From Marinitoga hydrogenitolerans DSM 16785 (lineage in GTDB: Bacteria; Thermotogota; Thermotogae; Petrotogales; Petrotogaceae), in NCBI RefSeq assembly GCF_900129175.1, contig NZ_FQUI01000015.1, positions 1 through 46,419 on the forward strand: DNA of 46,419 nt. Direction: 5' to 3'. Every line of letters begins with the position of its first letter. Position 1 is the first letter of the stretch. The notes below the pieces were generated by a model. That model was not told where the DNA came from. It ran no database searches and was given only the letters and a program-made list of their open reading frames with translations. Positions 1 through 46,419 of the stretch are shown here, one piece after another. The translations under genes were made by a program, and so were the position numbers.

Positions 1-154
1 TATTTACCATATTTTCTGCTTCTTTTTCACTTATGTTATCGACTCGACCAAGATTCGCTATTACCTTTTGTTTGTTTTTACCGTTCTCTCTATAATTTTC
101 AACAATTCTCAAATATTCTGTTCCTTTATTATTTTTAACAATTCTTAAAAACAT
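1..154 (-). CDS. Transposase, N-terminal part (IS1634/IS4-like), cut by window edge
   Basis: The first 51 residues of a transposase are readable on the minus strand from an ATG at 152-154, and the frame stays open to base 1. The N-terminus begins MFLRIVKNNKGTEYL and continues with VENYRENGKNKQKVIANLGR. This is the typical opening of IS1634-type (IS4 superfamily) DDE transposases, in which a YLRLVES-like strand is followed by a K-x-RVIxxLGR segment. The catalytic DDE residues lie outside the window. A GAGGTG Shine-Dalgarno sits six bases before the ATG, and a good promoter (TTGATT, 17 nt, TATAAT) lies just upstream. Family assignment rests only on the N-terminus, so the subfamily is uncertain, and whether the element is intact cannot be judged. 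Confidence 0.75.
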   Translation of the reverse strand, partial: MFLRIVKNNKGTEYLRIVENYRENGKNKQKVIANLGRVDNISEKEAENMVN

Positions 155-165
155 AAAAATCACCT

Positions 166-219
166 CTTGATTTCATAATGTCACTGTATATTATACCACA
201 AAAACACTATGAAATCAAG
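166..219. repeat. 12-bp inverted repeat around transposase promoter
   Basis: CTTGATTTCATA at 166-177 and its exact reverse complement at 208-219 are separated by 30 bp. The upstream arm contains the -35 box and the downstream arm lies between the -10 and the ATG, next to the Shine-Dalgarno. In the transcript the downstream arm would lie by the ribosome-binding site. The repeat may be an operator, part of the element's terminal structure, or chance. Confidence 0.55.
190..218 (-). promoter_or_regulatory. Promoter of the left-edge transposase
   Basis: Read on the minus strand, TTGATT (213-218) and TATAAT (190-195) are separated by 17 bp, matching the housekeeping sigma consensus. The start codon is at 154, which leaves a leader of about 30 nt. 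Confidence 0.65.
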
Positions 220-370
220 AAAATTACACTATTGTTAAAATACTTTGTGTCACCACACGATTTTTTTTAATCCTATTTTTCCATACTTTTATCGTCTCAA
301 ACCCGCATTCTACCGTTCCATTTTCCTTAAATTTCCCAGATTGCTGTCAAAGTTAGGAAGATATATAAAT

Positions 371-394
371 AAAAAAGGCGGAGATTTCCGCCTT
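371..394 (-). terminator. Rho-independent terminator
   Basis: AAGGCGGA (375-382) and TCCGCCTT (387-394) form a perfect 8-bp GC-rich stem with a GATT loop. On the minus strand it is followed by a run of T (371-376). It sits directly after the stop codon of the 397-768 gene and ends that transcript. Confidence 0.85.
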
Positions 395-396
395 AA

Positions 397-768
397 TCAA
401 TAATTTTTTGAACTATTTGATAACCTAAATGTTTCCGTTCTATCATTATCATTTACTATATGCAAATATCGGTCTTTGGCTTCTTTAGCTTTTTTTCTCA
501 ATATTGAAGGCAAATCTGAAGTTTCGAATTCTTCCTTTAAAATGTTCATTAAGGGTTCTTCAAAATAGTAACCTTCTTCAAGTTCTTCATCAAATACAAT
601 ATAATTTAAGTGTTCATCTGTGATTTTGTCTGGGAATGTTTTTTTCAAAAAATTTAAAGTATACTTTGCAAAAACATTTACAACATCATGAGGTCTTTTA
701 GCATGGTTTAACATGTCATGATACTCTTTTTTTGTTTCTTCATAGAATTTAATATAAGATTTCATCAT
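397..768 (-). CDS. Conserved-looking hypothetical protein, 123 aa
   Basis: I do not recognise this protein. It is hydrophilic and charged, rich in Lys, Glu and Asp, with no signal peptide, membrane segment or obvious metal-binding motif, and is probably a small cytoplasmic helical protein. The start is set at the first ATG of an ATG-ATG pair (766-768) because GGGAGG lies six bases upstream; an upstream in-frame ATG at 783 would sit before that ribosome-binding site. It follows rsmE by 60 bp in the same direction and ends in a strong terminator, so it may be the last gene of the large minus-strand cluster or have its own promoter. Codon use and base composition resemble its neighbours. Confidence 0.65.
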   Translation of the reverse strand: MMKSYIKFYEETKKEYHDMLNHAKRPHDVVNVFAKYTLNFLKKTFPDKITDEHLNYIVFDEELEEGYYFEEPLMNILKEEFETSDLPSILRKKAKEAKDRYLHIVNDNDRTETFRLSNSSKNY

Positions 769-828
769 ACTTTTCCCTCCCATTTATGAGTCTATTTATA
801 TTTGACTCTAGAAAAAAAGGAAAAGTTC

Positions 829-1518
829 TTAATATAATCTATTAAAATAATAATTTAATATACTTAATATATAAATTCCGGCTGTTTCAAATCGCATTAT
901 AGAATTTCCAAGATTTATTCTGTACAAGGATGGTAATTTCGATAATTCATCATTAGAAAAACCCATATCTGGCCCTAAAATAATAGAGATGATTTCAGGA
1001 TTGTTTAGTTGTTTCAATGCAAAATTGATATCTGATTTTGCTGTTAAATCTAGAATAAATGGGTTTTTTATTGAATTTAATTTTTCAAATTTAATTAATT
1101 CAACTTTTGGGAATATCGGATACTCTGATTGCTTTGAGCTTTCTATAATAGTCCTTTTGAATTTTTCTAAATTTTTGAATTTTAATTGTGACTTTTGTCC
1201 GTGAAAAATATAAATATTATTTACCCTTAATTCAACTAATTTTTCTATTAATAATTTCATTCTATCGAATTTGCTTGCACCAATATAGAAGTTTATTTGC
1301 GGTTTATATATTTTTTCAAAACACACTTTTTTTACTATTTGGCAAATAGTTTCATTTTTTTTAATTTTATCAATTTTACAATAATAAATATTTCCATTGC
1401 CATCATATACTTTAATTTCGTCATTTTCATGAAATCTGACTATTTTTATATGAGAAGTTTCATTTTTATCAAGTATAATAGTTTCGTTTTTTACAGTACC
1501 ATAAAAGGCATTAGGCAT
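829..1518 (-). CDS. rsmE: 16S rRNA (uracil1498-N3)-methyltransferase RsmE
   Basis: This protein of 229 residues matches the family length. RsmE methylates N3 of U1498 in helix 44 of 16S rRNA using S-adenosylmethionine and belongs to the SPOUT class with a C-terminal trefoil knot. The N-terminal PUA-like part reads HIKIVRF...VYDGNGN. The knot is seen near the C-terminus as LGPDMGFSNDE followed by LGNSIMRFETA; the usual family forms are IGPEGGFxxxE and LGxRILRxETA. The change of EGG to DMG is a mild departure but the rest of the knot is kept. Its ATG overlaps the serS stop by one base (TAATG), indicating translational coupling. It is an ordinary housekeeping gene at the end of an envelope cluster. 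Confidence 0.92.
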   Translation of the reverse strand: MPNAFYGTVKNETIILDKNETSHIKIVRFHENDEIKVYDGNGNIYYCKIDKIKKNETICQIVKKVCFEKIYKPQINFYIGASKFDRMKLLIEKLVELRVNNIYIFHGQKSQLKFKNLEKFKRTIIESSKQSEYPIFPKVELIKFEKLNSIKNPFILDLTAKSDINFALKQLNNPEIISIILGPDMGFSNDELSKLPSLYRINLGNSIMRFETAGIYILSILNYYFNRLY

Positions 1519-2792
1519 TAACCAATAACCTCCACTCCCATGTATGGTATTAAAACATCAGGTACTTTTATTTTTCCATCTTTTAACTGATAATTTTCCA
1601 TTATTGCAACGAGTGTTCTACCAACAGCTAGTCCTGAACCATTTAAAGTATGAACATATGCCATTTTATTTTCTCTAGTTCTATATCGTGTATTACCTCG
1701 TCGTGCTTGAAAGTCTTTTACATTACTACAGGAAGATATTTCTTTATAATTATTATAACTTGGTAACCAAACCTCAAGATCATAAGTTTTAGATGCTCCA
1801 AAACCTAAATCACCAGTACACAATGTGATTACCCTATAAGGTAATTTCAATAATTGCAGAATTTTTTCAGCATGAGAAGTTAGTTCTTCTAAAGCCGATT
1901 CTGAATTATCAGGGGTGGTATACCAGAATAATTCAACTTTATCAAATTGATGTTGTCTAACCATACCTCTTACATCTTTACCATAACTTCCAGCTTCTCG
2001 TCTATAACATGGAGTATATGCAACATATTTTAATGGTAAATCTTTAAAACTTAAAACTTCATTTTGATGCATGCCGGCTAAAGTAACTTCTGCAGTTGGA
2101 ATTAGAAATAAATCGTCATCTTTTGTATTATATGCATCTTCTTCAAATTTTGGTAATTGTCCAGTTCCTAACATTGTTTCTCTTTTTACTAAATGAGGTG
2201 GTATTATTTCTATATATCCATGTTCTTTCGTATGAACATCAAGCATAAAATTTATTAATGATCTTTCTAATTTTGCAAGCTGTGATTTTAATATAGAAAA
2301 TCTTGAACCACTTAATTTTGAAGCTCTTTCAAAATCTAACATTCCGAGTTGAGGACCCAAATCCCAGTGAGCTTTGGGTTTGAAATCAAAATTTCTTGGG
2401 TTTTCCCAACGTTTTATTTCTATATTATCCTCTTCAGATTTTCCCACAGGAACAGAATCATCAGGAATATTAGGTATATATAATAATTTTATATGTATTT
2501 TATCTTCGATTTCTCTCATATCAACTTCTAATTTTTTTATTTCATCACCAATTTCTTTTGATTCAATCATAATATCTTTTAATTCTTCAGTGTCACCAGA
2601 TGCTTTTAACTTTGCAATTTGTTTAGATAAAGAGTTTCTTTGTGCACGTAATATTTCCACTTTTTTTTGTATATGTCGTTTGGATTCATCTAATTCTATT
2701 ATTTGGTTAATTAGATCAGTTTCATGATGTCTTTTTTTTAAAGCTTCAATTACAATTTCTGGATTTTTTCTTATTAATTTAATATCAATCAT
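1518..2792 (-). CDS. serS: Seryl-tRNA synthetase
   Basis: At 424 residues this has the normal length for bacterial-type SerRS, a class II synthetase that charges tRNA-Ser. Residues 1 to about 105 form the long antiparallel coiled-coil arm that contacts the long variable arm of tRNA-Ser (ELDESKRHIQKKVEILRAQR). The catalytic core follows: class II motif 2 is in YTPCYRREAGSYGKDVRGM, and motif 3 is in LNGSGLAVGRTLVAIMENYQ. The TAEV segment in LIPTAEVTLAG is the conserved serine-site region. GGAGG lies before the ATG at 2790-2792. The ATG overlaps the stop of the upstream OstA-like gene (ATGA), so the two are probably co-translated. Confidence 0.97.
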   Translation of the reverse strand: MIDIKLIRKNPEIVIEALKKRHHETDLINQIIELDESKRHIQKKVEILRAQRNSLSKQIAKLKASGDTEELKDIMIESKEIGDEIKKLEVDMREIEDKIHIKLLYIPNIPDDSVPVGKSEEDNIEIKRWENPRNFDFKPKAHWDLGPQLGMLDFERASKLSGSRFSILKSQLAKLERSLINFMLDVHTKEHGYIEIIPPHLVKRETMLGTGQLPKFEEDAYNTKDDDLFLIPTAEVTLAGMHQNEVLSFKDLPLKYVAYTPCYRREAGSYGKDVRGMVRQHQFDKVELFWYTTPDNSESALEELTSHAEKILQLLKLPYRVITLCTGDLGFGASKTYDLEVWLPSYNNYKEISSCSNVKDFQARRGNTRYRTRENKMAYVHTLNGSGLAVGRTLVAIMENYQLKDGKIKVPDVLIPYMGVEVIG

Positions 2793-3433
2793 TTATTTTC
2801 CTCCTTATTCTCAATTTCAAGAGTCAGTTTAACTTTTTCAGCGGAAATTTCATTTTTATCTGTTTTAAATGTAGCTTGAGAAGTATCCATATTTATTTTT
2901 TTCTTATCATTTTTAATTTTTACATTATCTTTCAATATGAGTATTTTTGTGTTTTCATCATATTCAAATGATTTTGCGAAGATTATATAATCTTCTTTAA
3001 TTATTTTTACCAAAGCATTTTCATCTAACATTTTTCCGGAATAAGTTTTATTTTTATTATCAAAGTTGATTATATCACAAAAAATATATATATCTTTTTT
3101 TTCTTTTTTTAAAGTAATTTTGGTTTCTACAGAACCTTTTAATATTCCTATATCATTCTTTAAATCATAATTTAAATTTGATGAAGTAGCTTCCATTGTA
3201 TCAGTTTTAATTTTTATACCACCTTCAGCTTCTAATTTCCTCCATTCATCATTAACTAAAGTAACAGTAGCTAAATTTGTTAATACATTAAGTGTATCTT
3301 TAATAACTTGAACATTGTTTTTTAAAACATAAAAGTCGTCTCCGCCTTTAACAGTGTCAGCACTCACATGAATAGTTGAAGAAAAAGAAACAATAGTAAA
3401 AATAATAAAAAATAAAAGAATAATTTTTTTCAT
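2789..3433 (-). CDS. OstA/LptA-like periplasmic protein
   Basis: This 214-residue protein has a clear signal peptide (MKKIILLFFIIFTIVSFSS, with cleavage probably near VSA). The mature part is built of short beta repeats such as AEGGIKIKTDTMEATSSN and LKGSVETKI, where a 'glycine-x-V/I-x-I-x-T/N' strand is followed by A/L-x-S/A-x-N. This is the pattern of the OstA/LptA jelly-roll family, which in Gram-negative bacteria bridges the envelope and moves lipopolysaccharide. Thermotogota are generally described as lacking classical LPS, so the cargo is unknown. It overlaps serS and the decayed patatin gene by four bases each (ATGA) and belongs to the envelope cluster 829-9463. Confidence in secretion is high, in the family moderate. 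Confidence 0.7.
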   Translation of the reverse strand: MKKIILLFFIIFTIVSFSSTIHVSADTVKGGDDFYVLKNNVQVIKDTLNVLTNLATVTLVNDEWRKLEAEGGIKIKTDTMEATSSNLNYDLKNDIGILKGSVETKITLKKEKKDIYIFCDIINFDNKNKTYSGKMLDENALVKIIKEDYIIFAKSFEYDENTKILILKDNVKIKNDKKKINMDTSQATFKTDKNEISAEKVKLTLEIENKEENK

Positions 3434-4224
3434 TCTAAGACCTCCAAATTCTTTTCAATCCATAATTTAGCAGTTTTTTTTGCGTTGTTATAAGATGCTC
3501 CACTTAAAGACAATGAAGCAGGTTTTAAAGGAGTTAAAACATCGGTGTCTTTAGTAATTATATCAAATAATTTCTTTTTTCGCAAAAAAAATGAATAAAG
3601 TAAGATTTCAGCACCATTTTTAGGTATAGGCAATTTCAAAGAACATTCTAATGAGGTCACAATATCAATGTTTTTAATTTCCAAAGGGCATAATGATATT
3701 TCAGCTGTTGGTATAAGTTTTTTTTCATTATATTCAAAATATTTGAAAAATGGAGGTGACGAAAAAGAAGATAATAATGCATTGATATATAATTCATCAG
3801 GACTAAAATTATAAATTTCTTTTTTTAATATATCATAAGTCTCAATTTGAAAGAAATTTCCTAAATCTTTAATTTTTATATTTCCAAAATAATTTTTAAA
3901 TTCTTTTTCTAATTCTTTGTGAGATTCAAATTCGAATTGCTTTTTCCTATTTAATCTCCATAAAGCAAGAGCTTGATTATATAAGTTTTCATATATACTA
4001 TCTTTAAAAAAATAACGATCTAATATCTTTGAATTTTTTATAAATTCAATCATTTTACCGAAAAAATTATTTTTGTATTTTGAAATAAAAAATATTAATA
4101 ATACACTGGATCCAGATGCTTTTAAAAAAATAGGTATATTATGATTCATAAATTCGGATATTACTCCAGAATTCCAATAAACACCATATTTAAAATCTCC
4201 GGAAGCTATTTTAATTGTACGCAT
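3430..4224 (-). CDS. Degenerate patatin-like protein, catalytic residues lost
   Basis: The start is taken at the ATG at 4222-4224 (MRTIKIASGDFKYG), 264 residues, because a GAAG-type ribosome site precedes it; the frame is open further upstream inside the patatin gene but without a plausible start. The layout parallels the patatin encoded just before it. The N-terminal KIASGDFKYGVYW replaces the glycine-rich oxyanion loop (GIALGSGGIRGMA), KASGSSV stands where GCSAG carries the nucleophile, and LIPTAEIS stands where the partner has LIDGGVIE. Neither the GxSxG serine nor the DGG aspartate is kept at the expected place. It overlaps the patatin gene by 14 bp. A non-catalytic partner subunit is my inference; homology is suggested by eye only. 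Confidence 0.55.
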   Translation of the reverse strand: MRTIKIASGDFKYGVYWNSGVISEFMNHNIPIFLKASGSSVLLIFFISKYKNNFFGKMIEFIKNSKILDRYFFKDSIYENLYNQALALWRLNRKKQFEFESHKELEKEFKNYFGNIKIKDLGNFFQIETYDILKKEIYNFSPDELYINALLSSFSSPPFFKYFEYNEKKLIPTAEISLCPLEIKNIDIVTSLECSLKLPIPKNGAEILLYSFFLRKKKLFDIITKDTDVLTPLKPASLSLSGASYNNAKKTAKLWIEKNLEVLE

Positions 4225-5002
4225 TTTTTTCACTTCTTTCAAGTTTCTTTTTTGCTTCAAAATAAATATCTTTAAATTTATTAAAATCATACCATTGGTA
4301 TATTGAATCAAATATATATACTTCATTAGCTTCTTTTAAATGATTATTTGTTATATAATCAACACTTAAAGATGAAATAAAATTTATATATTCTAATCCA
4401 TCACTAAAAGAATTACTTTTTTGTGGTATATGAGAAGCAATAACATATTCAGCACCTAATTTTCTACATAAATTTATAGGAACTTCTTCAATCACACCAC
4501 CATCAATTAATCTCATTCCCCCTAATAATTTTGGTGTAAAAGCAGCGGGAACATTAGACGAAGCCATTACAGCATCTAAAATATAACCTTCAGTAATTTC
4601 TTCAATGCTTTCTGAATCAATGTCGACGGCAACAACACCAAATGGTATTTTACAATCTGAAAAACGTTTTTTATGAAATAAAGACTTTAAAAGATTAAAT
4701 AATATATCATTGTTTAATATACCAGTTGAAGCTAATAATCTTGCAAATCCAGTAACTTTATTCTCTAAATTTTTTCTTATATGATTAATTTCTTTAGATG
4801 AATGATTAATAATATAATTTAGTTTTTTCATTATTAATGTACTATTAGGTTCTAAAGAATAAAGAGCGCCTATTATAGATCCAGCACTACAACCAGTTAT
4901 TACTAAAGGTTTATTATTATACTTTTTTTCTAAATATTCCAAAAGAGCAATATGAGCCATTCCTCTGATTCCACCACTTCCTAATGCGATTCCGTAATTC
5001 AT
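4211..5002 (-). CDS. Patatin-like phospholipase (RssA type)
   Basis: A 263-residue serine lipid acyl hydrolase with all patatin hallmarks: the oxyanion loop GSGGIRG (residues 8-14), the nucleophile elbow GCSAG (37-41, Ser39) and the catalytic aspartate in DGG (167-169). It uses a Ser-Asp dyad and is expected to act on phospholipids or other acyl esters. There is no signal peptide, so it probably works on the inner face of the membrane. GGGAGG precedes the ATG. The ATG overlaps the stop of the Omp-alpha-like gene by one base (TAATG), and its own end overlaps the decayed patatin-like gene by 14 bp. The context suggests membrane lipid turnover or remodelling linked to the outer sheath. Confidence 0.9.
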   Translation of the reverse strand: MNYGIALGSGGIRGMAHIALLEYLEKKYNNKPLVITGCSAGSIIGALYSLEPNSTLIMKKLNYIINHSSKEINHIRKNLENKVTGFARLLASTGILNNDILFNLLKSLFHKKRFSDCKIPFGVVAVDIDSESIEEITEGYILDAVMASSNVPAAFTPKLLGGMRLIDGGVIEEVPINLCRKLGAEYVIASHIPQKSNSFSDGLEYINFISSLSVDYITNNHLKEANEVYIFDSIYQWYDFNKFKDIYFEAKKKLERSEKNAYN

Positions 5003-7332
5003 TATATTCCTCCCATTATTACATATACAGCAATACCGCCCACAATACCACCAACTAATCCGTATATAATATTATTTAAAATATTTTGATTATTAATTCT
5101 ATTTTCTAATTCTTGAACTTTCGAATTCAAATCATTTGTATTAGATATATCTTTTTTCATTTCCAAAAGTTCTGAAGTAATTTTGTTATTTTGGGATTTC
5201 AACTCAGTAATATTTTTTTCCAAATTAATAACTTTTTCATCAATATAAGATATATCAGAAACATTTTCAACTTTCTGTTCAACATTGTTTAATCTTGTTA
5301 TAATAGATTCTAAAGACTTCATATTTTCTTTTATTAAATCATCCTTTATCTGCATATATACGTAATTTTTAATATCATCAGATTTTTTCATCATAGATTG
5401 GGTGACCATTTCCCCTATAATTTCTGTCAAAGCTTCTTTATTATTTGAAGGTAAATTTTCCAAAGTATAGATAGAATTTTCTAATGATTTTAATCTCTTT
5501 TCAAATGTATCTAATTGTGACATTTTCTTATCAAATTCACTTTTCAGTTCAAATAAGGTTTTGGTATTGTTAATAACATCAGTTTGTAATCTTTCTGTTG
5601 GAGGTTGAAGAGCCAAGTCTTGAACTAATTTATTCATATCTCTAATTTTCTTTGTCAAATCATCATCTTTGATTTTTAATTCATTTATTACTTTTAATTT
5701 ATCATTTATTTTTTGTATTTCTTGATAATTTTTTGTACTTAATTGTTCAATATTTGAAATTTTGGGTAATGCGGAATTTATATTTGTTAAAAGTTCTCCA
5801 ATATTATTTAATCCGCTTTCTTCTACAGCATTTTTGAAATCTTGTAAATCCTTTGCCATACCTAAAACTTGAGCAGTAAGATTTGAAACAGCATAATCAT
5901 TAGTATTAATTCTTGATTCGATTTGATCAAGTTTTGTAAATAGATTAGAAATACTTTCATTTTCTTTGTCAAACGCTGCTCCTTCTAATAAACCAATTCT
6001 TTGATCATATTCTTGCAATTTTTTACTAAATTTATTTATTTCATCAGCTGCATTTTGTAATTTCGTCATATTGTTTAAACGTTCTTCTATTATAGATAAT
6101 CTATCTAATAATTCTTTTGGTAATTCTGTTTGTATAGTTGTTTTTAAATTGCTTAGATCCTTTTGGAATTCTAATATTTTATTATCAAAATTGTTTAATC
6201 TATTTGATGAATCAGATAAAATAGCAGAATATGAATTCGTTACTTTTTCTAATTCTTCAACCTTAATTTTTAATGATTCAAGTGAATTTATAGAATTTTC
6301 AATGCTTTGCAATTTTTTAAAAAGCAATGTGTCATTTGAAATTGTTGAATAATCAGTAGGACTTATTCCTGATGTTTCTAATTGTAAAACCTTATCATTT
6401 AATTCTTTTATTTGATTGCTTAATTCGGGGATTTTTGTTGTTAAATTTATTAGAGGTTTTATTTGGAAATCAAATTTTTGCTGTATAATGTTATCAATAT
6501 ATGCATTAGAAGAAGATAATTCATTTTTCAAATCATTAATTTCATTCATTAATTGCGTAATAGTTGCACTATCGCTATCCTTTTTCCAACGCATTTGTGC
6601 TGCAACTTCGTTAGTAATAAATAATTTTAAACCATCTCTTTCTTTAGTGAATAATTCATCTATATATGATTTATAATTATTTTGTTCTCTTTTTAAATAA
6701 TCATCTAAGGTATTGGTCATATATTCTTTAGTTTTAGCAAATTGTTCTAAAACTTCTTCAACAGCACTTTCAAACTCATTCATTCTGTTGCTGAATATTA
6801 CTATGGAGGCTAAAGTAGTTTCATATAATTCATTAATTTTTTCTACAGATTTTTTTTCTGCAACCATATATGCATTTTGAGCAATAGCATTAAAAATAGG
6901 ATTATTTGAATCAGTTGATTCAATTGTTATAGCATTTTCTAAATTTTTAACTTTATCAGAAAGTTCCATTACAATATTTTTTGTATTTTTATAATCAGCA
7001 TCAAGTGAGAATATAAAATTTTCTAACGTATATACTCTTTCAGGTAGTTTTTCTGTTTCTAAGTTTGTTAACGATGCGTCTAAGGAGTCTAATCTTTTCT
7101 TATAATTTGTATCAAGATAATCTAAAAGATTAGAGCCAAATATTGCTAAATCATATCTTGAAACAGAAATAGCTCCATTAAATTTTCCTTGTGTATCAGT
7201 TTCCATTATACCTGCATTAACTACTTTATACACATAAGGATAAACTGGAGATGCTGGTTTTACGTCTATTATTTCTCCAAATAAAAAGGAAACAAATATT
7301 AGCATTGTAACAAAAATAAGTAATTTCTTCAT
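5002..7332 (-). CDS. Omp-alpha-like toga anchor protein: SLH-like head, long coiled coil, C-terminal anchor
   Basis: At 776 residues this is about twice the length of Thermotoga maritima Omp-alpha (about 400 residues), the rod that spans from the cell wall to the outer sheath. It has a signal peptide (MKKLLIFVTMLIFVSFLFG), then an SLH-like segment (about residues 20-75) containing YPYVYKVVNAGIM and ISVSRYDLAIF, which resembles SLH domains that bind wall polymers. About 650 residues of heptad-rich, almost loop-free coiled coil follow, ending in a hydrophobic, glycine-containing C-terminal segment (IIYGLVGGIVGGIAVYVIMGG) that would insert in the outer sheath. An unbroken coil of that length could reach roughly 90 nm; this is a calculation from helix rise, not a measurement. 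It starts 12 bp after the PEGA gene and is coupled to the patatin gene. Confidence 0.88.
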   Translation of the reverse strand: MKKLLIFVTMLIFVSFLFGEIIDVKPASPVYPYVYKVVNAGIMETDTQGKFNGAISVSRYDLAIFGSNLLDYLDTNYKKRLDSLDASLTNLETEKLPERVYTLENFIFSLDADYKNTKNIVMELSDKVKNLENAITIESTDSNNPIFNAIAQNAYMVAEKKSVEKINELYETTLASIVIFSNRMNEFESAVEEVLEQFAKTKEYMTNTLDDYLKREQNNYKSYIDELFTKERDGLKLFITNEVAAQMRWKKDSDSATITQLMNEINDLKNELSSSNAYIDNIIQQKFDFQIKPLINLTTKIPELSNQIKELNDKVLQLETSGISPTDYSTISNDTLLFKKLQSIENSINSLESLKIKVEELEKVTNSYSAILSDSSNRLNNFDNKILEFQKDLSNLKTTIQTELPKELLDRLSIIEERLNNMTKLQNAADEINKFSKKLQEYDQRIGLLEGAAFDKENESISNLFTKLDQIESRINTNDYAVSNLTAQVLGMAKDLQDFKNAVEESGLNNIGELLTNINSALPKISNIEQLSTKNYQEIQKINDKLKVINELKIKDDDLTKKIRDMNKLVQDLALQPPTERLQTDVINNTKTLFELKSEFDKKMSQLDTFEKRLKSLENSIYTLENLPSNNKEALTEIIGEMVTQSMMKKSDDIKNYVYMQIKDDLIKENMKSLESIITRLNNVEQKVENVSDISYIDEKVINLEKNITELKSQNNKITSELLEMKKDISNTNDLNSKVQELENRINNQNILNNIIYGLVGGIVGGIAVYVIMGGI

Positions 7333-7344
7333 TTTATAGCCCCC

Positions 7345-9033
7345 TTAATACCAATTATCCAAATTAATATATTTACCTTCATCTGTTAAATAAATATATC
7401 TTTCGGTAATTTTTCTTTCTCCATTATATACACTTATTTTATGAACTCCATATTCTAATCTTAAATCTAATTCCGAAGCTGTATATTTAATATCATCAAT
7501 ATATATATCAAAAGATTTAGTATTTATTATTTTTACAGGAACAAGATTAGCCTTAGAAAAGAAAATAACTTTATGTTCGAAATTATTGATATTTATGTTA
7601 ATATTATATGTTTTTCCATCAGCGAATTTAAAAGTAACATTATGAACTCCATTATTTAAAACATGTCCTAAAACATATCCTTTGTTTATATATTTTCCGT
7701 CAATATATATTAATGCATAAGAGGAAGAAGTGAATAATGAAACCGCACCAACGTTATCAGAATTGGTTAAAAAAATTGTTTGTGATCTATTTTTTCTTAA
7801 TGTTGTTGATTTTTTTGAATTTAAATAATACACATCTAATGTTTTTGTATTTTGCATAGTATTTATTAATATTGTAGAAGGCGCGAAAGCATATTTATCT
7901 CCAATATATGTTAATATTTTTTTATTTGACAAAACCTCTACTGATGTTGATAACCTTGGATTTAGAATAATTTCTTTTGGGAGATCTTTATTTATAATAT
8001 ATCTGAAAAAAATATTTTCGTTATTTTTTGAAACTATTTCTATAATGTGAGGCATGCCATCTAATTCTAAATATTCAACATTTTCTCCAATATATTTTCC
8101 ATCTAAATAAAAATCAAGATTTTCTGAATCTTGAAATCTTATAATTCTATTATTTTCGTATAATTCAAAAAATAATTGTTTTTTTTCTAAAGATTTATCT
8201 AAGTTTATTGATAATTCTTTTGAGATGTAACCAATTTTTGATAAAATTATTTTTAGACTTCCTGAGGGTACTGTAAATGTATTTGGAGTATATCCCATTT
8301 TTTTTCCATTTATTGTGACTAAAGCATTTTGTGGTGAAGAATCAATATATAATTTAATTCCTTTTTTTAATTCATATTGAAGTTTTATAGGTTCATCGTT
8401 TTTTAGAGAAATATTTTTTTCAAAAGTTAAATAACCATCTTTTTTTAATTTTATATTATATGTGGAGTTTAAAGATAATATTGTAGAATAAGGTGTTTCG
8501 CCTACAAAAGTATTGTTTATATATAAATTAGCTGTAGGAGTGGATTCAAAAGTGACCATACCGTTTGGTATAAAATCAATATATATTTTTTTTGTTTCAA
8601 AAGGATTTAATTCGAGATTTATTGTTTGAGGTTTATAATTTTCTGTGGAAGCTATAATTTGCTTAATGTTTATGGGTATTTTTAGAATTTCCCCGTTGTA
8701 AATTGATATTTTGTTTTCCCCAAAAGTAACATAAAATTTATCCAGATTCGAATGAAATTCAATGCTGGCAATTGGGATTAATTCAGCTGTAACTATTTTA
8801 TCAGAGTTTAACGATATAGAAGTTTTATAATCCATATACCCGAATTTTGATATAGTTATTTCATAATTTCCTTTACTTAAAGACAATGTTTCCTGTGAAT
8901 TTTTCATTGTTAAGATATATTGATTATTGACGTATACAAGAGCCCCTTTTGGAGCATTAATTGTTAATTGAAATGAAAAAGATAAAATGGTGAGAGTTAA
9001 AAAAAATATTAGAGAGAACTTACTTGTTTTCAT
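7345..9033 (-). CDS. Secreted PEGA-domain protein
   Basis: A protein of 562 residues with an N-terminal signal peptide (MKTSKFSLIFFLTLTILSFSF). The mature chain is a string of PEGA-type beta modules of about 65-70 residues, clearest at about 24-86, 157-220 and 226-290. Each has the form 'P-x-A-x-(L/V)-Y-(V/I)-N, (G/T)-x-T-P, G-x-Y-x-(I/L)-x-(L/I)-x-K-x-G-Y'. More divergent copies follow (LYIDGKYIN, FDIYIDDIKY). PEGA domains are surface or periplasmic beta modules often linked to S-layers. There is no C-terminal membrane anchor. It overlaps the marR end by 14 bp and is followed by the Omp-alpha-like gene after 12 bp, so a role in sheath structure is likely; the ligand is unknown. Confidence 0.85.
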   Translation of the reverse strand: MKTSKFSLIFFLTLTILSFSFQLTINAPKGALVYVNNQYILTMKNSQETLSLSKGNYEITISKFGYMDYKTSISLNSDKIVTAELIPIASIEFHSNLDKFYVTFGENKISIYNGEILKIPINIKQIIASTENYKPQTINLELNPFETKKIYIDFIPNGMVTFESTPTANLYINNTFVGETPYSTILSLNSTYNIKLKKDGYLTFEKNISLKNDEPIKLQYELKKGIKLYIDSSPQNALVTINGKKMGYTPNTFTVPSGSLKIILSKIGYISKELSINLDKSLEKKQLFFELYENNRIIRFQDSENLDFYLDGKYIGENVEYLELDGMPHIIEIVSKNNENIFFRYIINKDLPKEIILNPRLSTSVEVLSNKKILTYIGDKYAFAPSTILINTMQNTKTLDVYYLNSKKSTTLRKNRSQTIFLTNSDNVGAVSLFTSSSYALIYIDGKYINKGYVLGHVLNNGVHNVTFKFADGKTYNINININNFEHKVIFFSKANLVPVKIINTKSFDIYIDDIKYTASELDLRLEYGVHKISVYNGERKITERYIYLTDEGKYINLDNWY

Positions 9034-9463
9034 TTTTTCTCACCTCATTAATAATATTATCCAAATTTTCTAATTCTTCCATTAGTTTTTCGGGATTTTC
9101 AACTTTAGATAAGACATCATTCATAAATTCGACACGGGCTTTTATAACTTCTTGAATAACATTTTCACCTTTTTTTGTTATTTTAATTGTTGTAACTCTT
9201 TTATCTTTTTCGTCTTTGGTTTTTTGGAGATACTTGGATTCTTCAAGTCTGTTAATAAGACCTGTTGTGGTGCTTTTTGTTATTCCTAATGCCATACTAA
9301 GATCCGTAACTCTTTTTGGACCTCTGAAAAATAATATTTGAAGTAGGTCAAATTGGGCAGGAGAAATATCAATATTTTTGATAATTTTTCTACCTTCCAC
9401 CTTAATTTTAAAACATATATCTCTTATAATTTTTTCAAAATTTTCTAATCTCTTTTTTTCCAT
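9020..9463 (-). CDS. MarR-family transcriptional regulator
   Basis: This 147-residue protein has a standard MarR winged-helix layout. Helices at both ends form the dimer interface. The recognition helix region is GPKRVTDLSMALGITKSTTTGLINRLEESKYL, and the beta wing carries DEKDKRVTTIKITKKG, with the conserved D-x-R and K-K-G pattern. GGAGG lies before the ATG at 9461-9463. It is the first gene of the minus-strand envelope cluster and is divergent from the membrane protein gene at 9514 with only 50 bp between starts, so both are candidate targets. A 10-bp palindrome, AATTTAAATT, lies in that gap. MarR proteins usually respond to small phenolic or lipid-like ligands; none can be named here. Confidence 0.92.
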   Translation of the reverse strand: MEKKRLENFEKIIRDICFKIKVEGRKIIKNIDISPAQFDLLQILFFRGPKRVTDLSMALGITKSTTTGLINRLEESKYLQKTKDEKDKRVTTIKITKKGENVIQEVIKARVEFMNDVLSKVENPEKLMEELENLDNIINEVRKNENK

Positions 9464-9513
9464 AATAATCCTCCTATCTGAATTTAAATTTCTTTGAAAG
9501 TGGGGTAAATTAG

Positions 9514-9981
9514 ATGGTAAAAAATATTACATATTCTGCTATGTTAAGCGTCATTGCAGTATTATTATTTACTTCTCAAATGTTTATTCCAGTATTTGGT
9601 GTGTTAATATCCTTTTTTAGTTTGATTCCTTTAATATTGGTGTATAGATTAACAGATATGAAGTATTTTATTATTTCTACATTAACTTCAGCTTTTTTAA
9701 TATTAATTTTAAACGATGTTTTTGGATTAATATTTTTTTCAACGTATTTGTTACCACCAGTATTAAGTATTGTATATAATAAAAAAAATAAAATCCCCCG
9801 TATTATATTTTTTCTCGTGCCGGTGGCATCATCCTATTTTATGTATAAATCATTTTTTAATGTAAAAATATTTTATTATTTGTGGCCTTTAATTGGAGCA
9901 TCAACATTCTTCGTGGTGAAATTTTATTATATAAAGATATCAGATCTAATTATGAAAGGATTAAAATCTAAGGGATTTTAA
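9514..9981 (+). CDS. Integral membrane protein, unknown (155 aa)
   Basis: About five hydrophobic segments fill this 155-residue protein (for example ITYSAMLSVIAVLLFTSQ at the N-terminus and FSLIPLILVYRLTD near 36-49). The opening 'A-x-L-S-V-I-A' helix and the 'SLIPLIL' turn recall small YbbS/DUF2232 or ECF substrate-binding membrane proteins, but I cannot fix the family. There is no signal peptide apart from the first helix and no catalytic motif. GGGG precedes the ATG by eight bases. It is divergent from marR, with a 50-bp shared regulatory gap, and is the first plus-strand gene before rlmD. The stop (TAA at 9979-9981) is followed by a weak hairpin, so it may be transcribed alone. Confidence 0.65.
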   Translation: MVKNITYSAMLSVIAVLLFTSQMFIPVFGVLISFFSLIPLILVYRLTDMKYFIISTLTSAFLILILNDVFGLIFFSTYLLPPVLSIVYNKKNKIPRIIFFLVPVASSYFMYKSFFNVKIFYYLWPLIGASTFFVVKFYYIKISDLIMKGLKSKGF

Positions 9982-10031
9982 TTATATTCCCTATTATATT
10001 TTATCAGAAAAACGGTAAAAAATGAAATATA

Positions 10032-10040
10032 TGTTATAAT
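10032..10040 (+). promoter_or_regulatory. Extended -10 promoter element of rlmD
   Basis: TGTTATAAT at 10032-10040 is a perfect extended -10 (TGn then TATAAT) 30 bp before the rlmD ATG. No convincing -35 box lies at the usual distance, as expected for extended -10 promoters. Confidence 0.6.
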
Positions 10041-10070
10041 GAAATTAGAATTTGACAAGAGGTGATTAAA

Positions 10071-11408
10071 ATGGAATTTATCGATGTAGTGGTTGAAAAA
10101 ATAGTTAATGGTGGCTATGGTTTTGCTAGATATGATAATAGAATTTATATGATAGAACATGCTTATCCAGGAGAATTTGTTAAAATAAAGATTAAAGGAA
10201 ATAAAAAAGATGTATATTTTGCGGAAGTGGTGGAGTATTTAGAAAAATCCCCATATAGAAATAGAATGATATGTCCGTATTTTCAAAAATGTGGAGGATG
10301 TCAATTGTTAGATTTAGATTATAAAGAACAGTTAAAAATCAAAACAAATATAGTTAAAGAGCAAGTTAGAAGAATTGGTAAATTAGATGATAAACTTGTT
10401 ATAGATGCAATAGGGTCTGACGAAATAATTAATTATAGGAATAAAATGGAATTTTCTTTTGCATATGATAGAGGCGAAATAAAATTAGGATTAAAAAAAA
10501 GAAATAGTAATGAAATTATAAACGTAAAAAAATGTTTAATTGCCCCAAAAGAGTTTAACAAGATTATAAATGAAACAAAAAAGATATTTGAAGCGTTGAA
10601 TTTAAAAATATATAATCCAAAAAGTAAAAAAGGAGAATTTAAACATTTAGTATTGAGAAAATCATTTTCAAAAAATGAAATTATGAGTATATTCATTACT
10701 AAAACAGAGTATATCACTAATTATAAAAATTTTAAATCTTTAATAAAAGAAAGAATTAAATCTGATTCTATTATACACGTAATGAATGGTTCGGATTCTA
10801 TAGTTTTAAGGGGACCTTATAAAACATTAAAAGGTGAAGGAGTTATAAAAGAAGAATTTGATGGTTTTACATTTCAAATTCCACCTACAGCTTTTTTCCA
10901 GAATAATTATAATGTAACTAAAAAAATATTGAATGAATTTGTAAAAATAGTTAAATCAGAAAAAATTACAGGAAATCTTTTGGATTTATATTCGGGAGTA
11001 GGGTTGTTTTCAATTTATTTAGCACCACTTTTTAAGCATGTAACTGGTGTTGAAAGTAATGGTATTTCTGTAAAAGCAGCCCATTCCAACGCTAATATAA
11101 ATGGAATAAAAAATACGTCTTTTATAAAAAGCGATGTTCAGGAGTTTATTAAGGAATATGATAAAAGAATAGATTTATTAATTATAGATCCGCCGAGAAG
11201 TGGGGTTAGTAAAGAAGTCTTAACTAAGATTTTACAATTAAAACCTAAAAATATTTTTTATTTATCTTGTGATTCTACAACTTTAGCAAGAGATCTTTCG
11301 AATTTGAAGAAAACCTATAATATTGAATTTATAAGACCTTTTGACATGTTTCCTAATACATTTCATATTGAAAATTTTGCGTTTTTAAAGGTGATTAATA
11401 GCGATTAA
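10071..11408 (+). CDS. rlmD: 23S rRNA (uracil-5-)-methyltransferase, RlmD/RumA type
   Basis: Starting at the ATG at 10071, which has AGGTG six bases upstream, the protein is 445 residues; a GTG at 10062 overlaps the ribosome site and is rejected. It makes 5-methyluridine in 23S rRNA with S-adenosylmethionine. An N-terminal TRAM domain (about 1-55, VVEKIVNGGYGFARYDN) is followed by an iron-sulphur motif CPYFQKCGGC, the Rossmann SAM site LLDLYSGVGLFS, motif LLIIDPPRSGV, and the catalytic cysteine in LSCDSTTLARDL. All family signatures are present. Whether the target is U1939 (RlmD), U747 (RlmC) or both cannot be told from sequence by eye. Confidence 0.9.
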   Translation: MEFIDVVVEKIVNGGYGFARYDNRIYMIEHAYPGEFVKIKIKGNKKDVYFAEVVEYLEKSPYRNRMICPYFQKCGGCQLLDLDYKEQLKIKTNIVKEQVRRIGKLDDKLVIDAIGSDEIINYRNKMEFSFAYDRGEIKLGLKKRNSNEIINVKKCLIAPKEFNKIINETKKIFEALNLKIYNPKSKKGEFKHLVLRKSFSKNEIMSIFITKTEYITNYKNFKSLIKERIKSDSIIHVMNGSDSIVLRGPYKTLKGEGVIKEEFDGFTFQIPPTAFFQNNYNVTKKILNEFVKIVKSEKITGNLLDLYSGVGLFSIYLAPLFKHVTGVESNGISVKAAHSNANINGIKNTSFIKSDVQEFIKEYDKRIDLLIIDPPRSGVSKEVLTKILQLKPKNIFYLSCDSTTLARDLSNLKKTYNIEFIRPFDMFPNTFHIENFAFLKVINSD

Positions 11409-11437
11409 TTATAATTAAAGTTAAATTTCTGAGATTA

Positions 11438-11467
11438 TTGCACAAAATCAATAATTTTTGGTATAAT
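11438..11467 (+). promoter_or_regulatory. Promoter of glgP
   Basis: TTGCAC (11438-11443) and TATAAT (11462-11467) are separated by 18 bp. The start codon at 11507 is 39 bp downstream, with GGAGGGAGG at 11491-11499 as a strong ribosome site. Confidence 0.7.
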
Positions 11468-11506
11468 AAGTATTGGATATATTAAATTTTGGAGGGAGGA
11501 CTTTCC

Positions 11507-14074
11507 ATGGAATTTATTTCAAAGATAAATGTATTACCTAAGGTACCAGAAAAATTATCAAGGTTACCTGAATTAAGTAAGAATCTTTGGTGGACATGGA
11601 ACTACGATGCACAGGAGATATTTGAGAGGATAGATGAAAAGTTATGGATAGAGGTTAATCGAAATCCTGTATTGTTCTTGAAAAAAGTTAGTCAAAAAAA
11701 ATTAAATGAGGCAGAAGAAAATAATGCTATTGTTTCATTGTATTCTCAAGTTATAGAAAAATTCGATAAATATATGAAAGCAGAAAACACATGGTTTAAA
11801 TCAACACACAGAGAATATAAAGGTGGAGAATTCGCGTATTTTTGTGCAGAATACGGACTACATGAATCATTCCCGAATTACTCGGGTGGCTTGGGGGTAT
11901 TAGCTGGAGATCATTTGAAATCATCTAGTGATTTAGGTATTCCATTAGTTGCTGTTGGTCTATTGTATAAACAAGGGTATTTTGAGCAACGAATTAATTC
12001 AGAGGGATGGCAGGAATCTATCTTTAATCCGTATGATTTTGATAATTTTCCAGTAGTACCTGTTAAAGATGAAGAAGGAAATGAAGTTTTTATTTCTGTT
12101 GAAATGGATAATAGAAAAGTATATGCGAAAATCTGGAAATTACAAGTAGGAAGAATTAACTTAATATATCTGGATACAGATATTCCACAAAATGATCCTG
12201 AGGATAGAATGATTACGTATCAATTATATGGTGGAGACCAAGAAATGAGAATTAGGCAAGAAATTTTATTGGGAATTGGTGGAGTAAGGGCTCTAAGAGC
12301 GATAGGATATAATCCGTCAGTTTGGCATATGAATGAAGGGCATTCAGCATTTTTAGGATTGGAAAGAATTAGAGAATTTGTTCAAGAAAAAGGATTAACC
12401 TTTAAGGAAGCTGTTCAAGCTGTAAAGGCAAGTGGTGTATTTACTACACACACACCAGTACCAGCGGGGCATGATGCTTTTCCGTTTCATTTGATGGATA
12501 AATACTTTAGGGATTACTGGCCACAGTTAAAAGCATCTAGAAGAGAATTCTTAGATTTAGGAGCAGAAATAAGGCCAGATGGATCAGAATTGTTCTCTAT
12601 GACAACATTAGCATTAAATCTATCTTCAAGAGCTAATGGCGTAAGTAAATTACATGGCGAAGTATCTAGAGATTTAGCAAAAGATATTTGGAAAGGGTTA
12701 GAAGCAGTTGAAGTGCCAATTACACATGTAACTAACGGTGTTCATGCGACAACATGGATTTCTAAAGAATTGCAAGACCTATTTTCTAATTATCTTGGTA
12801 AAGATTGGCATGAAAATGTTGATGATCCAGATTTGTGGAAAAAAATAGATAATATACCAGATGAGGAATTATGGAATGTTAGAAAATCATTGAAGAAGAA
12901 ATTAATTGAATTTATTCATGAGAGAACGAAATTGCAAAGAATGAGACATGGTGAAACAGTTGAACAATTAGAAGAAATAGAGGAAATACTTAATCCGGAT
13001 GCTTTAACAATAGGTTTTGCTAGAAGATTTGCTACCTATAAAAGAGCAACATTAATATTTAAAGATTTAGATAGACTTAAGAGAATATTAAATAATCCTG
13101 AAAGACCAGTTCAATTAATATTCGCTGGTAAGGCGCATCCTGCTGATAAGCCAGGTCAAGAGTTAATAAAGAGAATATATGAAATTTCCAGAATGCCAGA
13201 ATTTAAAGATAAAATTGTATTTGTTGAAAATTATGACATGAATGTTGCCAGACATTTAGTTGCTGGTGTTGATGTTTGGTTAAATAATCCAAGAAGGCCA
13301 AGAGAAGCAAGTGGTACGAGTGGTCAAAAGGCTGGAATGAACGGTTCGCCAAACTTTAGTGTATTAGATGGTTGGTGGGTTGAAGGATATAATGGCAAAA
13401 ATGGATGGGCTATAGGTGATGAAAGAGATTACATAGACTTAGAGTTACAAGATAGAATTGATAGTGTTTCTATGTATAATACATTGGAAAAAGAAATTGT
13501 ACCGTTATATTATGATCACAATGAAGAATTAGGAGTATCAAGAGAATGGATAAAAATAATGAAAGAATCTATAATATCAGTAACATCATTCTTTAATACA
13601 CATAGAATGCTAAAAGAATATACTCAAAAATTATATATGACTGCAGCTGAATTAGGAGAAAAATTTGTAAAAAGTAATTTTGAAATTACAAAAAAATTCT
13701 CAAATTGGGTTGAAATATTAGAGAGAAATTGGGATAGTATTAAAATTAAAGTTTTATCAAATGTAAATGAAGATGTTGAATATTCTACAGGAGGTAATAT
13801 TGAAGTAAAAGCAGAAGTATATTTACCAGGAATAGGTCCAGATTCTGTTTTGACTCAAATTATCTTAGCTAAATTAGAAGATAATAAAGTTGTTTCTTTA
13901 AAATCATTTGATATGAAACTTGTTAAAGAAGTTAATAAGGATACATATCTTTTTGAGGGTGAATTTGAAGTAGATGAAAGAGGTCAATATGGTTGGAATG
14001 TAAGAGTAGTACCTTATAATCCAATAATGCCTTATCAACATTATCTAATAGGATTTGTAAAATATCCACAATAA
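11507..14074 (+). CDS. glgP: Alpha-glucan phosphorylase (GT35, DUF3417 type)
   Basis: The ATG at 11507 follows GGAGGGAGG by seven bases and gives 855 residues, the length of the long bacterial/archaeal glucan phosphorylases. It splits alpha-1,4-glucans with phosphate to give glucose-1-phosphate. The N-terminal ~100 residues form a DUF3417 helical domain (LPELSKNLWWTWNYDA). The core carries the glucan/phosphate site YSGGLGVLAGDHLKSSSDLG and the PLP-binding motif EASGTSGQKAGMNG, whose Lys608 is the predicted Schiff-base lysine. It lies alone between a consensus promoter and a strong terminator. Together with glgB and the GH13 enzyme in this window it points to storage-glycogen use; glucose-1-phosphate would feed glycolysis through the PPi-phosphofructokinase also encoded here. 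Confidence 0.95.
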   Translation: MEFISKINVLPKVPEKLSRLPELSKNLWWTWNYDAQEIFERIDEKLWIEVNRNPVLFLKKVSQKKLNEAEENNAIVSLYSQVIEKFDKYMKAENTWFKSTHREYKGGEFAYFCAEYGLHESFPNYSGGLGVLAGDHLKSSSDLGIPLVAVGLLYKQGYFEQRINSEGWQESIFNPYDFDNFPVVPVKDEEGNEVFISVEMDNRKVYAKIWKLQVGRINLIYLDTDIPQNDPEDRMITYQLYGGDQEMRIRQEILLGIGGVRALRAIGYNPSVWHMNEGHSAFLGLERIREFVQEKGLTFKEAVQAVKASGVFTTHTPVPAGHDAFPFHLMDKYFRDYWPQLKASRREFLDLGAEIRPDGSELFSMTTLALNLSSRANGVSKLHGEVSRDLAKDIWKGLEAVEVPITHVTNGVHATTWISKELQDLFSNYLGKDWHENVDDPDLWKKIDNIPDEELWNVRKSLKKKLIEFIHERTKLQRMRHGETVEQLEEIEEILNPDALTIGFARRFATYKRATLIFKDLDRLKRILNNPERPVQLIFAGKAHPADKPGQELIKRIYEISRMPEFKDKIVFVENYDMNVARHLVAGVDVWLNNPRRPREASGTSGQKAGMNGSPNFSVLDGWWVEGYNGKNGWAIGDERDYIDLELQDRIDSVSMYNTLEKEIVPLYYDHNEELGVSREWIKIMKESIISVTSFFNTHRMLKEYTQKLYMTAAELGEKFVKSNFEITKKFSNWVEILERNWDSIKIKVLSNVNEDVEYSTGGNIEVKAEVYLPGIGPDSVLTQIILAKLEDNKVVSLKSFDMKLVKEVNKDTYLFEGEFEVDERGQYGWNVRVVPYNPIMPYQHYLIGFVKYPQ

Positions 14075-14081
14075 TTTAAAT

Positions 14082-14124
14082 AAAAATACCTGTAGCTATT
14101 TTTATAGTTGCAGGTATTTTTTTA
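14082..14124 (+). terminator. Terminator of glgP
   Basis: A 17-bp stem (14082-14098 with 14105-14121, including two G-U pairs, closing on AAATACCTG/CAGGTATTT) is followed by a T run. It begins seven bases after the glgP stop. Confidence 0.85.
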
Positions 14125-14152
14125 TTTGTTGTTTTTAAAATTAATAAAAATA

Positions 14153-14161
14153 TGATATAAT
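14153..14161 (+). promoter_or_regulatory. Extended -10 promoter of the rubrerythrin-like gene
   Basis: TGATATAAT at 14153-14161 is a perfect extended -10, 35 bp before the ATG at 14196. AAGGGGGG serves as ribosome site. Confidence 0.6.
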
Positions 14162-14195
14162 TACAAATATATAATTAATTATAAGGGGGGTAAAA

Positions 14196-14408
14196 ATGAA
14201 TGATGGGATTTTAGGAATATTAAATTATGCATTAGCAAAAGAAATTGAAGGTAAAGATTTTTATAAAACTAAATTGAAAACAGTTTCTAATATTCAATTA
14301 AAAGAAATTTTTTCTATGTTGGTTGAAATGGAGCAGGGACATGCAAATTACATAAAAAAATTAATAGAAAAATATGAAAATGAAAAAAAATTGGATATTT
14401 TTTTTTGA
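14196..14408 (+). CDS. Rubrerythrin-like ferritin-fold protein, N-terminal half (frame broken)
   Basis: This 70-residue frame encodes the first helix pair of a ferritin-like four-helix bundle. Glu16 (with Tyr23 seven residues on, as in E-x6-Y of the family) and the ExxH motif Glu46-x-x-His49 are half of a di-iron site. The frame ends at a TGA (14406-14408) directly inside a run of nine T (14398-14406). Removing one T would join it to the next frame as DIFF-EENDENLF without a stop, giving a normal-length protein of about 166 residues. Possible explanations are a sequencing error, transcriptional slippage, a true mutation, or a naturally split protein. Rubrerythrin relatives protect anaerobes from peroxide and oxygen. 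Confidence 0.7.
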   Translation: MNDGILGILNYALAKEIEGKDFYKTKLKTVSNIQLKEIFSMLVEMEQGHANYIKKLIEKYENEKKLDIFF

Positions 14409-14697
14409 AGAAAATGATGAAAATTTGTTTCAAAAAAGAGAATTAAAAGAAATTACAGGTGGGCAAATAAAAAATATGACATTGGATTTAACCGTTGTAA
14501 AAATGGCATATTTAATTGAAGATGATTTTATGAATTTTTATAAAAAAGCTGCTGAAAATGTTAATAATGAAGAAGCTAAAGATTTATTTAACAAGTTAGC
14601 TAAGTGGGAACAAACACATAGAGATATTTTATATGGTATTTATAAAGAATTATCAGCAGATTATTGGACAAAAATGAATTTTACACCATTATATTAA
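14374..14697 (+). CDS. Rubrerythrin-like ferritin-fold protein, C-terminal half (frame broken)
   Basis: The second frame encodes the other helix pair. Glu49 with Tyr56 (E-x6-Y) and Glu79-x-x-His82 (EQTH) supply the remaining di-iron ligands. The ATG at 14374 has no Shine-Dalgarno and lies inside the first frame, so this half is probably not started on its own. The real protein more likely enters this frame at the T run at 14398-14406, in which case residues 1 to about 11 given from the ATG are artefacts. A strong terminator follows five bases after the stop. There is no C-terminal rubredoxin domain, so it is a rubrerythrin-like or erythrin-type protein rather than classical rubrerythrin. Confidence 0.65.
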   Translation: MKMKKNWIFFFEENDENLFQKRELKEITGGQIKNMTLDLTVVKMAYLIEDDFMNFYKKAAENVNNEEAKDLFNKLAKWEQTHRDILYGIYKELSADYWTKMNFTPLY

Positions 14698-14701
14698 AAA
14701 A

Positions 14702-14728
14702 AAGGAATGGTACTCCCATTCCTTTTTT
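14702..14728 (+). terminator. Terminator of the rubrerythrin-like gene
   Basis: AAGGAATGG (14702-14710) pairs perfectly with CCATTCCTT (14716-14724) across a TACTC loop and is followed by TTTT to 14728. The iorA ATG is only 30 bp further on. Confidence 0.9.
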
Positions 14729-14758
14729 GTATTAAATTATAGTTTGTGAGGTGATAAA

Positions 14759-16645
14759 ATGAAAACTTTAGGAGAAATATTAATTTCTGAAAGACCAATA
14801 AGCGAAATAGTTATGGGGAATCATGCTCTTGTTAGAGCGATGCTGGAATCTGGAGTAAGAGTAGTTACGTCATATCCAGGGTCACCCACTCCAGAAATAG
14901 CTGAAGGTATAAGAAATATTCCAAAAGAGAAAAATCCTATGTATTTTGAATTTTCAGTGAATGAAAAAGTTGCAACGGAAGTAGCTTTTGGAGCATCAAT
15001 GAATGGACATCTTTCAACGGTTTTTTTTAAAAGCGTAGGGTTAAATGTTGCTGCTGATTCATTTGTTCAACTCGGTCTATTTGATTTAATAGGTGGAATG
15101 GTGATAGTTTTAGGTGATGATCCAGGGGCGAATTCGTCTCAAAATGAGCAGGATAATAGACATTTTTCGAAATTATCTTATATCCCTATTTTCGAACCCA
15201 ATTCTCCAAGAGAAATATATGAAATGTTTAAAGAAGCAGCAAAATTATCTAAAGAATTACATATGCCAGTGATTTTGAGATTAACTACACATGTTTGTCA
15301 TGCGAAACAAAAAATAGATTTTGGTGAATTAATAATTGAAAAATATGATTATTCACCTAAATTTGATCATATTAATGCTCCACACATTCCTATTGCAGCA
15401 AGAGCTCTTGAAATGAAAAAAAGAGCATTAGAAAAATTAGAAAAGTTCAAAGAGATATCTAATAATTCCAAATTTAACGAATATATTAACAATAATAATT
15501 ATAAAAGAGGAATTATAGTATCTGGTCTGCCTTATCTATCATTATTGGATGTTTTAGAGTATACAGATCAAAAAATAGATATTCTAAAAATAGGAATAAC
15601 AAATCCTTTGCCAGAAAAAAAAATAATAGAATTTTTAAAAACACATGAAGAGGTTAAAATTTTAGAAGAATTAGATGATATTATGGAAAAAGATATAAAG
15701 GCATTGGCATTTGATAATAATATTAATTGTAAAATTATTGGAAAAATTGATATAGAAGATTGGATAGGTGAGTATAAGCCAGATAAAGTTTATGGCATTT
15801 TAAAAAAGACATGGCCAGATTTATTACCGAATTTAGATATTAAAATTCCTGAAATTCAATTATCTCCAAGACCACCACAGTTATGTCCAGGTTGTGGTCA
15901 CCGGTCAGCATTTCATGCAATTAAATATGCTTTGAAAGATACTGATATTACAGTAGCTGATATTGGATGTCATACTCTTGGATATTTAGAACCATATAAT
16001 ATGGGACAAGTATTATTATCAATGGGTCATTCAACATCTACGGCTTCAGGTTTATCATTATTTAATAAAACAAGAAATGTTGTAGCTTTTTTAGGTGACT
16101 CCACATTATTCCATGCAGGTATTCCGGGAATAATTAATGCTATTTTTAATAATCATAATTTAACCTTGATTATAATGGAAAATGGTACAACAGCTATGAC
16201 AGGGCATCAAGATTTACCATCAATAGGTAAAAATATTAATGGCCCAACAGAAGCGGTTCCTATAAGGAAGATGTTAGAAGAATTAGGGGTTAAGTTTATT
16301 AGAGAGGTAGATACATATCAACAATCCAAATTAAGAGAATACGTTTTAGAAGCTCAAAAAGAAAAAGGATTAAAAGTTATAATAGCTAAACATCCGTGTA
16401 TGTTAAAATTGACAAGGGAACAAAGGAAAAAAGGAATATATAAAAATAATAAGGTTGAAGTAACGGAAAAATGTGATCATCAATATGTATGTATAAGTGA
16501 TTTTGGATGTCCTGCATATCAAATAACCCCTGAAGGAAATGTTTGGGTTCAAGAAGATTTATGTATTGGTGATGGTTCATGTGTTCAAACATGTCCTACA
16601 AATGCATTATCGTTTAAAATTGTATCCAAAGGGGGTAATAGATAA
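14759..16645 (+). CDS. iorA: Indolepyruvate:ferredoxin oxidoreductase, alpha subunit
   Basis: At 628 residues this is the normal IorA length. The enzyme oxidatively decarboxylates aryl pyruvates from aromatic amino acids to aryl-acetyl-CoA, reducing ferredoxin, and needs thiamine diphosphate. An N-terminal pyrimidine domain (SYPGSPTPEIAEG) is followed by the thiamine-diphosphate domain (CPGCGHRSAFHAIKYAL, then GDSTLFHAGIPGIINA with the GDG-type metal motif). The C-terminal ferredoxin-like part is unusual: Cys572, Cys578, Cys584 and Cys602, Cys608, Cys612, with the second cysteine of each CxxCxxC motif replaced by Gln575 and Asp605. It shares its last base with the iorB start. No promoter is clear between the terminator at 14728 and the ATG. 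Confidence 0.95.
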   Translation: MKTLGEILISERPISEIVMGNHALVRAMLESGVRVVTSYPGSPTPEIAEGIRNIPKEKNPMYFEFSVNEKVATEVAFGASMNGHLSTVFFKSVGLNVAADSFVQLGLFDLIGGMVIVLGDDPGANSSQNEQDNRHFSKLSYIPIFEPNSPREIYEMFKEAAKLSKELHMPVILRLTTHVCHAKQKIDFGELIIEKYDYSPKFDHINAPHIPIAARALEMKKRALEKLEKFKEISNNSKFNEYINNNNYKRGIIVSGLPYLSLLDVLEYTDQKIDILKIGITNPLPEKKIIEFLKTHEEVKILEELDDIMEKDIKALAFDNNINCKIIGKIDIEDWIGEYKPDKVYGILKKTWPDLLPNLDIKIPEIQLSPRPPQLCPGCGHRSAFHAIKYALKDTDITVADIGCHTLGYLEPYNMGQVLLSMGHSTSTASGLSLFNKTRNVVAFLGDSTLFHAGIPGIINAIFNNHNLTLIIMENGTTAMTGHQDLPSIGKNINGPTEAVPIRKMLEELGVKFIREVDTYQQSKLREYVLEAQKEKGLKVIIAKHPCMLKLTREQRKKGIYKNNKVEVTEKCDHQYVCISDFGCPAYQITPEGNVWVQEDLCIGDGSCVQTCPTNALSFKIVSKGGNR

Positions 16646-17223
16646 TGAAAGCTTTTAATATTTATTTGATTGGTGTTGGAGGTCAAGGAATAGGATTATT
16701 AAGTGAAGTTGTTATAAGAGCTGCAGATAAATCGAATTTAAATGTTAGAGGTGTTGATACACATGGATTAGCTCAAAGAGGTGGAACGGTTTCATCTAAT
16801 ATTCGTATTGGGGATAATATTAATTCTCCTCTTATAATGAAAGGAAAAGCTGATTTAGTAATAGCTTTAGAAAGACATGAGGCTTTAAGAGGAATGAATG
16901 AATATTCAAAAGACTCTTCAACAGTAATATATTATGATGCAGTATGGCAACCACTTGATGTAAGATTAAGGAGAGCTAAAGAAATAGATAATGAAATTAT
17001 ACAAAAAGTAGCAAAAAATAGAAACATAAATTTAATAAGAGTCTTTTTAAACGACTTAAAAGATGCTAGAATGCAAAATATGGCAGTTTTAGCTACAATG
17101 GCAAAATATAAATTAATTCCACAAATAAACAAAACACATTATTTAGAAGCTATAAATGATCTTTTATCAGGGGATGTTTTAAAGAAAAATATAAAATTGT
17201 TTGAAAGAGTTTATAATAATTAA
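16645..17223 (+). CDS. iorB: Indolepyruvate:ferredoxin oxidoreductase, beta subunit
   Basis: This 192-residue protein has the length and motifs of the gamma-type domain of 2-oxoacid:ferredoxin oxidoreductases: the glycine-rich start IYLIGVGGQGIGLLSEV and THGLAQRGGTVSSNIRIG. It completes the IorAB enzyme with the preceding gene, and its ATG overlaps the iorA stop by one base (TAATG). The subunit provides the coenzyme A-binding/structural partner in this family. A terminator begins right at its stop, so iorAB form a two-gene unit. Nothing is unusual in length or composition. Confidence 0.93.
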   Translation: MKAFNIYLIGVGGQGIGLLSEVVIRAADKSNLNVRGVDTHGLAQRGGTVSSNIRIGDNINSPLIMKGKADLVIALERHEALRGMNEYSKDSSTVIYYDAVWQPLDVRLRRAKEIDNEIIQKVAKNRNINLIRVFLNDLKDARMQNMAVLATMAKYKLIPQINKTHYLEAINDLLSGDVLKKNIKLFERVYNN

Positions 17224-17248
17224 GGAGTCCAATGATGGACTCCTTTTT
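17222..17248 (+). terminator. Terminator of iorAB
   Basis: AAGGAGTCC (17222-17230) pairs perfectly with GGACTCCTT (17237-17245) across a 6-nt loop, followed by T to 17248. The stem starts inside the iorB stop codon. In the other direction it lacks a T run, though the convergent uvrB transcript would also meet the hairpin. Confidence 0.88.
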
Positions 17249-17273
17249 ATATATGGTTAGTGAGAATATATAT

Positions 17274-19250
17274 TTATTTTTTTATCCTATATTTCTTTTT
17301 TACTTTTTTAATTTCGTCTCTATATTTTGCAGCATCTTCATACCTTAATTCAGAAGCAGCTTTAAACATTTCTAATTCTAATAATTGTATATATTCCTGA
17401 GGCGTCGTGTTTTCTGCAACTTCAAAAATAAATTCTGGTTTTTCAACTTTTTCCATGAACTGCTCAAAGATGTTTTTGGGTAATTCCTTGATTATAGATT
17501 TTGGTTTTATTCCATTTTTTTCATTATAATCCATTTGTAATTTTCTTCTTCTATTTGTTTCATAAATAGCGTTTTGCATTGCTTCTGTAATTTTATCAGC
17601 ATATAGAATAACTTTACCATTTACATTACGTGCTGCACGACCTATTGTTTGAATTAATGTTGTTTCAGATCTTAAGAAACCTTCCCTATCTGAATCCATG
17701 ATAGCCACAAGAGATACTTCAGGTAAATCGAGACCTTCTCTTAATAAATTTACTCCAATTACAACATCTACTTCGCCACTTCGTAATTTTCTTACAACTT
17801 CAGATCTTTCCATGGCATCGAGTTCAGAATGTAAATATGTGGATTTTATTCCTAATAAGTTTAAATGATCTGATAACATTTCTGCATCTTTTTTCGTTAA
17901 AACAACAGCAATAGCTCTTTCGTTTCTCTTAATAACATTTTTTAATTCGTCTATAAAATCATCGACCTGTCCAATAGTAGGTTTTACAATAACTTCAGGA
18001 TCAATAAGTCCAGTTGGTCGTATAATTTGTTCTACAATTTGTTCCGAATGTTCGAATTCAAATGAACCCGGAGTAGCAGATACAAAAATTGTTTGTTTAA
18101 TTCTTTCTAAAAATTCTTCAAATCTTAGAGGCCGGTTATCGAAAGCAGAAGGTAATCTAAAACCATAATCAATCAAATTTTTCTTTCGCGAATGATCTCC
18201 TGCCCACATGGCTCTTAATTGTGGAATAGCAATATGTGATTCATCGATAAATGTAATAAAATCATCGTCAAAATAATCAAGTAATGTCCACGGAGGTTCG
18301 CCGGGTTTTCGATTGTCAAAATGTCTTGAATAATTTTCTATTCCTTTACAATGTCCAAGTGTTTCTAATAATTCCATATCCATTAATGTTCTTTGCTTAA
18401 TTCTTTGAGCTTCTAGTAATTTTCCAGCTTTTTGAAATTCTTTAATTCGAATTTCTAATTCGTTTTTTATAGAATCAATGGCTTTTTTTATTTTTTCTTC
18501 AGTTGTAACAAATTCGTTTGCAGGATATATAGTTATCTTATCGAAAAAATCTATCTTTGTTCTATTCAATATATCAAAAGAATAAATTTTTTCAACTTCA
18601 TCGTCAAAAAATTCTACTCGTATTCCAAAATCTTCATAAGGTGGATAAATTTCTAATATATCACCTTTAAATCTGAAAATTCCACCACTGTGCTTTTCTT
18701 CAGATCTTGTATATAACATTTTTGCTAAAGATTCTAATATAAATCTCCTATTGTATTCTTTACCAACTTCTAATTTCAAATTAATAGAAGCAAAATCTTC
18801 TGGATTACCAGAAGCATATATAGTTGAAACGCTTGCTACAACAATAACATCTCTTCTTGTTAAAACAGATTTTAAAGTTGAAAGTCTCATTTTTTGCAGT
18901 ACGTCATTAATACTAGCATCTTTTTCAATATACATATCTCTCCCAGGAAGATAAGCTTCTGGTTGATAATAGTCATAATAACTGATAAAAAATTCCACTC
19001 TATTTTCAGGAAAAAATTCTTTGAATTCTCTGTATAATTGAACAGCAAGTATTTTATTTGGCGATAATATTAAAGTAGGTCTATTTAATTTTTCAATAAC
19101 ATTAGCCATTGTAAAGGTTTTTCCTGAACCAGTAACCCCAAGAAGTGTTTGGAACCTATAATTTTTATTTATACCAGCAATTAATTTTTCTATAGCTTCA
19201 GGTTGATCTCCCTGTGGTTTATATTTTGAATGTAATTTAAATTTATTCAT
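17274..19250 (-). CDS. uvrB: Excinuclease ABC subunit B
   Basis: The ATG at 19248-19250 has GAGGTG six bases upstream and gives 658 residues, normal for UvrB; the frame is open 15 codons further but without a better site. UvrB is the damage-verifying helicase of nucleotide excision repair, working with UvrA and UvrC. Walker A is GVTGSGKT; the beta hairpin that clamps DNA is in [21 protein letters not shown]; helicase motif VI is QTIGRAARN; and the C-terminal UVR motif (about 615-650, [14 protein letters not shown]) binds UvrC. The gene stands alone, with a terminator for the upstream gene overlapping its promoter. Confidence 0.97.
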
Positions 19251-19286
19251 TTTAAACACCTCTTTTTGAACATCAATATAATATAT

Positions 19287-19315
19287 ATTATACACTAAAA
19301 AATATACCGGTTAAA
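19287..19315 (-). promoter_or_regulatory. Promoter of uvrB
   Basis: On the minus strand TTTAAC (19310-19315) and TATAAT (19287-19292) are 17 bp apart, with the uvrB ATG about 37 bp downstream. The -35 box lies inside the terminator stem of the upstream phosphofructokinase gene. No LexA-type palindrome was seen by eye. Confidence 0.5.
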
Positions 19316-19326
19316 ATAACCGGTAT
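19297..19326 (-). terminator. Terminator of the phosphofructokinase gene
   Basis: ATACCGGTTA (19304-19313) and TAACCGGTAT (19317-19326) form a perfect 10-bp stem with a 3-nt loop, followed on the minus strand by TTTTTT (19297-19302). Confidence 0.88.
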
Positions 19327-19341
19327 TGATAATAATAGCAT

Positions 19342-20559
19342 TTATTTTTTAATTTTTTCAAGTTTTAATCTGGCATATACAGGTATTCCATTTAAAAATG
19401 GTGGATAATATTCACCCTCAATTAAAGGTAATGCGTATTCAATAAACTTTTCATTTACAAACATACCATCTTCACTTATAAATTCATCAGGAATTAATTT
19501 GGTTTCATTAGCTACGTTTTCTAAAGGGATCAATTTAGTAGTGCTTAAGTATGGATCATTCATTAATCTTTTAATTCCTACCATATATCCACTATAACCT
19601 TCTAAAGCATATTTTACTGCCATCGCACCAACGTTAATAGCTTCATTAACATCCACTTGACTTGAAATATGCCTTCCACTTCTTTGTAAATAATCAGGTA
19701 CAGCATAATGTGTTTTAATATTTAATTCTGTTTTTAATAAATTACCTAATGTAGAACCTATACCACCTAATTGAACATTTCCGAAATTGTCTTGATATCC
19801 TCTTGCTGCAACAAAACTTCCATCTTCATATTTAATTCCTTCAGAAGCAGCTATTGAACAATATCCGTATTTTTTAATAGTTTCTTGAACTTTTTTGAAA
19901 AATTTTTCTTTATTAAATGGCACTTCGGGAATTAAAATAATGTGTGGGCCATCGCTTTCATGTCTTTTTGCTAAAGCTGTGGATGCAGCAACCCATCCAG
20001 CGTGACGCCCCATTGTTTCTAAAATAAATACTTTTGTTGAATCTGCAGCCATGCTTTTAACATCTAAAGTTCCTTCGAGAATAGAAACAGATAAATATTT
20101 TGCGATGGATCCAAATCCTGGAGTATGATCAGTTTCTGGTAAGTCATTATCAACAGTTTTTGGAACTCCAATAACTTTTAAATCATATCCGATTTTTTTT
20201 GCATATTGATGAATTTTATTTGCTGTATCCATCGAATCATTTCCACCATTATAAAAGAAATAATGAATATCATATTTTTCAAATATATTAAAAACTTTTT
20301 CAAATTCATCCTCAGTTTTTATTTTTCTTCTACAAGATCCAAAAGCGCTTGAAGGTGTGAATTTTAATAATTCTATTTGATCAGGATCTTCTTTTTTCAT
20401 ATCAGCTAAATTTTCATCAAAAACACCATTGATTCCATTAATTGCAACATAGATATTATCAATATCTTTAGAATTTAAGGCAGCTTTAATAACACCATAT
20501 GCAGAAGCATTTATAACACTGGTAACTCCACCAGATTGAGCATAAATAGCATTTTTCAT
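19342..20559 (-). CDS. pfp: Pyrophosphate-dependent 6-phosphofructokinase
   Basis: A 405-residue PFK of the size of the Thermotoga PPi enzyme. It phosphorylates fructose-6-phosphate, and motif evidence favours pyrophosphate as donor. The ATP-type GGDGS is GGNDS here (residues 105-109), placing Asp108 where ATP enzymes have glycine. The PGTIDND loop is PKTVDND (133-139), placing Lys134 where PPi enzymes carry the lysine. MGRHAGW (183-189) is the fructose-phosphate site. GGAGGG precedes the ATG. The gene lies between two hairpin terminators, so it is transcribed alone. Asn107 instead of the common Asp of GGDD is a departure worth testing. The reaction is reversible and could also run in gluconeogenesis. 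Confidence 0.9.
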   Translation of the reverse strand: MKNAIYAQSGGVTSVINASAYGVIKAALNSKDIDNIYVAINGINGVFDENLADMKKEDPDQIELLKFTPSSAFGSCRRKIKTEDEFEKVFNIFEKYDIHYFFYNGGNDSMDTANKIHQYAKKIGYDLKVIGVPKTVDNDLPETDHTPGFGSIAKYLSVSILEGTLDVKSMAADSTKVFILETMGRHAGWVAASTALAKRHESDGPHIILIPEVPFNKEKFFKKVQETIKKYGYCSIAASEGIKYEDGSFVAARGYQDNFGNVQLGGIGSTLGNLLKTELNIKTHYAVPDYLQRSGRHISSQVDVNEAINVGAMAVKYALEGYSGYMVGIKRLMNDPYLSTTKLIPLENVANETKLIPDEFISEDGMFVNEKFIEYALPLIEGEYYPPFLNGIPVYARLKLEKIKK

Positions 20560-20593
20560 ATATATCCCTCCTAATTTATATGAATTTTATATA

Positions 20594-20624
20594 AAAATAG
20601 TCCTGTTTAGTACAGGACTATTTT
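20594..20624 (-). terminator. Terminator of the phosphate-transport cluster
   Basis: AAAATAGTCCTGT (20594-20606) and ACAGGACTATTTT (20612-20624) are a perfect 13-bp inverted repeat with a TTAGT loop. On the minus strand it ends in a T-rich tail. It lies 56 bp after the pit stop. Confidence 0.85.
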
Positions 20625-20679
20625 ACCAGATAAATAATTCTATTCTTTAAAAAATATTAACCTTGTATGACAAAATTAT

Positions 20680-21894
20680 TTATATAAACAGAGAGAAAAT
20701 TTTAAATATAATATATGACACTATAGCTGCTGCTGGAACCGTTAAAAACCATGAAACAAAAATATCTTTTATAACACCCAAATTAATTGAACCAGTACCT
20801 CTTGCCAAGCCATTACCAATTACAGAACCTACAACAGTATGTGTTGTAGATATGGGCATTCCCATGTTTGATGCCAATAATACGGTAGTTGCAGTTGAAA
20901 AATCTATAGCGAAACCTCTTGAGTTATTTAATTCAGTAATTTCTGTTCCAACGGTTTTCATAACTCGACTTCCCCATATGGCAACGCCAATAGCAATTCC
21001 TACACCACCTAATGCTAATATATATCTTGGTATTTCAGCTTTAGCACCAACTGTTCCGGTCATAACAGCAGCATATATTGCTGCAACTGGTCCAATTGCA
21101 TTAGCAACATCATTTGCACCATGTGCTAAAGCAACGTAGCAGGATGTTACAACCTGTGATTTTCTAAATATTTCTTCAACATATATATATGGGTCATCTG
21201 AAACATTTTTTAATTTAATTATAATATAAATCATTATGATTAAAGAGACAAAAATTCCAAATAGAATGGCATATATTATAGATTTAAAGGTTATAGATAT
21301 GTGTAGAGTTTTTACTATGAAAGAGAGACCGATTATAAATGCAGCTAAACCAAGAAAGAAAGGAATCCAAATTTTTGAATTTTTCTTAATGTTTTTACTA
21401 TGAAGAATAGTTGCAGAAATAGCTTTAAACATTGCAAAAGAAACAGCAAGACCGACTAAAGGAGAAATAATCCAACTTAGAGTAATAGTAAAAATCTTTG
21501 ACCAATTAACAACAGCTAAACCGCCTGCGGCTATACCATAACCAACCATACCTCCAACAATTGAATGGGTAGTAGAAACAGGCCATGATTTATATGTAGC
21601 AATAGCAAGCCATATAGTAGCACCAACTAAAGCTGCCATTGACCCCCAAATAACCAATTTCGGATCTGCTAAAATTTCTAAATGCAAAATACCTTTTCTA
21701 ATAGTGTCTGTTACTTGTTTTCCAAAAAAAGTAGCACCAACAAATTCTAAAACTCCAGCAATGATAACAGCCTGTTTTGGAGTTATAGCTTTTGCTCCAA
21801 CGGCGGTAGCCATAGAGTTCGCGACATCGTTAGCTCCAATAGCTAATGCCATTCCGAATCCTATTAATAAACCGATTATAAGGATAATGCTCAC
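20680..21894 (-). CDS. Low-affinity inorganic phosphate transporter, Pit family
   Basis: A 404-residue integral membrane protein with the inverted repeat of the PiT family. The signature GANDVAN occurs twice, in GANDVANSMATAVGA near residue 21 and GANDVANAIGPVAAI near 258, and each half also carries PVSTTHS or PISTTHT. Pit proteins move phosphate, usually as a metal-phosphate complex, with protons or sodium. About ten membrane segments are visible. It starts with GTG (21892-21894) with GGAGG at proper spacing, 12 bp after the DUF47 gene. The pairing with DUF47 is typical and supports phosphate as the substrate. Confidence 0.93.
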   Translation of the reverse strand: MSIILIIGLLIGFGMALAIGANDVANSMATAVGAKAITPKQAVIIAGVLEFVGATFFGKQVTDTIRKGILHLEILADPKLVIWGSMAALVGATIWLAIATYKSWPVSTTHSIVGGMVGYGIAAGGLAVVNWSKIFTITLSWIISPLVGLAVSFAMFKAISATILHSKNIKKNSKIWIPFFLGLAAFIIGLSFIVKTLHISITFKSIIYAILFGIFVSLIIMIYIIIKLKNVSDDPYIYVEEIFRKSQVVTSCYVALAHGANDVANAIGPVAAIYAAVMTGTVGAKAEIPRYILALGGVGIAIGVAIWGSRVMKTVGTEITELNNSRGFAIDFSTATTVLLASNMGMPISTTHTVVGSVIGNGLARGTGSINLGVIKDIFVSWFLTVPAAAIVSYIIFKIFSLFI

Positions 21895-21906
21895 AATATT
21901 CCTCCT

Positions 21907-22557
21907 TTACTCGTTTATTAGAATATGTATTCTATCACAAACATTTTGTGTAACATCGGCAATTCTTGCGAGTAGCAACACTAATTCTCGAACATATAAA
22001 AAATCCACAGGATGCATATTGTTTTTTTGTGAATATAACCATTTTCCAAATTCAAATAATTTATTATCAATATCTTTTTCAAACCATTTCATCTCAGAAA
22101 TATCCTTTTCTTCAGAGGAAATTGTATTTTTAGAAAAATCGGATTCTAATATAACTTTTATATATTTTACAGTTTTTTTAAAATGATCAAGCATTTTTTC
22201 AATTTCGTCAACAATTGAGTAAATCATTTTTTTATGCTCTTCATCAAAATCAATTTTATTAAATGTCATCTTTTTTGCAACATCTTCTATTAAATCTATA
22301 ATTTTATCTTGTAAATCGATAAAATCAAGCAATTCAGATCTTTCGAATCTGTATAAATGACCTCTCTTTAAATATTGACGAAAATTTCTTTTGATATCAT
22401 CAGCATCATCTTCAAGCTTGTCAATTTTGTTGACAATATCTTCTATGGGTTTATTGTTTAGATATCTTTCAAATAATTCCGGCAAATAATCTGATGCTTC
22501 TTCTACAATGCGCGCATGTTTTATTAACTCTTCTATGGGATTGAATTTTTGAAACAT
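21907..22557 (-). CDS. DUF47 phosphate-transport accessory protein (PhoU-like)
   Basis: This all-helical cytoplasmic protein (216 residues from the ATG at 22555-22557) belongs to the DUF47/TIGR00153 family, a PhoU relative usually encoded next to Pit. Seen here are the paired helices with VNKIDKLEDDADDIKRNFRQYL and LLDFIDLQDKIIDLIEDVAKKM, whose acidic clusters match the metal-binding face of PhoU proteins. The start is unclear. The ATG used here has only GGGGT close by, while a strong GGAGGTG (22582-22588) lies upstream and faces ATT at 22573-22575 at the usual six-base spacing; the GTG at 22582-22584 is part of that ribosome site. An ATT start would add six residues. It probably regulates Pit. 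Confidence 0.85.
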   Translation of the reverse strand: MFQKFNPIEELIKHARIVEEASDYLPELFERYLNNKPIEDIVNKIDKLEDDADDIKRNFRQYLKRGHLYRFERSELLDFIDLQDKIIDLIEDVAKKMTFNKIDFDEEHKKMIYSIVDEIEKMLDHFKKTVKYIKVILESDFSKNTISSEEKDISEMKWFEKDIDNKLFEFGKWLYSQKNNMHPVDFLYVRELVLLLARIADVTQNVCDRIHILINE

Positions 22558-22593
22558 CTTACCCCAAATGGTAATAACAATCACCTCCAGATT

Positions 22594-23037
22594 TTATTTA
22601 GCATATTTTGATAAAAATTCATATGCTTCATTAATTTTTTTAAATTGTTCTTCACATTTTTTTCTGTTTTCAGGACATTTATCAGGATGATATTTTTTTG
22701 TTAGTTCTCTAAATTTCTTTTTTAATTCCTCTTTAGTAAAATTTTCTGGAAGATTAAATAAGTTCCTATAATAATCGTATTTTTTTCTTAAATCATAATA
22801 ATTTTGTGATGAATTATTGGTGTTTTGAGAACGATTATTGTAATTACCATAGGGATTATTTCTTGTTCTATATGTATAAAACTTGAATCTGAAATTTTTA
22901 AATAAAAAATATATGCCTAAAATTGCAAATAAAAATAGTAAAGGGTATCTAAATAATAAAATAATAATAGCTCCAATAAACCTAAAGAAAATAGATACAA
23001 CAACTAATAATCCTATAAATGTTAATAAAGTTTCCAT
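22594..23037 (-). CDS. Membrane-anchored J-domain protein
   Basis: This 147-residue protein has two close hydrophobic stretches at the N-terminus (about 1-50, LLTFIGLLVVVSIFF and LLFLFAILGIYFLF), an Asn/Tyr/Gln-rich linker (about 60-85), and a C-terminal J domain (about 95-145) with the HPD motif in KKYHPDKCPENRKKCEEQF and the FKKINEAYEFL helix. J domains stimulate DnaK ATPase, so this should recruit DnaK to the membrane. It lacks the zinc-finger and substrate domains of DnaJ. It is the first gene of the run leading to DUF47 and pit (ten bases before the upstream end of the DUF47 frame). Whether it serves the transporter or is only co-transcribed is unknown. An inverted repeat precedes it at 23069-23095. 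Confidence 0.85.
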   Translation of the reverse strand: METLLTFIGLLVVVSIFFRFIGAIIILLFRYPLLFLFAILGIYFLFKNFRFKFYTYRTRNNPYGNYNNRSQNTNNSSQNYYDLRKKYDYYRNLFNLPENFTKEELKKKFRELTKKYHPDKCPENRKKCEEQFKKINEAYEFLSKYAK

Positions 23038-23110
23038 AATATTCCTTCTTTCTGAGAAATTTAAATATATTTTATCATAATTATTTTGATAAAATGTTTC
23101 TTTGCTTTTT

Positions 23111-23144
23111 CAAAAAAAAAGTAGACTCATATTAATGAGTCTAC
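23111..23144 (-). terminator. Terminator of the thioredoxin-like gene, overlapping its stop codon
   Basis: GTAGACTCAT (23121-23130) and ATGAGTCTAC (23135-23144) pair perfectly with an ATTA loop; on the minus strand nine T follow (23112-23120). The TAG stop (23141-23143) lies inside the stem. Confidence 0.9.
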
Positions 23145-23413
23145 GAATTCATTATAGATAAATATCTATCAATAAAAGCCTGAATTTCTTGCATGCCAAA
23201 ATTTCTGTAAAATCTGTTAATTTCTTTATTATCTTCATCAATAAAAACCAATGTGGGGACAGAAAAAACTAACATTTGTCCTGAAATTTCCGGCTTTTCT
23301 TCAACGTCAATATACTCTAATTCGATTTTATTTTCTTTCATCAATTTTTCTACTTTAGGCCATAAACCTTTGCAAGTTCTACAAGTCTTATTAGCAAAAT
23401 AATATGCTTTCAC
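23141..23413 (-). CDS. Thioredoxin-like small redox protein
   Basis: A 90-residue single-domain thioredoxin/glutaredoxin-fold protein. The redox motif is CRTC (Cys11-Cys14, in FANKTCRTCKGLWPK), and the cis-proline side is FSVPTLVF. No signal peptide is present, so it is cytoplasmic. It starts with GTG (23411-23413) after GAGG. A CxxC with Arg-Thr is unlike the classical CGPC and suggests a different redox potential or partner. It lies 94 bp after the exchanger gene on the same strand and ends in a strong terminator that overlaps its stop codon. Confidence 0.8.
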   Translation of the reverse strand: MKAYYFANKTCRTCKGLWPKVEKLMKENKIELEYIDVEEKPEISGQMLVFSVPTLVFIDEDNKEINRFYRNFGMQEIQAFIDRYLSIMNS

Positions 23414-23507
23414 TTTTTAACCTCCTCTATAATTTCTTTTTCTAAGGATTTTAACAAATCGATTTTAAATATTAAATAAAAATAGTTAACAAGAGTAGAA
23501 ATTTTAA

Positions 23508-24467
23508 TCATCCTAACATTATATTAATAGCTATATATAATAGATAAGATAAGAGTAATATAAAGCCCTTCCAAAAACCAGCTTTTCTTTTTCTAAGTAA
23601 GAATATTTCTGTTAATATAATAACACCAACCATGTATACTGCATCAAATATAACAGATCTATCTGGAGTTATTGGGTGAATTGAAGCAGTAATTCCAAGG
23701 ACCACCAAAATATTGAAAGCATTAGAACCAATAAGATTACCTATTAAAATATCTTTTGTTCCTTTTTTGGCAGCTATAATACTTGTAACAAGTTCAGGTA
23801 AAGATGTTCCAATAGCAATAATAGTAACACCAATTAAAGTTTCTGTTAAACCGAGCAATTTAGCAAAATCGGAGGCTCCTCTAACAGTGATTTCACCACC
23901 GATAGCAAGCATTGTAATTCCAAGTAATACAAGAAAAATGATTTTATTCCAACTTATTGCTTTATTTTCTGTTTCTTGTATTTCTTCGAGTAATTGTTCC
24001 TGGATATTTTTATCACTTTTTGCCATGTTGTACATATATGCTATAAATATTATTAGATAAGTTAATAAAATAAAGCCATCATAATTTGAGAGGGTATTAT
24101 TTCCATCTAACAACATAAACAATAATGTTAATGAAATTAATATTACAAAAGGAATTTCATAGATTAAAGTGCTTTTTGGAATTGAACTTTTTTTTATCAT
24201 TAATGATAAACCTAGGATCAAAGCAATATTTGTAATATTACTGCCTATAACATTACCTAATGCTATTCCGGCCGAATTATTTAAAGCAGCACTAATACTA
24301 ACAAAAAGTTCAGGAGCGCTTGTACCAAATGCCACTAATGTTAAACCAGTAAATAATTCAGAGACACCAATTTTTCTTGAAAATCCAACAGAGCCTTCTA
24401 TTAAGTAGTCTGCACCTTTAATTAATAAAACCATACCTGAGATAATTAATATAATGTCTAATATCAA
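23508..24467 (-). CDS. Ca2+/cation exchanger, CaCA family (YrbG-like)
   Basis: A 319-residue membrane protein with about ten membrane segments in two inverted halves. Each half has the alpha-repeat motif: AFGTSAPELFVS (about residues 47-58) and AIGTSLPELVTS (about 217-228), with GNVIGSN and GNLIGSN in the paired repeat. Those Glu residues bind Ca2+ and/or Na+ in the family. It starts with TTG (24465-24467), supported by GGAGA spacing and by the TTGA overlap with the stop of the upstream zincin-like gene. It probably exports Ca2+ in exchange for Na+ or H+. Confidence 0.92.
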   Translation of the reverse strand: MILDIILIISGMVLLIKGADYLIEGSVGFSRKIGVSELFTGLTLVAFGTSAPELFVSISAALNNSAGIALGNVIGSNITNIALILGLSLMIKKSSIPKSTLIYEIPFVILISLTLLFMLLDGNNTLSNYDGFILLTYLIIFIAYMYNMAKSDKNIQEQLLEEIQETENKAISWNKIIFLVLLGITMLAIGGEITVRGASDFAKLLGLTETLIGVTIIAIGTSLPELVTSIIAAKKGTKDILIGNLIGSNAFNILVVLGITASIHPITPDRSVIFDAVYMVGVIILTEIFLLRKRKAGFWKGFILLLSYLLYIAINIMLG

Positions 24468-25294
24468 TTGGATTCTCTCCTTTCAAAGTTTCTATAAAAA
24501 ATAAAAAAATCATTATCAGATATTAGTGTGTTGTGGAATTTTTTTATAAAAATAGTTATGAAATTTTCAAAATCATCTAATAATATAGGATATTTAATAA
24601 TTTGAGAATAAGTATTATTTTCTTTCTTTTTTTTATTAAGTATGCTATTATATAGATCTTTATTATAATAGTATAAGTATTTTAATCTTATCGCCTCACA
24701 GATAATTTCGGGCCATAGGTCTTTTTCATTTTTTCTTTTTATAATATATCCGAAAGTATAATGAGATAATTCATGTATTAAAACACCATTTTTTAAATCG
24801 TTTTTTCTTAAAAATATATAATTTTGTGGTAAAAAAAATGATTGATTAAAACTATTTTCGAAAATATATAATTCTTCTGGAAAGGAAATGCCAAATGCTT
24901 TTAAGAAAAGAAGAGAGTTTTTTAATTCTTCACTTTCAATGTTAAACTGAGAAAATATAACACTTTCTTCAACATTATATGTTTTGAGGTTATTTTCATA
25001 TATTATAAAAAAATTATTTGAAAGAGCAAGAACATTTTTGTTTTTAGATATATTAACAGTAAAAACATAACCCCAGTTAGTTAATTTTATAAGGATATTT
25101 TTTTTTATATTGAAATTTTTATATATATCATACCCCTCAAAAAAAGAGTTATCAGCAATTAAGTCAAATTTTGGATATAAGGATGGATTAAAGATATAAA
25201 TATAATTGTTAGTGACAACTACAAATTTAAAAAAATTTAATATAATTATTACCAGGAAAAAAACAAATAACCTTCGGTATTTCCGCCTATCCAT
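24464..25294 (-). CDS. Membrane-anchored zincin-like putative peptidase
   Basis: This 276-residue protein has a single N-terminal membrane segment (about residues 9-27, LFVFFLVIIILNFF), so the rest is probably outside. Residues 174-178 read HELSH, a HExxH zinc site, and Glu200 in EIICEAIRLKYL, 22 residues after the second histidine, is placed like the third ligand of gluzincin-type peptidases. A Phe/Asn/Lys-rich beta region (about 30-130) precedes it. I do not recognise a named family. GGAG is correctly placed before the ATG. It overlaps the end of the 25249-25785 gene by 46 bp in another frame and the exchanger start by four bases. Peptidase function is predicted from the motif only. Confidence 0.6.
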   Translation of the reverse strand: MDRRKYRRLFVFFLVIIILNFFKFVVVTNNYIYIFNPSLYPKFDLIADNSFFEGYDIYKNFNIKKNILIKLTNWGYVFTVNISKNKNVLALSNNFFIIYENNLKTYNVEESVIFSQFNIESEELKNSLLFLKAFGISFPEELYIFENSFNQSFFLPQNYIFLRKNDLKNGVLIHELSHYTFGYIIKRKNEKDLWPEIICEAIRLKYLYYYNKDLYNSILNKKKKENNTYSQIIKYPILLDDFENFITIFIKKFHNTLISDNDFFIFYRNFERRESN

Positions 25295-25785
25295 ATTTGA
25301 TCTCCAATTTTTATTTTTGTTTTTCCCAATAAAGGTTGAGTTAAGTATAAAGAATAATCTATACTGCTTAAAGATTCTACATTTGAAATCTCAAAATTTG
25401 GATTAATTATCACATTTAAAATATTTTTGCAGTTTTTTGGTTTTGTATTAATGAAGATTTTTTTGCCATCGTTTAATTCTAATTCAATAGATTTTTTTAT
25501 TTCTAAATTTTCATAAGGTTTTTGAATAAACAATTGATACTTTTTATTATATGTTTGTGCTGTGATAATGGTACAATTGTTATAATCAGATATAGCAGAT
25601 AAAAAATCATCGATTTGTTCTAATTCCTCTTCTGATATTGAACTGTTTTTAAATGGATTGCCATTAATGAAAAAGAAAGATAACTTTTTATGGTACACAA
25701 AGTCCATAATTCCTTCAATAAATTCTAAATTATCTTCTATGGTGTTGAGAGGATTAAATTGTAATGCTAAAAAATTTAATTTCAT
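25249..25785 (-). CDS. Truncated, degenerate nitrilase-like protein
   Basis: This 178-residue protein begins LNFLALQFNPLNTIEDNLEFIE, which looks like the opening of carbon-nitrogen hydrolases (A-x-Q-x-N-P-x-x-G-x-x-x-x-N). The expected catalytic Glu after the second strand (FPEL in active enzymes) is missing (SFFFINGNPF), no conserved Lys is found in the middle, and the chain is much shorter than the usual 260 or more residues. It therefore looks inactive, or the resemblance is superficial. GGGGG precedes the ATG. It is the first gene of the run to the zincin-like protein and exchanger. The 46-bp overlap with the next gene is real, because both have sound starts and frames. Confidence 0.5.
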   Translation of the reverse strand: MKLNFLALQFNPLNTIEDNLEFIEGIMDFVYHKKLSFFFINGNPFKNSSISEEELEQIDDFLSAISDYNNCTIITAQTYNKKYQLFIQKPYENLEIKKSIELELNDGKKIFINTKPKNCKNILNVIINPNFEISNVESLSSIDYSLYLTQPLLGKTKIKIGDQIWIGGNTEGYLFFSW

Positions 25786-25806
25786 AATCAGCCCCCTTTC
25801 AAATTT

Positions 25807-25815
25807 ATTATACCA
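25807..25815 (-). promoter_or_regulatory. Extended -10 promoter of the nitrilase-like/zincin/exchanger run
   Basis: On the minus strand TGGTATAAT (25807-25815) is a perfect extended -10, 22 bp before the ATG at 25785. No clear -35 box. Confidence 0.55.
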
Positions 25816-25955
25816 TATACAATAAAAAAAAATAAAAGTATTATTTTCATCATATATACAACTTCCACATACAACAAAAGCTTCTTAAAGTGACATTTTA
25901 CTATAAAAAAATGACATAATATCATTTTTTATTTTAAAAGAAATGTAAAAAGGTA

Positions 25956-25961
25956 TATAAT
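25956..25961 (+). promoter_or_regulatory. -10 box of the PspC/LiaF-like/ABC operon
   Basis: TATAAT at 25956-25961 lies 35 bp before the GTG start at 25997. No good -35 is visible. The upstream 40 bp contain two copies of TGACAT, possibly regulator half-sites. Confidence 0.35.
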
Positions 25962-25996
25962 ATACTGGAAAGTATTAACTTTAAAGGGGTGATGGT

Positions 25997-26395
25997 GTGA
26001 AAAGGGATTTATATCGTTCTCGAAAAGATAAATTTTTAGGTGGAGTTTGTGGTGGTTTAGCGGAATATTTTGATATTAGCTCAACACTGATTAGACTATT
26101 ATGTCTGGGGTTAATTTTAGTTGATGGTGTAGGTTTCTTATTGTATATTATTGCGTGGATGATTATACCAGAAAAACCAGCTAATTCATCTGATAATAAA
26201 AAATCATATGAACAAAAAGATGTTTTCAATAAAAAAGTTAGTGAAAGAAATAATTTAATTATAGGGTTAATATTTTTAATTTTTGGAGCAATTTTTATTT
26301 TAAATAATTTTTTTCCATATATTTTATCTTTTACGGTGATTTTAGGCATATTTTTTTTAATTATTGGAATATATTTAATAGTAAAAGGGAGATGA
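25997..26395 (+). CDS. PspC-domain membrane protein
   Basis: A 132-residue protein. The N-terminal ~60 residues are a classical PspC domain: LYRSRKDKFLGGVCGGLAEYF, then DISSTLIRLLCLGLILVDG and the helix ending WMIIPE. Two further membrane helices fill the C-terminus (about 75-130). PspC proteins sense or respond to envelope stress, often working with PspA or the LiaFSR proteins; none of PspA, LiaS or LiaR is next to it. The start is GTG (25997-25999). It is the first gene of a six-gene plus-strand run, each gene overlapping or abutting the next, so it is probably the sensor of this module. Confidence 0.88.
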   Translation: MKRDLYRSRKDKFLGGVCGGLAEYFDISSTLIRLLCLGLILVDGVGFLLYIIAWMIIPEKPANSSDNKKSYEQKDVFNKKVSERNNLIIGLIFLIFGAIFILNNFFPYILSFTVILGIFFLIIGIYLIVKGR

Positions 26396-26399
26396 TAAT

Positions 26400-27239
26400 A
26401 TGAGATATATAATAGGCCTTTTTTTTGTTGCGATTGGAATTTTATTTATTGTTCAAGGGTTTAATCTGGATTTATTATTTAGAATATCTATAAATTTTTC
26501 AAAATTTTGGCCTTTTATACTAATAATGATAGGAATATCCATTTTATCTAAAAATATAAAATGGCTTAAATTTATTAATTTAGCAGTAGCAGTACTTTTT
26601 TTTGCATTGTTATTTTTTTGGAATTATAATATAACCTTCGAAAGTTTTTCAACAGAAAATTTTAATTATGATAATTACAAAAAAACAGATATAAAAATAT
26701 TGCCTGATTCTGAAATTATTGATATCCTATTTGATCTACCTGTTACAAATCTCGATATTTCGACAGACGAAAATTCTGAAATAATATCCGGATATTATTA
26801 TGGTTTTCAGAAATTAAATATAGTAAAAGAAGATGGGAAAATTAAGTTTAGAAATAGTATTTCAACGTTTGGTAGAAATAAATATAAGATATATTTAAAA
26901 TTGCCCTTAAAGTACATTTATAATATTTCTATAAATAGTGCTGTTGCAAATATTGATTTAAAACAAAATTTAAATATTATTAGAAGGTTTCAAATAAATG
27001 CAGGTGTTAGTAGAATTACTGGAAATATTAATGGATTTAAAGAGAAAATGTTCTTTGATGTAGACAGCGCTGTTGCAAAAATAACTTTTATATTACCTGA
27101 AGATTCAACATATTACCTTAATTATGATAGTGGAATAAAAAAGATTTATATTGATAATAAACTTATTAAAGATAGTGAAGGGAAGTTTTATGGAAATATT
27201 GATGCAGGCGTGTTAACAATAGATCTTAATACAAAGTAG
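26400..27239 (+). CDS. LiaF-like membrane protein with toastrack domain
   Basis: This 279-residue protein has three or four N-terminal membrane helices (FWPFILIMIGISIL) like the LiaF/DUF5668 type, then an outside beta-rich domain (about 90-279) made of repeated short strands such as NISINSAVANIDL and FDVDSAVAKITFILP. That pattern is the toastrack/DUF4097 beta-helix found in proteins of envelope-stress systems. It lies four bases after the PspC gene and one base before the next frame, so it belongs to the same operon. A role as an envelope sensor or inhibitor, as LiaF has in Firmicutes, is inferred from family and context. Confidence 0.75.
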   Translation: MRYIIGLFFVAIGILFIVQGFNLDLLFRISINFSKFWPFILIMIGISILSKNIKWLKFINLAVAVLFFALLFFWNYNITFESFSTENFNYDNYKKTDIKILPDSEIIDILFDLPVTNLDISTDENSEIISGYYYGFQKLNIVKEDGKIKFRNSISTFGRNKYKIYLKLPLKYIYNISINSAVANIDLKQNLNIIRRFQINAGVSRITGNINGFKEKMFFDVDSAVAKITFILPEDSTYYLNYDSGIKKIYIDNKLIKDSEGKFYGNIDAGVLTIDLNTK

Positions 27240-27248
27240 GTGATGATT

Positions 27249-27728
27249 ATGAGAAAAAATATTTATGGTGGAATTATATTAATTTTTTTAGGAGGATATC
27301 TAATTATATCTAACATTTTTAATATTAATTTTTCCTGGAATTTTATATGGCCAATTTTTATATTAATTCCAGGTTTAAAATTTGAATATGAATATTTTAA
27401 ATATAAGAAAAATCCTGGAATATTAATTCCAGGGGGAATTTTAACAATAATTGGTATATTATTTTACTTATGTGCGTTTTTGGGATATGAAATACTAAAT
27501 GTTTTATGGCCCACTTTTATTTTGGCTCCAGGAATTGGGATGTTGCAGATGTTTTTAGTTACTAAAAGAAAAGGACTATTACCTCCAGTTATTATTTTGA
27601 ATGGATTAGCTATTATATTTTTTGTAGAAGAATTTGTTAATGTTGATATATGGAATTATGTAATAGGATTTGGTTTTATTCTTTTAGGATTCAATTTCTT
27701 AGTTGGAAGGAGAAATAAAAATGAATAA
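27249..27728 (+). CDS. LiaI-like/DUF5668 membrane protein
   Basis: The ATG at 27249 has AGGTG six bases upstream and gives 159 residues; an earlier GTG at 27240 is part of that ribosome site. The protein is almost entirely hydrophobic, with repeated 'W-P-x-F/I-I-L-x-P-G' turns (FIWPIFILIPGL, LWPTFILAPGI) typical of DUF5668/LiaI-like transmembrane domains. No catalytic residues are seen. It overlaps the start of the ABC ATPase gene by eight bases. It probably forms part of a membrane complex with the LiaF-like protein. Confidence 0.75.
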   Translation: MRKNIYGGIILIFLGGYLIISNIFNINFSWNFIWPIFILIPGLKFEYEYFKYKKNPGILIPGGILTIIGILFYLCAFLGYEILNVLWPTFILAPGIGMLQMFLVTKRKGLLPPVIILNGLAIIFFVEEFVNVDIWNYVIGFGFILLGFNFLVGRRNKNE

Positions 27729-28620
27729 TGTAATTGAAATTAAAAATTTAAAAAAATATTATGATAATACAAGAGCTGTTGACGGTATATCTTTTGAAGT
27801 AAGAAAAGGAGAGGTTTTTGCTTTTTTGGGTCCTAACGGTGCAGGGAAAACAACAACACTTGAAATAATAGAAGGATTAAGAAAAAAAGATGATGGAGAA
27901 GTAATATATTTTGGACGATATAACTCACCATCAGATTTTTATATAAAAGAGAGAATTGGAGTTCAATTACAAAATAGTGCGTTTTTTGATAATCTTACAG
28001 TGTTTGAAACATTAAATATGTTTGCAGGATTATATAAAAAATCATATAATGTAAAAAAATTAATTGATATGATATCTTTAAATGAAAAGAGGAAAGCAAA
28101 AGTAAAAGAATTATCAGGTGGTCAAAAACAAAGATTGGCTATAGCTGTTGCTTTAGTTAATGATCCTGAAATAATATTTTTAGATGAACCAACAACCGGA
28201 CTTGATCCTCAAGCAAGAAGAATGATTTGGGAGATTATAATAGAATTAAAAAAATCTGGTAAGACTATAGTGTTAACTACTCATTATATGGAAGAGGCAG
28301 AACAATTGGCAGATAGAGTCCATATAATAGATCATGGAAAAATAATTGCCAGTGGAACAGTTGATGATTTGATAAAGTCTTTGAAAAAAGAAACAGTAAT
28401 AGTATTTAAAACTGAAAATCAGAAACTTTTTGAGGAAAAATTTAAATGTATAATTATCGATAATAAGGTTGAACTTGAAACTAACAATATTGAAAAAGAT
28501 ATGTTAAAGCTTTTAGAATTTTCAAAAATTAACAATATTAACTTAGAGGATATTCTAATTAGAAAGCCTAATTTAGAAGATGTTTTTTTAAATATAACTG
28601 GACGCTCTTTAAGAGACTGA
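27721..28620 (+). CDS. ABC transporter ATP-binding protein
   Basis: The ATG at 27721 follows GGAAGGAGA and gives 299 residues, the usual length of DrrA/CcmA-type ATPases with a C-terminal extension (about 230-299). Walker A is GPNGAGKTT, the signature is LSGGQKQRLAIA, Walker B is IIFLDEPTTGLDPQ, and the switch histidine is in LTTHYMEEAEQLA. It energises the two ABC-2 permeases encoded next and shares the operon with the PspC/LiaF-like proteins. Such exporters move drugs, peptides, lipids or glycoconjugates; the context suggests an envelope-stress exporter, but the substrate is unknown. Confidence 0.93.
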   Translation: MNNVIEIKNLKKYYDNTRAVDGISFEVRKGEVFAFLGPNGAGKTTTLEIIEGLRKKDDGEVIYFGRYNSPSDFYIKERIGVQLQNSAFFDNLTVFETLNMFAGLYKKSYNVKKLIDMISLNEKRKAKVKELSGGQKQRLAIAVALVNDPEIIFLDEPTTGLDPQARRMIWEIIIELKKSGKTIVLTTHYMEEAEQLADRVHIIDHGKIIASGTVDDLIKSLKKETVIVFKTENQKLFEEKFKCIIIDNKVELETNNIEKDMLKLLEFSKINNINLEDILIRKPNLEDVFLNITGRSLRD

Positions 28621-28630
28621 GGTGAAGCTT

Positions 28631-29779
28631 ATGAGAAAAATATTTTTATTATCTTTTTATCAGTTTAAAAATGACATAAGAGAATTTGATGGTTTTTTTT
28701 GGTCTTTTATATTTCCTTTGATTTTATTTATATTGTTAGTTTCTATTTCTGGTAATATATCAAATACAGAAAATATTGATATAAAAGATTTTAATGTTGG
28801 TATAGTGTATGAAAAAGATTTAATAGGATTTTCAAAAATGATTATTGAAAATAGTTTTGAACACATACCGTTTAAAATAAAAGAAATTGATAATTTAGAT
28901 ATAGCTTTAAATAAATTAAAAGAAAAAAAAATTAATGCAGTGTTGTTTTTTCCGGGAGATTTTTCAATTAAATTAAATACATCTTTGTTGGGTTTAAAAA
29001 AAGATACGGCAAATATTAATTTATATTATATTGAAGGAAGAAGTAATTCTAAAATTACAAAGGAGATATTAAATACATTTCTTGAATATATTAATATAGA
29101 AATTTTGAAAAGGATAAAAAAAGTTGAACCAGTTAATGTAAAGAAAGTTTCAATTACATCAGAAAAAGCAGATTTCTCTTATAAAGATTTTGTTTTTCCT
29201 GGAATTCTTATTCTTTCTATAATGTCTGTTGGATTTTTTAATATTCCGTATAATTTGCTTTTTTCAAAAGAAAAAGGTATTAATAAGAGATTATTAATAA
29301 CGCCTATAAAAGGAACAACATATTCTTTTGCATTAATAATAAGTAGTTATATAATGGCTCTTATTTCGAGCGTTTTTGTGGTTGTAGAAGGGATGCTTTT
29401 AAAAGTGTCAAACAAATTTTTCACTTTAGATTTTATTTTATTTTATTTTTTTTCTATTATTGTTATATTTTCATTTGGATTGTTATTTACAACAATATCA
29501 AGAAAAATAACGACGGTAATGGCTGTTTTAAATGTAGTATTCCAAATTTCGATGTTTTTAGGTGGATTGTATTTTCCTGTATTTAATGTCCCTTGGGTAA
29601 TAAAATGGATTGTGTATATAAACCCAATTACATATTTAGTAGAGGGATTGCGAAGAATAATAGGTTTTAATATAGCCCCTTTTTCGAATATGTGGATTTA
29701 TTTAGTGCCGTTGTTTTGGTTGATTATTTCACTTTTGGTGTTTTCTATTAACTATAAAAAGGTGATGGGATATGAATAA
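28631..29779 (+). CDS. ABC-2 type permease (first of two)
   Basis: Starting at the ATG at 28631 (GAGGTG six bases upstream), this 382-residue permease has an N-terminal membrane helix, an extracytoplasmic domain of about 150 residues, and five C-terminal helices. These are the features of ABC-2 (YhgE/NatB-like) exporters. The ABC-2 turn is in LGGLYFPVFNVPW and INPITYLVEGLRRI. The ORF overlaps the next permease by eight bases. It presumably forms a heterodimer with that permease. Confidence 0.88.
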   Translation: MRKIFLLSFYQFKNDIREFDGFFWSFIFPLILFILLVSISGNISNTENIDIKDFNVGIVYEKDLIGFSKMIIENSFEHIPFKIKEIDNLDIALNKLKEKKINAVLFFPGDFSIKLNTSLLGLKKDTANINLYYIEGRSNSKITKEILNTFLEYINIEILKRIKKVEPVNVKKVSITSEKADFSYKDFVFPGILILSIMSVGFFNIPYNLLFSKEKGINKRLLITPIKGTTYSFALIISSYIMALISSVFVVVEGMLLKVSNKFFTLDFILFYFFSIIVIFSFGLLFTTISRKITTVMAVLNVVFQISMFLGGLYFPVFNVPWVIKWIVYINPITYLVEGLRRIIGFNIAPFSNMWIYLVPLFWLIISLLVFSINYKKVMGYE

Positions 29780-30824
29780 GATCTTATTTTTATCTAAATA
29801 TATAACCAAAGAATCTTTAAGAAATAAAGCAGAATTATTTTTTAATTTGTTTTTTCCGCTTATTTTTCTTGTTATGTTTGGATTTGTATTTAATAATGAA
29901 AGTGACAATATGCTATCAATAGCATTATATGCAGATCATGATGTTAGATATTATACAGAAAATTTATCCCAAGAATACAAAGTTTATGAATTGAAAACTA
30001 TAAATAAAATAAAAGAAAATATAAAAAATGGAAATTATGATGTTGGAATAATAATAAAAAACGGGGAAATAATTTTGTATTATGATAATACAAATATTAA
30101 TAATACAGCATTTATGAACGCTATAGAATTAAAATTAAAAAAACTTGTTATGAATAAAGATTATAAACTAGATTATTTAGTGACCAAAGAATTTAATATT
30201 TCACCTACAAATATAAAAGGGAAATATATTGATTTTTTATTAACAGGTGTAATCGCAATATCTCTTTTATCAAATGGTATGTTTTCTGTAATAACAGTTT
30301 TTGGAAGATATAAAAAATTAAACATTTTAAAACGGTTTATATTGCTTCCTATAAGACCATATGTTTTTGTTATAGGAATAACTTTAACAAGAATAATTAT
30401 TAGTTTTTTATCTTTGATATTATTAAGCTTATTAGGAAAACTTATTTTTTCATCAATAATACAAATAAATTGGATTTTATATATATTATTAGGGATTACA
30501 AGTACATTGGGAATGATGGGCTTTGGACTTTTATTTTTATTTTTATTTAAAAAAAGTGAGACTGCACAAAATGCAGCTTCAATATTTTTTTCAATAATGT
30601 TATTTTTTTCTGGTGTTTATTTTCCAGTTGAATTCCTTCCAAAATCATTAAGATATTTTTCCTATTTTTTACCAATAAAATATATAGTGGATGCATTAAG
30701 ATATATAACGGGTATAGACGTGATGAATGTTAGTACCTTTGTTATATTGAATATTGTTATGCTACTTGATGGAATTTCTTTATTGATAGTCGCTTCAAGA
30801 AGTTTTTTAACACCAGAAAATTGA
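29772..30824 (+). CDS. ABC-2 type permease (second of two)
   Basis: A 350-residue paralogue of the preceding permease with the same layout: N-terminal helix, extracytoplasmic domain (about 45-145), and six C-terminal segments. The conserved ABC-2 turn reads FFSGVYFPVEFLPKSLRYFSY then LPIKYIVDALRYI. A ribosome site AAGGTG precedes the ATG. It is the last gene of the operon starting with PspC; no hairpin terminator is visible after it, so transcription might run on toward mnmG, 112 bp downstream. Confidence 0.88.
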   Translation: MNKILFLSKYITKESLRNKAELFFNLFFPLIFLVMFGFVFNNESDNMLSIALYADHDVRYYTENLSQEYKVYELKTINKIKENIKNGNYDVGIIIKNGEIILYYDNTNINNTAFMNAIELKLKKLVMNKDYKLDYLVTKEFNISPTNIKGKYIDFLLTGVIAISLLSNGMFSVITVFGRYKKLNILKRFILLPIRPYVFVIGITLTRIIISFLSLILLSLLGKLIFSSIIQINWILYILLGITSTLGMMGFGLLFLFLFKKSETAQNAASIFFSIMLFFSGVYFPVEFLPKSLRYFSYFLPIKYIVDALRYITGIDVMNVSTFVILNIVMLLDGISLLIVASRSFLTPEN

Positions 30825-30864
30825 AAGTTCACAAATTATATTAATAAAAGAAAAGAAAGAGATA

Positions 30865-30901
30865 TATAATAAAATAGTTATATAAAAAATAGTTATATAA
30901 T
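30865..30901 (+). promoter_or_regulatory. Candidate tandem -10 boxes before mnmG
   Basis: Two TATAAT hexamers (30865-30870 and 30896-30901) lie 31 bp apart, linked by a 14-bp direct repeat. Neither has a clear -35. The second is 35 bp before the GTG start of mnmG. Confidence 0.35.
30871..30899. repeat. 14-bp direct repeat AAAATAGTTATATA
   Basis: AAAATAGTTATATA occurs at 30871-30884 and again at 30886-30899 with one base between. It is low in complexity and AT-only except for one G. It may be a regulator site or a simple duplication. Confidence 0.5.
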
Positions 30902-30936
30902 AAAAATGTAAATGCTGTAAAAACGGAGGGAATTTT

Positions 30937-32811
30937 GTGAGTAATTATAAAGATGACTTGAAATATGATGTTATTGTTGTTGGTGGGGGACATGCAGGGA
31001 TTGAAGCAGCTTATGCAGCTGCAAAAATGGGAATGAAGACCTTATTGCTTACAATAAATTTAGATAATGTTGGTTGGGCTCCATGTAACCCTGCTATTGG
31101 TGGCCCTGCTAAAGGTGTTGTTACAAGGGAAATTGATGTTCTTGGTGGACTTCAAGCTAAAGTAACGGATAATAATATGATAAATATAAGAATGTTAAAC
31201 ACAAAAAAAGGACCTGCTGTAAGGGCGTTAAGAGCGCAAATAGATAAGTATGATTATTCCCAAACAATGAAAGAAATTTTGCATTCAACACCAAATCTAC
31301 TATTAAGATATGGACTTGTAAAAGAATTAATTGTAGAAAAAGGCAAAATTAAGGGAATTATTACAGAACTTGGTGTGAAATACGAAGCCAAGGTAGTAAT
31401 TTTAACAACAGGAACATTTTTAAGAGGTAGAATTTTTGTTGGAAGAAGTGTTTTTGAATCTGGAAGAATGGGGGATTTTCCTGCGAATGGACTTAGTAAA
31501 TCATTAGTTAAAAATGGAATAAAGCTAGGGAGATTTAAAACAGGAACACCAGCAAGAATTTTGAAAGATAGTATAGATTTTTCAAAGATGGAAAGACAGG
31601 ATACTTCTGATGAACCATTATCTTTTTCGTATTTTTCTGAACCTAAGGTTTTAGACAAAGAATATCCATGCTGGTTAACAAGAACAACAAAAGAAACGCA
31701 TAATATTATAAAAAAATATTTAATGTTTTCTCCATTATATGGAGATGTAAAATTAATAGAAAGTGTTGGACCGAGATATTGTCCCTCAATAGAAGATAAG
31801 GTTGTTAAATTTAATAAGGATTCACATCAATTATTTATTGAACCAGAAGGAAGAAAAACAAAGGAATATTATATTAATGGATTAAGTACGAGCCTTCCAT
31901 ATGAAGCGCAAATACAAATGGTAAGAAGTGTTCCAGGCTTAGAAAATGCTATAATAGTAAGACCGGCTTATGCAGTTGAATATGATTTTGCCTATCCTGA
32001 TCAGCTCCAACATTCTCTTGAGTCTAAAATTATAGAAGGTTTATTTTTTGCAGGTCAAATTAATGGCACAAGTGGATATGAAGAAGCTGCTGGTCAAGGA
32101 CTAATAGCAGGTATTAATGCTGCATTAAAAATTCGTGGAGAAGAACCTTTTATATTATCAAGAGCAGAATCTTATATGGGAGTATTAATAGATGATTTAA
32201 TAATAAAAGGAACTAATGAGCCTTATAGACTTTTAACTTCGAGAGCAGAGTATAGATTATTGTTAAGACATGACAATGCACATTTAAGATTAACAAAATA
32301 TGGTTATAAATACGGATTGATACCAAAGGAATTTTATGAGAAAGTAATAATTCTTGAGAAAAAGACTTATGAAGAAGTCGAACGGTTGAAAAAAGTTAAA
32401 ATTAAACCAAATAATAAGATTAACGAAATAATAGTAAATAAAGGAACAACTCCTATAAAAAACGGTATGAGTTTATATGATTTATTAAAAAGGCCGCAAA
32501 TATTATATAAAGATATAAAAGAATTTGATACCAAACCAATCGTAGACTCGGAATTATTAGAGCAGGTTGAAATATCTATAAAATATGGTGGATATATAAA
32601 GAGAATGATGGAAGATGTTGAGAGAATGCAGCGGTTAGAAAAAGAAAAAATACCGAAGAATATAGATTATAGTAAAGTGCCTAATTTAGCATTTGAAGCA
32701 GTAGAAAAATTATCAAAAATAAAACCAAAATCAATAGGGCAAGCAATGAGAATTCCAGGGATTACTCCAGCTGATATAATGAATTTAACTATGTATTTAA
32801 AAACAAAATAA
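30937..32811 (+). CDS. mnmG: tRNA uridine 5-carboxymethylaminomethyl modification enzyme MnmG
   Basis: At 624 residues this is the normal MnmG (GidA) length. With MnmE it adds a carboxymethylaminomethyl group to wobble uridine 34 of several tRNAs, using FAD and methylenetetrahydrofolate. The FAD site is VIVVGGGHAGIEAAYAAA; CNPAIGGPAKG and the C-terminal FAD motif GQINGTSGYEEAAGQGLIAGINAA are family signatures; the C-terminal helical domain (about 555-624) contacts MnmE. It starts with GTG (30937-30939), and GGAGGG lies seven bases upstream. It ends in a bidirectional hairpin shared with the HD-GYP gene. Confidence 0.97.
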   Translation: MSNYKDDLKYDVIVVGGGHAGIEAAYAAAKMGMKTLLLTINLDNVGWAPCNPAIGGPAKGVVTREIDVLGGLQAKVTDNNMINIRMLNTKKGPAVRALRAQIDKYDYSQTMKEILHSTPNLLLRYGLVKELIVEKGKIKGIITELGVKYEAKVVILTTGTFLRGRIFVGRSVFESGRMGDFPANGLSKSLVKNGIKLGRFKTGTPARILKDSIDFSKMERQDTSDEPLSFSYFSEPKVLDKEYPCWLTRTTKETHNIIKKYLMFSPLYGDVKLIESVGPRYCPSIEDKVVKFNKDSHQLFIEPEGRKTKEYYINGLSTSLPYEAQIQMVRSVPGLENAIIVRPAYAVEYDFAYPDQLQHSLESKIIEGLFFAGQINGTSGYEEAAGQGLIAGINAALKIRGEEPFILSRAESYMGVLIDDLIIKGTNEPYRLLTSRAEYRLLLRHDNAHLRLTKYGYKYGLIPKEFYEKVIILEKKTYEEVERLKKVKIKPNNKINEIIVNKGTTPIKNGMSLYDLLKRPQILYKDIKEFDTKPIVDSELLEQVEISIKYGGYIKRMMEDVERMQRLEKEKIPKNIDYSKVPNLAFEAVEKLSKIKPKSIGQAMRIPGITPADIMNLTMYLKTK

Positions 32812-32838
32812 ATAGCGGGATTATTCCGCTATTTATTT
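32810..32838. terminator. Bidirectional terminator between mnmG and the HD-GYP gene
   Basis: AAATAGCGG (32810-32818) pairs with CCGCTATTT (32826-32834) with flanking A and T tracts extending the stem both ways. It serves the convergent transcripts of mnmG (+) and the HD-GYP gene (-). Confidence 0.8.
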
Positions 32839-34547
32839 TGGATTATATCTATAATTTCTAATTTGTTTTTCAAAAGAATATCAACTAGTTCCGGATCAAA
32901 ACTTTTATTAGATTCAGATTTTATGATTTCTATAGCTTCTTCAAATGAATATGCGTTTCTATATACTTTTTGAGAAATTAAACTAACTAATGTATCAGCA
33001 ATTGCTACTATTCTACCTTCTAAAGGGATTTCTTCTTCAGACAGTCCGTAAGGATAGCCGCTTCCATCCCATTTTTCGTGGTGAGAGACAACAATTTTTC
33101 CAATAGTTGAAAAAGGATATTGTTTTAAATCTTTTAATAATGTAAGGCCATATTTTGGATGTTTTTTTATTATGTCCCATTCTTTTTCATCAAGCTTTTC
33201 TTTTTTTAAAAATATATATTCTGGAATATATATTTTTCCGATATCATGAATTTTTGCTCCATAATATATACTATTTAATAAAAACTCATTTAAATTTAAT
33301 TTTTTTCCAAAGAATAAAGAAATTTCGCTTATTAATGTATTGTGAATAAAATTATATTCTTTTATTTCAGATATTGTACCAATAATGCTAAACAAAGTTT
33401 CAAGTTGTGAATAATAGTTATTTTTGATATTATCTATCTCCAATATCTTAATACTTAAATTGTTGAACAAATTATTTAAGTTTTGTTTTAATAATTCTGA
33501 ATCAAAAGGAAGTTCTTCTGTTATTCTTTTTAAAGTTATTTCAAATGTATTAAGGTTATTTTTTCCATATAAATAATTCTTGAAGGAAGTTAAAAAAGTA
33601 ATAATAGCTAGATTTTCTTTTTCTGTTCTATTCAGATTATATTTTAATGTTCTATTTTCTAATAAAGTATTTTTAAGTGGAATTTTTAATAAATTAATTT
33701 TTTCAAAAAAAAGTCTATAGAGTTCATTGAATTCTGGAATAGCTGTTTCAATTATTTCAAAGTCATCATCTTTTTCAATAACAGAATTTAAGTTAATGCT
33801 TTTTAAAAGTTTTTTGTTTAAATTAAATTTATCCATTATAAATTTAAAAAGAAAAAAATGATAAACAAAAACAATAACTAGAGAAGCAATTAGAGAATAT
33901 AAAATTGATTTAAGATAATTTATTGGGAAATCAAAAATATTTGGTTTGAAAAACGCATGAAATTTAAGAATTTTTTTGTTTCCTAAATTAAAAAAGTCAA
34001 ATGAACTTTTATAAATATTTTTTATTTTATATAATTTATTGTAATAAATTATATTCTTATATTTATCGTACAAAGGTTTATTTCCATAAATGAAATTATT
34101 GTTAGTATCTGTAATGTAAAAATTAAAATCAAGATTTAGTTTTGAAAAATGGGTATCAAAAAAATTATCCAATTTAAATTTTATATATTTATTATCATTT
34201 TTATATCTAATTTTTATATATAAGAAATTATTTTTAATTCCTGAAAAATATATATTTAAATTAAAAATATTTTTTATAAAAACAGAGTTTTCAAAAGGAG
34301 GATTTTCGATTTTAGAAATAAAAGAAGGTTTAAATTCTGAAAAATAGTAATTGATTATTTCATTTTCAAAATCATTTTTTACAACATCATTAATAACTTC
34401 AACTGTTAATTTTATATTTTCATAAAGTTTATCAACTTGTTCGTTTTGTTTTAAAAAAGATGATATGATAATGAATGATATAGAAAAAGATAATAGAATT
34501 ATAATCATAGTCATTAAAGTTATTTTATGCATTGATAATATCTTCAT
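32829..34547 (-). CDS. Membrane sensor with HD-GYP domain
   Basis: A 572-residue protein with an N-terminal membrane helix (about 9-32), a Cache-like or unknown outside domain (about 33-210), a second helix (about 211-235), a helical linker (to about 390), and an HD-GYP domain (about 395-565). HD-GYP enzymes hydrolyse cyclic di-GMP or related dinucleotides. His402, HD at 434-435 (AKIHDIGKI), HP at 463-464, HH at 489-490 and GYP at 497-499 are kept. The later IADVYDALTSDRPY stretch reads IADTLVSLISQKVY, so its second Asp and the Arg are missing. The ATG has GAGGTG upstream and lies 54 bp from the divergent GH13 gene. Confidence 0.9.
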   Translation of the reverse strand: MKILSMHKITLMTMIIILLSFSISFIIISSFLKQNEQVDKLYENIKLTVEVINDVVKNDFENEIINYYFSEFKPSFISKIENPPFENSVFIKNIFNLNIYFSGIKNNFLYIKIRYKNDNKYIKFKLDNFFDTHFSKLNLDFNFYITDTNNNFIYGNKPLYDKYKNIIYYNKLYKIKNIYKSSFDFFNLGNKKILKFHAFFKPNIFDFPINYLKSILYSLIASLVIVFVYHFFLFKFIMDKFNLNKKLLKSINLNSVIEKDDDFEIIETAIPEFNELYRLFFEKINLLKIPLKNTLLENRTLKYNLNRTEKENLAIITFLTSFKNYLYGKNNLNTFEITLKRITEELPFDSELLKQNLNNLFNNLSIKILEIDNIKNNYYSQLETLFSIIGTISEIKEYNFIHNTLISEISLFFGKKLNLNEFLLNSIYYGAKIHDIGKIYIPEYIFLKKEKLDEKEWDIIKKHPKYGLTLLKDLKQYPFSTIGKIVVSHHEKWDGSGYPYGLSEEEIPLEGRIVAIADTLVSLISQKVYRNAYSFEEAIEIIKSESNKSFDPELVDILLKNKLEIIDIIQNK

Positions 34548-34575
34548 ATTATCACCTCACAATATTATTATAAAT

Positions 34576-34584
34576 ATTATATCA
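34576..34584 (-). promoter_or_regulatory. Extended -10 promoter of the HD-GYP gene
   Basis: On the minus strand TGATATAAT (34576-34584) is a perfect extended -10, 28 bp before the ATG at 34547. It lies in the 54-bp gap shared with the divergent GH13 gene. Confidence 0.55.
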
Positions 34585-34601
34585 TAGAAAGGAGATATAT
34601 T

Positions 34602-36044
34602 ATGATTTTTTATGAATTGTTTGTAAGATCTTTTTACGATTCTAATAATGATGGAATAGGAGATTTGAAAGGAATTACAATGAAACTTGATTACTTGAAA
34701 GATTTGGGCGTTGAAGGAATTTGGTTATTACCTATTATGCAATCGGCTGCATTCCATGGATACACTGTAATTGACTTTTATTCAATAAATCCTTCATATG
34801 GAACAATAGATGATTTTAAAGAATTAACAAAAGAAGCTCATAAAAAAGGAATGAAAATTGTGTTAGATGTTCCTATTAATCATACGTCAGTAAAATGTGA
34901 ATGGTTCCAAAAAGCGATAAATGGAAATGAAAAGTATAAAAATTATTATGTATGGGCAAATGAAAAAACAGATTTAAATGAAAAAAGACATTGGGATGAT
35001 AGCTTAATTTGGTTTAAATATAAAGATAAATATTTTTATGGATTGTTTGGATCTTCTTCGCCGGATTTGAATTTTGAAAATAAAGAATTGTGGAAAGAAA
35101 TAAAGAATGTGTTTAAATTCTGGATTGAATTAGGAGTGGACGGGTTTCGTTTAGATGCAGCTAAACATATTTTTGATTATGATATAAAAAATATGAAATT
35201 TAAATATCAACATGAAAAAAACATTGAATTTTGGAAAGAAATGACTGGATATATAAAAAGTTTAAAATCGGATGCTATTATTATTAGTGAAATATGGGAT
35301 TCACCAGAAATTGTGAAAAAATATCATGGCCTTTTTGATGTTGAATTTAATTTTCCTCTTTCATATTATATAAAAGATACAATAAAATATCATGATCCTA
35401 AAATTTTGGTAAATGGTATAGAAGAAACATTAAAGCATTATATAAATGGACATGTTGAATCTATTTCTGGAAATTTCTTTACCAATCATGATATGGAAAG
35501 GTTAACATCAGAATTTAATGGAAATAGCGATATGTCAAAAATGTCATTTAATATATTATTTACATTACCAGGATATCCATTTATTTATTATGGTGAGGAA
35601 TTAGGGATGTTGGGAGAAATAATTGATGTTAATTTTACTGAAGATTCTCAAGAACCTATGCAATGGTATGAATCAGGTTTTGGCCCGGGACAAACAGAAT
35701 GGAAAGGTTGTAAATACAATCCGCCGTATTCAAAGCTTTCTGTAGAAGAGCAAGAAAAAAATCAAAATTCTGTTTTAAACCATGTAAAATCTTTGATTAA
35801 ATTCAGAAAAGAAAATAGATGGATTGAAAATTCTAAAATAGTAGATTTAAAGAACGATAGGTTTATTGTAACTTATACGTTAAAATCCGAGTATAAAGAA
35901 TTAAAAGTTTATCATAATATTAAATCGCAAAAAACAACAATAAAACTAGAGAAAAATAAATCGTATAAAATATTTGGTAATGCAAAAATTACTGGAAACA
36001 TTGCACAATTATATGGATATGCAACATTAATTTTAGAAAAATAA
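34602..36044 (+). CDS. GH13 alpha-amylase family enzyme, cytoplasmic
   Basis: This 480-residue protein has no signal peptide, so it acts on glucans inside the cell. The GH13 conserved regions are visible: DVPINHTS (region I), GFRLDAAKHIF with the nucleophile Asp (region II), IIISEIWD with the acid Glu (region III) and FFTNHDMERL with the third Asp (region IV). It opens with YELFVRSFYDSNNDGIGDLKGI, as in oligosaccharide-acting GH13 members, and carries a Ca2+-site-like DSNNDGIGD segment. It resembles maltodextrin-degrading amylases; exact specificity is not readable. GGAG precedes the ATG. The next gene starts 10 bp after its stop. Confidence 0.92.
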   Translation: MIFYELFVRSFYDSNNDGIGDLKGITMKLDYLKDLGVEGIWLLPIMQSAAFHGYTVIDFYSINPSYGTIDDFKELTKEAHKKGMKIVLDVPINHTSVKCEWFQKAINGNEKYKNYYVWANEKTDLNEKRHWDDSLIWFKYKDKYFYGLFGSSSPDLNFENKELWKEIKNVFKFWIELGVDGFRLDAAKHIFDYDIKNMKFKYQHEKNIEFWKEMTGYIKSLKSDAIIISEIWDSPEIVKKYHGLFDVEFNFPLSYYIKDTIKYHDPKILVNGIEETLKHYINGHVESISGNFFTNHDMERLTSEFNGNSDMSKMSFNILFTLPGYPFIYYGEELGMLGEIIDVNFTEDSQEPMQWYESGFGPGQTEWKGCKYNPPYSKLSVEEQEKNQNSVLNHVKSLIKFRKENRWIENSKIVDLKNDRFIVTYTLKSEYKELKVYHNIKSQKTTIKLEKNKSYKIFGNAKITGNIAQLYGYATLILEK

Positions 36045-36053
36045 AAAACGGAG

Positions 36054-36644
36054 GTGGTACTTATAAAAAAGTATCTAATTATATTTTTAGTATTGATAAC
36101 AATAATTGCACATGGTGAAGTAAAAAGTTATAATTTAACTAATGAAACAAATGTAAAATTATTTTTGATGGATTTTATGAGTCGTGAGTATAAATTAACA
36201 ACTGGAAAAGAATTAAAATCTGAAAGAAAAGTATTATTGGCAGAAAGTATTTTAATAGCTTCAAAGGAGTTTAATATATCACCATTACTCATAGCATCCA
36301 TAATTGATATTGAGACAAATTTTAGAAATGTTATAGGGAAATATGGTGAAATTGGATATATGCAAATCAGAACTGAAACAGCTAAATATATTATTGAGAT
36401 GTATATAGAAACATTTAGAAGATATAATTATGATAATTTAGATTTAAATTGGATAAAATCAAGATTATTATATGATCCAAAATATAATATTTTAGTTGGG
36501 ACTGCTTATTTGGATTATCTCGAGGAATTACATGGTGATATAACCCATGCTATAAGTTGGTATAATGGTGGAGGTAATTCATATTATTTAGAAAAAGTTG
36601 TATTTAAAATTGCACAAATGACAATAGAATATCCAATAATATAA
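36054..36644 (+). CDS. Secreted lytic transglycosylase (SLT/GH23)
   Basis: Counted from the GTG at 36054 the protein has 196 residues, with a signal peptide (KKYLIIFLVLITIIAHG). A GH23 lytic transglycosylase fold is seen: the catalytic Glu in IASIIDIETNF, the GEIGYMQI strand (GxxGLMQI in the family), and ISWYNGGGN near the C-terminus. It cleaves peptidoglycan glycan strands, forming 1,6-anhydro ends. The start is unusual: the GTG is part of the ribosome site GGAGGTG, and the base spacing used by other genes here points to ATA at 36063-36065. No ATG exists near the beginning. The 10-bp gap to the GH13 gene suggests one transcript. Confidence 0.8.
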   Translation: MVLIKKYLIIFLVLITIIAHGEVKSYNLTNETNVKLFLMDFMSREYKLTTGKELKSERKVLLAESILIASKEFNISPLLIASIIDIETNFRNVIGKYGEIGYMQIRTETAKYIIEMYIETFRRYNYDNLDLNWIKSRLLYDPKYNILVGTAYLDYLEELHGDITHAISWYNGGGNSYYLEKVVFKIAQMTIEYPII

Positions 36645-36650
36645 AATACT

Positions 36651-36675
36651 AAGGAATCACACTTTGTGATTCCTT
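36651..36675 (+). terminator. Hairpin after the lytic transglycosylase gene
   Basis: AAGGAATCACA (36651-36661) and TGTGATTCCTT (36665-36675) form a perfect 11-bp stem with a 3-nt loop. No strong T run follows, so termination may be weak or the hairpin may stabilise the 3' end. Confidence 0.6.
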
Positions 36676-36802
36676 ATGTGTTATAATTAATTAGAAATAA
36701 CAAAAATACGAAAAACTATTAAAAAAGAAAAAATAAAGCAATTTCAAAAACTAAAAAAATAAATATTAATAAGATGTTAATTGAAAATAATTTAATTAAG
36801 AG

Positions 36803-38056
36803 GTGATCAAAATTTTAAAAGAAGATTTAAAGAAAATAATTGATTATTCTATTAATTCAGTTTTACCAGAAAATGCAGTTAAAGAAAATTTAAAAAAAAT
36901 AGAATTTAAAAAGAATAAAGTATTTTTGATATCTATTGGAAAAGCAGCGTGGAGAATGGCGAATGCTGCAAAAGAAGAATTAAAAGATAAAATACAAAAA
37001 GGTATCGTTATTACAAAATATGATTATGGTCTTGGAAATATTAAAAATATGGAAATATATGAAGCTGGTCATCCTATTCCAGATAAAAATTCACTTAAAG
37101 CAACTAAAAGAGCAATAGAATTAATAAAAAATCTGGATGATGACTATGAAATATTGTTTTTAGTATCAGGAGGAGGCTCTGCATTATTTGAACTGCCAGA
37201 AAATGGTGTTACTCTTGATGATATACAAAACATAACAAGTCAATTATTAAAATCTGGAGCTGATATTGAAGAAATAAATGCTATACGAAAAAGATTATCT
37301 AAAGTTAAAGGTGGAAAGTTTGCTAAACTGTCATATCCAAAACAAATATATGCGTTAGTTCTTTCGGATGTTTTAGGAGATAAATTGGATAGTATAGCTT
37401 CTGGACCAGCGTACACAGATAAAACAACTACAAATGATGTATTTAATATTATTAAAAAATATGATATAAAAATAAACACAGAGATAAAGAAGGTTTTGGA
37501 AAAAGAAAGACCTAAAAATATAAGTAATACAAAACATATAATTATAGGAAGTGTGAAATTAGCTTGTGAATATGCAATGCAAAAAGCTAAAGAATTGGGG
37601 TATAATCCATTACTTTTAACAACAATGTTAAATTGTGAAGCAAAGGAAGCAGGAAGATTTTTTGCAAATATTGCAAAAGAAGAAATAAAATCAAATAACC
37701 CAATAAAAAAACCCTGCGCAATAATTGCTGGCGGTGAGACTGTTGTTATGGTAAAAGGAAATGGGATTGGTGGAAGAAATCAAGAATTAGCTTACTCCTT
37801 TGCTATTGAAATAGAGGGAATAGAAAATATAGTATTCGCTTCAGTAGGGACAGATGGAACAGATGGTCCTACAGATGCAGCGGGAGGAATTGTTGATGGC
37901 GATACAATCAAAAAAATAAAAAATAAAGGATTAGATCCGCTTATTTTTTTAGAAAATAATGATACCTATAATGCTTTAGAAGAATCAGAATCTTTATTAA
38001 AAACAGGACCAACAGGTACTAACGTAAATGATATTATGATTTTATTAATAAATTAA
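36803..38056 (+). CDS. Glycerate 2-kinase, MOFRL type
   Basis: Counted from the GTG at 36803 the protein has 417 residues, like the Thermotoga glycerate kinase. It phosphorylates D-glycerate to 2-phosphoglycerate, entering lower glycolysis. The N-terminal domain carries IGKAAWRMA and FLVSGGGSALFELPENG; the C-terminal MOFRL domain carries GGETVVMVKGNGIGGRNQELAYSF and GTDGTDGPTDAAGG. The start is doubtful: the GTG lies inside the ribosome site AGGTG, and the usual six-base spacing falls on ATT at 36812-36814 (GATCAAA spacer), giving LKEDLKKI as the first residues. No ATG is near. It is a single gene between a hairpin and the cotH promoter. Confidence 0.9.
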   Translation: MIKILKEDLKKIIDYSINSVLPENAVKENLKKIEFKKNKVFLISIGKAAWRMANAAKEELKDKIQKGIVITKYDYGLGNIKNMEIYEAGHPIPDKNSLKATKRAIELIKNLDDDYEILFLVSGGGSALFELPENGVTLDDIQNITSQLLKSGADIEEINAIRKRLSKVKGGKFAKLSYPKQIYALVLSDVLGDKLDSIASGPAYTDKTTTNDVFNIIKKYDIKINTEIKKVLEKERPKNISNTKHIIIGSVKLACEYAMQKAKELGYNPLLLTTMLNCEAKEAGRFFANIAKEEIKSNNPIKKPCAIIAGGETVVMVKGNGIGGRNQELAYSFAIEIEGIENIVFASVGTDGTDGPTDAAGGIVDGDTIKKIKNKGLDPLIFLENNDTYNALEESESLLKTGPTGTNVNDIMILLIN

Positions 38057-38319
38057 TTAATTTGAAAATCTAAGAGAAAAACATATAATAACTAATATTT
38101 TACAATAATTTCTATTAATCAACTATTATCAATTTACATAGAATTTTGGATAGTCCCAATTAAAATATTAAAATCAATAGTTATACATACGGCAGTAAAG
38201 AACAAAACAGAGGATTATAAAATATTTTAAGTAAATTATTTTATATAAGTATTGATGTGAGATATATTTGGATGATTAAAAAAATTTTTTAAATAAGATT
38301 AGTAGGTGGTGATTTTTTA
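38057..38319. other. 263-bp intergenic leader before the CotH cassette
   Basis: This gene-free stretch holds a palindrome (AAATTAATTAATTT, directly after the glycerate kinase stop), a consensus promoter (38062-38089) and about 230 bp of AT-rich leader with poly-A/poly-T inverted repeats near 38277-38293. I see no riboswitch, tRNA or ORF in it. Confidence 0.5.
38062..38089 (+). promoter_or_regulatory. Promoter of the CotH-VTC-DUF4956 cassette
   Basis: TTGAAA (38062-38067) and TATAAT (38084-38089) are 16 bp apart. The first cotH ATG at 38320 is about 225 bp further on, an unusually long leader for this window. Confidence 0.5.
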
Positions 38320-40257
38320 ATGAAAAAAGTATTTATTTTAATTATAATATTAATAAACATAAGTATTTTTTCTATAGAAAAAGCTATTAATCCAATATTT
38401 TCAAAAGAGGCTGGGTTTTATAGTAAACCCTTTTCTTTAAAATTATTTTCAAATGCAAAAGACGCTAGGATATATTATACTATTGATGGCTCTGACCCGA
38501 AACCAGGCAAAAAAAATACATATTTATATACTAAACCAATTGAAATTAAAGACATGACTTTAAAAGAAGGTATAGAATACATAAAAACATCACCAGAATG
38601 GAAAGTCCCTAGAGGAAATGTTTTTAAAGGTATGATTATTAAAGCTAAGGCAATATGGAATAATATTGAAAGTGAAATTGTAACAAAATCTTATTTTATA
38701 GGTAAAAAATATGATATATTAGCAATATCTATTGTAGTTTCACCTGAAAAATTATTTGATCCAAATGAAGGTATATATATTCCAGGTGTCGATTATAATA
38801 AAAAAAGTAAATTTTCATCTTGGACAGGAAATTATTATAGAAGAGGTAAAGAGAGCGAGGTAGAAGTTCATGTGGAGTTTTTTGAAAATGGAAAATTAAT
38901 TTATAAAGACAATTTAGGTATGAGAATTAGTGGGAATTTTTCAAGAATGTTTCCAATGAAGTCGCTCAAATTTTATGCAAGAGATAAATATGGCGAAAAA
39001 AAGATTAAAATACCAATATTCCCAGATTTGAAAAATATAATAGGAGAAGAGATAAAAAAGTATGATAAATTTATGATTAGGAATGGAGGAAATGAGTTTG
39101 GGAAAATATTTTTTAAAGATGCGTTTATGCAAACAGTAATTTCAAATATGGGATTTGAAACTCAAGCGTATAGACCAGCAGTTCATTTTATAAATGGTGT
39201 ATATTGGGGTTTAGGAAACGTAAGGGAAAGATATAGCAAAGATTATTTTAAAGAACATTATTTTATAGATGATATATCTATTATAGAACTAACTTCCGAA
39301 TTTAAAGAACATTTTGTTTTAAATGAAGGAAATGAAGAAGCATTAAAAGATTTTAAAGATTTAAGAAATTTTATATTAAATAATGATATGAATAAAAAAG
39401 ATAATTATGAATATATAAAAACAAAATTAGATATACAAAATTATATTAATTTTTATATATCTGAGATGTTTTTTGACAATAGGGATTGGCCTTCTAATAA
39501 TATGAAATTTTGGAGAAAAAATGAAAAAATATATAATATTAAAGGATATGATGGAAAATGGCGATTAGCAATTTATGATATGGATAATGGTATGTATACT
39601 ATTAGTTCAAATATGTTCAAACATACTATAGATGATCATCCAGAAGTTGAATTTCATCCAAATCCAATTTGGTCTACAATAATGTTTAAAAAATTATTAT
39701 CTAATAAGAATTTTAAAGAAAAATTCATAAATAGTTATTTAGATAGATTGAATACAACTTTTTTATATACAAACACATCTCAAATATTTTTAAATATGTT
39801 TAATCAATATTCTCCTTATTTAAAAGAATACTTAAATAGATGGAATTTAATGAATTATGAAAAGTATATGAGTATGGTAGAATATAATCTATCTTTTTTG
39901 AAGAAAAGGCCTGAAGTTGTAAAAAAACAAATGAAAGAATATTTTAATATAAATATAGTGAAATTGGAATTAAAAAGATTTTCAGGTAAAATAAAAATAA
40001 ATACGGTAGAATTTACAAAAGGACAGAAAATTGAGTATGCTAAAGAAATACCAATTACTTTGACTGCTATAGGAAATTTCAAGTATTGGATAATAAATGG
40101 AGATAAGAAATTTGAAAAAAATATAACAATATATCCTAAAGAAGGATTAGAAATAAAACCTGTTTTTGAAGAAGAGAAGAATAATTTCTTAATCCCATTA
40201 ATAACACTTTTTCTATCTTTCTTAGGTATATATATATTATTGAATTCTTCAAAGTAG
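38320..40257 (+). CDS. Membrane-anchored CotH-family protein kinase-like protein (CotH-1)
   Basis: A 645-residue exported protein. Signal peptide (about 1-19), then a chitobiase/CHB_HEX-type beta domain (about 22-128, with YYTIDGSDPKPGKKNTYLY), a CotH kinase domain (about 130-540) and a C-terminal hydrophobic anchor (about 622-642, FLIPLITLFLSFLGIYILL). In the CotH part are RISGNFSRMFPMKSLKFYAR (Lys214/Lys217 region), RNGGNEF, INGVYWGLGNVRERY, the catalytic-loop-like DNRDWPSNN (386-394) and the metal-binding DMDN (420-423). Secreted CotH proteins of Bacillus phosphorylate other proteins with ATP. A beta domain rich in 'KYWIINGDKKF' precedes the anchor. It is the first gene of a four-gene cassette, with the next gene 10 bp downstream. 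Confidence 0.88.
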   Translation: MKKVFILIIILINISIFSIEKAINPIFSKEAGFYSKPFSLKLFSNAKDARIYYTIDGSDPKPGKKNTYLYTKPIEIKDMTLKEGIEYIKTSPEWKVPRGNVFKGMIIKAKAIWNNIESEIVTKSYFIGKKYDILAISIVVSPEKLFDPNEGIYIPGVDYNKKSKFSSWTGNYYRRGKESEVEVHVEFFENGKLIYKDNLGMRISGNFSRMFPMKSLKFYARDKYGEKKIKIPIFPDLKNIIGEEIKKYDKFMIRNGGNEFGKIFFKDAFMQTVISNMGFETQAYRPAVHFINGVYWGLGNVRERYSKDYFKEHYFIDDISIIELTSEFKEHFVLNEGNEEALKDFKDLRNFILNNDMNKKDNYEYIKTKLDIQNYINFYISEMFFDNRDWPSNNMKFWRKNEKIYNIKGYDGKWRLAIYDMDNGMYTISSNMFKHTIDDHPEVEFHPNPIWSTIMFKKLLSNKNFKEKFINSYLDRLNTTFLYTNTSQIFLNMFNQYSPYLKEYLNRWNLMNYEKYMSMVEYNLSFLKKRPEVVKKQMKEYFNINIVKLELKRFSGKIKINTVEFTKGQKIEYAKEIPITLTAIGNFKYWIINGDKKFEKNITIYPKEGLEIKPVFEEEKNNFLIPLITLFLSFLGIYILLNSSK

Positions 40258-40267
40258 AGGAGGGAAT

Positions 40268-42175
40268 ATGGAAAAATTAAAAGTAATAATCTTCTTTTTA
40301 TTTTTATCATCAATTTTTTTTGGGAAAACTTTGAAAGAATTAAATCCCGTATTTTCTAAACAAGCTGGTTTTTATGATAACTCGTTTTATTTAGAATTAT
40401 CATCAAGTATAAAAGATGTCAAGATTTATTATACGTTAGATGGATCTGAACCAGATCCTAGAAAAAAGAATACATATTTATATAATAAACCGATTAAAAT
40501 AAGAACAGTAGAAAATGAAAAAATTGTATTTTCAAATATAAAAACCTCTGTTTTTTGGGAACCGCCTAAAAGAAACATTTTCAAATGTGTTATTGTTAGG
40601 GCTCGTGCGTATTTAGAAGAAAATAAAAGCAAAATAATTACAAAATCTTATTTCATTGCCCCGAAAAATAAATATTCATTTATTGTTATATCTGTTGTAA
40701 CTAATCCTGAAAATTTATTTGATTATAATAAAGGTATATATGTTTTAGGTAAAACATTTAAATATGATAATGAAAGTTCAGAAGAATTTAAAGGGAATTT
40801 TCATCAAAATGGAAAAAAATGGGAAAGAAGAGTTCATATTGAGTTTTTTGATAAAGGAAAGCTAATGTATGCAGATGATATGGGAGTAAGAATACATGGT
40901 GGGTTTACAGCGTCTTTTCCGTTAAAATCATTAAGACTTTATGCAAAGAGTAAATATGGTAAAAAGAAGATAAAATATGAAATATTTCCATTTCTAAAAA
41001 ATAATTATGGCAAATCAATTAGAGAATTTGATAAATTAATTCTGAGAAATGGTGGTAATGATTTCCAAGAAACATTTTTTAGGGATGCATTAATACAAAC
41101 TTTAGTAAAGAATATGGGATTTGATACACAGGCATATAGACCAGCAATTCATTTTATAAATGGTGAGTATTGGGGAATTACAAACATAAGAGAGAGATAT
41201 GATGCAGATTATTTATATGAGCATTACAAAATCTCTAAAAAAGATAGTATTATTTTAAAGATTTCAGATAATCCGAATGACAAAAATCATTTTGTTGTAG
41301 ATGAAGGTAAAAAAGAAGATCTATATCCGTTTTTAGAATTAAAGAATTTCATTGTAAATTACAATATGAATATTAAAAAAAATTATGAATATGTAAAAAA
41401 AAGGATTGATATAAAAAATTATATTAATTATAATATAGCGGAAATTTTTATATTTAATGAAGATTGGCCAGGGAATAATGTTCGTCTATGGAGGAAAAAA
41501 GGGAATATTACAAATGAATATGGGCATGATGGGAAATGGAGGTTTATGTTATTTGATACAGATAATTCTTTGTTTTTATATGATCACAATACAATAAAAT
41601 ATGCTATTGATGGAAATCCGAATGTAATTTTTCCGAATCCAACTTGGTCAACAGAAATGTTAAAAAATTTATTAGAAAATAAAGAATTTAAAGATCAATT
41701 TATTAATACATTTATGGATCATATAAATACAACATTTTCTGCAGAAAACACACTATCTATTGTAGAAAGATTTAAAAATATATATAATAAAGAAGTAATA
41801 GATCATATTGATAGATGGAATTTTCCAGAATCTTATGAGTATTGGTTGAATGCCATAAATTATATAAAGATTTTTTTTTCCGAAAGACCAAAATACATAA
41901 TAAAGTATTTAGAAGATTACTTTAGATTAAAAAAACATAACTTTGTTTTAGAAGAATTTAAAGGAGGGTATATATCAATAAATTCTGCAACTTTTTATAA
42001 AGCTAAAAAATTAACTTATTTTGAAGGTATACCTATAACATTAACAGCACATAGTTATAATGGGTATAAATTTAAATATTGGATAATAAATGAACGAAGA
42101 TATGAAAATAAAAAGATAATACTTGATCCAAATTTAATTGAAAATATTAAACCGGTTTTTGAAAGAGTGAAATAA
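40268..42175 (+). CDS. Secreted CotH-family protein kinase-like protein (CotH-2)
   Basis: A 635-residue paralogue of the preceding gene with the same order: signal peptide (about 1-19), CHB_HEX-like domain (about 24-130, YYTLDGSEPDPRKKNTYLY), CotH domain (about 135-550), and a C-terminal beta domain (FKYWIINERRY). Kinase-like motifs are RIHGGFTASFPLKSLRLYAK, LRNGGNDFQETFFRDAL, INGEYWGITNIRERY, FNEDWPGNN (396-404) and FDTDNS (429-434). Unlike the first copy it ends in FERVK without a membrane anchor, so it should be released or loosely attached. GAGGAGG precedes the ATG, and its last base is shared with the VTC gene start (TAATG). The divergent catalytic segments suggest different targets. Confidence 0.88.
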   Translation: MEKLKVIIFFLFLSSIFFGKTLKELNPVFSKQAGFYDNSFYLELSSSIKDVKIYYTLDGSEPDPRKKNTYLYNKPIKIRTVENEKIVFSNIKTSVFWEPPKRNIFKCVIVRARAYLEENKSKIITKSYFIAPKNKYSFIVISVVTNPENLFDYNKGIYVLGKTFKYDNESSEEFKGNFHQNGKKWERRVHIEFFDKGKLMYADDMGVRIHGGFTASFPLKSLRLYAKSKYGKKKIKYEIFPFLKNNYGKSIREFDKLILRNGGNDFQETFFRDALIQTLVKNMGFDTQAYRPAIHFINGEYWGITNIRERYDADYLYEHYKISKKDSIILKISDNPNDKNHFVVDEGKKEDLYPFLELKNFIVNYNMNIKKNYEYVKKRIDIKNYINYNIAEIFIFNEDWPGNNVRLWRKKGNITNEYGHDGKWRFMLFDTDNSLFLYDHNTIKYAIDGNPNVIFPNPTWSTEMLKNLLENKEFKDQFINTFMDHINTTFSAENTLSIVERFKNIYNKEVIDHIDRWNFPESYEYWLNAINYIKIFFSERPKYIIKYLEDYFRLKKHNFVLEEFKGGYISINSATFYKAKKLTYFEGIPITLTAHSYNGYKFKYWIINERRYENKKIILDPNLIENIKPVFERVK

Positions 42176-42846
42176 TGAAAAAATATTATAGATATGAATT
42201 AAAATATTTAATTAGTTATCAGAATTATATAGTTTTACGAAATAAACTGAAAAATATAATGTTATTAGATGAAAATGCTAATAATTTAGGGTTTTATTAT
42301 GTTAGAAGTTTATATTTTGATGATTATTTGAATACTGCATATTATGATAAATTAAATGGGATTATGAATAGGTATAAATATAGAATTAGGATTTATAATT
42401 TTCAAGATAATGTTATAAAGCTTCAGAAAAAGATTAAAAAAGGGAATTTTTCCACAAAGATAGATAATTTAATAGATAAAAAAGAATATTTTAAATTTAT
42501 TAATGAAAGAAAATGTTGTTTAGATAATAAAGTAAAAGATTTTTGTTTTTTGATGAAATATAAAAGATTAAGCCCTGTCGTAATAATAGACTATGAAAGA
42601 GAAGCTTATAAATATAAATATGGAGGAGTGAGAATTACATTTGACTTTAATTTAAAAGCAACAACATTTAATAAAGATATTTTTGCAAAAGATCTAAAGT
42701 TAATAAATGTATTAGAAAAAAATAAGATAATATTAGAAGTAAAATTTGAAAAATTTATTCCTTTCGTAATAAAAAATATTATTAAAAATTCTCGAATTAA
42801 TATGTCAATTTCAAAATATGTAATTTGTAGGTCAGTATTTATATAA
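42175..42846 (+). CDS. VTC-domain protein, polyphosphate polymerase-like
   Basis: A 223-residue CYTH-like tunnel protein of the VTC domain family, which in yeast makes polyphosphate from ATP and is common in bacteria next to CotH and DUF4956 genes. The strand pattern and basic residues expected in the tunnel are seen: YRYELKYLI, RSLYFDD, NRYKYRIRIYN, IKLQKKIKKGNFSTK, YKRLSPVVIIDYERE, RITFDFNL and ILEVKFEKFIP. The repeated Arg/Lys-x-Arg/Lys and Glu-x-Lys positions match phosphate and metal binding. It has no membrane segment, so it is cytoplasmic or associates with DUF4956. It overlaps the cotH-2 stop by one base; the DUF4956 gene follows after 27 bp. Confidence 0.9.
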   Translation: MKKYYRYELKYLISYQNYIVLRNKLKNIMLLDENANNLGFYYVRSLYFDDYLNTAYYDKLNGIMNRYKYRIRIYNFQDNVIKLQKKIKKGNFSTKIDNLIDKKEYFKFINERKCCLDNKVKDFCFLMKYKRLSPVVIIDYEREAYKYKYGGVRITFDFNLKATTFNKDIFAKDLKLINVLEKNKIILEVKFEKFIPFVIKNIIKNSRINMSISKYVICRSVFI

Positions 42847-42873
42847 TATTATTTATTTGGAAGAGGTGTTATT

Positions 42874-43548
42874 ATGAATCAAGTAATAATTGATATGTAT
42901 AACCTAATTTCCTCTCAAACGAGAATGAATATTTCAATATATAGCGTTTTATTCACTTTATTAATATCTTTTTTTGAAGGATTAATAATATATTTTGTAT
43001 ATAAAAAAACTTATCAAGGTGTAATTTATGTAAAGTCATTTAATGTATCATTAATTATATTATCCATGATTACATCTATGATAGTAGAAGCTATAAGTTC
43101 TAATTTTGTGCTTTCTTTTGGGATGGTAGGAGCTCTAAGTATAATACGTTTTAGAACAGCAATAAAGGATCCTTTAGATACAGTTTTCATGTTTTGGGCA
43201 ATTTCGATAGGTATAGTAAACGGAGGAGGATTTTTTTTATTAGGATTTTTTGGTACAATACTAATATCTTTAGTATTAATTATTATGATGGAAATCCACA
43301 GTTTTAATAATCCCTATTTATTAATAATAAACTACGATTCAGTAAATGTTGAAAAAGATATAAATCAATTTATGAAAATGAATTTTAAAAGGTATAAAGT
43401 TAGGTCGAAAAATTTTAATGATAAAATAGAAATAACTTATGAAATTAGAATAAAAAACTTTGATTTAATCAATGAATTAAAAAAAATAAAAGGTATTGAA
43501 AATATCTCATTAATAAGTTATAGTGGAGATTACATAGAAACAATATAG
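42874..43548 (+). CDS. DUF4956 membrane protein
   Basis: A 224-residue protein with about four membrane segments in the first 145 residues and a soluble C-terminal domain (about 146-224) that looks ACT-like (IEITYEIRIKNFDLINELKKI). The DUF4956 signature FGMVGALSIIRFRTAIKDPLDTVFMFWAISIG is clearly present near residues 85-118. This family is repeatedly found beside VTC-domain and CotH genes and is thought to be their membrane partner; its biochemical role is not known. GAGGTG precedes the ATG. The stop codon lies inside a bidirectional terminator. Confidence 0.88.
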   Translation: MNQVIIDMYNLISSQTRMNISIYSVLFTLLISFFEGLIIYFVYKKTYQGVIYVKSFNVSLIILSMITSMIVEAISSNFVLSFGMVGALSIIRFRTAIKDPLDTVFMFWAISIGIVNGGGFFLLGFFGTILISLVLIIMMEIHSFNNPYLLIINYDSVNVEKDINQFMKMNFKRYKVRSKNFNDKIEITYEIRIKNFDLINELKKIKGIENISLISYSGDYIETI

Positions 43549-43571
43549 GCCCAAATGGGCCTATATTATTT
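43542..43571. terminator. Bidirectional terminator between DUF4956 and glgB
   Basis: AATATAGGCCCA (42-53) and TGGGCCTATATT (56-67, coordinates +43500) pair perfectly with a 2-nt loop, followed by T-rich sequence on the plus strand. The DUF4956 stop (43546-43548) lies in the 5' arm, and glgB ends at 43566 on the other strand. Confidence 0.85.
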
Positions 43572-45767
43572 TTCCTTTTGCCATTTAAAATATATTCCAG
43601 CTAATGGAGGTAAGGTAAGATTTATGGAAAAATCTCTTCCGTGGAATGGAATTTTTTCAGCATATAATCCTCCTTGATTACCCACATTACTTCCCCAATA
43701 AATTTCTGAATCAGTGTTTAGTATCTCCTTATAAAAACCTGCTCGTGGGACACCAATTTTGTAATTGTATCTAACAACAGGTGTGAAATTAAATATAGCA
43801 ACAATTAATTCATCTGAATTTTTACCTTTTCTAATAAATGAAATAACACTATTTTCCCTATCGTTATAATCGATCCACTCAAAACCATCAGGAGAATGGT
43901 CTAATTCATAAAGTGCTGGATTTTTCTTATATAATGTATTTAAATCAGTTATTAGTTGAAGCATTTTTCTATGAGAATCAAAATCCAATAAATTCCAATC
44001 AAGAGATTTTTTGCAATTCCATTCGTTAAATTGTGCAATATCATTTCCCATAAATAAAAGTTTTTTTCCAGGATGTGCAAACATATATGAGTAGAATAAT
44101 CTTAAATTAGCAAATTTTTGCCAATAATCTCCAGGCATTTTATTTATCATAGATCCTTTTCCATGAACAACTTCATCGTGAGATAAAACTAAAATATAAT
44201 TTTCAGCAAAAGCATAAACCATAGAGAATGTCAACTCATCTTGATGAAATTTTCTATATAAAGGATCTCTTTCAATATATCTTAAAGAATCATTCATCCA
44301 TCCCATATTCCACTTCATTGAAAAACCAAGGCCTCCAAAATCTACAGGTTTTGATACACCTGGCCAGGCGGTGGATTCTTCTGCTATTGTTAATATTCCA
44401 GGGAAATATTGATGTGTAACAGTATTAAAATATTTTACAAAATCTATAGCTTCTAAATTTTCCCTTCCGCCAAATACATTTGGAACCCATTCTCCATCTT
44501 TTCTACTAAAATCTAAATATAACATAGATGCAACAGCATCTACTCTTAATCCATCAATGTGAAATTTATCAAGCCAATATAATGCATTAGATATTAAAAA
44601 GTTTTTAACCTCATTTCTTCCGTAATTAAATACATAAGTTCCCCAATCAGGGTGTTCTCCTAATCTTGGATCCATGTGTTCATATAAAGCAGTTCCATCA
44701 AATTTACCTAATCCGTGAGCATCTTTTGGAAAATGTCCTGGAACCCAGTCTAAAATTACACCTATATTATTTTGATGCATATAATCTACAAAGTACATAA
44801 AATCTTCTGGTTTCCCATATCTACTTGTTGGAGAAAAATATCCAGTAACTTGATATCCCCATGATTCATCTAAAGGATGTTCTAAAATTGGTAATATTTC
44901 AATATGTGTATAATTATGTTCTTTTACATAATTAACTAATTCATGAGCTAATTCTCTATAATTCATAAATTCATTACCATTTTTCTTTTTCCATGATCCT
45001 AAATGGACTTCATAAATAGAGATAGGTTTTTCAAACCAGTTTGTTTCTCTTCTTCTCTTTAACCAATCTTTATCTTTCCACACATACTTTTTATGAAAAT
45101 CATATACTATTGAAGCATTATTAGGTCTTAATTCAGTATAAAAAGCATATGGATCAGCTTTTAAAAGAATATTATTATCTTTAGTTTTTATTTCAAATTT
45201 ATAAGTATCACCTTCCTGAACAAGAGGGATAAAGATTTCCCAAACACCAGATGAACCTAAAACTCTCATTTGATGAATACGGCCATCCCAATTATTAAAA
45301 TTTCCAACGACACTAACCCTTTTAGCGTTTGGAGCCCATACAGCAAAATATGTACCTTTTGCTCCATCGATTTCCATAGGATGCGCCCCTAACTTTTCAT
45401 ATATTTTATGATTATTACCTTCATTAAAGAGGTATAAATCATAATCTGATATTACAGGCAAAAAGCTATAAGGGTCTCTAGACTGCCAAATGTTATTATC
45501 TTTATCTTTATATAAAAACTCATATTTAAAAAAAGTTTTTCTTTTTAAAACTCTTTCAAACAACCCACCAGGATGAATTTTTTTCATTTTATATTTTCTC
45601 TTTGTTTTCGTATTAAGATTCATAATTTCAATACTCTCTGCAAAAGGATGGAAAGTTCGGATAACAATTTCTTTTTCATTTAATTTATGAATACCTAATA
45701 TAGAAAAAGGATCATGATGTTCGGCCTTTACTATTTTTAACATTTCATCATCTAACATTGTACCCAT
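43566..45767 (-). CDS. glgB: 1,4-alpha-glucan branching enzyme
   Basis: The ATG at 45765-45767 follows GGGGGTGG and gives 733 residues, the usual GlgB length; a GTG ten codons upstream lies before that site and is rejected. It builds alpha-1,6 branches in glycogen. Two N-terminal beta domains, including CBM48 ([22 protein letters not shown]), precede the GH13 barrel, with [27 protein letters not shown] (nucleophile Asp), [10 protein letters not shown] (acid Glu) and [12 protein letters not shown] (third Asp). A C-terminal beta domain closes the chain. It has its own consensus promoter and a leader of about 65 nt. No glgA or glgC lies in the window. Confidence 0.96.
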
Positions 45768-45795
45768 GTCACAGCCACCCCCAGAATTTAAATTC

Positions 45796-45821
45796 ACTTA
45801 AAAAAATGAGATTTTTTAAGT
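45796..45821 (-). promoter_or_regulatory. Hairpin in the glgB leader
   Basis: ACTTAAAAAA (45796-45805) and TTTTTTAAGT (45812-45821) are perfect inverted repeats with a 6-nt loop, just before the glgB ribosome site. The stem is AT-only except for one C-G pair and ends in T on the minus strand, so it could act as a weak attenuator; this is only a possibility. Confidence 0.3.
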
Positions 45822-45837
45822 TTATCGTCTTTATTTA

Positions 45838-45865
45838 ATTATAACACAAAATTTTTATCTGTCAA
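45838..45865 (-). promoter_or_regulatory. Promoter of glgB
   Basis: On the minus strand TTGACA (45860-45865) and TATAAT (45838-45843) are both perfect, 16 bp apart, with TG one base upstream of the -10. This is the strongest promoter in the window. Confidence 0.8.
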
Positions 45866-46031
45866 GAAAAATAAAAAATATACTTGAAGAAGGATTGTGA
45901 TCTTTAACAAAGTTAAAAATTTATTCTAATCATATTTATTGATAAATGAACATTATATATAATAAAAATCAATTAAGAGTAAAAAGCTCAAGTTTTTTTT
46001 GAATTGTAAATTTTAGATAAAAATAAAATTA

Positions 46032-46040
46032 TGATATAAT
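46032..46040 (+). promoter_or_regulatory. Extended -10 element pointing toward the right-edge IS
   Basis: TGATATAAT (46032-46040) is a perfect extended -10 on the plus strand. Nothing is encoded in that direction before the IS end, so it may be the orphan promoter of a gene displaced by the insertion. Confidence 0.4.
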
Positions 46041-46074
46041 GAAGACCCAGTAAAAAGATTTTTTTCAAAAAATT

Positions 46075-46419
46075 AAATAGCCTGTCTAAAAAGTCTAAAG
46101 GCCAAAAAAATTAGAAATCTTTTTTAAAGGTAAATTATGAAAAAGATTAAAAAGAACAATAAGATTGAATAAAACAACAGTAATACCAGCAAAAGTCAAA
46201 TAATTTCTATTTCTAACATACCAAACATATTCAGTACCAAAAGACATATCCATAATACCATTAACTCTTTCAATCTCCCAACGTAATTTATAATCATTCT
46301 TAAAAGCAATTCTAAAAGATTTCATAACATATCTATTATAAGATTCATAATATTTAGTATTTCTTTTATTTAAGTCAATAACTGGTATAGAATTAGAAGA
46401 CTTAATTTTTGAAAAAATA
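46075..46419 (-). mobile_element. Right-edge insertion sequence, partial
   Basis: The 3' part of a transposase gene fills 46095-46419. Just beyond its stop, GCCTGTCTAAAAAGTCTAAAGG (near 46080-46101) has the look of an IS terminal repeat, but the matching end is outside the window. The boundary given is approximate. Confidence 0.4.
46095..46419 (-). CDS. DDE transposase, C-terminal part, cut by window edge
   Basis: The last ~107 codons of a transposase are readable; the frame is open from base 46419 through IPVIDLNKRN to the TAG at 46095-46097, so a start at 46325 would be an internal methionine. The signature Y-x2-R-x3-E seen in DDE transposases of the IS4/IS5 type occurs as YKLRWEIERVNGIMD, which carries the final catalytic Glu, while the usual Lys six residues later is Asp. 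A hydrophobic C-terminal helix follows (LTFAGITVVLFNLIVLFN). It is not from the same element as the left-edge transposase: only opposite ends can be seen, but the families differ. Confidence 0.7.
   Translation of the reverse strand, partial: IFSKIKSSNSIPVIDLNKRNTKYYESYNRYVMKSFRIAFKNDYKLRWEIERVNGIMDMSFGTEYVWYVRNRNYLTFAGITVVLFNLIVLFNLFHNLPLKKISNFFGL

Follow-up and report, generated by a model that had tools for sequence, protein, structure and literature searches.

Start region of the glycerate kinase gene

At which codon does translation begin when the only usual start codon within reach lies inside the ribosome binding site? This question is raised by a glycerate kinase gene on the forward strand of the window, by which we mean the whole analyzed stretch of 46,419 nucleotides from Marinitoga hydrogenitolerans DSM 16785. 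If started with ATT, the coding sequence runs from 36812 to 38056 and encodes 414 amino acids. The product contains the Pfam domains DUF4147 and MOFRL and matches the solved glycerate kinase 2b8n with an E-value of 3e-149; on both counts it is a glycerate 2-kinase of the MOFRL/GckA type. Orthologues were found in 56 of 61 genomes. A terminator-like 12-bp hairpin (36650 to 36676, forward strand) separates the gene from a transglycosylase gene upstream, and positions 38320 to 43548 hold genes for two related secreted-looking CotH-like proteins, followed by VTC-like and DUF4956-like genes, as judged by eye.

Read codon by codon, the glycerate kinase frame consists of TAA (36797), which closes it, GAG (36800), GTG (36803), ATC (36806), AAA (36809), ATT (36812) and TTA (36815). 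A preliminary description of this DNA had named the GTG at 36803 to 36805 as the only usual start, lying inside AGGTG, and the letters bear this out exactly. The next ATG, GTG or TTG in frame is a TTG located 38 codons into the conserved protein, which leaves no usable canonical start at the conserved N-terminus. The same description correctly placed AGGTG (36801 to 36805), a spacer of six bases (ATCAAA) and the ATT (36812 to 36814), and it correctly pointed to the matching geometry of rlmD, where AGGTG-ATTAAA-ATG (10060 to 10073, forward strand) leads to a canonical ATG at 10071.

AGGTG belongs to an extended Shine-Dalgarno (SD) sequence, GAGGTGATC (36800 to 36808, forward strand), which is complementary over nine bases to the 3' tail of 16S rRNA, GGATCACCTCCTTTCT, as read from the sampled sequence of one genome of the genus (G002) and one of a sister genus (G007). 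The anti-SD energy is -12.4 kcal/mol for ATT versus +1.3 kcal/mol for the GTG at 36803, and the value for ATT beats that of 78% of the sampled ATG genes. With 8 bases from the GG of GAGGTGATC to the AUU, the SD is extended, strong and correctly spaced.

We consider it very probable (roughly 0.86) that glycerate kinase starts with fMet at the AUU at 36812, and that the GTG is a part of the SD and not a start. In the proposed mechanism, GAGGTGATC would pair with the 16S tail over its nine bases, and the AUU would thereby come to lie in the P site; the distance of 8 bases is the one that weak starts typically have in these genomes. The yield would be expected to lie below that of AUG and to respond to the level of IF3.

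The aligned codon in related species

Across the genus, the codon aligned with the candidate AUU is ATT in five of seven genomes (G000, G001, G003, G004 and G006), ATC in one and ATG in one. The ATG, in G002 (GGGGGAATTGCT-ATG), falls exactly on the position of the ATT codon. The ATC, in G005 (GGAGGAGATATT-ATC), is accompanied by neither GTG nor ATG, and an ATT three bases earlier offers an alternative reading. The start codon is thus kept within the genus, or swapped for ATG in place. In other genera of the family, TTG or ATG occurs near this position. The preliminary description had proposed AUU initiation and had suggested aligning the start region in relatives. No ATG is conserved elsewhere, the one ATG of the genus stands on the ATT codon, and the proposal gains support from the ATT, ATC or ATG at the aligned codon as well as from the SD energies.

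G001 has an ATG directly 3' of the GTG of its SD, which is unlikely to serve as start because the SD is too near. The G003 gene (C13:170900-173400) is broken by frame changes, as are several further genes of this genome; these changes are probably assembly errors.

GTG versus ATT as initiator

Translation might instead start at the GTG at 36803, within GAGGTG, to give (f)M-I-K-I-L..., with the ATT as codon 4. Gene finders restricted to ATG, GTG and TTG would pick this GTG, the sole canonical in-frame start, and an in-frame GTG nine bases upstream is also present in 5/7 glycerate kinase and 5/7 transglycosylase genes of the genus, as well as in the genes for DNA polymerase III delta' and Mfd. 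We nevertheless regard a GTG start as improbable, with some small probability left for it, or for dual use of GTG and ATT, in the window gene.

The GTG is missing from the glycerate kinase genes of two of the seven genus genomes (G002 and G005), so that it is neither universal nor needed in this gene, and it is out of frame in two transglycosylase genes. Where present in glycerate kinase genes of the genus, it is essentially without an SD of its own, with one exception in five (G003, where a second AAGGA upstream yields -9.3). Over 31 cases, the median SD energy of the upstream GTGs was +0.5 kcal/mol, compared with -14.2 kcal/mol for the AUN candidates and about -11 kcal/mol for ATG genes.

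Conservation points in the same direction. A GTG start would leave codon 4 free, whereas this codon is AUN in essentially every sequence and codons 2 and 3 are variable. We also pooled samples of G004, G002 and G007 and recorded the codon six bases after a strong SD with an in-frame GTG. This codon was ATG in 53 cases, TTG in 19, ATT in 7, GTG in 6 and ATA in 4, and anything other than NTG, ATT or ATA in just 6 of 95. ATT and ATA together make 11 cases versus 1.8 expected (P=1e-7 among non-NTG codons, P = 1.3e-4 with each gene family counted once).

The recurrence of the in-frame GTG could be taken as proof of GTG initiation, but we rejected this argument because TTG starts share the underlying spacing preference. 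In the same pooled samples, the 8-base SD spacing was found for 22/32 TTG starts versus 62/211 ATG starts (P=3e-5), and TTG starts favored longer spacing also where the SD contains no GTG (P=7e-4). Weak starts prefer 8-base spacing, and an in-frame GTG within the SD follows from that spacing. TTG starts often have an in-frame GTG nine bases upstream.

A sequencing or assembly error that conceals a genuine ATG is hardly credible. The window belongs to a draft assembly in 87 contigs and the G003 copy is frameshifted, but ATT occupies the same codon in four further species of the genus whose genomes were assembled independently (71-77% protein identity), and two more window genes have proposed starts of the same non-canonical kind.

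Other genes with proposed AUU- or AUA-type starts

These two further cases emerged when starts were read for all genes of the window. The SLT-domain lytic transglycosylase gene just upstream of glycerate kinase (36063 to 36644, forward strand) has a proposed AUA start at 36063 (GGAGGTGGTACTT-ATA AAA AAG), which would open a signal peptide. The corresponding genes of G006 (GGAGGTGATAGT-ATT) and G001 (GGAGGTGATATT-ATA) have their GTG in another frame and a TAA just before, which leaves no canonical start, only ATT or ATA. The other case is a gene for a DUF47/PhoU_div protein (21907 to 22575, reverse strand) with a proposed AUU start at 22575-22573 (GGAGGTGATTGTT-ATT). Its ATT arrangement is common to the genus, and ATG takes the place of that codon in the sister genera represented by G007 and G011.

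The AUU start of infC served as a positive control for our reading of starts: this gene has ATT in all seven genus genomes and AUU, AUC or AUA in most other Thermotogota inspected. For the genes of DNA polymerase III delta' and Mfd, the arrangement is RGTG-N6-ATT/ATA in all, or almost all, of the seven genomes; in G000, an ATG just ahead of the ATA provides an alternative start for delta'. Further instances have a canonical codon in some species. Thiamin pyrophosphokinase (TPK) has ATT in G002 versus ATG on the same codon in six other species, argS has ATT in a sister genus (G007) versus ATG in G002, and in an IclR gene the ATT of G009 corresponds to a TTG in G044. For FabK, the apparent starts in three genera are ATA, ATA and ATT. 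Some scan candidates, G004 29209 and window 16690 among them, were dropped because they resemble SD-like sites inside genes.

Together, these comparisons of start regions support the view that the AUU/AUA arrangement recurs in genes of the genus and family and is not peculiar to glycerate kinase. The same mode of initiation would be shared by infC, the DUF47 gene, the lytic transglycosylase gene and the genes for delta' and Mfd.

Frequency of candidate ATT, ATA and ATC starts

To estimate frequency, we sampled five genomes of the family, about 1.6 Mb in all: the window and stretches of 400 kb from each of G004, G002, G007 and G009. We counted open reading frames of 100 codons or more that have a strong SD close to their 5' end but lack an NTG within range. 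ATT, ATA or ATC was found at the start position in 33 cases versus 10.6 expected from codon usage, an approximately three-fold excess (P=1.5e-9). Because orthologues and genomes are pooled, the P values for enrichment overstate independence and are to be read as indicative. The 33 cases include some false positives, about 10 of the 33 being expected by codon usage, and the count less the expected background corresponds to about 1-2% of the sampled open reading frames.

Two outgroup samples combined contained 8 ATT, ATA or ATC cases versus 6.1 expected. In the low-GC outgroup G056, there were 6 versus 2.8 expected (P=0.054). The excess in the family was not significantly different from that in G056 alone (P=0.17), and a restriction of the AUU/AUA excess to the family is therefore not established. 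G056 has a normal IF3, and two of its genes, one for an RseP-like protease and the other an open reading frame of 372 aa, have plausible AUU starts (sample positions 263740 and 269062).

If there are indeed several AUU-type genes per 400 kb in this family, gene callers misplace or miss their N-termini.

IF3 and start codon discrimination

IF3 of the family carries a distinctive motif. It reads FLGRD in all 21 family genomes checked versus FRGRE (once FKGRE) in all 29 other Thermotogota. In an alignment to E. coli IF3 (chain 8jsg_A), L127 corresponds to R131 and D130 to E134. In many sequences, EGRDMWM is changed to xGRDMDM. We take R131 of E. coli IF3 to be a position of start codon fidelity. 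The infC362 allele of E. coli carries R131P and relaxes discrimination against AUU, AUA and AUC.

It is conceivable, if on balance doubtful, that start discrimination is relaxed in the whole family (Petrotogaceae-like, as judged by overall resemblance), through R131L and E134D in IF3 (E. coli numbering), with AUU or AUA used in about 1-2% of genes, together with extended SDs. The genes concerned would then include replication, repair and metabolic genes. We put forward the link between the IF3 change and the AUU starts as a hypothesis, not as a result. If AUU starts do occur in several genes per 400 kb, the family would be a natural experiment on IF3 fidelity, and a one-residue swap could address the old problem of how IF3 determines which start codons are permitted.

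The competing account has about even chances and concerns the IF3 hypothesis only, not the AUU start itself. It holds that the AUU start is real and has no trans-acting cause: low GC content and strong SDs would let AUG drift to AUU or AUA in genes that tolerate it, with the IF3 change unrelated. G056 fits this account, as it belongs to another family, has a GC content of 32% and the FRGRE form of IF3, and yet two of its six cases look real; the lack of a significant difference between the family and G056 alone also favors drift without a role of IF3. S. aureus likewise has AUU and AUA starts with extended SDs (PMC13009471). Drift is harder to reconcile with the retention of ATT across several species in glycerate kinase, the DUF47 gene and infC, and of ATT or ATA in the genes for delta' and Mfd, which suggests selection instead, and the distribution of FLGRD (21/21 in the family, 0/29 outside) argues for a role of IF3.

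Comparison with known systems

In E. coli and other bacteria, infC starts with AUU and is subject to autoregulation by IF3. Glycerate kinase resembles infC, itself an ATT gene throughout the genus, in combining a probable AUU start with a strong SD; unlike infC, it is a metabolic gene without known IF3 feedback. In S. aureus, cvfC1 (AUU), ccpN (AUA) and citZ (AUA) have extended-SD starts with about 10% of the AUG yield, which were mapped by Ribo-Ret and reporters, and cvfC1 and ccpN are conserved among related species (PMC13009471). Extended SD pairing with AUU or AUA also characterizes the candidates described here, which were identified from sequence and outnumber, per genome, those of S. 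aureus. E. coli pcnB is cited in PMC13009471 as a chromosomal gene other than infC that is limited by its AUU start; it is isolated in its own genome, whereas glycerate kinase would be one of several such genes. Streptomyces sigR, whose start is repressed by IF3 and for which IF3 control was tested (PMC5472188), is another rare start outside infC and a model for IF3 control, although its codon is GTC and not AUU.

AUU starts are treated as curiosities: across 36 groups of genomes, a reconstruction that covered 61,358 AUG starts detected a single switch to AUU (PMC5622118). The kind of initiation that we propose for glycerate kinase is already known; what is new is its apparent recurrence, at unusually high frequency, through a genus and its family.
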